A stretch of 64,000 nt of DNA from Solirubrobacterales bacterium (lineage in GTDB: Bacteria > Actinomycetota > Thermoleophilia > Solirubrobacterales > 70-9): positions 1 through 64,000 of the forward strand of contig SHVA01000005.1 of the NCBI GenBank assembly GCA_009691195.1. The letters run 5' to 3'. The stretch's first letter is position 1; each line of letters begins with the position of its first letter. The position numbers were made by a program, and so were the translations under genes. Below the pieces are notes generated by a model that worked only from the letters and a program-made list of their open reading frames with translations, had not been told where the DNA came from and searched no databases. This document shows positions 1 through 64,000 of this stretch, one piece after another.

Positions 1-150
1 TGAACGGCGGCGGTGCCACCACTTGTGGGCGGTGGCCGGCGAGCAGCTGAACCGAGCGGCCGCCTCACGCATCGAGGCTCCCGCCTCGATCAGCTCGCAG
101 AGCTCGCGGCGTGCAGCGGGTCCGAGCTTCGCCTTAGTGTGGATCTTCAA
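1..150 (-). pseudogene. IS481-type transposase, N-terminal fragment cut by window edge
   Basis: Reading the minus strand from a TTG at 150 gives 50 residues with no stop before the window edge. They contain LGPAARRELCELIEAG, then REAAARFSCSPATAHKWW and an Arg-rich end. This is the N-terminal helix-turn-helix that recognises the element ends in IS481-family transposases. The DDE catalytic core would lie to the left of the window, so completeness cannot be judged. The ribosome binding site is weak and the start is uncertain. The gene is divergent from the NTF2-like gene at 177. Confidence 0.6.
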
Positions 151-176
151 TCCGATTTGCGAACCGGAGGTATGAG

Positions 177-712
177 ATGAGCGCTGGGCCTGATCTAGGA
201 GCGGTCTTCGACGAGCACGTCGCGAGCGAGTTCGAAGCCAAAGACATCGACGCGACCATGCGCACGATGGTCGAGGAGCCATACGTCTGGCATGTGCCGG
301 CGCTGACCGGAGCCTCGGGCGGCGAGGAGGTACGGCAGTTCTACGTCACGCAGTTCATCGGCCACACGCCTGCGGACGCGGTGCTCCACCCAATCTCGCG
401 GATGATCTCGGCGGACCGGGTGATCGACGAGTTTGTCCTCGAGTTCACGCACGACTCCGAGATCCCATTCATGCTGCCCGGGGTCGCGCCGACAGGACGA
501 AAGGCACGCGTCCCCACGGTTGTGGTGATGGGGTTCGACGGCGACAAGGTCGCCTACGAGCACATCTACTGGGATCAGGCGACGTTGCTCGTCCAGCTCG
601 GCCTGCTCGACCCCTCCGGACTTCCCGTCGCCGGCGCCGAGCAGGCCGAGCGCCTGCTCGAGCTTGCGGGGGTGAGGGGTCTCCACCGGCTTAAGCCGAG
701 ACCGCCAAATAG

Positions 713-728
<16 letters not shown>
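177..728 (+). CDS. NTF2-like (SnoaL-type) domain protein
   Basis: A 183-residue soluble protein starts at ATG 177 with GGAGG at 166-170. An ATG at 172 runs straight into a stop and is not used. The first 130 residues look like a SnoaL/NTF2-like fold: an N-terminal helix (FEAKDIDATMRTM), a PYVWHVP strand, then a cone-like sheet ending in VVVMGFDGDKVAYEHIYWDQ. Members range from small-molecule cyclases and isomerases to binding proteins, so no reaction can be named. The last five codons and the stop lie inside the left 59-bp attachment repeat, so the natural C-terminus may have been altered by integration. Confidence 0.65.
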
Positions 729-771
<43 letters not shown>

Positions 772-1004
772 AGCGGTCACCAGGAGGGGTCAGAAGGGCA
801 GTTTCCCCCATTCCCATGCGGAATGCGGCATCTGCCGCCGATGATCTGAGGTTCGAAAATATCATCGTAAATTGCGGGCGTTTGTAAGGCGTTTGGGCAC
901 CAGTGCCCAATGAGATCTGGCTGCCAACCTTGGAGAGTCCGTAGAGAACTCCAAAGATACGATGCTATCCTTGGATTCCGACAAAGCCTTCCCAAAGGAG
1001 ACCC

Positions 1005-2201
1005 ATGGGGGTCGGAGGACGCTACATCGAACAGACGTGGTCCGGGAATCCCGCAGGCCAGACGCGCGCCGAGCGTCAGCCCGGGAGGTTCGACGCCTAC
1101 ATCCCGAACCCGATCGCCGAGTACGAGCCGGAGCTTACCGGCGCGATCTCGAGTCTCCTATCCGACGCCGACGGGAGCGTGCGAGAGCTCAACCGGCTCG
1201 ATTCGGACCGTACGCTTCAGATCGAAGCCCTGGCTCGTCAGCTTCTGCGGCAGGAGTCCTTGGCTTCTTCTCGCATCGAGGGACTCGCGATCTCCCACAA
1301 GCGAATAGGCGAAGCCGACTACGACCCGCGTGGAAGCGACGACAGAAGGGCGGTGGAGGTCTTGGCCAACATCGAGGCCATGGAGCAGGCCATCCAAGTC
1401 GGAGCGGGTGGCCGGCCGATCACCAAAGAAACCATCGTCGATCTCCACCGGACGCTCTTGAGTCCAACGGAGCCAAAGATCGCCGGCTTCATCCGTGACA
1501 AGCAAAACTGGATCGGTGGCCGGTACTTCACTCCCCTCGGAGCCGAGTTCATCCCACCGCCCCCGAAGGAGGTGCCTCGTCTAGTAGAGGACCTGGCCGA
1601 GTTCATCAATCGCGACGATCTCCCTGCAACGCTGCAGGCCGCGCTGGCCCACGCTCAGTTCGAGACCATCCACCCCTTCCCAGACGGCAACGGCCGTGTC
1701 GGGCGCTGCCTGATCCATGTGGTGTTTCGCCGTCGCGGACTTGCGGCGCATCATGTCCCACCGGTCAGTCTTCTGATGGCGGCTGACGTCGATGGCTACG
1801 TGAAGGCGCTGACCGGATACCGCGAAGACGCCGAGTCGGACTGGACGACTTACTTCGCGACGACGACCGTGGCTGCCTCGGCAGCCGCGGAGGATTTCAG
1901 CGACCGCCTGGTCGAGCTTCAGGAGGATTGGCTCAAGAAAGCAAAGGTGCGCAGTGGCTCCACGGCGGCGCAAGTGATCGCATCACTTCCGGCCCAGCCC
2001 GTCATCGACGTCAAAAAGGCGGCCGAGATCGCTGGCACCTCCGAGGAGGCCGCACGACAGGCGCTCAACACACTCGAGGCGAAGGGCGTCCTCAAGCAGG
2101 TCAGCAAGCGAAACTGGGGTCGAGTCTGGGAAGCCCGCGGGCTGTGGAAGCTTCTCGATGGCTACGAGAAGGGACTCGCTGCGCCGAGTCCCGCCGAGTA
2201 G
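1005..2201 (+). CDS. Fic-domain protein (predicted AMPylator) with C-terminal winged helix
   Basis: A 398-residue protein starts at ATG 1005 after AAAGGAG (994-1000). The Fic active-site motif HPFPDGNGRVGR is complete at residues 223-234, including the catalytic His and the GNGR anion-binding loop. Upstream, SSRIEG (residues 88-93) matches the inhibitory S/T-x-x-x-E-G motif of class II Fic proteins, whose inhibitory helix lies N-terminal to the Fic core. The C-terminal 80 residues (VIDVKKAAEIAGTSEEAARQ, then LEAKGVLKQV) look like a winged helix. Fic enzymes usually transfer AMP to a protein hydroxyl; the target is unknown. The gene is cargo of the tRNA-Asp element. A stand-alone auto-inhibited enzyme or a toxin relic are both possible. 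Confidence 0.88.
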   Translation: MGVGGRYIEQTWSGNPAGQTRAERQPGRFDAYIPNPIAEYEPELTGAISSLLSDADGSVRELNRLDSDRTLQIEALARQLLRQESLASSRIEGLAISHKRIGEADYDPRGSDDRRAVEVLANIEAMEQAIQVGAGGRPITKETIVDLHRTLLSPTEPKIAGFIRDKQNWIGGRYFTPLGAEFIPPPPKEVPRLVEDLAEFINRDDLPATLQAALAHAQFETIHPFPDGNGRVGRCLIHVVFRRRGLAAHHVPPVSLLMAADVDGYVKALTGYREDAESDWTTYFATTTVAASAAAEDFSDRLVELQEDWLKKAKVRSGSTAAQVIASLPAQPVIDVKKAAEIAGTSEEAARQALNTLEAKGVLKQVSKRNWGRVWEARGLWKLLDGYEKGLAAPSPAE

Positions 2202-2349
2202 AACTCAACCTGAACCAGGTGTCTGCGCCGCATCTGCTCAGCGAGGCAGTCCGCTAGAACTCCTCTCGTCAAGGAGTCAACCGGGAGTTAGGCCATGCCA
2301 CAGTGGCCTGGACCCCATCCCCGCGTTGACACCCACCTGAGCTAGATCG

Positions 2350-2393
2350 CTCGGATGCCGAGGAGGGGCGTAGCCCCGACGAAGGCATCCGAG
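2350..2393. repeat. Nested palindromic hairpin in the element
   Basis: A 10-bp perfect stem (CTCGGATGCC at 2350-2359 with GGCATCCGAG at 2384-2393) encloses a second stem-loop (GGGGC-gta-GCCCC, 2365-2377). No T-run follows, so it is not a classic terminator. It could be a recombination, transfer or REP-like structure. It lies between the Fic gene and the integrase fragment. Confidence 0.6.
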
Positions 2394-2429
2394 GCGACTC
2401 GCAGGATGGCTGTCAAGGGCCATCGGTTT

Positions 2430-2461
2430 CTCCCCACCGGCGGCCATCAAAGCTCCCCACC

Positions 2462-2468
<7 letters not shown>
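2430..2468. repeat. 16-bp direct repeat at the integrase break point
   Basis: CTCCCCACCGGCGGCC occurs at 2430-2445 and again at 2453-2468, separated by seven bases. The second copy runs into the first codons with recognisable integrase similarity. A short duplication exactly at a truncation boundary suggests a deletion or replication-slippage scar. Confidence 0.6.
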
Positions 2469-3134
<666 letters not shown>

Positions 3135-3151
3135 GGGGGTTCGCTGCAAGG

Positions 3152-3364
3152 CTACTCGGTGGCGATCTCGCGGACGTTGCCTGCGACGGGGCCCTTCGGG
3201 CCCTCCTCGGGCTCGTACTCGACCTTGGCGCCATCATCCAGAGACCAGTAGCCATCCCCGGAAATGGAAGAGAAATGGACGAACAGGTCGTTGCTGCCGT
3301 CCTCCGGCGTGATGAAGCCGTAGCCCTTTTCGTTGCTGAACCACTTCACGGTGCGTTCTGGCAT
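3152..3364 (-). CDS. CspA-family cold-shock protein
   Basis: A 70-residue OB-fold protein starts at MPERTVKWF, with RNP1 KGYGFI and RNP2 DLFVHF, so it is a nucleic-acid chaperone that melts RNA structure. I chose ATG 3364 because GAGGAGG lies about 8 bases upstream; a start 18 codons earlier would add an unrelated tail. An insertion ([10 protein letters not shown]) makes the loop after RNP2 slightly longer than in Escherichia coli CspA. About 180 bp without a gene precede it, enough for the long 5' leader typical of csp mRNAs, though I cannot show a thermosensor. Confidence 0.92.
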
Positions 3365-3547
3365 CGATCCAAACCTCCTCGGCTTGATTCCCGGTGCGAA
3401 AGGAGGTGCGTTGAACACCGGACTTCACATACAACTTCCTTTCCAAAACGGAGCCGCAGCCCCGTGGCGCGGCACCGTAGCGAACCGGAACGAGGGACGG
3501 CGCGCCCCGTTTCGGGCCAGATCCGGTTGCCGTAGCCTGCCACCGAG

Positions 3548-4249
3548 ATGCAAGAGGATCCGGTCATCAGCCGCGGGATGCTGAAGGCGCTCGGCGCGAT
3601 CCTTGTGATCGCCGTGGTCGCCGGCGGAGTCGTGCTCTTCGCCAGCGCCGACATCGACCTCGGCGACCTCAAGATCCCCACCGACCAGACGACCACGACG
3701 CTTCAGGACACCAGCCTCTCGGACACCACGATCGGGGACACGAGCCCGATCGCGGACAGCAACCCGTTCTCGAGCCACGGCTTTGCCGCCGCGCTGAGCG
3801 CGGTGCGCGCCGAGGCCGGCCACGGTGCCCAGCTCACGAAGCTGTTCATCAACGACGTCCAGACCCAGGTCGTGGTCCGCCGCGGCGACGGGGTCGAGGC
3901 CTACAGCGTGCCGTCGGAGGGCGGCCAGCTCCAGCGCCAGGACGCCACCGTCTCGATCAGCGGCAACGCAACCCTCGCCGACTTCGCCTTCTCCTTCGAC
4001 GAGGTCAAGCCCGCGGCGGTCGATCGAATGCTCCCCGGGGCGAACAAGCTGATCGACGGGACGCTCCAGCCGACGGTGCTGGCGCTCGAGCGCCAGCTCT
4101 CGTCGGGCTCGCGCGAGCTGGAGTGGGTGATCAACGGCACCGCCGGCGGCGACAACCTGGTCTTCAGGGCGCGCCCCGACGGCTTTGGCGTGCGCCAGAT
4201 CGGGGTTGGAGCGCCGAACGCCCCGCCGGCCGTCGTGACCGCCCCCTAG
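3548..4249 (+). CDS. Single-pass membrane-anchored hypothetical protein
   Basis: A 233-residue protein with one N-terminal hydrophobic helix (LKALGAILVIAVVAGGVVLF, residues 12-31) preceded by a short charged segment, so it is probably anchored with the bulk outside. A Thr/Asp-rich linker (about 38-70) leads to a domain of about 150 residues with alternating strands and a central helix. I recognise no family. The stop at 4247-4249 overlaps the tail of the decayed cNMP-binding gene on the other strand in a CTAG palindrome. Confidence 0.65.
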   Translation: MQEDPVISRGMLKALGAILVIAVVAGGVVLFASADIDLGDLKIPTDQTTTTLQDTSLSDTTIGDTSPIADSNPFSSHGFAAALSAVRAEAGHGAQLTKLFINDVQTQVVVRRGDGVEAYSVPSEGGQLQRQDATVSISGNATLADFAFSFDEVKPAAVDRMLPGANKLIDGTLQPTVLALERQLSSGSRELEWVINGTAGGDNLVFRARPDGFGVRQIGVGAPNAPPAVVTAP

Positions 4250-4633
4250 CCGTCGCGCTCGCCCGCAAGCTCCTCGATTCGCCGGTAGATCTCGGGAGCG
4301 CGGTGGCGCAGGCGCTTGACCTCGAAGGTCCCCAGCGAGATCAGCTTCACGCTCGAGGTCGCGGTCACGGTGGCGTTCCGCTACTCGTCGCGGACCATGC
4401 CGCCCTCGCCGAAGATGTCGCCCGGACCCAGCTCAGCGACCCGCTCCCCTTCGCGGCTGACCTCGGCGGTGCCGTCCTCGATCGCCATCAAAGGCGTTGG
4501 CAAATCCGTCCTCGTCTATCAGCACGGTCCCCTCGGGGACCTCCTTTGACTCGGCGAAGAAGGCGACCGACTGCAACTCCTCGTCGGGAGCGTCCGCGAA
4601 CAACGGGATTCGCTTGAGCTGGGCTACGTCCAT
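4246..4633 (-). pseudogene. Cyclic-nucleotide-binding-domain protein, frameshifted and with nonsense codon
   Basis: The minus strand starts MDVAQLKRIPLFADAPDEEL, a typical Crp-type cNMP-binding fold. After FANAF the frame is lost by one extra base at about 4489. The next frame continues MAIEDGTAEVSREGERVAEL, then GPGDIFGEGGMVRDE, and meets an in-frame TAG at 4381-4383. Beyond it the sequence reads RNATVTATSSVKLISLG and ends EIYRRIEELAGERDG. Joined, the pieces make a normal domain of about 128 residues without a DNA-binding helix. Two independent lesions favour a real pseudogene over one sequencing error. This is known from the family as a small stand-alone cNMP sensor. Confidence 0.8.
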
Positions 4634-4720
4634 AGGGCCTCAACCTATCCGAGGCCGCCCTTAGGCCACGTGGGATAGAGTCACGCTGGACCCGACAGCG
4701 ACAGCAAGGGGAGCAGTGCG

Positions 4721-5107
4721 ATGGGACTCATGGACAACATCAAGAAGGCGCAGGAGGCGGCGCAGGAGGCCCAGCAGGGCGCCGGGGGAATGCAGGGCGC
4801 GATGCCCGATGCGGCTGACATGGAGTACGCGCAGCTCGCCCAGAAGGTCGCCCAGAGCGGGCTGCAGGGGACGGCGACGATCAAGTCCATCGGCGAGACG
4901 GGCAAGGTCGACGCAGGCGTCAACAAGCAGTACGCGATCGAGGTCGCGGTCGTGCTCGAGGCGGGAGACACCTACGACACGACGGTGCTCCAGAACCTCA
5001 CCGGCGACGCGATCAGCTCTGGCCACTACGAGGTGGGCAAGCGCTTCGAGGTCAAGGTGGACCCAGACGACAAGAGCAAGGCGCTGCTTTTCGGGCTCGC
5101 AGACTAG
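4721..5107 (+). CDS. Small hypothetical protein with N-terminal amphipathic helix
   Basis: A 128-residue protein starts at ATG 4721 with GGGGAG upstream. The first 30 residues (NIKKAQEAAQEAQQGAGG) form a Gln/Ala-rich amphipathic helix, followed by a compact beta-rich region (GTATIKSIGETGKVDAGVNK). There is no signal peptide or membrane segment. The second half resembles small actinobacterial beta-barrel proteins of unknown function; I cannot assign a role. A hairpin at 5113-5135 (ACAGGG/CCCTGT followed by TT) may terminate it. Confidence 0.6.
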   Translation: MGLMDNIKKAQEAAQEAQQGAGGMQGAMPDAADMEYAQLAQKVAQSGLQGTATIKSIGETGKVDAGVNKQYAIEVAVVLEAGDTYDTTVLQNLTGDAISSGHYEVGKRFEVKVDPDDKSKALLFGLAD

Positions 5108-5184
5108 CGGCGACAGGGCCCGGCCGGCTCCCTGTTTGGGGGGGCGGCCTTGAGCAAAAACTGGTGACTCAACGAATGTTTTAG

Positions 5185-5208
5185 CCGCCGAACTTTGAGG
5201 TTCGGCGG
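5185..5208 (+). terminator. Hairpin before the ftsH-like gene
   Basis: A 9-bp perfect stem, CCGCCGAAC (5185-5193) with GTTCGGCGG (5200-5208), and a 6-base loop. Only weak A/T follows, so it may be a terminator for the upstream gene or part of the leader of the protease gene 25 bases downstream. Confidence 0.5.
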
Positions 5209-5232
5209 GATAACCGTGAGACTGTCGGTCCC

Positions 5233-6786
5233 TTGATCGCGTCCGCCACGGACATCCAGAACTTCGTCTTCGACTGGTACCCCGTCTTCGGGGTCGTCTT
5301 CATGGCGGGGTTGCTGATCGTCTTCGTGATGCTGCTCAAGGGCACCATGCGGACGACGCGGCCCGAGACCGTCCGCGCCAACAAGACGGCGCCGATCCTC
5401 TGGGAGGAAGTGCAGGGCGTCGACGCCGCCAAGGAAGAGCTGATGGACGTGACCGAGTGGCTCCGCGACCCCGACCGCTTCGAGGCGCTCGGCGCGCGGG
5501 CGCCCCGCGGCGTCCTGCTCTACGGGCCGCCCGGCACCGGCAAGACCATGCTCGCCCGAGCGGTCGCGGCCCAGGCCGGCGTCGACTTCTTCGCGGCCTC
5601 AGGCTCGAGCTTCGTCGAGATGTTCGTCGGCCGCGGCGCGGCTCGCATCCGGCGCCTCTTCAAGGAGGCGCGCAGCTCCGGGCGGGCCGTGATCTTCATC
5701 GACGAGCTCGACGCCGTCGGCGGCCACCGCGGTGGTGGCGGAGGCGATGGAGGCTCGAGCGAGCGCGAGCAGGCCCTCAACCAGCTTCTGGTCGAGCTCG
5801 ACGGCTTCGAGCGTGATCCCGGCACCGTGATCGTGATCGCCGCCTCCAACAACATGGAGAAGCTCGACCACGCGCTGCTGCGGCCCGGACGCTTCGACCG
5901 CCAGGTGCTCGTCGCCCCGCCCGACCGCGACGGCCGCGAGGCGATCCTTCGCGCGCACGGGCGGGACAAGTCGCTCGCCGAGGACCTCGACCTCGGCGAC
6001 GTCGCCCGCAAGACCACCGGCATGACCGGCGCCCAGCTCGCCAACGCCCTCAACGAGGCGGCGATCATCGCCGGCCGCGCCGGCCGAAAGGTGATCGGCC
6101 GCGAGGAGCTGGACGAGTCCCTGCTACGCCAGACGGTCGGCTCCGAGCAATCGCGCCGGCTGACCGCCGAGGAGCGCAGGATCGTCGCCTACCACGAGTC
6201 CGGTCACGCCCTCTGCCGCCGCCTGGTGGGCCTCGACCCGCCCGAGATCCTCAGCATCGTCCCCCGCGGCCCCGCGCTCGGCTTCGTCGGCCACTCGCCG
6301 CAGGAGGACCGCTACCTGCGCTCACGCAAGCAGCTGATCGACGAGGTCGTGATGCTGCTCGGAGGCCGCGCTGCCGAGGAGGAGGTCTTCGGCGAGGCCT
6401 ACTCGGGATCAGCCGACGACCTCGCCCGCGTCCAGCTCGTCTGCAAGCAGATGGTGGCCGAGTTCGGCATGGGCCTCGGCAGCGAGGTGATCGAGGACAC
6501 CCCGATCGCCCTGCCCACCGGCGACTACGCGCTTTCGGACCGCACCCGCCGCGACGTGGACCTGGCGGCGATGGCGCTCGCGCGTGAGTCGCGCCTGCAC
6601 GCGCGAGAGCTGCTGGCGGCCAATCGCCGCTGCCTGGACGACCTCGCCGCCAACGCCCTCGAGCACGAGACCCTCACGCGCGAGGACCTCGACCGGATCT
6701 TCGCCTCGCACGAGCTGCAGACGCCCGAGCGCCCCGACGTGCCCGAGGCGCTTATGCTGCTCTCGCAGCAGCCGCAGTCTGACTGA
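5233..6786 (+). CDS. FtsH-type AAA+ zinc metalloprotease, short form
   Basis: A 517-residue ATP-dependent membrane protease. One transmembrane helix lies at about residues 15-36. The AAA+ module has Walker A GPPGTGKT (98-105), Walker B IFIDELDA (154-161), pore loop FVGRG (131-135), and LLRPGRFDRQV with the arginine region. The zinc site is HESGH (321-325) with a likely third ligand Asp in SADDLARV (about 395-396). Canonical FtsH has two membrane helices flanking a periplasmic domain and is about 640 residues; this protein lacks that domain and one helix, and its pore loop has Arg where FVGVG is usual. The start is TTG 5233. It is probably a second FtsH paralogue. Confidence 0.9.
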   Translation: MIASATDIQNFVFDWYPVFGVVFMAGLLIVFVMLLKGTMRTTRPETVRANKTAPILWEEVQGVDAAKEELMDVTEWLRDPDRFEALGARAPRGVLLYGPPGTGKTMLARAVAAQAGVDFFAASGSSFVEMFVGRGAARIRRLFKEARSSGRAVIFIDELDAVGGHRGGGGGDGGSSEREQALNQLLVELDGFERDPGTVIVIAASNNMEKLDHALLRPGRFDRQVLVAPPDRDGREAILRAHGRDKSLAEDLDLGDVARKTTGMTGAQLANALNEAAIIAGRAGRKVIGREELDESLLRQTVGSEQSRRLTAEERRIVAYHESGHALCRRLVGLDPPEILSIVPRGPALGFVGHSPQEDRYLRSRKQLIDEVVMLLGGRAAEEEVFGEAYSGSADDLARVQLVCKQMVAEFGMGLGSEVIEDTPIALPTGDYALSDRTRRDVDLAAMALARESRLHARELLAANRRCLDDLAANALEHETLTREDLDRIFASHELQTPERPDVPEALMLLSQQPQSD

Positions 6787-6816
6787 CGGACGGCGGCGCG
6801 ACGGGAGGCGCCGAGC

Positions 6817-7191
6817 ATGAGGATCAAGACGCTGGTGGCGCTTGTGGTGACGGCGGCGGGTCTGGCGGTCGCTTCGGGAGGCGCGGTGGCCGCCCAGCAG
6901 CCATCCTTTTCGACGGAGGTCGCCTTCGCGGGGCCGTTGTTCGGCGATCCGTTCAACGGAGTCCTGTTCGGGCGCGTGGCATCTCCCAAGTCCGCCTGCG
7001 TGCCGGGGCGCACGGTGAAGCTCTTCGAGGACGGGGCGCTGCTCGACACCGACAGGACCAGCGCGAAGGGCGCCTGGGCCGTGTTCGTTTCTGAGGTGCC
7101 CGACTCGTCCGAGGCCCGCGTCGTCAAGCGCGTGCTCGGCAAGCGCGGGCACCGCTTCGTCTGCCAGGCGGGCTCGCTGCTGATCGACTGA
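6817..7191 (+). CDS. Small secreted hypothetical protein
   Basis: A 124-residue protein with a clear Sec signal peptide (MRIKTLVALVVTAAGLAVAS, cleavage near AVAAQQ at about 26-28). The mature part carries two Cys (in SACVPGRTVKLF and RFVCQAGS) that could form a disulfide. The pattern GRVASPKSACVPGRTVKLFE with DTDRTSAKGAWAVF resembles a carboxypeptidase-regulatory-like beta-sandwich of the kind found in actinobacterial exported proteins. Function is unknown. It starts 30 bases after the protease gene, so co-transcription is possible. Confidence 0.6.
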   Translation: MRIKTLVALVVTAAGLAVASGGAVAAQQPSFSTEVAFAGPLFGDPFNGVLFGRVASPKSACVPGRTVKLFEDGALLDTDRTSAKGAWAVFVSEVPDSSEARVVKRVLGKRGHRFVCQAGSLLID

Positions 7192-7201
7192 GCGATGATG
7201 A

Positions 7202-7274
7202 TGGGCGGTACTGGGCTTGAACCAGTGACCTCCTCGGTGTAAACGAGGCGCTCTCCCAACTGAGCTAACCGCCC
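7202..7274 (-). tRNA. tRNA-Val (anticodon TAC)
   Basis: Minus-strand cloverleaf with acceptor GGGCGGT paired to ACCGCCC, D arm AGCTCAGTTGGGAGAGCG, anticodon stem CCTCG/CGAGG around TTTACAC (anticodon TAC), and T arm ACTGGTTCAAGCCCAGT. The discriminator is A and CCA is not encoded. Confidence 0.95.
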
Positions 7275-7321
7275 TGGGTCCCTGATTATGGCCAGGGCCG
7301 GGCGGCGTATGATCGGCGCCG

Positions 7322-7672
7322 ATGGACTCCGGTTCCTCCCTCTCGCTCTGGTCCGAGGACTCCTACCTCTCGATCGCCTCGAAGGGGTCGTTCCTCTCGA
7401 TCGGCTCGGTCGGCTCGATCGCCTCGATCGGCTCGGTCGGCTCGATCGCCTCGGCCTTCTCCCTGGCTTCGGCCGCCTCGGTCGGCTCGGCGACCTCGGT
7501 CGCCTCGGCCGGCTCGGTCATGTCCGCCGCCAGCCGCAACTCAGTGATGTCGGCCCGCAGCATCGACGGTGTTCTCGGCGAGTACGGCACCCCCAGGGCG
7601 CGGCTGCTGAGCGCGGCGGCCCTGCTCTGCGCCGCCGCGGCCATCGGCGGCCTCGCCCTGCTTCGCCGCTAG
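7322..7672 (+). CDS. Serine-triplet-repeat protein with C-terminal membrane anchor
   Basis: A 116-residue protein with serine at every third position from residue 5 to residue 80 without a break, 26 serines in register. The residue after each Ser is mostly Ile/Val/Leu/Ala and the next mostly Gly or Ala, giving S-I-G-S-V-G-S-I-A units. The C-terminus is a hydrophobic helix (LLSAAALLCAAAAIGGLALL) ending in Arg-Arg, so it looks tail-anchored. Strict 3-residue periodicity suggests a solenoid or extended sheet. There is no signal peptide. Some other frames here are also open because of the tcg-nnc-ggc repeats, but only this one has the ordered repeat plus anchor. Function is unknown. Confidence 0.65.
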   Translation: MDSGSSLSLWSEDSYLSIASKGSFLSIGSVGSIASIGSVGSIASAFSLASAASVGSATSVASAGSVMSAASRNSVMSARSIDGVLGEYGTPRARLLSAAALLCAAAAIGGLALLRR

Positions 7673-7709
7673 GGACGCGCGGTCCCGACGGGGCTGTAGC
7701 CTGCCGCGC

Positions 7710-8921
7710 GTGCGGATCCTCGTCACCAGCTCGCGCATGCCCTATGCGCTCGACATCATTCGCAAGCTCGCCGAGCGCGGCCACGACGTCTACGCCTCCG
7801 ACAACTACGACACGGCGCCGGGCAGCCACTCCAAGTACCTGAAGGGGCACACCGTCACCGCCTCCCCGTCGGGGGACCCCGAGGCCTTCGTGGGCGACGT
7901 CGAGTCCTACTGCTCGGAGAACGGGATCGAGCTGGTGGTCCCGTGCTTCGAGGAGGTCTTCTACCTCGCGGCCCAGCACGAGCGCCTCTCCGGCGTCACC
8001 AAGGTCTACGCCCCTCCCTTTGCGACGCTGGCCCGCGTCCACGACAAGGCCAGCTTCGAGTCGCTGGCCGACAAGCTCGGTATCCGGGCGCCGCAGACGA
8101 TCGTCGCTCACACCCAGGAGGAGCTGACCGACGCGATCGGGAAGTTCCCCCGCTTCTTCGCCCGGGCCGCCTTCTCACGAGGCGGCGTCGGCCTGTTGAC
8201 CAACACGGGCCCGCTGGCCGGGGCGATGGACGCCTCCGACGCCCACCCGACCGAGGCGTCGCCGTGGCTGGTCCAGGAGTTCGTGGACGGCCCGATGCAG
8301 TGCACCTACGCCACCATCCACGAGGGGCGGGTCGTCACCCACGGCGCCTACCGCGCCCCGCGGCAGTGGGAGCACAGCACCGGCATCCAGTTCGTCTCGG
8401 TGGACCCGAAGCCCTCGCTCGAGGCCGTCAACAAGATCGTGGCCGAGCTCAACTGGACCGGCCAGATGTCGCTCGACTTCGTGGACACCGACGACGGCCT
8501 GGTGATCATCGAGTGCAACCCCCGCGGCACCGACGGCGTCCTGCTGATGGAGGCCGAGGAGCTGGAGCGTGGCGTGCTCGGCGGCGAGGGGGAGACGCTG
8601 CTGATCGAGCCCGGCCGCGAGGTGCAGCTCGACTTCGCCGTCTTCGGGCAGGCGTTCCGCGAGCCGATCAAGGAGATGCCCGCCTCCTTCCATGACCTGA
8701 TGCACATCAAGGGCTCCGACTCCGGCTGGCGCGACGCGCTGCCCACCCTCTACTCGGCGCTCTCCTTCGCCCACCACGCGCGACTCAACTGGGGCCAGCG
8801 CAAGGCGCTGCTCGCCGCGATGGCTGACGGGATCACCTGGGACGGCCAGCCGATCCCCGGGCTCCCGCCCGACGACGCGAAGCTGCTCGCCGAGCTCACC
8901 GGCGATCGCCCGCCGGGGTGA
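7710..8921 (+). CDS. ATP-grasp carboxylate-amine ligase-like protein
   Basis: A 403-residue protein from GTG 7710. The N-terminal pre-ATP-grasp Rossmann domain begins MRILVTSSRMPYALDIIRKL and contains SDNYDTAPGSHSKY. The ATP-grasp fold follows: HDKASFESLADKLGIRAPQT, a Lys/Arg-poor lid (FARAAFSRGGVGLL), PWLVQEFVDGP, and the metal-binding IIECNPRGTDG. This is the architecture of carbamoyl-phosphate-synthase-like ligases that join a carboxylate to an amine through an acylphosphate; the substrate is unknown. It lies between the serine-repeat gene and an alpha/beta hydrolase, in the same direction with short gaps, so a small pathway is plausible. Confidence 0.85.
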   Translation: MRILVTSSRMPYALDIIRKLAERGHDVYASDNYDTAPGSHSKYLKGHTVTASPSGDPEAFVGDVESYCSENGIELVVPCFEEVFYLAAQHERLSGVTKVYAPPFATLARVHDKASFESLADKLGIRAPQTIVAHTQEELTDAIGKFPRFFARAAFSRGGVGLLTNTGPLAGAMDASDAHPTEASPWLVQEFVDGPMQCTYATIHEGRVVTHGAYRAPRQWEHSTGIQFVSVDPKPSLEAVNKIVAELNWTGQMSLDFVDTDDGLVIIECNPRGTDGVLLMEAEELERGVLGGEGETLLIEPGREVQLDFAVFGQAFREPIKEMPASFHDLMHIKGSDSGWRDALPTLYSALSFAHHARLNWGQRKALLAAMADGITWDGQPIPGLPPDDAKLLAELTGDRPPG

Positions 8922-8940
8922 CCCACCGCCGCCGCGAGCC

Positions 8941-9792
8941 GTGAGCGGCGTGCTTCGGCTCCGGGACGGACGGGAGCTGGCCTGGACCGAGAGGGGCAAT
9001 CCGGAGGGCGATCCGGTGATCGAGTTTCACGGCAACCCGGGCTGCCGGCTCGGTGGCTGGGGGGACGACGGCGTGCTCGCCGCCAGTGGAACGCGTCTGA
9101 TCAGCTTCGACCGCCCGGGCATCGGCGGCTCCAGCCCCGCCCACACCCGCTCGCCCCTCGACTCGGCCTCCGACCCGATCGAGCTCGCGGACTCGCTGGG
9201 GCTCGGGGGCTTCGCGGTACTCGGATATTCCCTCGGCGGCGCCTATGCGGCCGCCTGCGCGGCCGCGGCGCCCGAGCGGGTGTCGGCGCTGGCGCTCGTC
9301 AGCTCCGTGGTGCCCCTCGGCGAGCTCGGCGAGCTCTCCGAGCTCGGGCACGAGCGCCAGTGGCGCGCGGCCGAGCGCTGGCCGCGGGCCCTGGCGCTGA
9401 CCTACAGGACGCTTGCTGCAACGACCCGGTGGGCGCCCCGGATCACCGATCGCGTGATCGCGGCCGGGCTCTCGGCGCCTGACCGGGCGGTCGCCTCCCG
9501 GCCCGAGGTCCGCGAGCGACTGCGGGTGACCGCGATCGAGGCGGGTGCCCAGGGCGGCCGCAGTACCGTCGAGGACATGCGTGCGGCGATGCGGCCGTGG
9601 GGCTTCGGCCTCGACCAGGTCCGCTGCCCCACCACGATCTGGCAGGGCGACGCCGACGGCTCGATCCCGGTCGCCTGGGCGGAGCGCCTGGCGGCGGCGA
9701 TCGAGGGGGCCGAGCTCCGGCTGCTGCGGGGCGAGGGCCACTACCTGATTGAGGACCGCCTGGGAGAGATCCTGGCCTCCCTGGGAGAATGA
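8941..9792 (+). CDS. Alpha/beta hydrolase
   Basis: A 283-residue alpha/beta hydrolase from GTG 8941. The oxyanion-hole region is FHGNPGCR, the nucleophile elbow is GYSLGG with the catalytic Ser, an Asp lies in WQGDADGSIP, and the catalytic His in GEGHYLIED. The family hydrolyses esters, lactones or similar bonds; the substrate is unknown. No signal peptide, so it is cytoplasmic. Its stop overlaps the next start in ATGA (9789-9792), which indicates translational coupling with the membrane protein downstream. Confidence 0.85.
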   Translation: MSGVLRLRDGRELAWTERGNPEGDPVIEFHGNPGCRLGGWGDDGVLAASGTRLISFDRPGIGGSSPAHTRSPLDSASDPIELADSLGLGGFAVLGYSLGGAYAAACAAAAPERVSALALVSSVVPLGELGELSELGHERQWRAAERWPRALALTYRTLAATTRWAPRITDRVIAAGLSAPDRAVASRPEVRERLRVTAIEAGAQGGRSTVEDMRAAMRPWGFGLDQVRCPTTIWQGDADGSIPVAWAERLAAAIEGAELRLLRGEGHYLIEDRLGEILASLGE

Positions 9793-10127
9793 AGAGCGTG
9801 GACACCTCGATCCTCTGGCGCGCGGCGCTGATCCAGGCCCTTTCGGTCGCCGCCCTCTCGCTGGCACTCGCTCTGGCACTGCCCCACTCCTTCTTCGAGG
9901 ACTGGGGCTGGATCGCCGGGCCCGCCGCCTGGATCGCCTGCGCCCTGCTCACCGCCCGCGTCCTGGGCCTGCCCGTGATGTCCGTGCTCGCCGGCGCCGC
10001 GATCGCCGGCGTCCTCAGTCTCGCCGGGGTGCTCCTGGGCGTCCACTGGCTCAGCGTCGCTATCGCCGTGGGGGTCTTCGCCGTCTGGTGCGCTCGCCTG
10101 GAAAGAGGGGAACCAGCATGGACCTAG
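9789..10127 (+). CDS. Small integral membrane protein
   Basis: A 112-residue protein with three to four hydrophobic helices (about 10-30, 40-58, 60-82, 84-102) and no soluble domain. ATG 9789 overlaps the hydrolase stop and its own stop lies inside the SDR gene, so the three genes form a coupled unit. I recognise no family; it could be a membrane partner or scaffold. Confidence 0.65.
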   Translation: MKSVDTSILWRAALIQALSVAALSLALALALPHSFFEDWGWIAGPAAWIACALLTARVLGLPVMSVLAGAAIAGVLSLAGVLLGVHWLSVAIAVGVFAVWCARLERGEPAWT

Positions 10128-10870
10128 GCATCGAGGGGAAGACGGCGCTGGTGATGGGCGCGAGCAGGGGCATCGGCCTCGGGATCGCTTCCGCCCTGGC
10201 TCGCGAGGGGGCGAGCGTCGCGATCTCGAGCCGCTCTGCGGAAGCCCTGCGGGAGGCCGCCACGGAGATCGAGGGCGAGCCGGCGCTGCTGCCGGCCGAC
10301 ACCGACGACCTCGATCGCCTCGCGGCCCTGCCCTCCGAGGCCGCCGAGCTGCTGGGCCCGGTCGAGATCCTGGTCACCAACACGGGCGGGCCCCCGCCCG
10401 GCCGTGCGCTCGACAACGCGGTCGAGGAATGGGAGGCTGCCTACCGCAGCCTCGTGCTCGCGCCCCGGGCCCTGATCGAGGCCGTGCTGCCGGGCATGCG
10501 CGAGCGGAGCTGGGGGCGGATCACCAACGTCGCCTCGTCCTCCGTGCGCGAGCCGATCCCCGGCCTGGCGCTGTCGAACTCCCACCGGATGGCGGCGCTC
10601 GGCTTCTTCAAGACCATCGCCGACGAGGTCGCCTCGGAGGGCATCACCGTCAACACGGTCGCGACGGGACGCTTCGCCACCGACCGCCTCGCCTCGATGC
10701 ACGGATCGCTTGAGGCCGCCGAGGACGCCGCCCAAGAGCTGGTGCCGGCCGGCCGGCTCGGCCTGATCGAGGAATACGGCGATCTGGTCGCTTTCCTCTC
10801 CTCCGAGCGGGCGGCATACCTGACCGGCGCGACCATTCCGCTCGACGGGGGCATGCTCCGCTCCACCTGA
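10118..10870 (+). CDS. SDR-family oxidoreductase, atypical active site
   Basis: A 250-residue Rossmann-fold protein starting at ATG 10118 after GAAAGAGGGG. The cofactor motif GASRGIG, NTGG and the C-terminal PLDGGMLRST place it near FabG-like SDRs. The usual YxxxK pair is missing: after the catalytic-Ser region NVASSSVREP comes SNSHRMAALGFFKT, where Tyr would be replaced by Ser or His. This matches an SDR subgroup carrying NTGGPPPG and SNALR-type motifs, whose chemistry may differ. The start overlaps the preceding membrane-protein gene by 10 bases. An in-frame extension upstream is antisense-like and was ignored. Confidence 0.82.
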   Translation: MDLGIEGKTALVMGASRGIGLGIASALAREGASVAISSRSAEALREAATEIEGEPALLPADTDDLDRLAALPSEAAELLGPVEILVTNTGGPPPGRALDNAVEEWEAAYRSLVLAPRALIEAVLPGMRERSWGRITNVASSSVREPIPGLALSNSHRMAALGFFKTIADEVASEGITVNTVATGRFATDRLASMHGSLEAAEDAAQELVPAGRLGLIEEYGDLVAFLSSERAAYLTGATIPLDGGMLRST

Positions 10871-11016
10871 GCCCGTCCGCATACCTAAATGTCGGTCAAT
10901 TTCGGCGACAGAGCGAATTTGATCCCGTTACAGTGGTCCGATTGCAGGGAAGTGGTGTTCATAGCCCCATCAGACCCACGTCTGACCGGGAATAGTGAGC
11001 GAGAGGAGCTCGATTC

Positions 11017-12441
11017 ATGAGGCTTGGCCTTGGCTTGTTCGTAGCAGCAGTTTTGGCGCTGACCCTGACGGTGTCCGTCACCGCGTCCGCGTCCCCAGCC
11101 GGATCGTCGTCCGCAAGCGCGGTGGCTGCCGGTAAGAAGAAGAAAAAGAAGAAGAAGAAGTCCAAGGTCCTGACCGTGTGTAAGCACGGCTGCAAGTACC
11201 GGACGATCCAGAAGGCCGTCAACAAGGCCGGCAAGAAGTGGACCGTCAAGGTCAAGCCGGGCAAGTACGTCGAGGGCGTTCGCGTCTACGGCCACAAGTA
11301 CGACGGCCTCCGCATCGTCGGTACCGGCAAGAAGCCGACCGACGTCGTGATCGAGGGCACCAACGCCCAGGGCCCCGGCGGCCTCGCCCAGCACGGCATC
11401 GAGGGCAAGGGCGTCAACAATCTCAAGGTCGAGAACATGAAGGTGGAGAACTTCGCCTCGAACGGCGTCTTCATCCACGGCGAGGAGGGCGGCTGCAACG
11501 GCTACCTGATGAAGAACATGGTCGCCGCCGACAACCGCTCCTACGGCCTCTTCGCCCTTAACTGCATCGGCGGACGGATCACGCAGAGCACCGGCTACGG
11601 CCAGGGCGACTCGGCCTTCTACATCGGCGAGACGCCGCCGCAGGACGATCCGGTCCGCACCGAGCTGGACCATCTCGACGGGCACCTCAACGTGCTCGGG
11701 TACTCGGGAACCAACTCCAAGTACGTCGACATCCACGACTCGGCCTTCTACAACAACGGCGCGGGCGTGGTCCCGAACACGTTGGATTCAGAAAAGTTCG
11801 AGCCCAACTCGGACGGAACCATCAAGAACAACGACATCTTCTGGAACAACTTCAACTACTACCTGCCCGACAGCCCGGTGCAGACGGTTTCCGGCGGCCT
11901 CGGCTGCATCGACCCGCCGAACAACACCATCTGCCTCAACTACCCGGCCGGGATCGGCGTGATCCTGTTCGGCTCGCAGGGCTGGACGGTCGAGGACAAC
12001 AACATCTTCGGCAACTTCCTCTGGGGAAGCGCCGCGTTCTCGGACCCGTTCAACTCCGGCGACGACGCGATCAGCCGGGACAACCAGTTCATCAACAACA
12101 CCAACGGCAGGGGAGGCACCGACATCAACGCGGTGGACTTCTTCGCCGACGGATCGGGCAGCGGCAACTGCTGGTCGGGCAACACCAGCTCGACGTTCGA
12201 CTTGAGCTCGACGGCCGGTCTCACCGACGCGGAGCTCTACCCGACCTGCCCGGCGCCGGCGGCGCCGAACGACGGTGCGAGCAACACCAGCGCCGGTGAC
12301 CCGATCCAGGTCTTCGTGGACCTGGTCGGAGTGGTCTCCGCGGATCCCGCAGAGGACATGCAGTGCGCGTGGACCGAGCATTCCCACCCGGCGTTCGAGA
12401 GCTACACGCCGTTCGAGGTCAGTCCGGGCCCGACGTGCTAG
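11017..12441 (+). CDS. Secreted right-handed beta-helix protein with poly-Lys N-terminus
   Basis: A 474-residue exported protein. The signal peptide covers about 1-26, followed by SSSASAVAAG and nine consecutive lysines (40-48). TVCKHGCKYRTIQKAVNKAG begins a pectate-lyase/NosD-like parallel beta-helix with repeated N-rich turns (NNLKVENMKVENF, VEDNNIFGNF, DNQFINNTNG). Such folds bind or cleave polysaccharides, or act as periplasmic metal-maturation proteins (NosD). No catalytic triad can be fixed from sequence alone. It heads a run with three cupredoxin-domain genes, and its stop overlaps the next start (GTGCTAG), so a role with the copper proteins is suggested. The 146-bp AT-richer region upstream probably holds the promoter. 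Confidence 0.78.
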   Translation: MRLGLGLFVAAVLALTLTVSVTASASPAGSSSASAVAAGKKKKKKKKKSKVLTVCKHGCKYRTIQKAVNKAGKKWTVKVKPGKYVEGVRVYGHKYDGLRIVGTGKKPTDVVIEGTNAQGPGGLAQHGIEGKGVNNLKVENMKVENFASNGVFIHGEEGGCNGYLMKNMVAADNRSYGLFALNCIGGRITQSTGYGQGDSAFYIGETPPQDDPVRTELDHLDGHLNVLGYSGTNSKYVDIHDSAFYNNGAGVVPNTLDSEKFEPNSDGTIKNNDIFWNNFNYYLPDSPVQTVSGGLGCIDPPNNTICLNYPAGIGVILFGSQGWTVEDNNIFGNFLWGSAAFSDPFNSGDDAISRDNQFINNTNGRGGTDINAVDFFADGSGSGNCWSGNTSSTFDLSSTAGLTDAELYPTCPAPAAPNDGASNTSAGDPIQVFVDLVGVVSADPAEDMQCAWTEHSHPAFESYTPFEVSPGPTC

Positions 12442-12830
12442 CTGCTCGGGCCAAGCAGCTGGCGGCAGTCCTCGTGGCTGCCACGGCCGGGGCGGCGTTC
12501 TTCGTCGCTCCGTCCGTGGGCGGCCCCACCGCGGACGCCTCCGGCAAGACCAAGGTGGTCAGCGTCGGCGACGACTTCTTCGCACCCGGCAGCGTCAAGA
12601 TCGGCAAGAACAGCTCGATCAACTGGGTCTGGTCGAACCTGAACTTCAACAGCCACAATGTGCGCCTGGCGGGTCACCCCAAGGGCGTCAAGCCCAAGCA
12701 GTTCAAGTCACCCGCCACGGGCTCGATCGGCCTCAAGTTCAAGAAGAAGTTCACGGTCGCGGGCAACTACGAGTTCTATTGCAGCCTGCACGCGACGGTC
12801 ATGCGAATGACCGTCAAGGTCGGCAAGTAG
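12435..12830 (+). CDS. Plastocyanin-like secreted cupredoxin
   Basis: A 131-residue protein. I start it at GTG 12435, overlapping the preceding stop by 7 bases, because this gives a clean signal peptide (LAAVLVAATAGAAFFVAP). Type-1 copper ligands are His74 (NSHNVRL), Cys116 (YEFYCSLH), His119 and Met123. The family carries single electrons outside the membrane. The mature N-terminus is Lys-rich. It sits directly before the multicopper oxidase with a 9-base gap, so it may be that enzyme's electron donor or a copper carrier. Confidence 0.85.
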   Translation: MLAARAKQLAAVLVAATAGAAFFVAPSVGGPTADASGKTKVVSVGDDFFAPGSVKIGKNSSINWVWSNLNFNSHNVRLAGHPKGVKPKQFKSPATGSIGLKFKKKFTVAGNYEFYCSLHATVMRMTVKVGK

Positions 12831-12839
12831 GAGGCCCAC

Positions 12840-13976
12840 ATGGGTTTTGACCCCGTAGGCCGCCGCGACTTCCTGTCGGGAGCCGGGGGGCTGTTCATCT
12901 GCACGCTCGCCGGCCAGAAGGTCTTCCTCGACCGCGAGGCCGACGTCAGCCAGCTCTCGAGCGGGGTGGCGGCGCCCCCGAAGGTGGTCGAGGCCGACGG
13001 GGGGGATACCGGCGCGCCGGCCGCTCCAGACGCCGTCGAGGCGGACGGCGCCGCTGCGGCCGCGGGCACGGCCCAGATGGAGGCCACCGACGCTGGCACC
13101 CGCGCCGACACGGCGCCGGCGGCCGTGGACGGGGTGCGCGAGTACTGGATCCAGGCCGAGCCAGTGCGCTGGAACATCGTCAAGCCCACGGGCCGCGACG
13201 AGATGATGAACCGCAAGGTCCGTGGCAAGACCAAGTTCACGGCCTTCGCCTACCGCGCCTACGAGCCCAACTTCACCGCCCCCAAGGGCAACGCCCAGAT
13301 CCCGGGCCCGCTGATCTCGGCCGTGGTCGGAGACACAGTGATCGTCAACTTCCGCAACGCCCTTCCAGCGCCGGTGACCATCCACCCGCACGGCATCTTC
13401 TACAGCGACGAGATGGACGGCGCCTACAAGGGCCAGTACACCGACCCGGGCGGCTTCGTCCAGACCGGCAAGACCTTCCGCTACCAGTGGGAGGCGCGCG
13501 AGGGGACCGAGGGCGCCTGGCTGTACCACGACCACGGGCCGCTCGACCCGGTGCCGCTGTTCAAGGGGCTGTTCGGGCCGATGGTGATCCGCGCCCAGGG
13601 AGAGCCGCTGCCCGACCGCGAGTTCTTCGTCGCCTTCCACACATTCTCGCCGGTCGCGACCGGCCTCGCGCAGAACTTCTCCTGCATCAACGGGCGCGCC
13701 TTCGCCGGCAACACGCCCACGCTTCGCTCCAGCGCCGGCGACACGGTCCGCTTCCACGCCTTCGCGATCGACAACGACTTCCACACCTTCCACGTCCACG
13801 GCCACCGCTGGACCGATCCCAACGGGGGCCAAGTGATCGATAACCAGACCCTGGGTCCGGGCGACGCGATCACCGCCGAGTTCGTCGAGGACAACCCGGG
13901 CCGCTGGTTCTACCACTGCCACGTCTTCAGCCATCTCCACATGGGGATGAACGGTTGGTACCTCGTAGACGGCTGA
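12840..13976 (+). CDS. Tat-exported multicopper oxidase
   Basis: A 378-residue oxidase. GRRDFLSGAGG at residues 8-18 is a twin-arginine signal; AGGAGG-like ribosome binding precedes ATG 12840. An Ala/Asp-rich linker (about 45-95) leads to two cupredoxin domains with all four copper motifs: HPHG (182-185), HDHG (230-233), HTFHVHGH (315-322) and HCHVFSHLHMGM (359-370) with the type-1 Cys. These form the type-1 and trinuclear centres that oxidise phenols or metals and reduce O2 to water. The length fits a two-domain small laccase; the substrate is unknown. It may work with the flanking cupredoxins. Confidence 0.92.
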   Translation: MGFDPVGRRDFLSGAGGLFICTLAGQKVFLDREADVSQLSSGVAAPPKVVEADGGDTGAPAAPDAVEADGAAAAAGTAQMEATDAGTRADTAPAAVDGVREYWIQAEPVRWNIVKPTGRDEMMNRKVRGKTKFTAFAYRAYEPNFTAPKGNAQIPGPLISAVVGDTVIVNFRNALPAPVTIHPHGIFYSDEMDGAYKGQYTDPGGFVQTGKTFRYQWEAREGTEGAWLYHDHGPLDPVPLFKGLFGPMVIRAQGEPLPDREFFVAFHTFSPVATGLAQNFSCINGRAFAGNTPTLRSSAGDTVRFHAFAIDNDFHTFHVHGHRWTDPNGGQVIDNQTLGPGDAITAEFVEDNPGRWFYHCHVFSHLHMGMNGWYLVDG

Positions 13977-14704
13977 GCCGCCTCCTCGTCGCGATCGCAG
14001 CCTCGCTCGTCTGCGTCTCGCTCGCGGCGCCGCTCGCGGCGCACGCCTCGAACCGCCGCATCGCGGTGGGTGACTACCGCTGGTCGGCTCCCGAGGTCGA
14101 CATCGACCTCGGGGAGCACGTGACCTGGCACTGGGTCGGCCCGGACACGGTCCACTCGATCACGGGCAACTCGCCCAACGCCGCGGGCCTCGACTCAGAT
14201 CCCGGCAACGCCTTCCCCAACCACCCGATCGGGGACAGCTTCCAGCTCAGCTTCGACCAGCCCGGCAGCTACGAGTTCCACTGCAAGCTCCACAGCTTCG
14301 TCAAGGGGAAGGTGGTGGTCTCGTCCAACCCTGGCGATCCCGAGACCGAGGTCGACCCCATCCCGCCGATCGCGGTCGATCTGCAGAACCCGGCGGTGAG
14401 CGACCTCCGCCTCAATCGCAGCTCGTTCCGGGCGACCGGCACGGCGATGACCTTCGCCCTCGACGAGCGGGCGCTGCTCGACGCCGAGATCTACCGCCTG
14501 CGCAAGCGCCGCAACCCGGTCTACGCCGGCTATCGCGAGTGGAACTCCCACATCGGCCTCAACGCCGTCGCCTTCGGCGGGCCGAGCACGCACTTCAAGC
14601 CGAGGCCCGGCCGCTACCGGGCCACGGTCATCGCCACCGACCAGAGCGCCAACACCGTCACGGTGAAGCGCCTGCGCTTCAGCATCCTCAAGCCGAAGCG
14701 CTAG
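13955..14704 (+). CDS. Secreted cupredoxin-domain protein with C-terminal extension
   Basis: A 249-residue protein with start TTG 13955, inside the end of the oxidase gene. A signal peptide (LLVAIAASLVCVSLAAPLAA) precedes a cupredoxin domain with candidate ligands His in DTVHSITG, Cys and His in YEFHCKLHSF. The Met expected four residues after the second His is absent (HSFVKGKVVV), so copper would have an unusual axial ligand or none. The C-terminal 115 residues form a second beta-sandwich with Arg/Lys-rich segments (RLRKRRNPVY). It overlaps the convergent lgt gene by 17 bases. Confidence 0.75.
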   Translation: MVPRRRLSRLLVAIAASLVCVSLAAPLAAHASNRRIAVGDYRWSAPEVDIDLGEHVTWHWVGPDTVHSITGNSPNAAGLDSDPGNAFPNHPIGDSFQLSFDQPGSYEFHCKLHSFVKGKVVVSSNPGDPETEVDPIPPIAVDLQNPAVSDLRLNRSSFRATGTAMTFALDERALLDAEIYRLRKRRNPVYAGYREWNSHIGLNAVAFGGPSTHFKPRPGRYRATVIATDQSANTVTVKRLRFSILKPKR

Positions 14705-15455
14705 CCGGGGCCCTGATCCCGCCCCGGCGGGCAGCGACCGCCAGCCAGATCCCGCCGCCGAGGATCATCGCGACCGAGAAGAGCTGGGCCTGTGTGAGCC
14801 CGAGCGCGACATCGTCGTTGCGGCGCACGAACTCGACTAGAAAGCGCTCGCTGCCGGCGAGCACGAGGTAGAGGGCGAACAGCAGCCCGGGCCGCAGCCG
14901 GCCGCGCAGGCGCCAGAGGCCGAGCGCGACCAGTCCCATCACCAAGGTCTCGTAGACGGGCGTCGGGTGCACGGTCTGGTCGGTGGGCACCGTCCCGTCG
15001 GGATAGGCCATCGCCCAGGGGCCGTCCCAGGCCCTGCCGTAGTCGCCGTCACCCGAGAGCTGGCAGCCGATCCGCCCGACCGCGTACCCGAGCGCCAGGG
15101 CCGGTGCCGCAAGGTCGAGCAGCGCCAAGCCGAAGTAGCCGCGCCACCAGGCCCAGATGAAGACGGCCAGGGCGCCGCCGATGGCGCCGCCGTACCAGAC
15201 CAGGCCCGAGCCGGAGACGATGTTGCCGAACAGGTCGTCCCTGACCGAATCGTAGTTCTCGAGGACGTAGTCGAGCCGCGAGCCGATCAGCCCGCCCGCG
15301 AGCGCCGAGAAGGCGATCTCGTAGGCCCAGTCCGGCGGCTTGCCCAGCTCCTGAAGCCGCCGGTGGATCAGTGCCCCCCCCGCGACGAAGGCGAGCGCGA
15401 AGCAGATCCCGAAGGTCTGCAGCGTCAGCGGCCCGATATGGATCTCAGGCAACAA
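14688..15455 (-). CDS. lgt: Prolipoprotein diacylglyceryl transferase
   Basis: A 255-residue polytopic inner-membrane enzyme that moves diacylglycerol from phosphatidylglycerol to the lipobox Cys of prolipoproteins, the first step of lipoprotein maturation. The Lgt signature is visible as GRIGCQLSGDGDYG, together with YGGAIGGALAV and HPTPVYE. About seven hydrophobic helices fit the family. I start it at TTG 15455 (LLPEIHIGPLTLQTFG), with GGGGGG upstream; the frame stays open into the zur gene but that part has no Lgt similarity. It lies 5 bases after zur on the same strand, so the two may be co-transcribed. Confidence 0.92.
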   Translation of the reverse strand: MLPEIHIGPLTLQTFGICFALAFVAGGALIHRRLQELGKPPDWAYEIAFSALAGGLIGSRLDYVLENYDSVRDDLFGNIVSGSGLVWYGGAIGGALAVFIWAWWRGYFGLALLDLAAPALALGYAVGRIGCQLSGDGDYGRAWDGPWAMAYPDGTVPTDQTVHPTPVYETLVMGLVALGLWRLRGRLRPGLLFALYLVLAGSERFLVEFVRRNDDVALGLTQAQLFSVAMILGGGIWLAVAARRGGIRAPASASA

Positions 15456-15460
15456 TCTGA

Positions 15461-15934
15461 CTACCCCCCGCGAGCATGGGCGGAGGCTACATCGTCGCCT
15501 TCGCGGCAGCCGGCGCAGAGGCCCGCCACCTCGAGGCTGTGGCCGGTGGCGACGAAGCCCTGCTCGGCGGCGACCCGGTCGAGCCAGTCGCCGAGGCTGC
15601 AATCGGTGATCTCGACGACCCGGTGGCAGTCCGAGCAGACGAGGTGGTGGTGGTGCCCCTCGCCGCAGAGCCGGTAACACGTCTCCTCGGCGCTGTGAGG
15701 GAGGGCGTCGACGACGCCCGCCTCGGAAAGATCGTTGAGGGCCCGGTAGACCGTCGCCAGGCCCACGGGCTGCCTGCGACGCTTCAGACGCTGGTGGAGC
15801 GCCTGGGCCGTGGCGTCATCGGGCTCCCGCGCCAACTCGGTGAGCACGCGGAGGCGCCCTCGGGTCGGGCGGATGCCGGCCGCCTCGAGCCTGCCGGCGA
15901 GCTCCTCCTCGCTCCGTGATCGGGTTGCGCTCAT
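15461..15934 (-). CDS. zur: Fur-family regulator, probably Zur
   Basis: A 157-residue winged-helix repressor with GIRPTRGRLRVL and GLATVYRALNDL (recognition helix region). Regulatory-site His are in GEGHHHHLVC, and a structural zinc site is formed by CSDC and CAGC. Zinc-loaded Zur shuts off zinc uptake. The assignment to Zur over Fur rests on its divergent position from znuACB and the palindrome between them. The start is ATG 15934 or the adjoining GTG 15937. The two divergent starts are only about 20 bases apart, so one palindrome could control both. Confidence 0.85.
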   Translation of the reverse strand: MSATRSRSEEELAGRLEAAGIRPTRGRLRVLTELAREPDDATAQALHQRLKRRRQPVGLATVYRALNDLSEAGVVDALPHSAEETCYRLCGEGHHHHLVCSDCHRVVEITDCSLGDWLDRVAAEQGFVATGHSLEVAGLCAGCREGDDVASAHARGG

Positions 15935-15957
15935 CACCCTGTACAGTATCGCACCTT

Positions 15958-16824
15958 ATGAGAATGAGTCTCATTATCGGAATCTCACTCGTCCTCGCCA
16001 CGATCGCCGCGGTCGGGCTGCTGGCCGGCAACGAGGGCGGGAGCGGCCCTGGGGTCCCGATACCACGCTCGGTGGTGGCCGGCTTCTACCCGCTCGCATT
16101 CGCAGCCGAGCGGGTCGGTGGCCCGGGACTCGAGGTCGAGAACCTGACCCCGCCCGGCGTCGAGCCGCACGACCTCGAGGCGTCGCGGAGCGATATCCAG
16201 GGCCTCCGCTCGGCCGACCGCGTGTTACTGATGGGGGAGGGCTTCCAGCCCGAGCTGGAGCGCGCGGTGGAGGGAGACGACGGCGTCGTGCTGCTGCTCG
16301 ACACCCCCGGCCTGGACGCCACGCCCGGCGATCCCCACGTCTGGCTCGATCCGCTCCGCTTCGCCACCATCGTCGAGCAGATTGGGGCAGAGCTGCACGA
16401 TCCGGGTGCCGCCCGCCGCCTCGATACCCGCCTGCGCGCCCTCGATGCCGACTTCCGCCGGGGCCTCGCCGACTGCGGCCGCGATGAGATCGTCACCAGC
16501 CACGACGCCTTCGGCTACATGGCCGACCGATACGGGCTCGAGCAGGTCGCCGTCACCGGCATCTCGCCCGAGGCTGAGGCGGCGCCCGGTGACCTCCAGC
16601 AGGTCGTGGACACGGTCCGCTCCAGCGGCGCGACCACGATCTTCACCGAGCCCCTCGTCTCCCGGAGCCTGGCCGACACGGTCGCTCGCGAGACCGGCAC
16701 GAGCGTGGAGACCCTCAACCCGATCGAGGGCCTGACGCGCGCACAGGCGGCCGACGGAGAGGACTACTTCACCCTGATGAGGGAGAACCTGTCGGCGCTG
16801 AGGCGGGCGCTCGGATGCCGGTAG
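15958..16824 (+). CDS. znuA: Zinc ABC transporter substrate-binding protein
   Basis: A 288-residue cluster A-I solute-binding protein with an N-terminal hydrophobic export segment (LIIGISLVLATIAAVGLLAG). The metal ligands expected for ZnuA are seen as His in EPHDLEAS, His in DPHVWLDP, His in TSHDAFGYMADRYG, and Glu in FTEPLVS. There is no His-rich loop as in some ZnuA proteins. It delivers Zn2+ to the ZnuB permease. The start is ATG 15958, with ATG 15964 possible. Its stop overlaps znuC, and a Zur box lies over its start. Confidence 0.88.
   Translation: MRMSLIIGISLVLATIAAVGLLAGNEGGSGPGVPIPRSVVAGFYPLAFAAERVGGPGLEVENLTPPGVEPHDLEASRSDIQGLRSADRVLLMGEGFQPELERAVEGDDGVVLLLDTPGLDATPGDPHVWLDPLRFATIVEQIGAELHDPGAARRLDTRLRALDADFRRGLADCGRDEIVTSHDAFGYMADRYGLEQVAVTGISPEAEAAPGDLQQVVDTVRSSGATTIFTEPLVSRSLADTVARETGTSVETLNPIEGLTRAQAADGEDYFTLMRENLSALRRALGCR
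15960..15978. promoter_or_regulatory. Predicted Zur operator overlapping the znuA start
   Basis: AATGAG-T-CTCATT is a perfect palindrome at 15963-15975, extended imperfectly to GAG...ATC at 15960-15978, and resembles Fur/Zur-type boxes. TACAGT at 15942-15947 fits a -10 element (TAnnnT) placing transcription start at or just before ATG 15958, so the znuA message may be leaderless. Repressor binding there would block the promoter directly. Confidence 0.7.
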
Positions 16825-17531
16825 TCCGTGCCAGGGATCTCAGCTTCGCCTACCCCGAGGGGCCGGCCGTGCTCGAGGGCGTCGATCTCGACGTCCAGGC
16901 TGGCGAGTTTGTCGGCATCGCCGGCCCCAACGGCGGCGGCAAGACGACGCTGATCAGGCTGGTCGTCGGGCTCGAGCAGCCGACCGGCGGCGAGCTGGAG
17001 GTCTTCGGCGGGCCACCGCCGCAGGCGACAGGCGCCAACCGGATCGGCTACCTCCCCCAGCGCGCCGAGATCGGCCTCAGCGCGCCGATCACGGTCCGGG
17101 AGGTGGTCGAGAGCGGGCGAGTCTCGGTCGCCGGGATCTTCGGAGCCCTGTCCACCGAGGACGAGGCTGCGGTGGATGAGGCGATCGAGCGGGTGGGGCT
17201 GAGCGAGAAGGCCGGGGAGCGGCTGACCCGGCTCTCCGGCGGACAGCGCCAGCGGGCGTTCATAGCGAAGGCGCTTGCGGGCGGGCCCAAGCTGCTCGTC
17301 CTCGACGAGCCGACGACCGGCGTCGACGCGGACGCCCAGGAACGCCTCGCGGAGCTGCTGGATGAGTTGCGGGCGCAGCTCGGCGTCACGATTCTCTACG
17401 TCTCCCACGAGTTCGGCGCGATCGAGCCCTACGCGGAGCGCCTGGTGGTCGTCCGCAGCGGCATCGTCTTCGACGGCGCGCCTTCCGCCCTCCCCGATGT
17501 CTGGCACGACCCCTCCCATGTCCATCCTTGA
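16815..17531 (+). CDS. znuC: Zinc ABC transporter ATP-binding protein
   Basis: A 238-residue ABC ATPase. Walker A is GPNGGGKTT, the Q loop is in GYLPQRAE, the signature is LSGGQRQR, Walker B is LLVLDEPTTGVD, and the switch His is in YVSHEFG. It powers zinc uptake. The start overlaps the znuA stop by 10 bases and the end overlaps znuB by 14, so the three are translated as one unit. Confidence 0.92.
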   Translation: MPVVRARDLSFAYPEGPAVLEGVDLDVQAGEFVGIAGPNGGGKTTLIRLVVGLEQPTGGELEVFGGPPPQATGANRIGYLPQRAEIGLSAPITVREVVESGRVSVAGIFGALSTEDEAAVDEAIERVGLSEKAGERLTRLSGGQRQRAFIAKALAGGPKLLVLDEPTTGVDADAQERLAELLDELRAQLGVTILYVSHEFGAIEPYAERLVVVRSGIVFDGAPSALPDVWHDPSHVHP

Positions 17532-18333
17532 CTCCGACTTCATGCGGCTCGCCTTCGCCACGGGGGCGATCGTCGGCGTGCTGGCGCCGGCCGTCGGGTT
17601 CTTCCTCGTGCAGAGGCAGATGAGCCTGATCGGGGACGGCATCGGCCACCTGGCCTTCGCCGGCGTCGCGCTCGGCTACCTGCTCGGCATCTCCCCCGTG
17701 GCCACGGCCCTGGTCGCGTCCGTCGCCGGCGCGATCGGGATCGAGCAGCTGCGCTCGGTCAGGCGAGCCGCGGGGGACCAGGCTCTCGCGCTCTTCCTCT
17801 ACGTCGGCCTCGCGCTCGGCGTGGTCCTGCTGTCGGCCGCCGACTCCCTCAACGCGAGCGTCTTCGCCTTCCTCTTCGGCTCGATCCTGACGGTGACCAC
17901 GGGCGACCTGATCCTTGTGGCGACGCTCGGCATCGCCTCGGTGGCGGCAGTGCTGGCGCTCTACCGGGGCCTGGTCGCGGTGGCCATCGACGAGGAGGCC
18001 GCTCGCGTCAGCGGGGTGCCGGTGGCAACGCTCAACGTCGCCCTCGCCGCTCTCGCCGGGATCACGATCGGGGTCTCGATCCGGATCGTCGGGATCCTCC
18101 TGATCGCGGCGCTGATGGTGCTGCCGGTGATGACCGCGTCCCTGGTGGCGCGCAGCCTCCGCGCCGCCCTCGGCCTCTCGATGGCGATCGGCGCAGCCTC
18201 GGTCACGGCCGGGCTGGTGCTCGCCTATTACCTCAACCTCGCCCCCGGCGGAGCCATCGTCCTGGTTGCCGCCGCCTTCTACGTCGCCGTCAGCGTGGCC
18301 CAGGCCCTGTCGGGCCGCAGGGCACATGCCTGA
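17518..18333 (+). CDS. znuB: Zinc ABC transporter permease
   Basis: A 271-residue membrane protein with about eight to nine hydrophobic helices. LIGDGIGHLAFAGVALGYLLG is the conserved region of the ZnuB/TroC family, with FLFGSILTV and GVPVATLNVALAALAG following. ATG 17518 (MSILDSDFMRLAF) lies inside the end of znuC; the frame is open further upstream, but that part only reads znuC out of frame. It forms the zinc channel with ZnuC. Confidence 0.92.
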   Translation: MSILDSDFMRLAFATGAIVGVLAPAVGFFLVQRQMSLIGDGIGHLAFAGVALGYLLGISPVATALVASVAGAIGIEQLRSVRRAAGDQALALFLYVGLALGVVLLSAADSLNASVFAFLFGSILTVTTGDLILVATLGIASVAAVLALYRGLVAVAIDEEAARVSGVPVATLNVALAALAGITIGVSIRIVGILLIAALMVLPVMTASLVARSLRAALGLSMAIGAASVTAGLVLAYYLNLAPGGAIVLVAAAFYVAVSVAQALSGRRAHA

Positions 18334-18334
18334 G

Positions 18335-18406
18335 TAGCCCCGGCGAGAGTCGAACTCGCGCTACGAGGATGAAAACCTCGCGTGCTGACCGTTACACCAC
18401 GGGGCC
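18335..18406 (-). tRNA. tRNA-Glu (anticodon TTC)
   Basis: Minus-strand cloverleaf with acceptor GGCCCCG pairing with CGGGGCT (first pair G-U), anticodon stem CGAGG/CCTCG around TTTTCAT (anticodon TTC), and T arm CGCGAGTTCGACTCTCG. The discriminator is A and no CCA is encoded. Confidence 0.93.
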
Positions 18407-18454
18407 GAGCGTCCCCGAGTGTAGGTGGCGTGCTCAGCCAAGCAGCAGTTCGGC

Positions 18455-19336
18455 TCAGGCGACCAGCAGCTCGAGCAGGGCCTTCTGGGCGTGGAGGCGG
18501 TTCTCGGCCTGGTCCCAGACGGCGGAGCGTTCGCCGTAGAGGACGCCTTCGGTGATCTCCTCGCCGGGGTGGGCCGGGAGGCAGTGGAGCGCGATGGCGC
18601 GCTCGGAGGCGAGCGCGAGCAGCTCCTCGTTGAGCTGGAAAGGGGCGAGGTCGGCGCGCCGGCGCTCGGCGGCGTCCTCGTCGCCCATGCTGACCCAGAC
18701 ATCGGTGTAGAGGGCGTCGGCTCCCTCGGCCGCCGCGCGTGGGTCCTCGCTGAGCTCGGCCAGGCCCGGCTCCAGGCTGTAGCCCTCGGGGCTGGCGACG
18801 ACGACCTCGACGCCCGCCGTGCGCCCGAGGATCGCCAGCGAGCGCGCGACGTTGTTGCCGTCTCCGACGTAGACGACCCGCAGGCCCTCGAGCGTGCCGA
18901 AGTGCTCGCGCAGCGTCAGCAGGTCCGCCAGCGCCTGGCAGGGGTGGTGCAACGGCGTCAGGGCGTTGATCACGGGGACCTCGGCGCCGGCGGCCAGCTC
19001 GACGACCGCCTCGTGCGAGCCGGAGCGGACCGCGATCGCGTGAAGGTACCGCGAGAGGACGCGGCCGGTGTCGCCCACCGACTCCCCGCGCGAGAGCTGC
19101 AGCTCGTCGCCGCGCAGGATCAGGGGCGTGGCGCCCAGCTCGGCGACCCCGACCTCGAACGAGACCCTCGTCCGGGTCGAGGGCCGCTCGAACACGAGCG
19201 CGACCGAGCGCCCGGCGAGGGCGCCGGCCCCCTCGCGCTCGCGGCGCCCGGCCTTGAGCTCGGCGGCGCGAGCGAGCAAGGAGTCCAGCTCGCCGCGGTC
19301 CAGCTCCTCGCCTGTGATGAAGTCGCGCTTGGCCAT
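18455..19336 (-). CDS. argF: Ornithine carbamoyltransferase
   Basis: A 293-residue enzyme joining carbamoyl phosphate to ornithine to give citrulline, in arginine synthesis. The carbamoyl-phosphate motif STRTR is at 53-57, HPCQ at 131-134, and the ornithine-site HCLP at 251-254, followed by AHPGEEITEGV. These distinguish it from aspartate carbamoyltransferase. No other arg gene is adjacent. A divergent gene starts about 40 bases away. Confidence 0.93.
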   Translation of the reverse strand: MAKRDFITGEELDRGELDSLLARAAELKAGRREREGAGALAGRSVALVFERPSTRTRVSFEVGVAELGATPLILRGDELQLSRGESVGDTGRVLSRYLHAIAVRSGSHEAVVELAAGAEVPVINALTPLHHPCQALADLLTLREHFGTLEGLRVVYVGDGNNVARSLAILGRTAGVEVVVASPEGYSLEPGLAELSEDPRAAAEGADALYTDVWVSMGDEDAAERRRADLAPFQLNEELLALASERAIALHCLPAHPGEEITEGVLYGERSAVWDQAENRLHAQKALLELLVA

Positions 19337-19377
19337 CAGAGAAGGCCGCGAATGGTAGGGCCATACTTCGGCCCGTC

Positions 19378-20181
19378 TTGCAAGTCCGAGTCCTCACCTG
19401 GAACCTCTACCACGGCCGCGACGGGCCTCCCGACCCCGCGCTCTACACGCGCCGCGCCGAATGGACCCGCGAGACCCAGCGTAACGCGACCCACGTCCAG
19501 GTCAACCGCAACCTCTATCGAGAGTTCTCACGAATGCTCTGCGCGGCCGAGTGGGACGTCGCGCTGCTCCAGGAGAGCCCGCCGCGCTGGGCAAAGCCGC
19601 TGGGCGCGGACTGCGGCGCCGAGCGGCAGCGCGCGCTGACCTCGCGCAACTGGGCGCTGCCGCTGACCAGCTTCCTCGCGCGCCTCAACCCCGACCTGGT
19701 GGGCTCGGCCGAGGGCGGCTCGAACCTGATCCTCGCCCGGGGGCGTGCCGGGGGTATCGTCGAGCGGCGCAAGGCCACCATCCACCGGCTGCGCCCCGAG
19801 CGCCGCGCGATGGCGTTCGCCCGCCTCGGCTGCGGCCTCTGCGTCACCAGCCTCCACGCCAGCACCCACTCGCCCGTCGCCGAGCAGGACATCCTCACCG
19901 CTGCGAGCCGCGCCACGGAGCTCGCCGCCGGCTCGCCGCTGATTCTCGGAGGCGACTTCAACGTGCGGGCCCACAGCAGCGACGTCTACGAGAAGCTCTC
20001 CAGGCGCTTCGAGCTCGAGGGCAACACGGGCCCCGACTCGATCGACCAGCTGCTGCTTCGGGGGGCGAGCTTCGCCGAGCCACCCACCGCCTGGCCGGCG
20101 GAGCGACGCGAGCTGCGAGAGGACGGCCTCGCCCTGCGGCTCAGCGACCACGCTCCCGTGACCGCCACGATCGAGCTCTGA
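19378..20181 (+). CDS. Endonuclease/exonuclease/phosphatase (EEP) family protein
   Basis: A 267-residue EEP-fold hydrolase from TTG 19378. Motifs are TWNLYHGRDG (Asn metal site), LLQESPPRW (Glu), TSLHAS, GGDFNVR and LSDHAPVTA (catalytic His). There is no signal peptide, so it is probably cytoplasmic. The family covers DNA repair nucleases, sphingomyelinases and phosphatases; the substrate is unknown. It is intact, unlike the secreted EEP gene at 34906. Confidence 0.85.
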   Translation: MQVRVLTWNLYHGRDGPPDPALYTRRAEWTRETQRNATHVQVNRNLYREFSRMLCAAEWDVALLQESPPRWAKPLGADCGAERQRALTSRNWALPLTSFLARLNPDLVGSAEGGSNLILARGRAGGIVERRKATIHRLRPERRAMAFARLGCGLCVTSLHASTHSPVAEQDILTAASRATELAAGSPLILGGDFNVRAHSSDVYEKLSRRFELEGNTGPDSIDQLLLRGASFAEPPTAWPAERRELREDGLALRLSDHAPVTATIEL

Positions 20182-20233
20182 GCACGGCACCGGGACGACG
20201 GGCCGCGCGGCCGGGTGCGTAGGGTTCGAGCCG

Positions 20234-20767
20234 ATGGCGAAGGCAAAACCAGGCACGGAGAGCGGGAACGACGGCTCGCGCGCCGAGGCGAGCATCCAGG
20301 CCTTCAGGGACGCCCTTGAGAAGAGCGTCACCATCTCCCGGGAGCGCCTACAGGAGGTGATCGAAGACGCCGTCCGCCGCGGGCGCATGACCCGGGGAGA
20401 CGGCGAGGAGCTCGCCGGCCGCATGCTCAGCCGCGGGCGCACGCGGGTGGACGACATCCTCGGCGACCTGGAGCAGGCGCTGACGCAGCTTCGCGGCGAC
20501 GTCGGGGCGACCGCCAAGGAGACGCGCAAGCGCGCCGTCGGAGCCGTTGACCAGCCGCTTGCCCAGGCCGACCGAGTCCGCAGGAAGGCCGGCATCGGCG
20601 GCTTCCCGATCAGCGCCTACGACCAGCTCAACGCCAGGCAGATCAACTCCCGGCTCACCGAGCTCTCACCGCAGGAGCTGCGAAGGGTCCGCGACTACGA
20701 GCAGGGCAGCAGGGCGCGCAAGGGCGTCCTCTACGCCGTCGAGCGCAAGCTCGAGGCCTCAGGCTGA
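20234..20767 (+). CDS. Phasin-like helical protein
   Basis: A 177-residue, strongly charged helical protein from ATG 20234. The first 110 residues (FRDALEKSVTISRERLQEVI, DAVRRGRMTRGDGEEL, LLGDLEQAL-type heptads) match actinobacterial proteins annotated as phasin-like or polyhydroxyalkanoate-associated. The C-terminal 50 residues (FPISAYDQLNARQINSRL, QELRRVRDYEQ) form a second conserved helical block. It may bind granule surfaces or act as a scaffold; no PHA synthase is in the window. It converges on the small coiled-coil gene at 20784. Confidence 0.68.
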   Translation: MAKAKPGTESGNDGSRAEASIQAFRDALEKSVTISRERLQEVIEDAVRRGRMTRGDGEELAGRMLSRGRTRVDDILGDLEQALTQLRGDVGATAKETRKRAVGAVDQPLAQADRVRRKAGIGGFPISAYDQLNARQINSRLTELSPQELRRVRDYEQGSRARKGVLYAVERKLEASG

Positions 20768-20783
20768 GCGATCGGGGCGGCGG

Positions 20784-21122
20784 CTACTCGCCGCCCAGCG
20801 AGTCGCGCCGGGTCTTCAGCTCCTCCGCGATCTCGTCCAGGGCCTCCGCGGAGTCCTGGGCCCGGATCGCGAGCTTGCCGAGCTCCTTGCGGACGTCCTC
20901 GGTTGCACCCGCAAGGGTCTCGCGCCACTCGCTCATCTGGTCCTGGGCCCGGGAGGCCGCCGATCCGGACGCGTCGCGCAGCTGCTGGATCGCCGCATCG
21001 ATGTTCGAGCGAACGTCGCCGGTCGCCTTCTCGCCCGCCTTGCGCAGATCGTCGATCGCCTTCTGCAGGTTGTCGGTGATGCCGGGACCGGCACCTCCAC
21101 CGCTCTCACCCCTCGCTTCCAT
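20784..21122 (-). CDS. Small coiled-coil hypothetical protein
   Basis: A 112-residue protein starting at ATG 21122 with AAAGGAG upstream; a longer start adds only a basic octapeptide that includes the ribosome binding site. After a Gly-rich start, almost the whole chain is one long amphipathic helix (NLQKAIDDLRKAGEKATGD, QMSEWRETLAGATEDVRKEL). It may pair with the similar helical protein on the other strand. No enzyme motif is visible. Confidence 0.65.
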   Translation of the reverse strand: MEARGESGGGAGPGITDNLQKAIDDLRKAGEKATGDVRSNIDAAIQQLRDASGSAASRAQDQMSEWRETLAGATEDVRKELGKLAIRAQDSAEALDEIAEELKTRRDSLGGE

Positions 21123-21155
21123 CGCACGCTCCTTTCGCCGCAATTTGCGGGAAGC

Positions 21156-22640
21156 CTACATCGCGACAAGCTCCGCGGCGAGGGGACCGAAATCGAGCTG
21201 CTCGCCCAGCACCTCCTCGAGCAGCTCCTCCGCGTCGAGCCGCTGCCCCTGGGACCAGATCCCCCGCAGCCACTCGCCCGCCGCCGGCTCGTCGTGCCAG
21301 GCCTCCCCGAAGCGCTCCTGAAGCGCACGCCGCCAGTGAGTCTCCAGCGCCCATGCGCGCAGGTAACAGGCGACGTAGAAGCCGCCATCGACGTCCGAGA
21401 GCCAGTTCGCCTCGGGCCAGGCGAGCCCGATTGCGCCGCTGAGGTGGCCCGAGTACAACGCCGGCAGCCGCTCGAGTGTAACCTGCCCGCCGTGGAGCTC
21501 GACCTCGTAGGCGATCTTGGCCGCGTAGCGGCGCAGCATCACCAGCTTCGACGCGCGGGCGCGCGCAACGACGGCGTCGGCGTCGGCGATCCCGAGGGCC
21601 TCCGAGAGCCAGCCGGGGTCGGATACGCGGCTCTCGAGCAGGAAGGCGAATGACTCGGTCACCGAGTTGTCGCCGAGCTGGCGAAACTCGAATGCCAGCT
21701 CCGCGTCGGTGCAGCCGTAGTGCTCGGCGTGCCCGCCCTCGTGGAAGAGCGCCGCGTAGTCGTCGCGGCCCCCGGAGGGCGCGATCACGAGGTAGACCTC
21801 GCCGGGAACATGCGGGGTCGAGCAGAAGGCTCGCGGGCTCTTGGTCGGGCGCGGCTCCGTGTCGAGGTGGATGTTGCCCTGCGCCTTCAGATCGATCCCC
21901 AGTCCCTCCGCGGTCCGGGTGAAGCTGGAGAGCAGCTCGTCCGGGGGAAAGACCCCGTCCATGTCCGGGGAGCGGAAGAAGCGCGGCAGGTCGGATCGCC
22001 TCGCCCGCTCCAGATCGACCCCCGACGCGGCCCTCAGCTCCGGGCCGAGGGCGCCGGCGTATTCCCCATCGGTCGCCTCCAGCAGGCCCGCGAGCTGATC
22101 GCGCAGCGGCGCCATCCCGATCCCGCGCAGCTCCTCGAATGCTGCGAGGTAGGAGGACCAGCCCAGCTCGACGCAGACGGCCCGCTCGCGCTCGAGCGCG
22201 GCCAGCAGCAGGGGATTGATCCGCTCCTCCAGCAACGCGTTGCGCGCGGCCTCGATCTGCGCGCGACGGTCGCCATCGGGCTCGTTGGACTGGGCGATCG
22301 GGGCGCTCCGGTAGGAGATCGGCTCACCTTCGAGATCCAGCTCAAGGGAGACCTCGAGCTCGGCGACCTGCGCAGCCTCCTCCCGGGTCTCCAGCCCCAT
22401 GTAACCCTCGACGGTGAGCTGCAGCAGGTAGCGCAGGCGGCGGGCATCATCGCCGCTCGCATTCGAGAGCAGCTCGCGCAAGCGCTCGGCGGGCTCACGG
22501 GAAAAGAGCGCACGGTGGCGCGAGTAGATCTGCTCGATCTCCAGCTCCCGCTTCCGACCCGACAGATGCAGGTAGTACTCCCGCTCTATCTCCTCGAGAA
22601 AGCGGCCCGCGCCGTCGCGGTATGCATCCAGGTCCCACAT
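21156..22640 (-). CDS. HExxH zinc metallopeptidase (M3-like)
   Basis: A 494-residue, mostly helical protein. The zinc site is FHEGGHAEHYG, with a likely third ligand Glu in NSVTESFAFLLES about 25-30 residues later, as in gluzincins. The layout of a helical N-terminus, central HExxH and C-terminal helical half fits oligopeptidase-like proteins related to M3 peptidases; it lacks a signal peptide. ATG 22640 is chosen because upstream codons would collide with the divergent methyltransferase. TATCTT lies about 9 bases before the start and no Shine-Dalgarno is seen, so the message may be leaderless. Confidence 0.8.
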   Translation of the reverse strand: MWDLDAYRDGAGRFLEEIEREYYLHLSGRKRELEIEQIYSRHRALFSREPAERLRELLSNASGDDARRLRYLLQLTVEGYMGLETREEAAQVAELEVSLELDLEGEPISYRSAPIAQSNEPDGDRRAQIEAARNALLEERINPLLLAALERERAVCVELGWSSYLAAFEELRGIGMAPLRDQLAGLLEATDGEYAGALGPELRAASGVDLERARRSDLPRFFRSPDMDGVFPPDELLSSFTRTAEGLGIDLKAQGNIHLDTEPRPTKSPRAFCSTPHVPGEVYLVIAPSGGRDDYAALFHEGGHAEHYGCTDAELAFEFRQLGDNSVTESFAFLLESRVSDPGWLSEALGIADADAVVARARASKLVMLRRYAAKIAYEVELHGGQVTLERLPALYSGHLSGAIGLAWPEANWLSDVDGGFYVACYLRAWALETHWRRALQERFGEAWHDEPAAGEWLRGIWSQGQRLDAEELLEEVLGEQLDFGPLAAELVAM

Positions 22641-22658
22641 CTGCTGCAAGATAGGTGG

Positions 22659-24002
22659 ATGACCGAAGTCGCCGAACGCCGGCCGCGGCCCCACAGGGGC
22701 GAGGCCATGACCCTGGAGATCGAGTCACTCGCCTACGGCGGCAGGGGCGTCGCGCGCGACGAGGGCTTCGTCGTCTTCGTCGCCGGCGCCCTCCCCGGAG
22801 ACCGGGTCCGGGCGGAGGTGACCAAGTCCAAGCGCAACCACGCCGAGGCCCGGACCGTTGAGCTGATCGAGGCCGGCCCCGACCGCATTCCCGACCGCTG
22901 CGACCACGGCGGCGAGCCCTGTCCCGGCGCTCCCTGGCAGGGACTGGCCTACGAGCAGCAGCTTCACCACAAGAGCGAGCAGGTGATGGACTCGCTGAGG
23001 AGGCTCGGCGGCCTCACCGGGTTCGAGCTGGACCCGATCGAGCCCGCGGTCGAGCAATGGCGCTACCGCAACAAGCTCGAGTACTCCTTCGGCGAGCGCG
23101 ACGGCGAGATCATGCTCGGCTTTCATGCCCGGGGCCGCTGGGACGAGGTGGTCGATGCGAAGGACTGCATGCTCGCCAGCGAGGCAAACAACCACGCCCG
23201 GAACGCGGTTCGGGCCTGGGCTCACGACCAGGGCCTGCCCGCTTACGACCCGGCCGACGGCCGCGGCGTCCTCCGCAACCTCGTGGTCCGCGAGGGCGCC
23301 CGCACGGGTCAGCTCCAGACCCGGCTGGTCACCTCGGCCGCCGAGATCCCCAAGCCACCGGTTGACCTCCACACGATCATCGAGGGGCCGGGCGGGAGCA
23401 CCGACGGCCCCACCGGGGTGCTCGGCGCGGAGCTGCTGGAGGAGGAGCTCTGCGGCCTGCGGTTCGCGATCTCGCATCGCGCCTTCTTCCAGACGAACAC
23501 GGCGATGGCCGAGCGGCTCTACGCGATCGCGGCCGAGTTCGCCTCCCTCTCGGGCTCCGAGCGGGTCTTCGACCTCTTCTGCGGGATCGGGACGCTGGGG
23601 CTGTCGCTCGCCGGCGACGCTGGAGAGGTCTGGGGAGTCGAGCTCGTCGGCGAGGCCGTCGGCGACGCCGAGGAGAACGCCCGCCGCAACGAGATCGACA
23701 ACGCCCACTTCATCGCCGGCGACGCCCGCAAGGAGATCGCGCCGATGCTGGCCGAGGCGGGCCCCCCAGACGTGGTCGTCCTCGATCCGCCTCGGGCCGG
23801 GCTCTCGAAGAAGGTGGTCCGGAGGGTGATCGAATGCGACGCACCCCGGATCGTCTACGTCTCCTGCAACCCGACCACGCTGGCGCCCAACGCCGCCCAG
23901 CTCGTTGAGGCCGGCTATGGGCTGACCCGCGTGAAGCCCGTGGACATGTTTCCCCAGACGCCCCACATCGAGTGCGTGGCGCTGCTCGAGAAGGCGCCCT
24001 GA
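22659..24002 (+). CDS. RlmD/TrmA-family RNA (uracil-C5)-methyltransferase
   Basis: A 447-residue enzyme. An N-terminal TRAM domain (LEIESLAYGGRGVARDEGFV) leads to a SAM-dependent methyltransferase with FFQTN, DLFCGIGTLGLSLA (motif I), VVLDPPRAGL (motif IV) and the nucleophile Cys in YVSCNPTTL. The [4Fe-4S] site of RlmD, normally Cx5CGGC plus a distant Cys, reads C-x6-CPGA here, so one cluster Cys is Ala. It probably methylates a uridine of 23S rRNA or tRNA at C5. The frame is open for 900 bases upstream, but only antisense to the peptidase; ATG 22659 is the first sensible start. Confidence 0.88.
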   Translation: MTEVAERRPRPHRGEAMTLEIESLAYGGRGVARDEGFVVFVAGALPGDRVRAEVTKSKRNHAEARTVELIEAGPDRIPDRCDHGGEPCPGAPWQGLAYEQQLHHKSEQVMDSLRRLGGLTGFELDPIEPAVEQWRYRNKLEYSFGERDGEIMLGFHARGRWDEVVDAKDCMLASEANNHARNAVRAWAHDQGLPAYDPADGRGVLRNLVVREGARTGQLQTRLVTSAAEIPKPPVDLHTIIEGPGGSTDGPTGVLGAELLEEELCGLRFAISHRAFFQTNTAMAERLYAIAAEFASLSGSERVFDLFCGIGTLGLSLAGDAGEVWGVELVGEAVGDAEENARRNEIDNAHFIAGDARKEIAPMLAEAGPPDVVVLDPPRAGLSKKVVRRVIECDAPRIVYVSCNPTTLAPNAAQLVEAGYGLTRVKPVDMFPQTPHIECVALLEKAP

Positions 24003-24787
24003 TGGCTCGCGGATTCGGTGTGGCCGCCGGGCTCGACCCCCAGGTGGCTCGACCGCTGGCGGCGAGCTGCGAGCAGCTCGGCTACGCCTCGATCTGGTCC
24101 AACGACCACCCCGGGGCGAAGGGCCTCGAGACGCTCTCCCAGTTCGCCGTTGACACCAAGGGCATCGAGCTCGGGGTGGCGGTGATCGCCGTGGACCGCC
24201 AGTCGCCGAGCGAGATCGCCGGGGACATCGAGCGGCTCGGCCTCGACCCCGCGCGGCTCTGGCTCGGGGTCGGCGCCGGCTTCTTCAAGCGGCCCCTGAC
24301 GGTGATGAGGGAGGCGCTCCCCCAGCTTCGCGAGGCCCTCCCGGGCGTCCGCCTGGTGCTGGCGGCGATGGGCCCGAAGATGTGTGCCTTCGCCGGCTCA
24401 TCCTGGGACGGCGCCTTCTTCAATTGGATGACGCCCGAGCACGCCGCCGGCTCGCGCCACCACGTCGAGGAGGGCGCCCGCGAGGCCGGACGCGACGCCC
24501 CACCCGTGTTCGGATACGTGCGCACCGCCGTCGGCCCCGATGCCGCCGACAGGCTGGCCAAGGACGAGGGCTTCTACCGGGAGCTCCACGACGGCTACCG
24601 CAACCACTTCGCCCGCCTCGACGCGCCCGCCGGCACCGTGGGGGTCGCAGCCGCGGACGGCGCCGCAGCCCAGAGCGCCCTCGCCGGTTATACGGCGCTG
24701 GACACCGTCGTGGTCAGAGGCCTCGCCAGCGCCACGCTCGAGGGGATGGGCGAGGTCGCGACGGCCTGCGCGCCCCCGGCTCAGTAG
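24002..24787 (+). CDS. LLM-class flavin-dependent oxidoreductase
   Basis: A 261-residue TIM-barrel protein of the luciferase-like superfamily: AASCEQLGYASIWSNDHPGA, GIELGVAVIAVDRQSP, PARLWLGVGAGF. These usually use F420H2 or FMN. It is shorter than typical members (about 300-340), mainly in the C-terminal half. ATG 24002 overlaps the methyltransferase stop (TGATG), so the pair is translationally coupled. It converges on the UDG-like gene with a 7-base overlap. The substrate is unknown. Confidence 0.82.
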   Translation: MARGFGVAAGLDPQVARPLAASCEQLGYASIWSNDHPGAKGLETLSQFAVDTKGIELGVAVIAVDRQSPSEIAGDIERLGLDPARLWLGVGAGFFKRPLTVMREALPQLREALPGVRLVLAAMGPKMCAFAGSSWDGAFFNWMTPEHAAGSRHHVEEGAREAGRDAPPVFGYVRTAVGPDAADRLAKDEGFYRELHDGYRNHFARLDAPAGTVGVAAADGAAAQSALAGYTALDTVVVRGLASATLEGMGEVATACAPPAQ

Positions 24788-25437
24788 GGCGGGAGCTCGT
24801 CGTACCACTCGCCGAGCACCCGGAAGGCCGACCAGAAGCGCTGCTTTGAGCCCTCCTCGTCGAGCGAGTCGTCGATGTCGGGCACTACCAGCGCCTCGAC
24901 CGTCGGCGTAAGCCTCTGGATCTCGCCGGGGAGCATCTCGACCTCGTCGGCGAGCGGCAGCTCGAGCTCGTTGAGCACGTCGAGCGCGTCCTCTCCCATG
25001 GCCACGATCATCCGCGGCTGCACGATCGCGATCTCCTCCGCGACCCGCGCCACGCAGTCGGGCGCGGCCGCCTCCGGGTCCAGCAGCGGGCACTTGACGC
25101 AGAGCGTCCCGAAGACCACCATCGGATCGATCGCGAGCCGCTTGAAACTCTTCATCAGGGCGTTGCCGGCCCGGCCGTAGAAGGCGACGCCCTCCTCGAT
25201 CTCGGCCGGAGTCGACGAGTACTTCAGCATCATGATGTCGGCCTGAGGGTGACCCGATCCCTGGATCGGCATCAGGTTGCCGCGTGGGCAACGGTCACAG
25301 GCGCTGAGCTCATGACCGAGGTCGTTGAGCTCACGGATCGCCCGCTCCAGGTACTTCTCGCGGATCTCGTCGTCGGTTGCCGGCACAGCCGGATCTGAGT
25401 TCTTCGGGATCGCCCTCACACCCTTCGCCTGCATCAA
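24781..25437 (-). CDS. Divergent uracil-DNA-glycosylase superfamily protein
   Basis: A 218-residue protein with the Fe-S cysteines of family 4 UDGs (Cys47 and Cys50 in SACDRCPRGNLMP, then Cys113/116 and Cys128) and the FYGRAGNALMKSF motif. The catalytic GExPG segment that normally precedes it is replaced by KYSSTPAEIEEG, and the C-terminal HPS motif is not seen. The fold is likely kept while uracil excision is doubtful. Its start overlaps the end of the GT-PHP gene (stop and start share bases at 25434-25437), so the two are co-translated. Confidence 0.75.
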   Translation of the reverse strand: MMQAKGVRAIPKNSDPAVPATDDEIREKYLERAIRELNDLGHELSACDRCPRGNLMPIQGSGHPQADIMMLKYSSTPAEIEEGVAFYGRAGNALMKSFKRLAIDPMVVFGTLCVKCPLLDPEAAAPDCVARVAEEIAIVQPRMIVAMGEDALDVLNELELPLADEVEMLPGEIQRLTPTVEALVVPDIDDSLDEEGSKQRFWSAFRVLGEWYDELPPY

Positions 25438-27362
25438 CTCTTGCCCGCAGCGCCCCGCTTCTTGGAGGCGCCTCCGGAGCCCGCCAGCGAGCGCCCGCCG
25501 CGCCCCCCGGACGTCTGCAGGAACTTCAGCGCCTGGACGTAGATCAGGTTCTTGTGCTTCTGCACGATGTCGGCGTCACGCATGGCCTGGAGGAACTCCT
25601 GGGGGTCCTCGAAGTCGCGAAGGCGGATCTTGACGCTGCCGAGCCCCTGCGCGACGTGGCTGTCGGAGCCGGCCCCCGGGACGATCCGGTACTTCTGCGC
25701 AAAGCGCACCGCCTCCTCGTTGAAGGACGAGATCGCGATCCGAGGGTTGAAGACCTCGAGGATGTCGATCTCGTCCACGACCTTCAGCAGGTGCTCGTAG
25801 TCGGGGACCGAGTGCATCCGGTCGAAGGGGTGAGGCACGTAGACGAGCCCGCCCTGGCGGCGGATCTCCGCGATCGTCTCGGCGAGCGACATGCCGCGCT
25901 CGATCTTCTCCTGGAGGAAGAGGCCGATCACCTCGCCCTCGGTCGCGGTCTTCACCTCCTCGGCGACGATCACCTTTATGCCGCCCATCTCCTCGGCCAG
26001 GTCCCGGGCCTCGAAGGCGCCCGAGATCTCGTTGTGGTCGGTGATGGCGATCGCGTCGAGCCCGGCGGCCTTGCCGGCCTCGAGCAGCGCCCTGGCGGGG
26101 GTCGCGCAGTCCGGTGAGTGGTCGGTGTGCATGTGCAGGTCGCAGTGGACCACCCGCCGCTTCGCGATCCGCGCCCTGATCGCCGGGTTGCCGGCGGGGT
26201 CGTGGCGGCGCGTCGCCAGCCGCCGGTAGATCGCCTCGACCTCGTCGGCCACCTGCTGCCAGGGACGCGCCTCGAGACGGGCGGCCTCGCTCGAGGCGAG
26301 GCGTCGCCGAAGCGCCTCGTCGGCGAGCAGCCGCTCGATCTGCGCCGCCATCGTCTCGGCGTCGCCCAGCGGAAACAGCAGGCCCGCCTCGCCGTCGCCC
26401 AGCAGCTCCCTGTAGAGCTCGAGCCCCGAGGCCACCGGGACCGCTCCGGCGGCCAGCGCCCTGCGGATCAGCCTCGGCGCGGGGCGTACGCCTCCGGACG
26501 CGAGACAGGCGATGTCGGCGCTCGCGATGAACGCCTCCGGGTAGCCGTCGGCGGGACGGACGAAGCTGAGGCGCTCGCGGAGCCGCCGGTTGACCCTGGG
26601 CTCCAGCTCGCTCGGGGTCGAGAGCCAGACCACCGCCTCCCACTCGAGGCTCGTCGACAGCCGGCGGAGAGCCCGCAGGAAGAGTCGCAGCGCCCCCCGT
26701 TCCTCCTCATCGCAGTAGACGATGCGGAGCTTGCCCTCGGGAGCCGGGAGCGCCGGCTGGGCCGTGTCGGCCCCCGGCCTCAGCAGCTCGTAGGAGCCCG
26801 GGAAGACCCGCTGGAGCAGCTCTCCGGTCGCGAGGTTGCTCGCCGTCCTGGCGTCGATCCGCCCGAAGAACATCTCAACCAGCATCCGCGCGACCTGGGT
26901 GGAGAGGACGCGCTCGGCTGGCTCGTGGAAGCTGGCGACGTTGAGGGACTGCGAGTGGCGGAGCGCCGCCGACCCCGGGCTCGGCGCGAACGGCTCGTGG
27001 ACGTGGACGATGTCGAACGGGACGCTGCCGAGCAGCTGCTCGAGGCTGCGGCTGACGTCGATCGGGATCGGCGCCGGCCGCCGCCGCGGGCCGCTCGGCA
27101 GCGGCAGGCTCTGGCCGATGGCGAGCACGGGCGGGTTCTCGCCGCTCAGCAGCACCCGCGGCCGCTCCGCCGCTTCCTTGATCAATCGCTTGCTCTCGCG
27201 GATGGCGGTGCGCGACTCCGAGGGAGCCGCGATCACGACGCGGTGACCCCTCAAGGCGAGCTCCTCCGAGACCCTCTCCACGAACTCGTTGATCTCGTGG
27301 CGGGCGCCCCAGGGCTGCGGGCTGACCTGGGCGATGGCGAGGGATGAGTCCCTGTCGGTCAC
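25434..27362 (-). CDS. Fusion: degenerate GT-B glycosyltransferase domain + PHP phosphoesterase
   Basis: A 642-residue protein from GTG 27362. Residues 1-390 read as a GT4-like GT-B fold similar to PimA (PWGARHEINEFVERVSEEL, FDIVHVHEPFAPSPGSAAL). The donor-site E-x7-E motif is absent; the matching stretch is GGVRPAPRLIRRALAAGAVP. Residues about 400-570 are a complete PHP domain: HCDLHMHTDHS, AITDHNEIS, VPHPFDRMHS, GSDSH, the metal ligands of polymerase/histidinol-phosphatase-type phosphoesterases. The C-terminus is Gly/Lys-rich. A strong terminator separates it from ino1. The GT domain may bind a sugar-phosphate ligand for the PHP domain instead of catalysing transfer. Confidence 0.85.
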   Translation of the reverse strand: MTDRDSSLAIAQVSPQPWGARHEINEFVERVSEELALRGHRVVIAAPSESRTAIRESKRLIKEAAERPRVLLSGENPPVLAIGQSLPLPSGPRRRPAPIPIDVSRSLEQLLGSVPFDIVHVHEPFAPSPGSAALRHSQSLNVASFHEPAERVLSTQVARMLVEMFFGRIDARTASNLATGELLQRVFPGSYELLRPGADTAQPALPAPEGKLRIVYCDEEERGALRLFLRALRRLSTSLEWEAVVWLSTPSELEPRVNRRLRERLSFVRPADGYPEAFIASADIACLASGGVRPAPRLIRRALAAGAVPVASGLELYRELLGDGEAGLLFPLGDAETMAAQIERLLADEALRRRLASSEAARLEARPWQQVADEVEAIYRRLATRRHDPAGNPAIRARIAKRRVVHCDLHMHTDHSPDCATPARALLEAGKAAGLDAIAITDHNEISGAFEARDLAEEMGGIKVIVAEEVKTATEGEVIGLFLQEKIERGMSLAETIAEIRRQGGLVYVPHPFDRMHSVPDYEHLLKVVDEIDILEVFNPRIAISSFNEEAVRFAQKYRIVPGAGSDSHVAQGLGSVKIRLRDFEDPQEFLQAMRDADIVQKHKNLIYVQALKFLQTSGGRGGRSLAGSGGASKKRGAAGKS

Positions 27363-27390
27363 CGTCTGAGGATATTCCCGCCGACAAAGC

Positions 27391-27422
27391 AAGGAGGGCC
27401 GCGCCCTTGCGCGGCCCTCCTT
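27391..27422. terminator. Strong hairpin after ino1
   Basis: A 13-bp perfect stem, AAGGAGGGCCGCG (27391-27403) with CGCGGCCCTCCTT (27410-27422), loop CCCTTG. It ends the inositol-lipid operon on the minus strand and lies just before the start of the GT-PHP gene. Confidence 0.85.
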
Positions 27423-27456
27423 AAGTGCTCTCGATCGGCCCCCGGCGGGGCGCGGC

Positions 27457-28641
27457 CTAGGACTTGGCCTTGGCCGCCTTGCCCTTGGCCTTCTCGCCCT
27501 TGGGCAGGCCCCGCTGACGCTTGTGGCTATCGATGAACTCCTCGGTCGCCTCACGCGCCTGGTCGTCGGGACGCTGGCTGTGCGGCGACTTCATCAGGTA
27601 GCTCGACGGGCCGTCGAGCTGGCCGGAGATGCCGTTGTTGAGGGCCAGCTTCACCAGCCGGACGGCGTCGATCACGATGCCGGCCGAGTTCGGTGAGTCC
27701 CAGACCTCGAGCTTGAGCTCGATGTTGAGAGGGACATCGCCGAAGGAGCGCCCCTCCACCCGGATATGCGCCCACTTGCGATCGGTCAGCCACGGCACGT
27801 AGTCCGAGGGACCGATGTAGACGTCGTCGGGCGGCAGCTCGTGGTCCATGATCGAGGTGACGGCGTTGGTCTTGGAGATCTTCTTGGACTCCAGCCGCTC
27901 GCGCTCGAGCATGTTGTAGAAGTCCATGTTGCCGCCGACATTGAGCTGACTGGTCCGCTCGATCCTGACGCCGCGCTCGGCGAACAGGCGCGCGAGCTGG
28001 CGGTGAACGATGGTCGCGCCCACCTGCGACTTGATGTCATCGCCGATGATCGGCAGGCCTGCGTCCTCGAAGCGCTTGTCCCAGTAGTCCTCCCGGGCGA
28101 TGAAGACCGGCAGGCAGTTGACGAAGCCGACACCGGCCGCGAGCGCCTGCTCGACGTACCACTTGGTGGCGTCCTCGGACCCGACCGGCAGGTAACAGAC
28201 AACGACGTCGGTCTGCGTGTCCTGCAGGATGCCGACGATGTCCGCCGTCTGGCCGGGGGCCTTGGTGATCTTCTCCTTGAGGTACTTGCCGAGGCCGTCG
28301 TGGGTCATGCCACGGTGGACCTTGATTCCCATGTTGGGAACGTCGGAGAACTTCATCGTGTTGTTCTGGCCCGACCAGATCGCCTCCGAAAGGTCCTTTC
28401 CGACCTTGTCGGCGTCGATGTCGAAGGCCGCCGTGAACTCGATGTCCTTGACGTGGTAGCCGCCCAGGTCAACGTGCATCAACCCGGGAACCTGCTCGTT
28501 GGGGTCGGCGTCTTTGTAGTACTCGACTCCCTGCACGAATGAGCTCGCGCAGTTGCCGACGCCTACGATCGCGACCCGGACCTTGTCGTCCTTGGCACCG
28601 TTCTGCCGGCGCCCGTTTGTACTTCCGTTACCGCTGGTCAT
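27457..28641 (-). CDS. ino1: Inositol-3-phosphate synthase
   Basis: A 394-residue NAD-dependent enzyme turning glucose-6-phosphate into inositol phosphate. The Rossmann motif [16 protein letters not shown] is at about 22-37; [29 protein letters not shown] and [10 protein letters not shown] are conserved active-site stretches of the actinobacterial type. ATG 28641 has GAGGAGG upstream. The C-terminus is a Lys/Ala tail ([14 protein letters not shown]) beyond the usual fold. It follows the CDP-alcohol phosphatidyltransferase by 59 bases, so it probably supplies the inositol phosphate that the synthase consumes. Confidence 0.94.
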
Positions 28642-28700
28642 GCCTGGGTTCCTCCTCATGCGAAGACTGAATGTGAAAGGACACTTTCCGGCCCTTCCGG

Positions 28701-29387
28701 TTACAGCTCGGCGCCCGTCGAGGCTGTTCCCGAGGGCGGCCCCCCGGCGCTGCCGGCCATTTCCCGGAGCGCCTTTCGCACGTGCCATACCCGTTGGCCG
28801 ACCGTGAACAACGTCAAGACGGCCATTGCGTAGATCGCTGGGGCCAGAAGCTCAATGTCGAAGATTCCGGCCCCCCGTGCGAATACGAGGCCGATGGAAA
28901 GTAGCACCACGCGCACGGGCCGGGTAGCCACACCGACCTTGCACTCCACCCCCAGCGCCTCGGCGCGGGCACGGGTATAGGAGACCATCAGGGAGCCGAG
29001 AACGACCACGACGCACATCGCGGCGGCGAAGCTGTCGCCGCTGTCAGCGAACGTGAAGGCGACCGCGGTGAGCACGACCCCCTCCTCGAGGCGGTCGAGG
29101 GTCGAGTCGAGGAAGGCGCCGAACAGGGTGCCCTTCCCGGACGCACGCGCGTAGCGCCCGTCGAGGGTGTCCATCACGGACCCGACGATGAAGGCGATCC
29201 CCCCCAGCAGGAAGTACTCCTGCCAGACCAGGGCCGCCGCGGCCAGGTTGAGCACGAGGCCGACCATCGAGATCGAATTCGGGGTCAGGCGCGATTCGAT
29301 CAGCCGGTTGCGCACGACAGCCGTCAGGTCCTCGGCGGCGGCGCCCACCTGGGGACCGCGGCGCGGCGCTTTATCCGTGTCGTTCAT
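28701..29387 (-). CDS. CDP-alcohol phosphatidyltransferase, probable phosphatidylinositol-phosphate synthase
   Basis: A 228-residue membrane enzyme with the full CDP-OH-P motif: D73-x2-D76-G77-x2-A80-R81-x8-G90-x3-D94-x3-D98. Six hydrophobic helices are visible. [15 protein letters not shown] matches the SY-x-(K/R)-ARAE stretch of mycobacterial PgsA1-type PIP synthases, which join inositol-1-phosphate to CDP-diacylglycerol. The neighbour ino1 makes the acceptor. Its product, PIP, needs a phosphatase to become PI, and a PAP2-type gene lies 16 bases upstream. Confidence 0.88.
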
Positions 29388-29402
29388 CGCCGGGGAGCCG
29401 GC

Positions 29403-30251
29403 CTACGCCGGCGCCGCCTCGACCTCGGGCGCGCCGGCCTTGACCGGCTGACCGCCGAGGCGTGGGTGGAAGGACCAGCGCTCAGGCCGGAAACGGGACA
29501 GCGCCAGGGCGCAGGCACAGGCCAGGGCCGCGGCCACGGCGCCGAAGGTGCCGTCGATCCAGAAGTGGTTGCCGGTGGCGACGACCACGTAGGTCATCAC
29601 CAGCGGATAGCTGAGAACGAGGGCGCGCAGCCACCAGGGCCGGAACAGCAGAGCCAGGGAGACCCCCCACATCAACGAGAACCCTATGTGCATCGAGGGC
29701 ACCGCCGCGTAGGGATTGAAGAGCGCATTGGGGTGGGCGGGGATCGGCGGGCTGCCGGTCTCGGCCGAGACGGTGTCGTGGATGCCCAGGCCCGGGACGA
29801 AGCGCGGAGGCGCCGTCGGGAAGAGGCCGTAGCCGAGCAGTGAGATCGCCATCGCGCAGAGCAGCATGTTGCGGACGAATCCGAAGCTGTCGTTGCGGAG
29901 GAAGTAGATCGTCCCCAGCGCAAGCAGGCTCCCCTTGAAGTGGGCGTTGATGTACCACCAGTTGGCGAAGTCGAGCGGCCAGCCGGTGTTCGTGGCCCAG
30001 CGCTGCACGGACGACTCGAAGAAGAGCCCGAGCGAGCGCTCGATCGAGACCAGGTCGAGCGCATGGCGCACCGACTCCGTCGTGGTTCCGTCGACGGCGC
30101 CCCGCGCGTAGCGCCAAGCGTAGTAGGCGGCGGCGAGGATCGCTAACTGCAGGAGCGCGTCGAGGGGGCTGCCCGGGAAGACGCCGGAGGCCGTCGAGCG
30201 AATGCGCCCGGTCACTCCGCGCCCGGCCGCCTGCGCGGACTCAGCCGCCAT
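29403..30251 (-). CDS. PAP2-superfamily membrane protein (phosphatase or phosphoinositol transferase type), copy 2
   Basis: A 282-residue polytopic protein starting at ATG 30251 within the end of the preceding gene. The PAP2 catalytic motifs are PSMHIGFSLMWG and GNHFWIDGTFG, with PTAPPRF before them, the arrangement of AUR1/IPC-synthase-like PAP2 proteins. It may remove the phosphate from PIP or transfer a phospho-head group. It is a paralogue of the protein at 31827 (both have ERS-x-G-x-FFE, a WY/WM-x-N-SHF-like helix and PTAPPR). The last 25 residues are Ala/Pro/Glu-rich. Confidence 0.82.
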   Translation of the reverse strand: MAAESAQAAGRGVTGRIRSTASGVFPGSPLDALLQLAILAAAYYAWRYARGAVDGTTTESVRHALDLVSIERSLGLFFESSVQRWATNTGWPLDFANWWYINAHFKGSLLALGTIYFLRNDSFGFVRNMLLCAMAISLLGYGLFPTAPPRFVPGLGIHDTVSAETGSPPIPAHPNALFNPYAAVPSMHIGFSLMWGVSLALLFRPWWLRALVLSYPLVMTYVVVATGNHFWIDGTFGAVAAALACACALALSRFRPERWSFHPRLGGQPVKAGAPEVEAAPA

Positions 30252-31854
30252 CGTCGGCGTCCCGGTGGTTGCAGTTGGGCCCGTTGCTGAGAATGCGGAG
30301 GGGCGAGAAGTCGGCGCCGACGCGCAACGGGCCCGCGCGGTCGATCGTGACCCGGGTGAAGCCGTTGGGGGACTCCTCGACGCAGCCGCTGCCGCGTTCG
30401 AGGTCCCAGTAGGGCGTCCAGCGGACCCTGACCAGGACGGTTCCCGGTCCGTCGGCATGGAGCGAGAAGCCGTGCGGGCGCAGCCGCTTCAGGCTCGCCG
30501 CGCCGATCGCCAGCGACTGCGGGTCGCGGACCCGGTAGACGGTCCAGTCGCGGCTGTGGAAGGCGGTTTCGAGGAACGCCGGCCGCTTGGCAATCAGCTT
30601 CCGCTCCAACTCGCCGGCGTAGTCAAGCGGCGAGTCGGGCACGGCCACGAATCCGACGCCGAGGTCGTTGAGCCACTCGCGGTAGGCGGACGCCTTGAGC
30701 TGGTCCTCGTAGAAGAGTGTGTTGAGCTTGCGGTCGAGCTGGCGCTCCCAGCCGCGGGCGATGTAGATCCCGCGGGGGATGTAGGCGGCCTCCCAATGGT
30801 GCTCGGCCGGCAGCACCTCGACCCGGTACTGCTGGCGGGCGGTGACGCCGCGCAGGTAGTCCTTGAGCGGGGCGTAGTAGTCGGCCTGCACCGAGGGCTC
30901 GGCGTGGACGGTCTCGAGGTCGCGGACCACGGGGGACCACTGCCAATAGATCAGCAGCGGCGCCAGCAGCGCAAGTACGAAGCGCTCCTGCTTCCAGAGC
31001 GCGCAGGCGAGCAGCGGGCCGAGCAGCAGGGCCCCCATCCGGGTGGCGTTGCCGCCCATCGGCGTGTCGAGCGCGAAGGCCGCCAGCAGGCAGAGGGCAT
31101 AGGCGGCGACGCCGAAGCGCAGGACGCGCTCCTCCTTGGGCAGCGCGATGAAGGTCGCCAGCGCGACCAGCAGCGCCGGCTGGAAGCTCGAGAAGACGAA
31201 CGGCTCCGAGCCGCCCTCGGGGAAGGCGAGCGCCACGAGGATCGCCATGCCTCCGGCCGCGATCGCGAGCTCCAGGCCCTCGCGCTTGCGCTGGGCGACC
31301 GCGTAGGCGAGCGCGCCGCAGGCGAGGAAGAGCGCGGCGACCGGGCTCGCGAGCGGCGTCAGCAACCCGAAGCCGATCGCCGGAAGCCTCCAGCCGCGCT
31401 GCAGGCACAGGACAGCCCCGAGGGCGATCGGCACCCCGAGGGCAAAGGTGAGGCGGCCCGAGTAGAGGCTGATCGATGTCCCGGCCGCGAACCAGATCGC
31501 GCCGAGCCGGGCGCGGTCGCCCCAGTGACGATGGGCGATCTCGGCGAACAGCGCCGAGGCGATCACGGTCGAGATCACCCCGAGCAGCCGGGCGCCCACG
31601 AGCGACGCGAGCCAGGGGAAGAGGATGCTGTAGCCGGGCAGGTGGTGCCCGGCGAACCAGAGGTTGTTCCAGGCCTCGAGGCCCTTCTGCTCGTAGAGGG
31701 CGGTCCGGAACTCCTGCGCCGCATGGTCGGGGCTGGAGGGCTGCAGGATCAGGTAGAGGGCGCCGAGCGCGAGGCTGACGAGGACCGGCCCTGCGAGTCG
31801 GCTCAAGAGCGAGCCGCCCCTGCGCGTCAAGCCGTGGCGGGCCGCCACGACCAA
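30241..31854 (-). CDS. Polytopic membrane protein, GT-C-like
   Basis: A 537-residue protein with about 11 hydrophobic helices in the first 330 residues and a soluble, probably extracytoplasmic C-terminal part of about 200 residues (ADYYAPLKDYLRGVTARQQY, RVEVLPAEHHWEAAYIPRG). An acidic residue in the first outside loop (SSPDHAAQEF) and a long C-terminal domain recall GT-C enzymes that use polyprenyl-phosphate sugars, but no family-defining motif is certain. The start is TTG 31854 or GTG 31848, overlapping the preceding PAP2 gene; its end overlaps the next by 11 bases. Its place between two PAP2 genes suggests lipid or glycolipid assembly. Confidence 0.7.
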   Translation of the reverse strand: MVVAARHGLTRRGGSLLSRLAGPVLVSLALGALYLILQPSSPDHAAQEFRTALYEQKGLEAWNNLWFAGHHLPGYSILFPWLASLVGARLLGVISTVIASALFAEIAHRHWGDRARLGAIWFAAGTSISLYSGRLTFALGVPIALGAVLCLQRGWRLPAIGFGLLTPLASPVAALFLACGALAYAVAQRKREGLELAIAAGGMAILVALAFPEGGSEPFVFSSFQPALLVALATFIALPKEERVLRFGVAAYALCLLAAFALDTPMGGNATRMGALLLGPLLACALWKQERFVLALLAPLLIYWQWSPVVRDLETVHAEPSVQADYYAPLKDYLRGVTARQQYRVEVLPAEHHWEAAYIPRGIYIARGWERQLDRKLNTLFYEDQLKASAYREWLNDLGVGFVAVPDSPLDYAGELERKLIAKRPAFLETAFHSRDWTVYRVRDPQSLAIGAASLKRLRPHGFSLHADGPGTVLVRVRWTPYWDLERGSGCVEESPNGFTRVTIDRAGPLRVGADFSPLRILSNGPNCNHRDADDGG

Positions 31855-32594
31855 GCGGCGGGTCGGACCCGGGCGAGCATCGTGGCGGAGAGGGCTGAGA
31901 GGCCGGCGACGATCCAGCCGAGGGCACTGTCAACCCAGAAGTGGTTGGCGGTGACTAGGACCACGAACAAGACCATCGCCGGGTACAGGCACCAGAGCAC
32001 GCGAGTAATCCGGTGGCGCGCGAGCAGCGCCCCCGTGACGCCGATCATCATCGAGAAGGCGCAGTGCATGCTCGGGATCGCGGCGTATGGGTTGATGAAG
32101 ACCTTGACCAGCCCCGAGTCGTGGTTGACCTGTGCGTACTGCGTGATGGTGTCGATGAACCCCTCCTGGGGGTAGAGGCGGGGTGGCGCCGTGGGGACGA
32201 GGACGTAGCCGACGATCGCCAGCGCCATCGCGACCATGAACATGTTGCGCACGAAGTAGAAGTTGGGGTTGCGGTAGAAGTAGAGCCAGAGCAGGAACGT
32301 GGTCGTGACCAGGAAGTGGCTGTTCATGTACATCCAGTTGGCCGCCTCGATGATCCACTGGTGGTTGATCAGTGACGACTGGAAATCGGGCTCGAAGAAG
32401 GTGCCGGTCGAGCGCTCGATGTCGATCACGGCGCTGCCGTTGGCGAAGGCCTCAGCCCGCTGGCCCTCGGCGATCCCGCGCACGGTCTCGTAGGAGAGCT
32501 CGGCCAGCACGAACAGCGCCACCTGGCGCCCGGCGTCGCCCCATCCCTGGGGGAGCCACTCTCCGATTCTGGACAGGGTGCGACAAAGAATCAC
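31827..32594 (-). CDS. PAP2-superfamily membrane protein, copy 1
   Basis: A 255-residue polytopic protein, first gene of the five-gene minus-strand inositol-lipid operon. Motifs are PSMHCAFSMMIG and ANHFWVDSALG with PTAPPRLYP before them. Six helices fit the AUR1-like PAP2 type. Compared with copy 2 the fold is the same, but the sequence between the motifs differs, so the two may use different substrates. The start is ATG 32594. Confidence 0.82.
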   Translation of the reverse strand: MILCRTLSRIGEWLPQGWGDAGRQVALFVLAELSYETVRGIAEGQRAEAFANGSAVIDIERSTGTFFEPDFQSSLINHQWIIEAANWMYMNSHFLVTTTFLLWLYFYRNPNFYFVRNMFMVAMALAIVGYVLVPTAPPRLYPQEGFIDTITQYAQVNHDSGLVKVFINPYAAIPSMHCAFSMMIGVTGALLARHRITRVLWCLYPAMVLFVVLVTANHFWVDSALGWIVAGLSALSATMLARVRPAAWSWRPATA

Positions 32595-32659
32595 AACCCC
32601 GGAATTGTATTCACCGCCCGGTCACAAGTTCGCGCGAATGATCGGTTCGAAGCGGTTCC

Positions 32660-33502
32660 CTACGACCGCTCGAGGAAGTCGACCACCCGGTCGATCATCT
32701 CGGGGGCCTCCTGCCAGGGCCAGTGGCCCGCGGCGTACGTGGCCAGCTCGGCGCCGGGGAGGCGCTCGGCGTAGGCGCGGCCGAAGCTCGGGGGCAGGTA
32801 GCGGTCCTGGTCCCCCCAGACCACCAGCGCGGGGCATTTCAGGAGGGCGAGGTCGGCCCCCGCCGCCGCGAGCTCGTCTGGGTCAGCCGAGCGGTAGAGC
32901 TCGAGCAGGGCCCGCTTGGTCCCCCGGTCGATCGTGCTCCAGATCCCGTCGATGAAGTCATCGTCCTGGGGCGCCCAGTCCGCGCGGGACTCCCGCAGCC
33001 CCAGGCTGAAGGTCCGGCGGGTCATGGACGCGTTCACCGCCTCGCCCACGCCGGGGGTGCGCCAGAGGCGGGCGACCCGGTGCCAGCGATAGCCCGGAAG
33101 CAGCGGGACCGCGGTGATCACCACAAGCCGGTCCACGCGCTCGGGCGCGCGCTGGGCGGCGATCAGCGCCAGCGACCCCCAGTCGTGCACGACCAGCGAG
33201 TGCTGCTCGACGCCGAAGGCCCCCAGCGCAAGCTCGAAGAAGCTCGCCAGCCCGCGCATCGAGTAGTCGAAGTCCGAGGGCCGGCCCGAGTGGCCCCAAC
33301 CCGGCAGGTCGAAGGCGAGCGCAGGCCTCGAGAGCCCCTCGATAAAGGGAACCCAGTCCTCGGAATGGCTGGGGTTTCCGTGGACGAAGACGGCCGGCGG
33401 CCCATCCCCCGCGGTGCGCCGGAAAAAGACCTCGACACCATCGACGACGAGGGTGCCCGTCTCGATGCGCTCGGCCGCCGGCTGTTTCGAATCGGTCACC
33501 AC
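32660..33502 (-). CDS. Haloalkane-dehalogenase-like alpha/beta hydrolase
   Basis: A 280-residue alpha/beta hydrolase from GTG 33502 (or the next GTG). The nucleophile elbow is VVHDWGSLAL, with Asp in place of Ser, as in haloalkane dehalogenases and epoxide hydrolases. HGNPSHSEDW gives the Asn and the Trp after the nucleophile the second halide contact expected for dehalogenases; His is in AAGHWPWQE. An Asp or Glu acid cannot be fixed. The frame stays open 700 bases upstream antisense to nth; that part has no hydrolase similarity. Dehalogenase activity is an inference from motifs. Confidence 0.82.
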   Translation of the reverse strand: MVTDSKQPAAERIETGTLVVDGVEVFFRRTAGDGPPAVFVHGNPSHSEDWVPFIEGLSRPALAFDLPGWGHSGRPSDFDYSMRGLASFFELALGAFGVEQHSLVVHDWGSLALIAAQRAPERVDRLVVITAVPLLPGYRWHRVARLWRTPGVGEAVNASMTRRTFSLGLRESRADWAPQDDDFIDGIWSTIDRGTKRALLELYRSADPDELAAAGADLALLKCPALVVWGDQDRYLPPSFGRAYAERLPGAELATYAAGHWPWQEAPEMIDRVVDFLERS

Positions 33503-33526
33503 GGTCGTTGAGAATATCCTCGCGGC

Positions 33527-34306
33527 GTGGGCACTCCCAAGGACCTCAAGCTGGGCCGCCCCACCCGGGATGGATCGGCGGAGCATCCCCTCAACGGAAT
33601 CTCCGGGGGGCGCCGGCCGCGGGTCCCGCCACCCGAGGGCTGGAGGCGGCCCTCGCGCCGCCGGGTGCTCGCCATCCGCGACCGGCTCAGGGATCTCTAC
33701 GGCCGGCCGGTCAACGAGCCCCACGGCGAGCCGGTCGCCGAGCTGACCCGGACGATCCTCTCCCAGAACACGAACGACAGAAATCGCGACGTCGCCTTCG
33801 GCCGCATGCGCGAGCGCTTCCCCACCTGGGAGCAGGTCCGCGACGCGCCGACCGGAGAGCTGATCGAGGCGCTGCGCCCCGGGGGGCTGGCGCTGACCAA
33901 GGCTCCCCGGATCCAGCAGAACCTGCGGCTGATCGGTGACCCCCCCGATCTCGATTGGCTCGAGGACGCTCCCCGCGACGAGGCGATCTCCTACCTCGTC
34001 GAGCTGCCCGGGGTCGGCCGCAAGACCGCGGCCTGCGTGATGATCTTCAGCTTCGACCGGCCGGAGATACCGGTGGACACCCACGTCCACCGGGTGGGCG
34101 GAAGGCTCGGCCTGTTTCCCGAGCGCATCTCGCTCGAGCGGGCCCACGACGAGATGCTCGTGATCACGCCGCCCGAGGACGCCTACGAGCTCCACATCAA
34201 CCTGATCCGCCACGGGCGCGCGCTCTGCCGGCCCCGGCCGCGCTGCGAGGGGTGCGAGCTGCGCCGGATGTGCCCCTGGTACCGCAAGCGGGCCTCGCGG
34301 GACTGA
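33527..34306 (+). CDS. nth: Endonuclease III-like DNA glycosylase/AP lyase
   Basis: A 259-residue base-excision-repair enzyme for oxidised pyrimidines. The helix-hairpin-helix is LPGVGRKTAACV (160-171) with the catalytic Lys166, followed by Asp184 in VDTHVHRV. The [4Fe-4S] cysteines are spaced C234-x5-C240-x2-C243-x5-C249. A basic N-terminal extension of about 40 residues precedes the fold. The start is GTG 33527, divergent from the hydrolase by about 25 bases. Confidence 0.9.
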   Translation: MGTPKDLKLGRPTRDGSAEHPLNGISGGRRPRVPPPEGWRRPSRRRVLAIRDRLRDLYGRPVNEPHGEPVAELTRTILSQNTNDRNRDVAFGRMRERFPTWEQVRDAPTGELIEALRPGGLALTKAPRIQQNLRLIGDPPDLDWLEDAPRDEAISYLVELPGVGRKTAACVMIFSFDRPEIPVDTHVHRVGGRLGLFPERISLERAHDEMLVITPPEDAYELHINLIRHGRALCRPRPRCEGCELRRMCPWYRKRASRD

Positions 34307-34344
34307 CGAATTCCCGAGTCCTGCCTCTATATGCTGCTGGCCGG

Positions 34345-34731
34345 ATGAAGCGCAGCACCTTCGTCATCTTCGGCCTCGTCGCCCTCTGCTTCGCGATCCT
34401 GATCCCCGCCTGGGCGATCAACCGCGAGGGGGGAAGCGACGCCTCGCCGGGCTCGGTCCCGGCCAACCTCCAGGACGGCAAGGACCTGTTCGTGATCAAC
34501 TGCGGCTCCTGCCACACGCTGGCCAAGGCTGGAACCGACGGCGTCGTCGGCCCGAATCTCGACGACCTGCTGGCGCCTCCGAGCCCGACGCCTCCCGACC
34601 CGAAGACGATCAAGCCTCGGGTGGCGGCCGCTATCGAGGACGGCGTGGGCGGACGGATGCCGGCTGGCATCCTCAGCGGCGAGCAGGCCGAGACCGTGGC
34701 CGAGTTCGTCTCCCAGGTCGCGGGCCAGTAG
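34345..34731 (+). CDS. Small membrane-anchored cytochrome c
   Basis: A 128-residue protein starting at ATG 34345 with one N-terminal hydrophobic helix (FVIFGLVALCFAILIPAWAI). The haem motif is CGSCH, and a Met ligand lies in GGRMPAGIL. It is a class I monohaem c-type cytochrome facing the outside. No oxidase, reductase or cytochrome-maturation gene is adjacent, so its redox partner is unknown. Confidence 0.88.
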   Translation: MKRSTFVIFGLVALCFAILIPAWAINREGGSDASPGSVPANLQDGKDLFVINCGSCHTLAKAGTDGVVGPNLDDLLAPPSPTPPDPKTIKPRVAAAIEDGVGGRMPAGILSGEQAETVAEFVSQVAGQ

Positions 34732-34905
34732 CCGGCCCCCGCGCCTGATCCCCAGAATTGGGGAGTTCGCGGGCATTTTGCACGCGTATAGTCCCGCGGG
34801 TCTGTGGATCTGTGGGACGCAGGGCAGCAACCCCCGCACCCTGCGGCCCTTGCTCGTGTTCTCGGGCCGCACAACCAACCGAGAGATTCAGAGAGGAGCA
34901 TCAAC
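34732..34905 (+). promoter_or_regulatory. Leader region of the broken EEP gene
   Basis: 174 bp hold no gene. TATAGT at about 34788 could be a -10 box. Downstream, GCAGGG/CCCTGC and GGCCC/GGGCC can pair, giving two short stems before the ribosome binding site GAGAGGAG. No known riboswitch core is clear. Confidence 0.35.
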
Positions 34906-36133
34906 TTGAGTGCAATTGACCATCCCCAGCGCGCGCCCAGGCGCGGTCGCCTTGCAATGGCGGGCTGCTGGCGCTCGTAGCAGTGCTTTCGCTGAGCCTG
35001 CTTCCAGGCACCGCGGACGCGAAGAAGAAAAAGAAGAAGGCTTCCAACCAGACGGTCCGGGTGATGAGCCGGAACTTGTATCTGGGTGCGGACCTGACTC
35101 CCGGCCTGCAGGCCGGGAGCCTGGACCCGTTCGTCGATGCAGCGGTGCGATCGTGAACCAGGTTGACGCGACGGACTTCCCGACGCGGTCGACGGCGCTC
35201 GCGAATGAGATTCGGAGCCAGAAGCCCGACCTGGTGGGCCTGCAGGAGGTCGCTCTGTGGCGGACTGCCCCGGACCCCGACCTCGGTCCCCAGCTAAGCG
35301 GCATCCCGGTGGCAACGGACGTCGAGTACGACTTCCTTCAGCTGCTTCTCGACAAGCTCAACGCGAACGGCCAGCTGTACAAAGCTGTCGTGGTCAAGCC
35401 GGAGTTCGACTTCGAGGCTCCCGTCAACGACGACGGCAATGGGTCGGGTTTCGCCGGCGCTGACCGCAACGCACGTTTGACGATGAGGGACGTGATCCTC
35501 GCACGCAAGGGCGTGAAAACGTCGAAGCCGAAGAGCGGCACCTACAACAACCTGTTGCAGGTGTCGGTTTCGGGTTTCCCCATCGACGTGACGCGTGGCT
35601 GAACTTCGTTGGACGCCAAGGTGGGCAACAGCAAGACGTTCCACTTCGTCAACACGCATTTCGAGGCGTTCGACTCAGGAGTCAGCAACACAATGCACAC
35701 CGTCACGCCTGACGGCACCTCGCCGGTCGGCAAGGGCGAGATTCGCCAGGCTCAGGCCCAGGAGCTGGTCGGTACGGGCGGGCCTGCCAAGAGCAAGCTG
35801 CCGACGATCCTCCTCGGTGACCTGAACCCGGACGACGACACGGTCGCGCAGAACGGCGACCAGCTCGCCTACGGTGCCGTCGCCGCCGGCGGGTTCAAAG
35901 ACCGCAGCACGGCGACTCCGCTCGGCTGCTGTCTCTCGGACCCCAACCTGGTCGGCGGGTTGCTCGCCGATTTCGACCATCAGGTGGACCACATCCTCGC
36001 CAACACCAGGGCGATCAAGTTCATCAAGGGTGCGGTCACGGGAAGGGCGATCGTGGACGGTTTCTGGCCCTCGGACCACAACGGTCTGGCCAGCGTGCTG
36101 ACGGTTCCGAAGGAGAAGCAGAAGAAGAAGTAG
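34906..36133 (+). pseudogene. Secreted EEP-family protein, broken by two frameshifts and a TGA
   Basis: TTG 34906 starts [20 protein letters not shown], then the frame is lost at about 34965. The next frame reads [19 protein letters not shown], six Lys, [20 protein letters not shown], and breaks again at about 35143. The first frame resumes with [13 protein letters not shown] and continues to FPIDVTRG, meets TGA at 35600-35602 where Trp is expected, then TSLDAKVGNSKTFHFVNTHFEAF, GDLNPDDD, SDHNGLASVL and a Lys-rich end. Joined, it is an exported EEP enzyme of about 400 residues with a poly-Lys segment after the signal peptide. Three lesions argue for a true pseudogene unless the assembly is poor here. 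Confidence 0.82.
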
Positions 36134-36165
36134 GCAGGCCTCGACAGCCCGAGGAGGAGGCGCCG

Positions 36166-36197
36166 GCCCGCCCCCCCGCCACGCGCGGGGGGCGGGC
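36166..36197 (+). terminator. Rho-independent terminator before dnaK
   Basis: An 11-bp GC stem, GCCCGCCCCCC (36166-36176) with GGGGGGCGGGC (36187-36197), loop of about 10 bases, followed by TTTcgccTTT. It separates the EEP pseudogene from the dnaK operon. Confidence 0.8.
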
Positions 36198-36219
36198 TTT
36201 CGCCTTTCTGGGCCCTTAG

Positions 36220-36249
36220 TTGATTTCGCGACGTTATCTGCCATACTCA
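36220..36249 (+). promoter_or_regulatory. Candidate dnaK promoter with an HspR-like half site
   Basis: TTGATT (36220-36225) and CATACT (36242-36247) with a 16-base spacer fit a sigma-70-type promoter. ACTCA at 36245-36249 overlaps the -10 and matches one arm of the HAIR consensus; the partner TTGAGT arm is missing, unlike at clpB. Confidence 0.45.
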
Positions 36250-36302
36250 GGCTTAGATTTCTTAGGCAGGCAAGACCCAACAAGAGCTTTGGAGGAACAA
36301 GC

Positions 36303-38204
<1,902 letters not shown>

Positions 38205-38212
38205 GAGTCGCG

Positions 38213-38866
38213 ATGAGCACACCACGAGCCGAAGAGCCCGAGCAGGACTCGGGCCCGAGCCCCGATGAGCCCCAGCCCGCCCCGGCCGAGGTCGAGGGCG
38301 AGGAGGCCGCCCCGGCCGAGGTCGAGGGCGAGGAGGCCGCCCTCGACGGCGACGTCGTCGAGAGGGATTTCGACGAGCTGACCGAGGCCCAGCGGGAGCG
38401 CGACGAGTACCTCGAGCTCGCGAAGAGGACGAAGGCGGACTTCGAGAACTACCGCAAGCGCGTCGCGCGCGACCAGGCGGAGGCGCTGGCGCGCGGCAAG
38501 GGTCAGCTCGCGCGGCAGCTGATCCCGGCGCTCGACAACCTCGAGCGCGCTCTCCTGGTGTCCGGGATCGACCCCAGCTCCGACGGCGCCGGCGAGGACG
38601 ATCCCCCGAGCGGGGAGGTGTCGGCCAAGGACGCGCTCGCCGAAGGCGTCGCTCTCGTCTACCGCGAACTGCGCTCGACCCTGGAGCGCGCAGGGGTCCA
38701 GGCCTATGACCCGACGGGTGAGAAGTTCGACCCGGCGCTGCACGAGGCGCTCTCGACCCGAGCCGAGGAGGGGGTGGAGCCGGGCGAGGTCGTTGAGACC
38801 CTGGAGAAGGGCTACCGCCTCGACAGCCAGGTGCTGAGGCCGGCCCGGGTCGTGGTCGGCGAGTAG
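38213..38866 (+). CDS. grpE: Nucleotide exchange factor GrpE
   Basis: A 217-residue DnaK exchange factor. An acidic, disordered first 45 residues precede the long coiled-coil ([27 protein letters not shown]) and the C-terminal beta domain ([20 protein letters not shown]). An insertion of about 20 Gly/Pro/Asp-rich residues ([15 protein letters not shown]) lies between them. The acidic N-terminus contains a 10-residue tandem duplication. Confidence 0.93.
38281..38340 (+). repeat. 30-bp perfect tandem duplication in grpE
   Basis: 38281-38310 and 38311-38340 are identical and encode [10 protein letters not shown] twice, in the disordered acidic N-terminus. The reading frame is kept. Perfect identity suggests a recent duplication, possibly variable in copy number. 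Confidence 0.9.
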
Positions 38867-38874
38867 GAGGAGGC

Positions 38875-39999
38875 ATGGCGCGAGATTTCTATGAGGTGCT
38901 CGGCGTGGACCGCAAGGCGAACCAGGACGAGATCAAGAAGGCCTACCGCCAGCTCGCCCGCGAGTCCCATCCCGACCGCAATCCCGACGATCCCGAGGCC
39001 GAGGAGCGGTTCAAGGAGATCCAGCAGGCCAACGACGCCCTCTCGGACCCCGAGAAGCGCAAGCAGTACGACGCCGGCGGCATGTTCTCCGGCCTCGGTG
39101 GAGCGCCGGGAGGCGGCGGCTTTCCGGGCGGAGGCTTCAGCGGCGACGTGGGCGACATCTTCTCCAACCTCTTCGGGCGCGGGCGCGGCGGCGGGACCGA
39201 GCCGCGCGCTGCGGCCGGCCGCGACCTCGAGACCGAGGTGAACCTGAGCTTCGACCAGGCCGTGCACGGCACCCAGATCACCGTGACCGTCCCCACCACC
39301 GGCCCCTGCCCGACCTGCGGCGGCACCGGCGCCGAGCCCGGCACCTCCCCCCGGGTCTGCCCTCGCTGCGAGGGCCGCGGCATCGACTCCCAGAGCCAGG
39401 GCTTCTTCTCGATCAGCCAGCCGTGCCCGGAGTGCGGCGGCGCGGGGCAGCTGATCGACGACCCCTGCGCTACCTGCGGCGGCCAGGGCATCACCCGGCA
39501 GACCAAGCGCTACCGGGTCAACATCCCTGCCGGAGTGCACGACGGCAGTCGTATCCGGCTCGCCGGCAAGGGGGAGGCCGGGATCCGTGGCGGCCCTCAG
39601 GGCGACCTCTACGTGACCACGCGGGTGGCGCCCTCGACGGTCTTCAAGCAGCGGCCCGACGGGAACCTCGAGGTGGAGCTCCCCGTGACGCTCCCCGAGG
39701 CGATCCAGGGCGCGACGGTGGAGGTGCCGACGATCGACGGCAGCAAGCGCATCCGGATCCCGCCCGGCACCCGCCACGGCTCCACCCAGCGTCTGCGGGG
39801 GGAAGGACCCCCGAGGACGAGCGGGAAGGGGCGCGGCGACATCTATTACCGGGTTGCGCTCGACGTGCCCGGCGAGCTCAACGACGAGCAGCGCGAGGCG
39901 GTCGAGGGGCTGGCGAAGGCGTTCAACGGCTCGGATCCCCGCGAGGACCTGCTGAAGCAGGCGGCTCGGTCCGACGGGTCCGGCAAGGTGGATGACTGA
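38875..39999 (+). CDS. dnaJ: Chaperone DnaJ (Hsp40), type I
   Basis: A 374-residue DnaK co-chaperone. The J domain has HPD at about 32-34 ([20 protein letters not shown]), followed by a Gly/Phe-rich linker (about 68-105), four zinc-binding repeats ([32 protein letters not shown]) and the C-terminal peptide-binding domain. The stop overlaps the hspR start (TGATG). Confidence 0.95.
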
Positions 40000-40496
40000 T
40001 GGCTGCCCGCAGGTCCCGGGACGACAAGGACGAGGGTGCCCCCCTGGACCAGGCGCGCGGCGTCTTCATGATCTCCGTCGCCGCCGAGCTGGCCGAGATG
40101 CATCCCCAGACCCTGCGCATGTACGAGGCCAGGGGGTTGATCAACCCGAAGCGCTCCCCGAAGAACACCCGCCTCTACTCCTACCTCGACGTCGAGCGGC
40201 TTCGGCAGATCCAGCGGATGACCAACGAGGGAGGGCTCAACCTCGCCGGCGTCCAGACCGTGCTCGAGCTCGAGGGCCGGCTCGAGGAGATGCGCGCCCA
40301 GATGGCACAGATGCGGGAGCGCGCCGACGAGCTCGAGCGCGAGCTGATCCAGGAGGTCGAGCGCGTCCGGCGCTCGTTCAAGGCGGAGCTGGTGCCCTAC
40401 GGCGCGTACAGCGCCGAGATCGGGCCCGGGGACCCGGGCTACGCGGTCCCGGTCAAACGCCGCTCCACGCGGAAGGGCCGGCCGGCGAAGGACTGA
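39999..40496 (+). CDS. hspR: HspR, MerR-family heat-shock repressor
   Basis: A 165-residue MerR-type repressor. The winged helix reads FMISVAAELAEMHPQTLRMYEARGLINPKR and YSYLDVERLRQIQRMTNEGGLNLAGVQ, close to actinobacterial HspR, followed by a coiled coil (MRAQMAQMRERADELERELI) for dimerisation and a basic tail. HspR with DnaK as corepressor binds HAIR sites; one is seen before clpB. Its last 44 bases overlap the convergent serine-hydrolase gene. Confidence 0.95.
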   Translation: MAARRSRDDKDEGAPLDQARGVFMISVAAELAEMHPQTLRMYEARGLINPKRSPKNTRLYSYLDVERLRQIQRMTNEGGLNLAGVQTVLELEGRLEEMRAQMAQMRERADELERELIQEVERVRRSFKAELVPYGAYSAEIGPGDPGYAVPVKRRSTRKGRPAKD

Positions 40497-41325
40497 GCAG
40501 CCGGCTCGTCACTCCTTCGATGGAGCCGATCCCGCCCAGCTCCGTCGGCTCGCTGTCGGTGAGCACGGCGAGCGAAATACGCACCCCACCGCGGTGGCGC
40601 AACAGCGACGCCTGGTGGGTGACCGCACCGCTGGTCCCGTCCTCTCCCGCCGGGCGCCAGCCGCCCTTGAACCAGACCCGCCAGCCATCACCGGCGGCCG
40701 CCGGGATCCCCCATCGCTGCGCGGGGGTGACGCCGGCCAGCAGCCCCCGAGCGAAGCGCCTGTGCGGCCCGACCAGGTTCCGGTTGAGCCGCAGGTAGAA
40801 GCGGGCCATGTCGGCAGCGGTGATCTGCACGCCCCCCCAGAAGCCTGGCGCGGCCGTGAAGCTCCGCATCCCCGCCCGCGCGGCGACGTCCTCCATGCCG
40901 GCGTCTCCGACCCGCGTGTAGATGAAGTCGGCGGCGCCGTTGTCGGAGTAGGTGATCATCGAGGTCAGCGTCGAACGGGTATAGGCGTCGAGCGGCTCGT
41001 CGTCGCTGCGAAGCCGGCGCAGCTCGGCCGCGAGCAGCAGCACCTTGGAGGCGCTGGCCGAGCTGTGGGCGCGGTCCACGTCATAGCCGCGCAGCCGGCC
41101 CAGGGAGTCGAAGACGGCGAAGGAGACGCCTATGCGGGAGGCGGCGTAGTCCTCCGCCGCGCGCAGGCTCGCCGGCGCCGGGTAGCGCTGCGGCGGCCAC
41201 GACGGCCGCGCTGAGCCGCGCCCGGCGGGGGGCGCCTCACTCCCAGCCGCGTCGCCGTCGGCAGCGACGAGCGCGGCGGCCAGGACCGCGGCGATCGCCG
41301 CCGTCAACAGGGGTCCTGCTATCAA
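40453..41325 (-). CDS. Secreted class A beta-lactamase-like serine hydrolase
   Basis: A 290-residue protein with a signal peptide (LLTAAIAAVLAAALVAA). SASK (in SSASASKVLLLAAEL) supplies the S-x-x-K nucleophile, YSDNGAAD the SDN motif, and FKGGW corresponds to the KTG strand. It is a penicillin-recognising serine hydrolase fold. The omega-loop Glu of active class A lactamases is not evident, so a peptidase or carboxypeptidase role is as likely as antibiotic hydrolysis. It overlaps hspR tail-to-tail by 44 bases. Confidence 0.8.
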   Translation of the reverse strand: MIAGPLLTAAIAAVLAAALVAADGDAAGSEAPPAGRGSARPSWPPQRYPAPASLRAAEDYAASRIGVSFAVFDSLGRLRGYDVDRAHSSASASKVLLLAAELRRLRSDDEPLDAYTRSTLTSMITYSDNGAADFIYTRVGDAGMEDVAARAGMRSFTAAPGFWGGVQITAADMARFYLRLNRNLVGPHRRFARGLLAGVTPAQRWGIPAAAGDGWRVWFKGGWRPAGEDGTSGAVTHQASLLRHRGGVRISLAVLTDSEPTELGGIGSIEGVTSRLLSPSPAGPSAWSGV

Positions 41326-41333
41326 GCGAGGGC

Positions 41334-41759
41334 GTGGTGGTCTCAGAGGAGAATCGTCGCAGGCAGGAGTCGGCGCTGTCGGCGCCCGACGTGCGCGCCC
41401 TCTCGTGGATCTCGGGAACGGGCAGGCTTGCGATCGCGGCGGGGCTGGCGCTGGCTCCGCGCAAGGCGCTGGCCGCGCTCGGCTTCGAGGACCACTCCAG
41501 CGCGACGGTGGTGGTCGCCCGCATCGCCGGGGCCCGAGACGCCGTCCTGGGCGCGGCGACCCTGCTCGCCCTCAATGACCCGGCCCGGTTGCGCGCGGCC
41601 AGCCTCGCCAACGCCGTCGCCGACGCCGGCGACGCCGCCACCTTCGGGGCCGCCGCAACTGGCGACCGTGACCTCCGGGCGGCGGCGCTGCGGGGGGTCG
41701 CCGCCGCGGCGCCCGCGGCGCTCGCCGGCCTCTGGGTCGCGTGGAGGGTTCGGCCCTAG
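41334..41759 (+). CDS. Hypothetical Ala-rich membrane protein
   Basis: A 141-residue protein from GTG 41334 with a hydrophilic N-terminus and three to four Ala/Leu-rich segments (AIAAGLALAPRKALAALGF, DAVLGAATLLALND, AAAPAALAGLWVAWRV) that could span the membrane. I cannot identify the family with confidence; it resembles DUF4267-like proteins. It is divergent from the beta-lactamase-like gene and its stop overlaps the convergent NTF2-like gene by 4 bases. Confidence 0.58.
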   Translation: MVVSEENRRRQESALSAPDVRALSWISGTGRLAIAAGLALAPRKALAALGFEDHSSATVVVARIAGARDAVLGAATLLALNDPARLRAASLANAVADAGDAATFGAAATGDRDLRAAALRGVAAAAPAALAGLWVAWRVRP

Positions 41760-42034
41760 ACCGCTTCGCTCGGCGCCAACCCCGCGTCGCCGAGAGCTTC
41801 GTTCTGGTCCAGGTAGACGCGCCAGTAGGCGATCACCTCGTTGCCGTTCAGCATCTGCCGCAGCATCCCCCGCATTCCCTCGTGGCCCTCGTACTTGGGC
41901 TCGGGGAGATCCGGGTGGTAGACCTCGACCTCCTCGGCGAAGTAGTCGATGATCTCCTCGACCCCTCCTCGGTTGAACGCCTCCATCAGCTCGTTGTAGA
42001 TGCGGAGGTTCCGCTCCGAGCGCTTCTCGTTCAT
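41756..42034 (-). CDS. NTF2-like protein, apparently internally deleted
   Basis: A 92-residue protein starting at ATG 42034 (MNEKRSERNLRIYNELMEAF). Residues 1-65 match the SnoaL/NTF2-like N-terminal half (NRGGVEEIIDYFAEEVEVYHPD, YEGHEGMRGMLRQML), and the last 25 match the family's terminal strand (IAYWRVYLDQNEALGDAGL). The 40-50 residues of sheet that normally lie between them are missing, joined in frame at about MLNGNE. It may be a non-functional relic. There is no other break in the frame. Confidence 0.6.
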   Translation of the reverse strand: MNEKRSERNLRIYNELMEAFNRGGVEEIIDYFAEEVEVYHPDLPEPKYEGHEGMRGMLRQMLNGNEVIAYWRVYLDQNEALGDAGLAPSEAV

Positions 42035-42159
42035 TCCTTCACCCGCTGACAAGGCACTCCGAAGTAGCGGCTGTCGAGAACGCGGTAGCCAATCCCGTAC
42101 TGACGACAAGCCCATCCACACGAGTGGCTTGCTCAACCCGGCCGGCCAACCTACTCATA

Positions 42160-42180
42160 GTTGAGTCGCTTAGACTCATA
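42160..42180. promoter_or_regulatory. HAIR-like operator (HspR site) at the clpB promoter
   Basis: GTTGAGT-CGCTTAG-ACTCATA matches the HAIR consensus CTTGAGT-N7-ACTCAAG at 11 of 14 positions with the correct 7-base spacer. TTGAGT (42161-42166) can also serve as a -35 box with TTTACT (42185-42190) 18 bases away, so HspR would occlude the polymerase. Another ACTCA lies at 42153-42157. Confidence 0.75.
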
Positions 42181-42221
42181 TTTCTTTACTTTTGGGGCAT
42201 GAACCGGTACCATGCCTCCAT

Positions 42222-44837
<2,616 letters not shown>

Positions 44838-44919
44838 AAGCGGCCCTCGCTACCCACTATTCGGAAGCGCATCCTGCGCGGCTCAAGAAAGCCCGCCTCA
44901 GGCGCCGACTCAACTAGTA

Positions 44920-44937
44920 CCGGGAGCTGCCTCCCGG
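44920..44937 (+). terminator. Hairpin after clpB
   Basis: A 7-bp stem CCGGGAG/CTCCCGG with a CTGC loop, about 80 bases after the clpB stop, followed by a second small palindrome (GGTCGGcaCCGACC). There is no T-run, so termination strength is uncertain. Confidence 0.5.
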
Positions 44938-44952
44938 GTCGGCACCGACCAG

Positions 44953-45759
44953 ATGGAGCGAGGCTTGAGCGAGGCGAGGGCAAGGATGCTGCGCAGCACG
45001 GCCGCCAAGGCGAGGCGGCGGGCGACGCGCGCAGCGTGGCGGATCGAGGACACGCTTGCCGTGCCCGGCCGCGGTCCCACCCCTCCGGTGACGCCCGGCC
45101 CCAGCGGTGCCAACGCCATCAGCCGGCTGCGCTGGCGCCTGGAGCGGCGATTCGCCGTGCCCCTGCTCGGGGCCTTCCTCGAGCGCGGCAGGCGCGGGCG
45201 CGTCGCCATCCTCTCGGGGCTCGCCGCCGCGGCCGTAGCCGCGCTCGCCGTGGGGGCGCTCGTCGCATCAGACGGTGGGACCGGCGCGCCCGCGACTGAG
45301 CCCGAGCCTCTCCAGGCAAGCTTCACCGAGCCGGCATCGCCCAAGCTCGAGGGCGTCACGCCCGACTTCCATCCCACGAGCGCAGCGGCGGACGAGCCGG
45401 CGCGGACCGCTTCAGTACGCACAACGGGCGACGCCGACCCCAAGGCCCTCGCCGATGCCCGGCGCTTCGCCGGCGCCTTCCTCGACTACGAGGTCGGTGT
45501 CAAGAGCACGCCGGTCGCCGAAGCTCTCGCGGCCACCAGCACCCGCGCGCTGGCCAAGGCGCTCGAGCACCGCCCGCCCCGGCTCCCGGCCGAGGGCAAG
45601 GTCCCGAGGGCGCGCCTGATCAACGTGCTGGCCGGTCCCGAGAAGGACGGGACGCTCGAGGTCAGCGTCGCGATCGCAAGGCTCGGGGCTGCATCCGAGC
45701 TCCGTCTGACGATGACCAAGCGGAAGTCACGCTGGCTGGTCAGCGAGGTGCGCGGCTGA
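44953..45759 (+). CDS. Single-pass membrane protein coupled to a cell-wall hydrolase, VirB8/TcpC-like
   Basis: A 268-residue protein from ATG 44953 with a basic cytoplasmic N-terminus (RSTAAKARRRATRAAWRIED), one membrane helix (about 90-108, LSGLAAAAVAALAVGALVAS), a disordered linker, and a C-terminal domain of about 100 residues (PKALADARRFAGAFLDYEVG to KRKSRWLVSEVRG). The topology and the C-terminal helix-then-sheet pattern resemble VirB8/TcpC-type NTF2-like domains of conjugation machines, but this is a low-certainty match. Its stop overlaps the start of the transglycosylase gene, so the two products are made together. Confidence 0.55.
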   Translation: MERGLSEARARMLRSTAAKARRRATRAAWRIEDTLAVPGRGPTPPVTPGPSGANAISRLRWRLERRFAVPLLGAFLERGRRGRVAILSGLAAAAVAALAVGALVASDGGTGAPATEPEPLQASFTEPASPKLEGVTPDFHPTSAAADEPARTASVRTTGDADPKALADARRFAGAFLDYEVGVKSTPVAEALAATSTRALAKALEHRPPRLPAEGKVPRARLINVLAGPEKDGTLEVSVAIARLGAASELRLTMTKRKSRWLVSEVRG

Positions 45760-47381
45760 TGTCCCGCCTTCGCAACGTGCTCGCAACCGCAGCCATCGGC
45801 GCCGCGATCGCGGCCAACGGCGCCTCGGCCCAGACACCCCCGCCGCAGCCCCCGCCCGGCATCGGCGGCTCGCCCAACCCCCCGACCAACCCCGGGACCC
45901 CGACGAAGCCCGGGACGCCGTCGAAGCCCAAGCCCGACCCGAAGCCCAAGCCCGACCCGAAGCCCAAGCCCGGCGACAAGCAGGACCCGTCGCCGAAGCC
46001 GCCGGCAGACAAGGGAGGCGACGGCAAGCGCAGCGAGCAGGAGCCCGGAGCCGGCGGGGTCAACCCCGACGTTGCGCTTTCTCCCGCTCCCGGCGCCTGC
46101 GGCCCCGTTGCGATCCCGCCCTCTCTGATCCCGATCTACCAACGCGCCTCGCGGGCCTACAGCCTGGGGCCGGCCGGTCCGTCGATCCTCGCGGCGATCA
46201 ACGAGATCGAGACGGGCTTCGGCGCCAACCAGGGGCCGTCCTCGGCCGGCGCCCTCGGATGGATGCAGTTCATGCCGGCCACCTGGGCCGGCTATGGAGT
46301 CGATGCCAACGGGGACGGCCGCAAGGACCCCTCGGACCCCGAGGACGCCATCTTCGCCGCGGCGCGCTACCTGCGCGCCGGCGGCATGCCCGAGGATCCC
46401 GAGGCCGCGATCTTCTCCTACAACCACGCCGACTGGTACGTCGCGGACGTCCTCGCCCGGGCGGCCTGCTTCGGCGGCCTCGATGCTCCCCTGCTCGGCC
46501 CGGGCGGGCTCTCGCTGCTGCCCGAGACGTCGATCCTCAGCTGCAGGTCGGCTGAGGGCGCCGGCATCCCCGATGCCTACCTGGGCGCCTTCGAGGATGC
46601 GGCGGCCCGCTACGACCTGGCCGAGGAGGGCGTCTGGGCCCTGGCCGCGGTCGCCCGGCTCGAGTCCGACTTCGGCCGGGGGATGAGCCCCGAGCAGCTC
46701 GCCGGCGCGGGGCCGCTCGGTCTCGACGAGTGGGAGTGGAAGCGCTTCGCGGTTGACGGCGACGCGAACGGCCGGGTCGCCCACGAGAGCCCCGCCGACT
46801 CGGCGGCGACCCTGGCGCGAATGGTCTGGTCGGGCGGGAGCCTGCGCGAGGGCCTGTTCGAACACAACCAGGCCGCCTGGTATGTGAACGAGGTCCTCGA
46901 TGAGGCCACGCAGCTGGGGGGCAAGTGCAAGGTCGAGCCGGGTTCGTATGCGATCGCTCTCCCGGGCCTCACCTCCGCCTCGATCGTATGGAGGAACATC
47001 GAGCTCTCCAACGCCCTGGAGCTGCTGGACATGCGCCAGGGCACGCTGGACCCGCGCGTGCTGGCGCTGATCGGTGCGATCAGCCAGCAGCACCGGATCA
47101 CGATCTCAGCCCTGCGCTCCGACCACTCGATGCACACGACCAGCGGCAACGTCTCCAACCACTTCTTCGGGCGCGCGGTTGACATCGCCGCCGTGGACGG
47201 GGTGCCGTGCACCGTGACAACGGTCTCCTCTCCCTGCGGCCGCCTGGTCCGCACGCTGGCGATGATGCCCGCCGGCCAGGGGCCGACCGAGCTGATCTTC
47301 TGCTTCGACGCCGACGGTGCCGGGCCCGCCTTCGCGGCCCCCGACCACTGCGACCACATTCACGCCGGGTACGACGGGTAG
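45759..47381 (+). CDS. Secreted bifunctional cell-wall hydrolase: lytic transglycosylase plus M15-like domain
   Basis: A 540-residue exported protein. The signal peptide covers about 1-25, then a Pro/Lys spacer (repeated KPDPKPKPDPKPKP) typical of wall-crossing linkers. Residues about 130-235 are a transglycosylase domain with catalytic Glu in INEIETGFGANQGPSSAGAL and GWMQFMPATW. A second, degenerate copy (LAAVARLESDFGRGM) follows. The last 140 residues read as a peptidase-like domain with HTTSGNVSNHFFGRAVDIAA and DHCDHIHAGY, whose His/Asp pattern matches M15 D-Ala carboxypeptidases. It would open and trim peptidoglycan. Coupled with the upstream membrane protein, a role in secretion or conjugation is possible. 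Confidence 0.8.
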   Translation: MSRLRNVLATAAIGAAIAANGASAQTPPPQPPPGIGGSPNPPTNPGTPTKPGTPSKPKPDPKPKPDPKPKPGDKQDPSPKPPADKGGDGKRSEQEPGAGGVNPDVALSPAPGACGPVAIPPSLIPIYQRASRAYSLGPAGPSILAAINEIETGFGANQGPSSAGALGWMQFMPATWAGYGVDANGDGRKDPSDPEDAIFAAARYLRAGGMPEDPEAAIFSYNHADWYVADVLARAACFGGLDAPLLGPGGLSLLPETSILSCRSAEGAGIPDAYLGAFEDAAARYDLAEEGVWALAAVARLESDFGRGMSPEQLAGAGPLGLDEWEWKRFAVDGDANGRVAHESPADSAATLARMVWSGGSLREGLFEHNQAAWYVNEVLDEATQLGGKCKVEPGSYAIALPGLTSASIVWRNIELSNALELLDMRQGTLDPRVLALIGAISQQHRITISALRSDHSMHTTSGNVSNHFFGRAVDIAAVDGVPCTVTTVSSPCGRLVRTLAMMPAGQGPTELIFCFDADGAGPAFAAPDHCDHIHAGYDG

Positions 47382-47458
47382 GGCCCACCAAGCCGCTCTC
47401 CTCAGGAGTTAAGGGCGAAGCCCGGAACGACTTGTACCGGGCGGCTGCCAGTGGGCCC
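47381..47458. repeat. Nested inverted repeat between genes
   Basis: GGGCCCAC (47381-47388) pairs with GTGGGCCC (47451-47458), and inside it GCCCGG pairs with CCGGGC. The structure could be a terminator of the hydrolase gene or an RNA element before the SRPBCC gene. Confidence 0.4.
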
Positions 47459-47508
47459 GCTCTTGTGGCGAAGCCGTCAACCACCACAAGGCCCGCCAAC
47501 ATGCCCAC

Positions 47509-47976
47509 ATGGAGATGCACGAGCTGGTCCGGCGCCAGAGCCTGCCCGGAGCCCCCGAGGAGGTCTTCCCCTTCTTCGCCGACGCGCGCAACCTGGAGGC
47601 GATAACGCCGCCCTGGCTGCGCTTCCGGGTCCTCGAAGCTCCCGAAGCGGTCGGCCGGGGGGCGCTGATCCGGTATCGGCTGCGGCTGCACGGGGTGCCC
47701 GTTCGCTGGTTGACCAGGATCGAGGAGTGGCGCCCCAGCCGCCGCTTCTGCGACCTGCAGCTCCGAGGCCCCTACCGCTACTGGCGACACGTGCATGAGT
47801 TCGAGCCCGACGGGAACGGCGGCACGCTGATGACCGACACGGTTCGCTACGCGATGCGCGCCGGCAAGCTCGGGGAGCTGGCCCACCGCTCATTCGTCGA
47901 ACGGGACCTCGAGCGCATCTTCGACCACCGCCGCGAGCAGATCAGCCGGAGCCTGGGCGCCGCGCCAACCCCGTGA
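47509..47976 (+). CDS. SRPBCC-family (START-like) protein
   Basis: A 155-residue single-domain protein. LVRRQSLPGAPEEVFPFFADARNLEAITP is the classic N-terminal strand and helix pair of SRPBCC proteins; RYRLRLHGVPVRWLTRIEEW and YRYWRHVHEFEPDGNGGTLM continue the sheet around a hydrophobic pocket. These bind lipids, polyketides or similar ligands; no catalytic residues are clear. Start ATG 47509. It converges on the methyltransferase gene with a 35-base overlap. Confidence 0.8.
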   Translation: MEMHELVRRQSLPGAPEEVFPFFADARNLEAITPPWLRFRVLEAPEAVGRGALIRYRLRLHGVPVRWLTRIEEWRPSRRFCDLQLRGPYRYWRHVHEFEPDGNGGTLMTDTVRYAMRAGKLGELAHRSFVERDLERIFDHRREQISRSLGAAPTP

Positions 47977-48577
47977 TCGCGGGCCGGATCAGCGGCAACC
48001 CGCCCGGGATCCGGTCGCGCTCGAGGCGCTCCACCCAGAAGCCGCCGCCCGCTATCGCCTGCTCGGTCGCGCGGTTGGGGTGGCAGCCGCCGGCGACCCA
48101 GCCCCATGGGCCCTCCATCAGATCCTGCATCCGTGCCAGCCCGGGCCGGAGCGAGCGGACGTGCTCGAGGAACAGAAGCACTCCCCCGGGCGCCAGCACC
48201 CGCCGCGCCTCCGCGACCGCGGTGGCGGGGTCCGCGACGGTGCAGAGCACCAGCGTGGAGACCACCGTGTCGAAGCAGCCGTCGTCGAAGGGCAGGTCCT
48301 CGGCCGGGGCGGCGATCACCTCGACCGGCACCGGCGGAGGCGCGTCCTCGACCCGAGCGCGCAACCGCTTGGCCATGTGGGGATCGGGCTCTGCGAGGAC
48401 GAGCTCGGAGACAGCCGACGGGTAGTGGACGAGGTTGAGGCCCGTCCCAGCCCCCAGCTCGAGCGTCCGGCCGCGGGCATCTGCCAGCAGGGATCGCCGC
48501 ATCTCGGCGAGGCCGGCCCTCTCCACGCCCTTGAGTGCGCGGTCATACATCGCCGCAAAGACCGGATGTTCAGGCAC
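47942..48577 (-). CDS. Class I SAM-dependent methyltransferase
   Basis: A 211-residue UbiE-like methyltransferase. TLELGAGTGLNLVHYP is motif I, LAEPDPHMAKRL the acidic SAM-ribose site, FDTVVSTLVLCTVADP motif IV, and LAPGGVLLFLEHVR motif VI. It methylates an unknown small molecule. I start at GTG 48577 (VPEHPVFAAMYDRAL), since an upstream extension reads over the divergent GYD gene; no strong ribosome binding site is seen. Confidence 0.82.
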   Translation of the reverse strand: MPEHPVFAAMYDRALKGVERAGLAEMRRSLLADARGRTLELGAGTGLNLVHYPSAVSELVLAEPDPHMAKRLRARVEDAPPPVPVEVIAAPAEDLPFDDGCFDTVVSTLVLCTVADPATAVAEARRVLAPGGVLLFLEHVRSLRPGLARMQDLMEGPWGWVAGGCHPNRATEQAIAGGGFWVERLERDRIPGGLPLIRPAITGLARRPGSG

Positions 48578-48683
48578 GCCGCCATCATTTCGCGACCCAC
48601 GGACGCCCAGACGAGATTGCAGATGGGCGCGCAACGTGAAAGAAAGGGGCTGCGAGCGAAAACCGCGGAGAGAGGAGAGACCC

Positions 48684-48965
48684 ATGCCCACCTACGTAAT
48701 GCTCACGAACCTGACCAGCGACGGCGTCCAGACGCTGAAGAACAACCCGAACCGGGTGCAGGAGGTCAACAAGGAGGTCGAGCAGCTGGGGGCCAAGGTG
48801 CTCGAGCAGTGGGCAACTCTCGGCCAGTACGACTTCATCACCGTGATCGAGGCTCCCGACGACAAGACGATGACCAAGGTCTCGGTTGAGATGGGCTCAC
48901 GGGGCACGATGAGCAGCCAGACGCTGCCCGCAATCCCGTCCGCCGAGCTGGCGAGCACCCTCTGA
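48684..48965 (+). CDS. GYD-domain protein
   Basis: A 93-residue protein starting at ATG 48684 with AGAGGAGAG upstream. [35 protein letters not shown] and the terminal strand pattern match GYD domains, small ferredoxin-like alpha/beta proteins of unknown function, common in actinobacteria. The stop is 4 bases before purD. Confidence 0.8.
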
Positions 48966-48969
48966 CCAC

Positions 48970-50253
48970 GTGAAGGTCCTGATCGTAGGCGGGGGTGGGC
49001 GCGAGCACGCGATCGTGCGTTCGCTTGCGCGCTCGCCCCGGGCGCCCGAGCTGCTTTGCACACCGGGTAACGCGGGGATCGCCGCGGACGCCACCTGCCT
49101 CGAGGTCGCCGCGGAGGACGTCGCCGGCGTCGTCGCGGCGTGCGGCAAGCACGAGGTCGACCTCGCCGTGGTCGGCCCCGAGGCGCCGCTGGTCGAGGGC
49201 CTGGTGGACGTTCTCGAGGCCGAGGGGGTGGCGGCCTTCGGGCCCAGCCGGGAGGCGGCCCGGCTCGAGGGCTCCAAGCTCCACTCCAAGGAGCTGATGG
49301 CCGAGGCCGGTGTCCCGACGGCATCGCACGCCGTCCTGCGCTCACGCGGGGAGGCACTCGAGCACGTCGCCCGCTCGCCCTACCCGGCGGTGCTCAAGGC
49401 TGACGGCCTGGCGGCGGGGAAGGGAGTGATCATCTGCGAGAGCGAGGCCGACGCGCGCGAGGCGATCGAGGTCTTCTTCGTCGAGCGCCGCTTCGGGCCG
49501 ACCGAGGTCTTGCTGGAGGAGTTCCTCGTCGGCGAGGAGCTGTCGCTGCTCGCGCTCTGCGACGGGGAGAACGTCCTCCCCCTCGCGCCCGCTCAGGACT
49601 ACAAGCGGATCGGCGACGGGGACGAGGGCCCCAACACCGGCGGGATGGGCAGCTATTCGCCGGTCCCGGGGTTCGAAGCCGACGAGGTCGAGCGCTTCGC
49701 TGACGAGGTCCATCGCCCGATCGTGGCGGCGATGAAGCGCCGGGGGACACCGTTTCACGGAGTCCTCTACGCGGGCCTGATGCTGACCGCCGACGGGCCG
49801 AGGGTGCTCGAGTTCAACTGCCGCTTCGGTGATCCCGAAACCCAGGCCGTCCTGCCTCGCACGCGGACCGACCTGCTCGACCTCTGCCTCGCCTCGCGCG
49901 AGCCGGGAGGCCTCTCCGGCGCCGGCGCCGACTTCTCCGAGGACTGGGCCGTGAGCGTCGTGCTCGCCTCCGGTGGCTACCCGCTGACGTCCTCGAAGGG
50001 GGACGTGATCTCGGGTCTCGAGGAAGCGGCCGCGGTCGAGGGCGTCGAGATCACCCACGCCGGCACCGCGCTGAACGGGAGCGGCGAGGTGATCACCGCC
50101 GGCGGCCGAGTCCTCAACGTGACCGGGCTCGGCCCCACCCCCGCCGAGGCCCGCGATCGCGCCTACGATGCGGCCGACCGTATTCACTTCGACGGGGCGC
50201 AGATGCGAACCGACATCGCGGAGCGGGCGGTCGATAGGGCCGCCGCTCGCTGA
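48970..50253 (+). CDS. purD: Phosphoribosylamine-glycine ligase (GARS)
   Basis: A 427-residue ATP-grasp enzyme for purine step 2. [37 protein letters not shown] (ATP lid), [13 protein letters not shown] and [14 protein letters not shown] are signature segments. The start is GTG 48970. It begins the purine gene run and is followed after 28 bases by purE. Confidence 0.95.
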
Positions 50254-50281
50254 CCAGGCCAAACCGAAGCGGAAGGAAGAG

Positions 50282-50776
50282 ATGGAGACGACTGACCCCG
50301 ACGAGACGACACCCGACGCGGAGCTCGCACTGGCTTCGATGCCCGCCGTCGAGGAGGCCTTCGAGGAGATCGAGGTTGACGAGCCCCACGTCGGGATCAT
50401 CATGGGCTCCAAGAACGACAAGCCCAAGCTGCAGCCGGCAGGGGCCGCTCTCGAGCAGGCAGGGATCCGCTACGAGGTCCGGGTGCTCAGCGCCCACCGC
50501 GCTCCGGACGCTACGAGGGACTACTGCGTCAACGCTCGGATGCGCGGCCTCAGGGTGATCATCGCCGGAGCGGGGATGTCCGCCGCGCTGCCCGGCTTCG
50601 CGGCGGCCCACACCGACCTTCCCGTCATCGGCGTCCCGATCTCCGGAAAGAACCTCGGCGGCCTCGATGCCCTGCTGTCGGCGGTGCAGATGCCGCCGGG
50701 CGTGCCTGTGGCCTGCGTGGCGGTAGATGGAGCCAAGAACGCAGGCTTGCTCGCAGTGCGGATCATCAACGCCTAG
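50282..50776 (+). CDS. purE: N5-CAIR mutase (PurE), divergent active site
   Basis: A 164-residue enzyme; ATG 50282 has GGAAGGAAG upstream. An acidic N-terminal extension of about 35 residues precedes the fold. GSKNDKPKL keeps the Ser and Asp of G-S-x-S-D; LSAHRAPD, VPISGKNLGGLDALLS and VQMPPGVP are standard. AGAGMSAALPGF replaces the usual AGGAAHLPG, so the His there is Ala. It converts N5-CAIR to CAIR; no PurK is in the window. Confidence 0.88.
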   Translation: METTDPDETTPDAELALASMPAVEEAFEEIEVDEPHVGIIMGSKNDKPKLQPAGAALEQAGIRYEVRVLSAHRAPDATRDYCVNARMRGLRVIIAGAGMSAALPGFAAAHTDLPVIGVPISGKNLGGLDALLSAVQMPPGVPVACVAVDGAKNAGLLAVRIINA

Positions 50777-50806
50777 CCCCGCGCGGCCGCCCGTCAAAAT
50801 AGTCAG

Positions 50807-52090
50807 ATGATCGATCGGTACACACGCGAGCAGATCGGCGCCGTCTGGGCGGCGGAGCGCCGCTTCGACGCCTGGCTCCAGGTCGAGTTGGCGGCGACCG
50901 ACGCGCTCGCAGCCGAGGGAATCGTGCCGGCCGATGACGCAAGGGCGATCCGGGAGTCCGCGTCGTTCACCGTCGAGGCGGTCCAGGAGCGCGAGCGGAC
51001 AACGGGACATGACGTCGCCGCCTTTGTGGACGTCGTCGCGGCGTCGGTGGGAGAGCCGGGGCGCTGGCTCCACTACGGGCTCACCTCCTCCGACGTCCTC
51101 GACACGGCGACCGGTGTGCAAATGCTGGAGGCGGGCGAGATCGTCTGCGAGGGGGCCCGCGCCTTCCGGGACGCCCTGGTCGCCAAGGCTCGCGAGCACG
51201 CCGAGACCCTCTGCGTCGGACGCACACACGGCGTCCACGCCGAGCCCACGACCTTCGGACTGAAGCTCGCCGGCTTCGCCTTCGAGGCCGACCGCAACCT
51301 CAAGCGCCTCGAGGGCGCCTTCGACCAGGCTGCCTTCGGCAAGCTCTCCGGGGCGGTCGGCACCTACGCCTCGCTGCCCCCGTCGGTGGAGGAGCGGGTG
51401 ATGGCGACGCTTGGCCTGCATGCCGAGGATGTCTCAACCCAGGTGGTGCCGCGCGATCGCCACGCGGTCGTGCTGGCGAGGATCGCAATCGCCGGCGGGG
51501 GCCTCGAGCGGTTCGCGACGGAGATCCGGAACCTGCAGCGCACCGAGGTCCGCGAGGTCGAGGAGCCGTTCGGCTCGGGCCAGAAGGGCTCCTCGGCGAT
51601 GCCCCACAAACGCAACCCGATACTGACCGAGCGGATCACCGGCCTCGCGCGCGTGCTTCGCGGCTACGCGCAGGTGGGGTTGGAGAACGTCGCCCTCTGG
51701 CACGAGCGAGACATCTCCCACTCGGGCGCCGAGCGCGTGGTCCTGCCCGACTCCACCATCACGATCGACTACATGCAGCACCTGGCGGTCCGCGTGGTCG
51801 AGGGCATGAACGTCCGTGAGGACCAGATGAAGGCGAACCTCGAGCTGACCCATGGCGCCCTCTTCAGCCAGCGGGCCCTGACGGCCCTGGTCGATGGGGG
51901 CATGAGCCGCGACGACGCCTACCGCCTCGTCCAGGAGAGCGCCCAGCGGGCGTGGGACGAGGGGATCGAATTCCGGGAGCTGATCGGCAAGGCCGCGCCG
52001 GAGCTGGACCTCGACGCCGTCTTCGACTACGGCGCCTACCTGAAGCACGTGCCCGAGGTGCTCGCGCGCCTCGACGAGCTGGACGCCTAG
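50807..52090 (+). CDS. purB: Adenylosuccinate lyase
   Basis: A 427-residue fumarase/aspartase-superfamily enzyme with the signature GSSAMPHKRNP and the catalytic His in GRTHGVHAEP; TTGHDVAAFV is the N-terminal active-site segment. It acts twice in purine synthesis (SAICAR to AICAR and adenylosuccinate to AMP). Start ATG 50807. It follows purE by 30 bases. Confidence 0.96.
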   Translation: MIDRYTREQIGAVWAAERRFDAWLQVELAATDALAAEGIVPADDARAIRESASFTVEAVQERERTTGHDVAAFVDVVAASVGEPGRWLHYGLTSSDVLDTATGVQMLEAGEIVCEGARAFRDALVAKAREHAETLCVGRTHGVHAEPTTFGLKLAGFAFEADRNLKRLEGAFDQAAFGKLSGAVGTYASLPPSVEERVMATLGLHAEDVSTQVVPRDRHAVVLARIAIAGGGLERFATEIRNLQRTEVREVEEPFGSGQKGSSAMPHKRNPILTERITGLARVLRGYAQVGLENVALWHERDISHSGAERVVLPDSTITIDYMQHLAVRVVEGMNVREDQMKANLELTHGALFSQRALTALVDGGMSRDDAYRLVQESAQRAWDEGIEFRELIGKAAPELDLDAVFDYGAYLKHVPEVLARLDELDA

Positions 52091-52113
52091 CGCGCGCCAC
52101 GGAGGTTGCGCCG

Positions 52114-52428
52114 GTGCCGCCGATGGAGGATGCTCGTCGCGTGGTCCTCTACACCTGTGGTCAGCGCAAGCACGCGGCCAGCCTCGGACATCCCTGCGGC
52201 CGCGCCGCAAAGGCGCTCGACGAAGCCGGCTACGAGTACGAGCTCAAGGTCGTCGGCGGCTACCGGCTAATGCCCTGGACCTGGGCGAGCCGCTCACGCG
52301 AGCGTGCCAAGGTCGAGGAGCTGAGCGGCCAGAAGCAGGTCCCGATCCTGCTGCTCGACGATGGTTCGGTGATGTCCGGCTCAGGAACGATCGCCGGCTG
52401 GGCTCGCGAGAACCCCCACGCGAGGTAG
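52114..52428 (+). CDS. Glutaredoxin-like / GST N-terminal-type protein
   Basis: A 104-residue thioredoxin-fold protein. VVLYTCGQRKHAASLGHPCGRAAKALDEAG shows the first strand, a Cys and the following helix; [22 protein letters not shown] carries the cis-Pro and the SGS glutathione-site pattern. The usual CPxC is replaced by a single Cys (TCGQRKH) with a second ten residues on. I use GTG 52114 because GGAGG is at 52101-52105; ATG 52123 is possible. The last 48 bases overlap the convergent P450. Confidence 0.78.
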   Translation: MPPMEDARRVVLYTCGQRKHAASLGHPCGRAAKALDEAGYEYELKVVGGYRLMPWTWASRSRERAKVEELSGQKQVPILLLDDGSVMSGSGTIAGWARENPHAR

Positions 52429-53730
52429 CGTCGCCGTCTCGGCGATCGCGGGGGTGCCGGCCTTGGGTGAGAAGGTGACGTTGCGGCGGACGATCCGCTC
52501 CGGGCGATCGCTTGCGGGTGAGAGCCGGACCTGAGCAAGGATCCGCTCGATCACGATCCTCATCTCGAACTGGGCGAAGGCGGCGCCGAGGCAGCGCCGG
52601 ACCCCGCCGCCGAAGGGAACCCAGGAGTAGGGCTCGGGGCCGCCCTCGAGGAAGCGCTCGGGCCTGAACCGCTGCGGCTCGGGATAGAGCGACTCCTGCA
52701 TGTGCAGCAGGTAGATGGAGAGCAGGACGTCGGTGCCGGCGGGCAGGGTCCACTCGCCGATCTGCGTCTCCTTGCCGAGGCGGCGGCCGACCTGGGGGAC
52801 GACGGGCCTGACCCGAAGCGCCTCCTGGGCGACGGCGTCAACGTATTCGTGGCCCTCGTCGTCCCCGAGCCGGGCTCGCAGGCTCTCCATCACCTCCGGG
52901 TTGCGGAAGAGCAGGTCGAAGGTCCAGGCGAGCCCGGTCGCGGTCGTCTCGTGGCCGGCGAGCAGCAGGGTCATCAGCTGGTCGCGGATATCCGAGTCGT
53001 CCATGGCGCTGCCGTCCTCGAAGCGGGCGGCGACCAACAGGGAGAGGATGTCCTCGCGGGAATCGAGCGCGGGGTCGGCTCGCCGCTCGCCGATCTCAGT
53101 TGCGAGCGCGGCATGGGTGCGGTCGATCAGCTTCTGGAAGGAGCGGTAGGGGCCGGCGCGCCCGAGCTGGCGCGTGAACAGCCCGAACGCCATCATCCGG
53201 GTCGAGGCGGTCATTCGCAGCACCCGGCGCAGGAGCTCGCGGAGCTCCTCGCGCCGCGGGCCCTCCTCGACCCCGAAGACGGCCGAGAGGATCACCTCGA
53301 GGGTCAGCGACTGGAAGCGGGGGTGCAGCTTGAAGGGGCGGCCGCGGGGCCAGGAGGCGACCTCGCGGTCGGTGAGCTCGGCGATCAGCGTCTCGTACGC
53401 ACGCATCCGCTCGCCGTGGAAGGGCGGGAGCATCAGCCGGCGGTGGGCGAGGTGCTCGGCTCCCTCCAGCAGCAGGACCGAGCGTGGTCCCATCACGGGC
53501 TCGAGCACTAAGGTGCGCCCGGGCGCCATGGTGTTGTCGCGGTCCTGGCCGAAGATCGCCCGGGCTGCGCCGGGGTCGCCCGTGATCACCATCTCGGGGA
53601 TGCGCGCGATGCGCAGAGTGAACGAGTCGCCGTAGCGCCGCTGGCAGGACTCGAACAGCTGCAGCGGCCGGGAGATCCAGCGCGCCGTCTGCACCACCCT
53701 CGGTGCACGCGGTCCGGGCGGCAGGGGCAT
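52381..53730 (-). CDS. Cytochrome P450
   Basis: A 449-residue P450. The I-helix has [10 protein letters not shown], the K-helix EALRVRP (ExxR), and the haem loop [10 protein letters not shown] with the Cys ligand (pattern FxxGxRxCxG). [15 protein letters not shown] precedes it. No membrane helix is evident, so it is a soluble bacterial type; no redox partner is next to it. Substrate is unknown. It lies within a non-purine insertion in the pur run. Confidence 0.93.
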
Positions 53731-53753
53731 GGGACGAGGGTACCGCCAGCCCG

Positions 53754-56700
53754 CTACCGGTATTCGGCATCCACGATGCGGCGTTGCTCACCGGTGATGC
53801 CGTAAAAGTCGAAAACGAGATCTCGGCCCGGCTCTCCTTCTCCGAGAGCCGCTTGTGGAGTTCCGCGAGTCGGCCACAGCTCTCCTCATGCTCATGCCCA
53901 AGGCGCTCTCGGAAGGAGCGGGAGCTGGGGTCGATGCTCAGTACCTTGGAGTTCGGACGCAGGACCCCGAGTAGCTCGTCGAGGTCAAGCGAGCCAGGGC
54001 GATCAAGCTTGGTCTTCCCCTTCAGATTCTGGATCGGTGAGCCGATCTCCCCGGCCAACCAATCCAGGAAGCCAGCGTCCTCCGCCTCAATTCTTGAGGC
54101 GAGCCCTCGCAGTTCGACTCCCAGTTCATCCAACTCGTTCACCGTGGAACCTGCCGGCACTCGGATTGGGAGGGGCGCGATGAATTGCTTGTTGGCTGAG
54201 AGGTAGTTCCCGCGAAAGGGCACCGAGAAGAGGCGGAACAGGTAGTCCAAGAGTCGCGAATTGAGAAGCACCGCGAGCGTCGGGACGGAAGGCCCATCCT
54301 CAGCCGCCAAGACTCCGTTGACATCGACATTGTCTAGGTAGACGGACCCGTCGAAGTCGACGCTGGCTCGGAGGCGCGTGCACATCCTGGGCACGCCGAG
54401 CTTCGGCAGGTCATGGTTGCCGAGGCTCTTCGGATATACGTATCCGTACCAGGCGTCGACGTCCATCTTGCCCCCTTCCCTACCCCTCAACGGTTCCTCA
54501 TGCTCACGCAGATAGGCCGCGGTCAGCGGCAGTTCCTCTAACTCCGCGGCGGTGAGCAGTCGCATCTGATCTCCATCGCGGCGGTAGGGAAAGAGGAGAA
54601 GAGCCCTCAGGGGCCGGAACGAATAGCGCTCGACGTCGGTGCCGCTCGCGAGCGAGTGGAGGAGATCGGGCTCCAGCTCGAGCTCCCGATCGGACTGCTT
54701 GGAATAGACGACCCGTCGTCCGTCGCGGATGCCTCGGTCTTCGACGATGTAGACCTTGTCCGCGCTCGTAATCAAGCCCTGAAAGATCTGCTGGGTCACC
54801 TCCGAAAGGGGGGAGGAGTCTCTTCGCGCTGCGTCAAGGATGTTGCGCTCACGGCCGGTTGCGAGCACCCAGGGGCCCGAGCCGAGCTCTTGGGCGGAAT
54901 ATCGATGCACTGGTAGCTCGTCCACGCTCGCGACGAGCGACTCGCCAAGCTGCACCGTGCCATCGTCCTTGCGGTAGGAGAACTGCCCCAGCTCGCTGCG
55001 GCCGGCGATCAGGACGCAGGTGTAGTTGGTCGCTCCGGAGAAGAGCTGCGAGTCGCCGAAGTCGATCAGCTCTTCGACGAGGCCATCCTGCGCAAACCAA
55101 TCCCGGAGTCGCTCCCCGTAGTCCAATTTGAGGAACTTGTTGGGGACGATGAAGCCGAGCCTTCCGCCAGGGCGCAACAGGCTCAAGCCTCTCTCGAGGA
55201 ACGGGATATAGGCGTCAAAGCTGCCGCTAGCCGTTTCATAGTTCGCACGGCAATAGTCGGCTAAGTCCCTGCCAAGTTCCTGGATCCGGATGTACGGTGG
55301 ATTGCCCACGACGGCGTCGAAGCCCCCTTCCGGCAGGAGCTCTCCACGTGGTGAGATGAAGACCTCGGGGAACTCAATCTCCCAGCTGAAAGCCGGCCCC
55401 TGGGACTTGCGGAGCGAGGCAGGGATCGTCTCATCGGCCAGCTCCTCGAGCGGTTCGCGAAGCGCCTCGGCTGAGGCCGCCAGCTCCGCCTTGGCGTGGA
55501 CGTCCTCGGCCGTTTGCGACCGTTTCGAGGTGATCTTGGCGACGCCCGAGAGCAACTTCCCGGCGCGCTCGGCAAGCGTTGCGGCGAACAGGGTCTCTCC
55601 TTCAAGCAGCTCCTCCAGGTCCGCTCCGACGAGGGAGTTCCCGACCCGGAGCCCATCAATGAAAGTCAGCGGCCGGTCGGGCTGCGCAGTCGAGAGCCAC
55701 AGGGCGAGCTTGGCCAGCTCCAACGCAAGGGGGTTGAGGTCCACGCCGTACACGCACCGTTCCGCCACCCTCCGAAGGATCTCCTCGTCCTCGGCGATCC
55801 CGGCACAGCCCGGGTCGGTGGCGGCAGCTAGCGCTATGCGGGAGCTGACCGAGTACCAGGAAGTGGGCGCTCCCGGTCGCGGGATCGAGGACACACAGTC
55901 CGAGATAGCGATCGAGTGCCGCCTCCCCCTCGATCCCGTCCGCCCTGATGGAATCCGAGATCGCTTTCAGGAGCGGATCGAGGGTCCTTTCCACGATCAA
56001 ATCAACGATCTGCTGCGGTGTGAAGTAGGAACCGGAACGGTGACGCAACTCGGCGGTCTGTTCAAGAACGAGGTGGTCCCCTTCAACCCCGAGCCGGTAG
56101 GCGAGCAGGTGCTCGTAGATGGTCCCCAGATCGCGAACTGAGAGGTCCGCATAGTCGACGGTCTCTCCCCCGACGCGAAACAGACGGTCCAATGCTGGCG
56201 CAAGAAGAGCGTCGGAGACGGTTCGGCCCTCGAAGTAGGGGTGTTCGGCGGCGCTGAAGAGACCGCCGTCGTACTCATTGACGTCCAACCCCGGGTCGCC
56301 GCGATCGACGATCCTGAAGAGCGCTCGGAGATCGTTGTAGAGGTTGTCCGACTCCGGCGAGAACTGACGCCCGCGACCGATGTCAGCGGCGAGTTCAACC
56401 TTCAACTTCTGGAGGCTGTAGTCGGCGTAGTGCGGGTTGTCGAGGGGCAGCATCCTCCGCGCTTCAGCATGCAGGCAAAACAACAGGCGATACAGGAAGA
56501 CCAGCGCGCCGCCGAAGGCGAGGTCGAGGTGCTCGCGATCCCGGTCCTCTTGGCCGAGCAGTCCCTGGGCTATCAATGGAACCGCCTCGAACACCTGCTC
56601 CTGCAGGCGCTCTCCGACAGCGACCTGATTCGCCGTGCCTTCGGCCAGAACGCGGTCGAGTAGAGAGAGTCCATCCGCATCGCGACGCATTGCAGCGGCC

Positions 56701-57338
56701 GAAAACAGGACGGCAAACAGCCGGAACTCGTCCTCGGTACCGCCCTCCAGCAGCTCGACCAGGTCCACCTCGTAGTGCGCCCCCTCCACCAGATCCCCCG
56801 CGGCTGAGTACAGCCGCCAATGGCGGCCATTGGTGAGAATCCCCCAGGGTCGACGGGTAATCGTGATGTAGGTGATGATCTGGGCGACCGGGCTCTCCGA
56901 GAGCTCACCGGCCACTCGGGAACGATCCAGCGGCCGGCCGAACCGTTTGGCGTCTGCGACGGCCGCCGCGTGCTCATACCGCGCGAGACCCTCGGAGCCA
57001 GCAGCGGCTTGGCGATCACTCTCCGAGGTGAAGAGCGCGTAGTCAGGCTGGCGGCGCCCGTCGGGCAGAGGCACGTCCGCCTGAACGGTCCATCCGAAGC
57101 CAAGCAGCCTCAGGACCGGCTGGATCCAGCGATCCTCCGTCTGGGCCTCGTTCGCCGTTTCGAGTTCGCTCCGCTCCGCTTCCCACAGTCGGCGCATCTC
57201 CTCGAGTAAGTCACCAACGGGAACTGATCTGAACTCCTCCCAGGCCGGAAGGCGCTCCTCGAGAAAGTGCTGCGGAAACAGGCGCCGATTCTGATGCGCG
57301 CCCACCGCTAACCCCAGCTGTTCGCGTTCGCCGCTCAC
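53754..57338 (-). pseudogene. Type IIG-like restriction-modification enzyme with two frameshifts
   Basis: Starts at GTG 57338 and spans about 1195 codons if restored. The N-terminal region has a nuclease-like core (WTVQADVPLPDGRRQPDYAL, then VADAKRFGRPLD as PD...DAK). GSYFTPQQIVDLIVERTLDP and [13 protein letters not shown] (SAM motif I) start the N6-adenine methyltransferase. At about 55853 one extra base shifts the frame, which resumes with [14 protein letters not shown], then [13 protein letters not shown] (NPPY, motif IV) and a target-recognition region. Near 53816 one base is missing; restored, it ends [19 protein letters not shown] with TAG at 53754-53756. Eco57I-like enzymes have this order. 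It has more A/T than its neighbours by eye and splits the pur genes. Confidence 0.82.
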
Positions 57339-57350
57339 TCGCGGCCGAGT

Positions 57351-57659
57351 CTATGTGCCGTCCGCGAACAGGCTGACTTGGTCTGCTGGAACGTCAGCCG
57401 CGCGTTCAACATGAAGCTGCTCGGGGTCGACGAAAGACGCCACGATCAGGTGCGTACCCGTGACGAAGGACGCAACCAGACCGTCAAACGACTTCAGGCG
57501 AGCGCCTTCGTGCTCCGCCGTGACGAGCCGCGTGAGCTCCACGCGTCGCTCACCAGGCGATGAACTGAACCGCCCTGTGACCATTGACCGCGACTCCTCG
57601 TCGTGGTCAAGATGCCGGAGGCGGATCTCAATCTCAGCGCTTTGTTGACTCTCGCTCAC
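57351..57659 (-). CDS. Hypothetical protein upstream of the R-M gene
   Basis: A 102-residue protein; GTG 57659 with CGGAG upstream is preferred over a start 17 codons earlier (57710). Beta-strand pattern: [56 protein letters not shown]. There is no known motif. It ends 12 bases before the restriction-modification gene and was probably co-transcribed with it, so an accessory role in DNA modification or its control is possible. Confidence 0.5.
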
Positions 57660-57804
57660 CACTCGTCTCCGACGAAACCAGAGAGGGCGGACGCCCTCCG
57701 TGCAGTCCATGCTCGTAGCGGCGATTCTCTCCCCCTGTGTTTGCCGTTTTTGCGAGGACTGTCAGCTAGAGAGGTCATGGCCCGTTGTTAGCATCGGCCG
57801 CGCG

Positions 57805-58659
57805 ATGACGACGGCGCTTGAAGAGCTCAAACTCCACTCCTCGGGCAAGGTCCGGGAGATGTACGAGCTGCAGGACGATCTGCTGATGGTCGCCTCCGAT
57901 CGGATCTCGGCCTACGACGTGGTGATGCCGAATCCGATCCCCGACAAGGGCAAGGTCCTGACCCAGATGTCGGTCTTCTGGTTCGAGCTGACAGAGGAGC
58001 TGATCCCGAACCACTTCATCTCCCAGGAGGTCCCGCCGGAGGTCGAGGGGCGAGCCCTCCGCGTCCAGAAGCTCGAGATGTATCCGATCGAGTGCGTGGT
58101 CCGGGGCTACCTCTCCGGCTCTGGATGGAAGGAGTACCGGGAGAGCGGCTCGGTCTGCGGGATAGAGCTCCCCGACGGCCTTCGTGAGTCCGAGGAGCTG
58201 CCCGAGCCGATCTTCACGCCGGCGACCAAGGCCGAGCAGGGTGAGCACGACGAGAACATCGACATCGGGCGCGCCGGTGAGATCCTCGGCAGCGGCCCCC
58301 TCGCCGAGGAGCTGGCGCGGGTCTCGATCGAGATCTACAACCGCGCTTCCGAGCACGCGCGCGAGCGCGGGATCATCCTCGCCGACACCAAGTTCGAGTT
58401 CGGGAGCTCGCCGGGAGCCGAGATAGTCCTCGCCGACGAGGTGCTGACGCCAGACTCCTCCCGCTTCTGGCCGGCCGACGACTACGAGGCCGGTCGCTCC
58501 CAGGCGTCCTTCGACAAGCAGTACGTGCGCGACTACCTGGACGAGATCGGCTGGGACCACTCCCCGCCCGCGCCCGAGCTGCCGCAGGAGGTGGTCGAGA
58601 ACACTCGCGCCAAGTACGTCGAGGCGTACGAGCGGATCACCGAGCGCGAGCTCGATTGA
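57805..58659 (+). CDS. purC: SAICAR synthase
   Basis: A 284-residue enzyme joining aspartate to [33 protein letters not shown] is the N-terminal nucleotide-site region, and [22 protein letters not shown] and LADTKFEFG are signature stretches. ATG 57805 is the first start with the family N-terminus. It begins the second part of the pur run and overlaps purS by 4 bases. Confidence 0.95.
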
Positions 58660-58883
58660 AAGCCCGCGTCCTGATCACGCCAAAGGAAGGGATCCTCGAC
58701 CCCCAGGGCAAGGCGGTCGAGCGGGCGCTCCCCGCGCTCGGCTTCGAAGGGGTCAGCAACGTCCGGGTCGGCCGCCTCGTCGAGCTCGACACCAACGACC
58801 CCGACGCCCTCCCCTCCCTCTGCGAGAAGCTGCTGGCCAACCCCTTGGTGGAGGACTTCGAGGTCGAAGTGGACGAGAAATGA
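58656..58883 (+). CDS. purS: FGAM synthase subunit PurS
   Basis: A 75-residue ferredoxin-like subunit from TTG 58656, which overlaps the purC stop. [24 protein letters not shown] and [10 protein letters not shown] are typical PurS. It bridges PurQ and the small PurL in the three-part FGAM synthase. The stop overlaps purQ. Confidence 0.93.
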
Positions 58884-59548
58884 CCTTCGGCGTCCTCCAG
58901 TTCCCTGGGTCTTGCGACGAGCGGGATGCGCTGGCCGCCTGTGAGCGAGTGGCTGAAGCGCGGCTCGTCTGGCATGAGGAGACCGACCTCGCCGGGATCG
59001 ACGCGGTGGTCGTCCCCGGCGGCTTCTCCTACGGCGACTACCTGCGCGCGGGCGCGATCGCACGCTTCTCGCCCGCGATGGAGGCGGTCGCAGCCTTCGC
59101 GGCCGGCGGCGGCCCCGTGCTCGGCATCTGCAATGGCTTCCAGGTCCTCTGTGAGGCGGGGCTGCTGCCCGGCGCCCTGCTCCCCAATGAGGAGCTGCGG
59201 TTCCTCTGCCGCCAGGTCGAGCTCGGCTATGAGGGCACGGACTCCCCCTGGGCCTCCGAGCTCTCGGACGGGGATGCGCTCTCGATCCCCGTCAAGCACA
59301 TGAGCGGCCGCTACTTCGCCCCCGACGACGTGCTCGATGAGCTCGAGTCCTCGGGACGGGTGGCGTTCCGCTACGCCGAGGGCCAGAACCCGAACGGCTC
59401 GGCTCGAGACATCGCCGGGGTCACCAACGAGTCGGGCAACGTGCTCGGGCTGATGCCCCACCCCGAGCACGCGGTGGACCCCCTGACCGGCTCGGCCGAT
59501 GGCCTCAAGCTGTTCAGCTCGGTCGCCTCCCTGCTCGCCGCGGCCTGA
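58880..59548 (+). CDS. purQ: FGAM synthase subunit PurQ (glutaminase)
   Basis: A 222-residue class I glutamine amidotransferase. The nucleophile Cys is in GPVLGICNGFQVL, and the His/Glu pair in GLMPHPEHAVDP. It supplies ammonia to PurL. It starts 4 bases before the purS stop and overlaps purL at A/TG (59548). Confidence 0.95.
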   Translation: MTFGVLQFPGSCDERDALAACERVAEARLVWHEETDLAGIDAVVVPGGFSYGDYLRAGAIARFSPAMEAVAAFAAGGGPVLGICNGFQVLCEAGLLPGALLPNEELRFLCRQVELGYEGTDSPWASELSDGDALSIPVKHMSGRYFAPDDVLDELESSGRVAFRYAEGQNPNGSARDIAGVTNESGNVLGLMPHPEHAVDPLTGSADGLKLFSSVASLLAAA

Positions 59549-61803
59549 TGGGCCCGCCGGCCGGCCAGGTCGCGACACACCGAGAGCTCGGCCTCACGGA
59601 CTCCGAGTACGAGCGGATCGTCGAGCTGCTCGAGCGCGAGCCCAATGGAGTCGAGCTGGCGATGTTCTCGCTGCTTTGGTCGGAGCACTGCGCCTACAAG
59701 CACTCCCGCAAGCTGCTCGGTCGCCTGCCGACCGATGGCGAGCGGGTAGTGATGGGGCCGGGGGAGAACGCCGGAGCGGTTGACGTCGGCAACGGGTACG
59801 CCGTCGCCTTCAAGGTCGAGTCCCATAACCACCCGAGCGCCGTCGAGCCCTTCCAGGGCGCCGCGACGGGTGTCGGGGGGATCCTCCGGGACGTGTTCGC
59901 GATCGGGGCGCGGCCGATCGCGATCCTCGACTCGCTTCGCTTCGGGGAGCTCGACTCCGAGCGCTCGCGCTACCTGCTCGACGGAGCCGTCGCGGGCATC
60001 GGCCACTACGGCAACTCGATCGGCGTCCCGAACGTCGGCGGCGAGATCTACTTCGAGGCTCCCTATGAGCAGAACTGCCTGATCAACGCGATGTGCGTCG
60101 GCCTGGCGAGGACCTCGGAGATGGTCCGGGCGGCCGCGGCCGGGCCCGGGAACCTGATCGTTCTGATGGGCGCCTCCACAGGGCGCGACGGGATCGGCGG
60201 CGCCTCGGTGCTCGCCTCGGCCGAGCTGGAGGCCGGGGACGACGCCAAGCGGCCCACCGTCCAGATCGGCGACCCATTCGAGGAGTCGAAGCTGCTCGAG
60301 TGCTGCCTCGAGCTCCTCAACCGTGGGCTGCTGGTCTCACTCCAGGACCTCGGCGCCGCCGGCCTCACCTCCTCCGCCGGCGAGATGGCCTCCGCGGGAG
60401 GGGTGGGGATCGACCTTGATGTGCGCAAGGTCCCCTTGCGTGAGGCCGACATGGAGGCCTTCGAGATCATGGTCTCCGAGTCGCAGGAGCGGATGCTCGC
60501 CGTGGTCGAGCCCCCCAGGCTGGATGAGGTTGTCGCCACCTGCCAGCGCTGGCAGACCGGCTCGGCGGCAATCGGCGAGGTCACCGGCGGCGGTCATCTC
60601 AGGATCTTCGACGCGGGAGAGCCGGTCGGCGACGTCCCCGTCTCGGCGCTCGTGGACGAGTGCCCGCTCTACGACCTCGAGCCGGCGGAGCCCGAGGGCT
60701 GGATGTACTCCAACGAGGAGACCCTCGGCACCCAGGTCGCGCTGAGCGTGGGGCGCTCGGCGGACGCCGGTGACCCCTCGGCGATCCTGCCGGCGCTGCT
60801 CGCCTCACCCAGCGTCGCCTCCAAGCGCTGGGCCTTCGAGCAGTACGACTCCTTGGTCGGGTCGAGGACGGTCCGCCGCCCCGAGCAGGCCGACGCCGCG
60901 GTGCTGATGCTGCCCGAGTCCGAGCGGGCGATCGGCATCTCGATCGACGGCAACGGCCGCAGGGTGGCGTGCGATCCGTACGCCGGCGCGGTCGAGGCTG
61001 TTCTGGAGTGCGCCGCCAACCTCGCCTGCGTCGGCGCCGAGCCACTCGGCCTCACCAACTGCCTCAACTTCGGCAACCCCGAGAAGCCGAACGTCGCCTG
61101 GCAGCTCGACCGCGCGGTCAGCGGCCTCGCCGACGCCTGCCGCAAGCTGGGCGTCCCCGTCGTCGGCGGCAACGTCTCCCTCTACAACGAGACCGGGCAG
61201 GGGCCGATCTACCCCACCCCCGTGGTCGGCATGGTCGGGGAGCTGCCCGACCCCTCCAGGGTCCCGGGCATGGCCCCTCGCGACGGAGACGAGCTGCTGC
61301 TGGTCGGCCCCTTCGCCCCCTCGCTGGCGGGCTCCGAGCTGGCGAAGCTGCGCGGGGACCTCGGGCCGGGGCTCCCGGCCCTCGAGATATCGGAAGTCGC
61401 CGCGGCGATCGCCTTCGTGCGAGAGCTCGCGCGCTCGGGCGCCGCGTCGGCGATCCACGACGTCAGCGACGGCGGCCTCGCCTGCGCCCTGGCGGAGATG
61501 GCGATCGCCGGCGGCGTCGGCTTGGGGATCGAGCTCGACCCGCTCGTGGAGCTGCGAGGCGCGTCGGGCGAGACCTGCCTCTTCGGCGAGGGACCGGGCG
61601 GCTTCCTGGTGGCGCTGCCGGAGGCATCCGCGCTGAAGCTGGTCGAGGAGGCGGCCGAGGGTGGTGTCGGCGCCCTCCGAATCGGCAGCTGCGACGGTGA
61701 ACGGATCGTGATTTCGGCCGCGGAGGCGGAGGCATCCGTGGCCCTCGAGGACGCCGAGCGGGCGTGGCGGTCACTGCCGTCGCGCGTCGATCCAGGCCGG
61801 TGA
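59548..61803 (+). CDS. purL: FGAM synthase subunit PurL (small type)
   Basis: A 751-residue ATP-dependent synthase of the small PurL class that needs PurS and PurQ, both encoded just upstream. SEHCAYKHSRKLL, AVAFKVESHNHPSAVEPFQG and VGGNVSLYNETGQGPIYPTP are conserved in the AIR-synthase-related fold. It converts FGAR to FGAM. A 91-base gap to purF contains a small palindrome (CAGGCGGCCCGCCTG, 61836-61850). Confidence 0.95.
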   Translation: MGPPAGQVATHRELGLTDSEYERIVELLEREPNGVELAMFSLLWSEHCAYKHSRKLLGRLPTDGERVVMGPGENAGAVDVGNGYAVAFKVESHNHPSAVEPFQGAATGVGGILRDVFAIGARPIAILDSLRFGELDSERSRYLLDGAVAGIGHYGNSIGVPNVGGEIYFEAPYEQNCLINAMCVGLARTSEMVRAAAAGPGNLIVLMGASTGRDGIGGASVLASAELEAGDDAKRPTVQIGDPFEESKLLECCLELLNRGLLVSLQDLGAAGLTSSAGEMASAGGVGIDLDVRKVPLREADMEAFEIMVSESQERMLAVVEPPRLDEVVATCQRWQTGSAAIGEVTGGGHLRIFDAGEPVGDVPVSALVDECPLYDLEPAEPEGWMYSNEETLGTQVALSVGRSADAGDPSAILPALLASPSVASKRWAFEQYDSLVGSRTVRRPEQADAAVLMLPESERAIGISIDGNGRRVACDPYAGAVEAVLECAANLACVGAEPLGLTNCLNFGNPEKPNVAWQLDRAVSGLADACRKLGVPVVGGNVSLYNETGQGPIYPTPVVGMVGELPDPSRVPGMAPRDGDELLLVGPFAPSLAGSELAKLRGDLGPGLPALEISEVAAAIAFVRELARSGAASAIHDVSDGGLACALAEMAIAGGVGLGIELDPLVELRGASGETCLFGEGPGGFLVALPEASALKLVEEAAEGGVGALRIGSCDGERIVISAAEAEASVALEDAERAWRSLPSRVDPGR

Positions 61804-61894
61804 GGCTCGCCTGGGCCACTGCTACCCTGCGGATGCAGGCGGCCCGCCTGCGGTTCTCTCTCCTAGACGAAGCGGATACGACGTCAGCAGGCTC

Positions 61895-63349
61895 TTGAAC
61901 GAGCAGCCGATCGCCCTTTCCGATCGAGATGGCCCGCGCGACGAGTGCGGGGTCTTCGGCGTCTACGCGCCGGGGCGCGATGTGGCGCGACTGGCCTACT
62001 TCGGGCTCTTCGCGCTTCAGCATCGGGGCCAGGAATCGGCCGGGATCGCCAGCAGCGAGGGCGGCCACATCACCACGCTGAGGGAGAACGGGCTCGTCTC
62101 GCAGGTGTTCGACGAGGAGAAGCTGCGGGCGCTGGCCGGGGACATGGCGATCGGCCACGTCCGCTACTCGACCACCGGCGGGGGCGGCTGGGAGAACAGC
62201 CAGCCCGTCTGGCGCGATGACGGCCGCGAGCTGGCGCTCGCCCACAACGGGAACCTCACCAACGCGGTCGAGCTCTACAACGAGCTGCAGGAGCAGGGGC
62301 TGACGCTTCGCGGCAGCTCCGACTCCGAGATCATGGCCGCGCTGATCTCCAGCACGGCGGGCGTCGGGGACCACTACATCGAGGATGCCGTCGCCGAGGT
62401 GATGCCGAGGCTCAAGGGCGCCTACTCGACCGTCGTCATGACCAAGCATGCCGTCGTCGCCTTCCGTGATCCGCATGGCGTCCGGCCGCTCTCCCTGGGC
62501 AAGCTCGACGACCGCTTCGTCGTCGCCTCCGAGAGCTCCGCGTTCGACATCATCGGAGCCCAGCTGATTCGCGAGGTGCAGCCCGGCGAGATGGTCTCGC
62601 TGACCGCCGACGGGCTGGAGATGCGGCGCGTGATCGAGGGCGAGCGACCGGCGATGTGCGTGTTCGAGCACATCTACTTCTCACGCCCCGACAGCAAGCT
62701 GGAGGGCCGCACGCTGCAGCAGGTGCGCGGGCGCATGGGCGAGCTGCTGTGGGAGGAGTCTCCGGTCAAGGCCGACCTGGTGATCTCGGTGCCCGACTCG
62801 GGCAATCCGGCTGCAAACGGCTTCGCCCGCGCCTCCGGGCTGCCGAAGGACGACGCGCTGATCAAGAACCGCTACGTGGGGCGCACGTTCATCCAGCCCG
62901 GCCAGGAGCTGCGCAAGCACGGCCTCCGGATGAAGTTCAATCCGCTTCCCGAGATCGTCGCGGGAAAGCGGATCGTGGTCGTCGATGACTCGATCGTGCG
63001 GGGTAACACCACGCGCCAGATCGTCGCGATGCTGCGCGACGCCGGAGCCAGGGAGGTGCACCTGCGAATCTCCTCCCCGGCGATCCGCCATCCCTGCCAC
63101 TACGGAATCGACATGTCCACCCGCCAGGAGATGGTCGCCCACGGTCGCACCGAGAGTGAGGTGGCAGCGGAGCTGGACGCCGACTCGCTCGCGTACCTGT
63201 CGATGGACGCAGTCTACGAGGCCGTCGGGACCCAGCGCGAGCGCCACTGCGACGCCTGCTTCACCGGCGAGTACCCGCTCGGCAACCCGGAGTCGGCGAA
63301 CGGGAAGTTCGCGCTGGAGGAGATCTCCGTAGTCCCCGCCGGGGGCTAG
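61895..63349 (+). CDS. purF: Amidophosphoribosyltransferase, Fe-S type
   Basis: A 484-residue enzyme for the first purine step. A short propeptide ends before Cys18 in DECGVFGVYAP, the Ntn nucleophile. The phosphoribosyltransferase site is VVVDDSIVRGNTT. Cysteines in CVFEHIYFSRPDS, HPCHYGID and HCDACFTG fit the [4Fe-4S] type of Bacillus subtilis. Start TTG 61895. It is followed by purN after 9 bases. Confidence 0.95.
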   Translation: MNEQPIALSDRDGPRDECGVFGVYAPGRDVARLAYFGLFALQHRGQESAGIASSEGGHITTLRENGLVSQVFDEEKLRALAGDMAIGHVRYSTTGGGGWENSQPVWRDDGRELALAHNGNLTNAVELYNELQEQGLTLRGSSDSEIMAALISSTAGVGDHYIEDAVAEVMPRLKGAYSTVVMTKHAVVAFRDPHGVRPLSLGKLDDRFVVASESSAFDIIGAQLIREVQPGEMVSLTADGLEMRRVIEGERPAMCVFEHIYFSRPDSKLEGRTLQQVRGRMGELLWEESPVKADLVISVPDSGNPAANGFARASGLPKDDALIKNRYVGRTFIQPGQELRKHGLRMKFNPLPEIVAGKRIVVVDDSIVRGNTTRQIVAMLRDAGAREVHLRISSPAIRHPCHYGIDMSTRQEMVAHGRTESEVAAELDADSLAYLSMDAVYEAVGTQRERHCDACFTGEYPLGNPESANGKFALEEISVVPAGG

Positions 63350-63358
63350 CCGGCGGAC

Positions 63359-63988
63359 GTGAGCCGCTTCGGTGTAGCTGTGCTCGCCTCGGGCACCGGC
63401 ACCAACCTTCAGGCCATCCTCGACCAGCTCCACGGGCAGGAGGAGGGCGTCGCGGTCGTGGGCGTGGCTTCCGACAAGCCCGGAGCGGAGGCGCTCGAGC
63501 GGGCGCGCGGCGCGCAGGTGCCGGCCGCCACCTTCCCGGCCTCGGAGCACCCGGATCGTGAGGCCAGAGACGCGGCGATGGCTGACTGGCTCGAGGGCGC
63601 GGGTGCGGACCTGATCGTGCTCGCCGGCTACATGCAGCTGCTCTCCCCCGAATTCGTCGGGCGCTTTCGGAATCGCATCATCAACGTCCACCCGGCGCTG
63701 CTGCCGTCCTTCGCCGGCATCGACGCGGTGGGCCAGGCGATCGAGCACGGGGTCAGGGTCACCGGCGTGACCGTCCACTTCGTTGATGAGGGCGTGGACT
63801 CCGGGCCGATCATCCTCCAGCGGGCGGTCCCGGTGCGGCCTGGGCGGGACCGGGATGAGCTCGAGGACGCGATTCATCGCACCGAGCACGCGCTGCTGCC
63901 CGAGGCAGTGAGGATGATCGCCGCGGGTCGGGTCAGCGTGGATTCAGCCAACGGGCGCGTGGTGACCATCCGCCAGCAACGCACGTAG
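63359..63988 (+). CDS. purN: Phosphoribosylglycinamide formyltransferase
   Basis: A 209-residue formyl-tetrahydrofolate enzyme for purine step 3. LASGTGTNLQAILD binds phosphate; IINVHPALLPSFAG gives the Asn and His, and DEGVDSGPIILQ the Asp of the triad. Start GTG 63359. The window ends 12 bases after it, so purH and others, if present, lie beyond. Confidence 0.94.
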   Translation: MSRFGVAVLASGTGTNLQAILDQLHGQEEGVAVVGVASDKPGAEALERARGAQVPAATFPASEHPDREARDAAMADWLEGAGADLIVLAGYMQLLSPEFVGRFRNRIINVHPALLPSFAGIDAVGQAIEHGVRVTGVTVHFVDEGVDSGPIILQRAVPVRPGRDRDELEDAIHRTEHALLPEAVRMIAAGRVSVDSANGRVVTIRQQRT

Positions 63989-64000
63989 ACTCACCGCCGA

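What the first reader, a model, noticed from the sequence alone, without database searches (positions are those of the whole stretch)
7322..7672. Tail-anchored protein with Ser at every third residue for 76 residues
26 serines are in unbroken register from residue 5 to 80, with aliphatic residues after them and Gly/Ala before the next. Such strict period-3 repetition plus a C-terminal membrane helix is rare. It could form a solenoid, a polyproline-II-like bundle, or a patterned surface for phosphorylation or ice/ligand binding. It sits before an ATP-grasp ligase, which might modify it.
Basis: partly seen in the sequence, partly recalled or inferred. Interest (0 to 1): 0.62.

Follow-up and report, generated by a model that had tools for sequence, protein, structure and literature searches.

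The report
Actinobacterial serine nonapeptide-repeat membrane-anchored protein
A small bacterial protein whose chain carries a serine at every third position, built from whole nine-residue blocks and usually ending in a membrane anchor, turns out to belong to a real, conserved but undescribed family found across many Actinobacteria, whose shape and job are still unknown.

Summary
In detail: window 7322-7672 encodes 116 residues with 26 serines in unbroken register (S5-S80) and a C-terminal hydrophobic helix. It is a real gene. Same-frame relatives occur across Actinomycetota (415 confirmed stretches in one genome scan; the 80 kept are Thermoleophilia, Acidimicrobiia and Actinomycetes, mostly Streptomyces). 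They are under purifying selection.

It is a nonapeptide, S-x-L-S-[IV]-G-S-[VA]-G, between an N-terminal cap (S-L-W-S-x-D-S) and a C-terminal cap (R-W-S-V-L-S-W-R). Cap-to-cap spacings are 39, 48, 57 or 66 residues, so whole nonapeptides are gained or lost. Register serines are replaced only by Cys, Ala or Gly, never Thr, which argues against phospho-acceptor or ice-binding ladders. Most members carry a -10 box placed for a leaderless transcript. There is no conserved neighbourhood; the ATP-grasp gene is coincidental. No Pfam or PDB relative exists; the only NCBIfam match worth naming is a sub-threshold one to HxsA4. AlphaFold2 does not resolve the repeat.

Most likely it is a membrane-tethered, self-associating repeat rod facing the cytoplasm. 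Family, module and promoter placement are shown by sequence; fold and function are inferred.

The parts
7308..7313 (+). -10 promoter element TATGAT, placed for a leaderless (0-2 nt leader) transcript
   Evidence: Sequence. 80% of 80 relatives have xAxx[AT]T ending at -7/-8 of the start codon against about 5% of neighbouring ORF starts. In the window it ends at -9. No Shine-Dalgarno and no sigma-70 -35 hexamer.
7322..7669 (+). Serine nonapeptide-repeat protein, 116 aa (stop codon 7670-7672)
   Evidence: homologues; selection test
7334..7363 (+). N-terminal cap S-S-L-S-L-W-S-E-D-S (residues 5-14)
   Evidence: Conserved S-x-L-S-L-W-S-x-D-S across the family
7361..7531 (+). Nonapeptide repeat core, residues 14-70: SYLSIASKG, SFLSIGSVG, SIASIGSVG, SIASAFSLA, SAASVGSAT, SVASAGSVM, then SAA
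   Evidence: Triplet table, cap distances 3 mod 9, 27-nt DNA array
7532..7561 (+). C-terminal cap SRNSVMSARS (residues 71-80), equivalent of S-R-W-S-V-L-S-W-R-S; starts 66 residues after S5
   Evidence: Alignment A3; spacing counted by hand in the window, the class of most relatives
7595..7663 (+). C-terminal transmembrane helix, about residues 92-114, flanked by Arg
   Evidence: Hydropathy; the only confident part of the AlphaFold2 model, helix 91-115 with pLDDT up to 95

Best explanation
The gene encodes a member of an undescribed actinobacterial family of small repeat proteins. Shown by sequence: (1) a capped array of nonapeptides S-x-L-S-[IV]-G-S-[VA]-G in strict Ser register, lacking acidic or basic residues for about 50-60 residues; (2) in most members a C-terminal transmembrane helix and no N-terminal hydrophobic signal; (3) its own -10 element placed for a leaderless mRNA; (4) no conserved partner gene nearby. 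Inferred: the helix tethers the protein to the cytoplasmic membrane with the repeat in the cytoplasm. The repeat adopts a three-residue-per-turn or solenoid-like rod in which Ser forms one tightly packed polar face and V/I and Leu/Gly form the others. Several chains pack side by side through these faces into a membrane-attached oligomer or scaffold whose length is set by the number of nonapeptides. On this reading it acts as a stand-alone structural element and not as an enzyme or enzyme substrate.
For: Family and register. 1225 of 1238 triplets begin with Ser; replacements are Cys 7, Ala 4, Gly 2, Thr 0, all small, as expected of a packed face. Hydropathy power peaks at 120 degrees with a second peak near 40 degrees, the nine-residue period. 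Cap-to-cap distances are 39, 48, 57 or 66 in 63 of 64 distinct cores. Longest stretch without D/E/K/R: median 58 aa, window 50 aa; no Pro in the window's residues 1-80. C-terminal helix in 56 of 77 members by hydropathy and confident in AlphaFold2. Purifying selection. Leaderless -10 box. No conserved neighbours across 80 loci.
Against: AlphaFold2 gives no confident fold for the repeat in two runs with 60 and 38 sequences, so it could be disordered as a monomer. No oligomer test was possible. About a quarter of members lack a strong C-terminal helix, so membrane attachment is not universal. Charges flanking the helix are nearly symmetric (mean +2.4 before, +2.1 after), so orientation is not fixed by the positive-inside rule. 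The conservation figures come from sequences found with motif searches, so they lean towards members that keep the motif.
Confidence: 0.4

Rival explanations
1. The repeat is an intrinsically disordered, elastin/silk-like low-complexity tether that forms condensates or gels at the membrane; register and nonapeptide length reflect 27-nt DNA slippage plus weak selection on composition.
For: AlphaFold2 pLDDT mostly below 50 in the repeat. A 27-nt DNA tandem array is present. Composition is S/G/V/A/I/L, like silk and elastin peptides (established knowledge).
Against: Near-absolute Ser register with only Cys/Ala/Gly replacements, TCN/AGY codon mixing at conserved Ser columns, specific caps, and 9-residue quantisation between caps although 9-nt slippage is also available point to a structural constraint.
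Confidence: 0.25
2. The uncharged repeat inserts in or on the membrane, for example as a Ser-striped 3-10 or alpha-helical hairpin forming a pore or a small membrane toxin.
For: 50-60 residues without charges and hydropathy maxima near 1.5. Trp residues in both caps. AlphaFold2 places a low-confidence helix at 39-72. Patchy distribution without conserved neighbours.
Against: No toxin or defence family match.
Confidence: 0.15
3. The repeat is a substrate: regularly spaced Ser are phosphorylated, glycosylated or otherwise modified (first reader; also Hxs-like peptide maturation).
For: Ser density. Sub-threshold NCBIfam match to His-Xaa-Ser repeat protein HxsA4 in 55 of 60 members, best E 3.5e-5.
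Against: Thr never replaces Ser although it is one base change from TCN; Ala, Gly and Cys do. No His-x-Ser repeat. No HxsC above cut-off in the genome (29.8 against 267.9 bits). No conserved modifying enzyme nearby. ATP-grasp not linked.
Confidence: 0.08
4. Spurious ORF over a GC-rich simple repeat.
For: 27-nt tandem DNA repeat with other long open frames on both strands.
Against: Conserved homologues, purifying selection, serine codon-family mixing and a positioned promoter element.
Confidence: 0.02

Closest known systems
PE_PGRS polyglycine-II domains of mycobacteria (PMC9436101)
   Same: Actinobacterial, low-complexity, period-3 triplets; tolerate indels; associated with a membrane (mycomembrane).
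   Different: The PGII model needs Gly pointing inwards in the triplet; here the invariant residue is Ser and Gly alternates with Leu. No PE domain. The paper reports that AlphaFold predicts PGRS as packed sandwiches; it does not resolve this repeat.
His-Xaa-Ser repeat proteins (HxsA4, NCBIfam NF038313)
   Same: Ser at every third residue; weak profile similarity.
   Different: No His repeat, score far below cut-off (17.5 against 55 bits for P0001), HxsC not found in the genome.
Snow flea antifreeze protein and other G-x-x polyproline-II bundles (from memory)
   Same: Strict period 3.
   Different: Every third residue is Gly there; here Ser. No secretion signal.
RTX beta-roll nonapeptides and hexapeptide left-handed beta-helices (from memory)
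   Same: Short repeats of 9 or 6 residues with aliphatic positions.
   Different: No GGxGxD calcium motif. The [LIV]-[GAED]-x-x-[STAV]-x hexapeptide phase is not met by S-V-G-S-V-G on inspection. Odd and even module numbers both occur.
Bactofilins (from memory)
   Same: Membrane-associated repeat proteins that polymerise: a functional analogy only.
   Different: No sequence match in Pfam and a different repeat.

Membership tests
Actinobacterial Ser-nonapeptide family (defined here) | Ser register with S-x-L-S-[IV]-G-S-[VA]-G modules | tested here: met
   the window's later modules are degenerate (Ala for Leu or Gly)
Actinobacterial Ser-nonapeptide family (defined here) | N- and C-terminal caps 3 mod 9 residues apart | tested here: met
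   66 in the window (S5 to S71, counted by hand, with N for W in the C-cap); 63 of 64 distinct cores
Actinobacterial Ser-nonapeptide family (defined here) | leaderless -10 element | tested here: met
   TATGAT 7308-7313, two bases further upstream than in most relatives
Hxs (His-Xaa-Ser) peptide system | HxS repeat precursor above family cut-off | tested here: not met
   17.5 against 55 bits; no His in the repeat
Hxs (His-Xaa-Ser) peptide system | HxsC radical SAM enzyme | tested here: not met
   29.8 against 267.9 bits in the genome
PE_PGRS / polyglycine-II | inward-pointing Gly in the triplets | tested here: not met
   Third triplet position is Gly in 515 of 1238, Leu in 369
PE_PGRS / polyglycine-II | N-terminal PE domain | tested here: not met
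   No Pfam match for the window protein; one stray sub-threshold PPE match (E 0.06) among 60 relatives
Ice-binding repeat proteins | Thr-rich flat ladder | tested here: not met
   No Thr at register positions
Tail-anchored membrane protein | single C-terminal TM helix and no N-terminal signal | tested here: met
   by prediction only; insertion and orientation not tested

The most novel reading that the evidence does not exclude
A new class of repeat protein: Ser-faced three-fold-helical rods, built from whole nonapeptide modules and capped by Trp motifs, that bundle on the inner face of actinobacterial membranes and form a previously unrecognised scaffold made from leaderless mRNAs.
Probability: 0.2. 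Interest if true: 0.78.

Novelty: new variant of a known kind. Interest (0 to 1): 0.5.

Why it matters
A strict one-in-three Ser repeat with quantised nine-residue modules has no match in Pfam or the PDB, yet it occurs in roughly a quarter of sampled Streptomyces genomes and in scattered genomes of other actinobacterial classes. AlphaFold2 cannot model it. It is a compact, genetically simple (single-gene, apparently leaderless) test case for how a non-Gly triplet repeat folds and what such proteins do at the actinobacterial membrane.

Tried and rejected
Plasmid and phage tblastn found nothing, but the BLAST low-complexity filter probably masked the repeat, so this is uninformative. The viral contig scan matched patterns but no relatives. 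The second DNA match in the own genome (G000:C3) is the antisense of a coiled-coil gene, not a paralogue. Weak E-value hits of the SVGSVGS type (L048-L050, L055) are simple repeats and were left out. PDB profile hits are to Kinesin light chain fusion constructs at E 0.004-0.009, which I take to be Ser/Gly linkers. tRNA adjacency, seen in the window, is not general: 3 of 27 relatives' loci have any tRNA. Defence and phage family libraries gave no match. The first genome contigs alignment was too divergent to search with. Literature search for the repeat strings found no relevant paper.

Full report
Observation. The window (inside an assembly of 2.32 Mb, 60 contigs, 92.65% complete) encodes at 7322-7672 a 116-residue protein with 26 Ser in unbroken three-residue register from S5 to S80 and a C-terminal hydrophobic helix.

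It is a gene. Homologues in the same frame are found in 8 of 299 genomes of the class and, with a small alignment, in 35 of 396 of the phylum (some weak hits there are simple repeats). One scan of named genomes gave 459 pattern matches, of which 415 encode a relative; the 80 kept are from Solirubrobacterales, Acidimicrobiia, Streptomyces, Kitasatospora, Actinotalea, Cellulomonas, Blastococcus, Modestobacter, Kribbella, Micromonospora, Parafrankia and others. Over 170 closely related pairs, codon positions 1/2/3 differ at 0.12/0.08/0.35 per codon, and the observed/expected non-synonymous to synonymous ratio is about 0.21. 14 of 21 near-invariant Ser columns use both TCN and AGY codons. The amino acid is therefore selected.

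Anatomy. Counting triplets over 61 non-redundant members, 1225 of 1238 begin with Ser; the rest are Cys 7, Ala 4, Gly 2, and Thr never. The middle position is V/I/A/L. The third position cycles Leu, Gly, Gly, so the unit is the nonapeptide S-x-L-S-[IV]-G-S-[VA]-G. The core definition demands mostly Ser, so the 99% is biased upward, but the nature of the replacements is not. The array lies between an N-cap S-x-L-S-L-W-S-x-D-S and a C-cap S-R-W-S-V-L-S-W-R-S. The cap-to-cap distance is 39, 48, 57 or 66 residues in 63 of 64 distinct cores, always 3 mod 9, although DNA slippage units of both 9 and 27 nt are visible. In the window the distance is 66 (S5 to S71, counted by hand; its C-cap has N for W). 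In the window the repeat lacks D/E/K/R for 50 residues (family median 58) and residues 1-80 hold no Pro. A C-terminal TM helix is clear in 56 of 77 members and weak or absent in the others. Charges on the two sides of the helix are nearly equal, so topology is open.

Expression. 73 upstream regions aligned on ATG show a sharp element at -12 to -7 (A at -11 78%, A at -8 73%, T at -7 79%) and no Shine-Dalgarno or -35 signal. xAxx[AT]T ends at -7 or -8 in 80% of 80 family members against about 5% of 755 neighbouring ORF starts; the latter are crude first-start calls, so the contrast is somewhat overstated. Such spacing puts the transcription start on the start codon (inference; no transcript data were available). 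Leaderless mRNAs are common in Streptomyces coelicolor (264 mapped, PMC4681348), so the mode is not unusual, but its conservation suggests that the gene is an independent transcription unit. The window has TATGAT at 7308-7313, two bases further upstream than in most relatives.

Context. Gene families near 80 relatives do not recur: the most frequent is at 9 loci, in mixed orientation, and flanking orientations are mixed. The downstream ATP-grasp gene (7710-8921, nearest NCBIfam model PRK06849 below its cut-off) has relatives in only 3 of 50 genomes of the taxonomic family. The other genomes with the repeat gene (G041, G678, G667) lack it, and the other genomes with the ATP-grasp (G136, G093) have no repeat gene. 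The proposed enzyme-substrate link is not supported.

Structure and mechanism. Two AlphaFold2 runs with 60 and 38 aligned relatives give pLDDT around 40-55 in the repeat and 80-95 in the C-terminal helix, so the fold is unknown. A strict 120-degree periodicity produces coherent faces only in three-residue-per-turn conformations or in a solenoid of nine-residue units. Replacement of Ser only by small residues suggests a packed polar face. The lack of charges suggests that the surfaces meet other chains. I therefore favour a membrane-tethered self-associating rod. This step is inference, with a disordered low-complexity tether as the main rival.

Known relatives. Pfam, PHROGs and PADLOC have no match worth naming for the proteins tested. 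The NCBIfam HxsA4 match is far below cut-off; the repeat has no His and HxsC is missing. PE_PGRS domains (PGII model, PMC9436101) are the nearest described actinobacterial period-3 repeats but need Gly where this family has Ser. I rate it a new variant of the period-3 repeat kind and an undescribed family, as far as these libraries and the paper searches go.

Noticed in passing
window 7710-8921: The ATP-grasp gene itself has a possible leaderless promoter (TAGCCT, about 7 nt before its GTG start) and is very sparsely distributed in its own taxonomic family (3 of 50 genomes).
   Followed up: partly
L024, L027, L031, L036, L039-L042: A sister type with SAGSILSIG nonapeptides, with variable C-terminal parts (TM helix, acidic/Pro repeats, or none) and other N-termini, in the same phylum.
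   Followed up: partly
L009, L010, L011 (genus g89): TM-less variants with the C-terminus R-R-D-G-A-I-L-N-R, conserved between a vitamin-B12-type ribonucleotide reductase-like gene and a quinone oxidoreductase-like gene (names from memory of N-terminal sequences).
   Followed up: no
window 6817-7191: Small protein with a probable signal peptide and two Cys, without a Pfam or NCBIfam match, between an FtsH-like AAA/M41 gene and a tRNA-Val.
   Followed up: no
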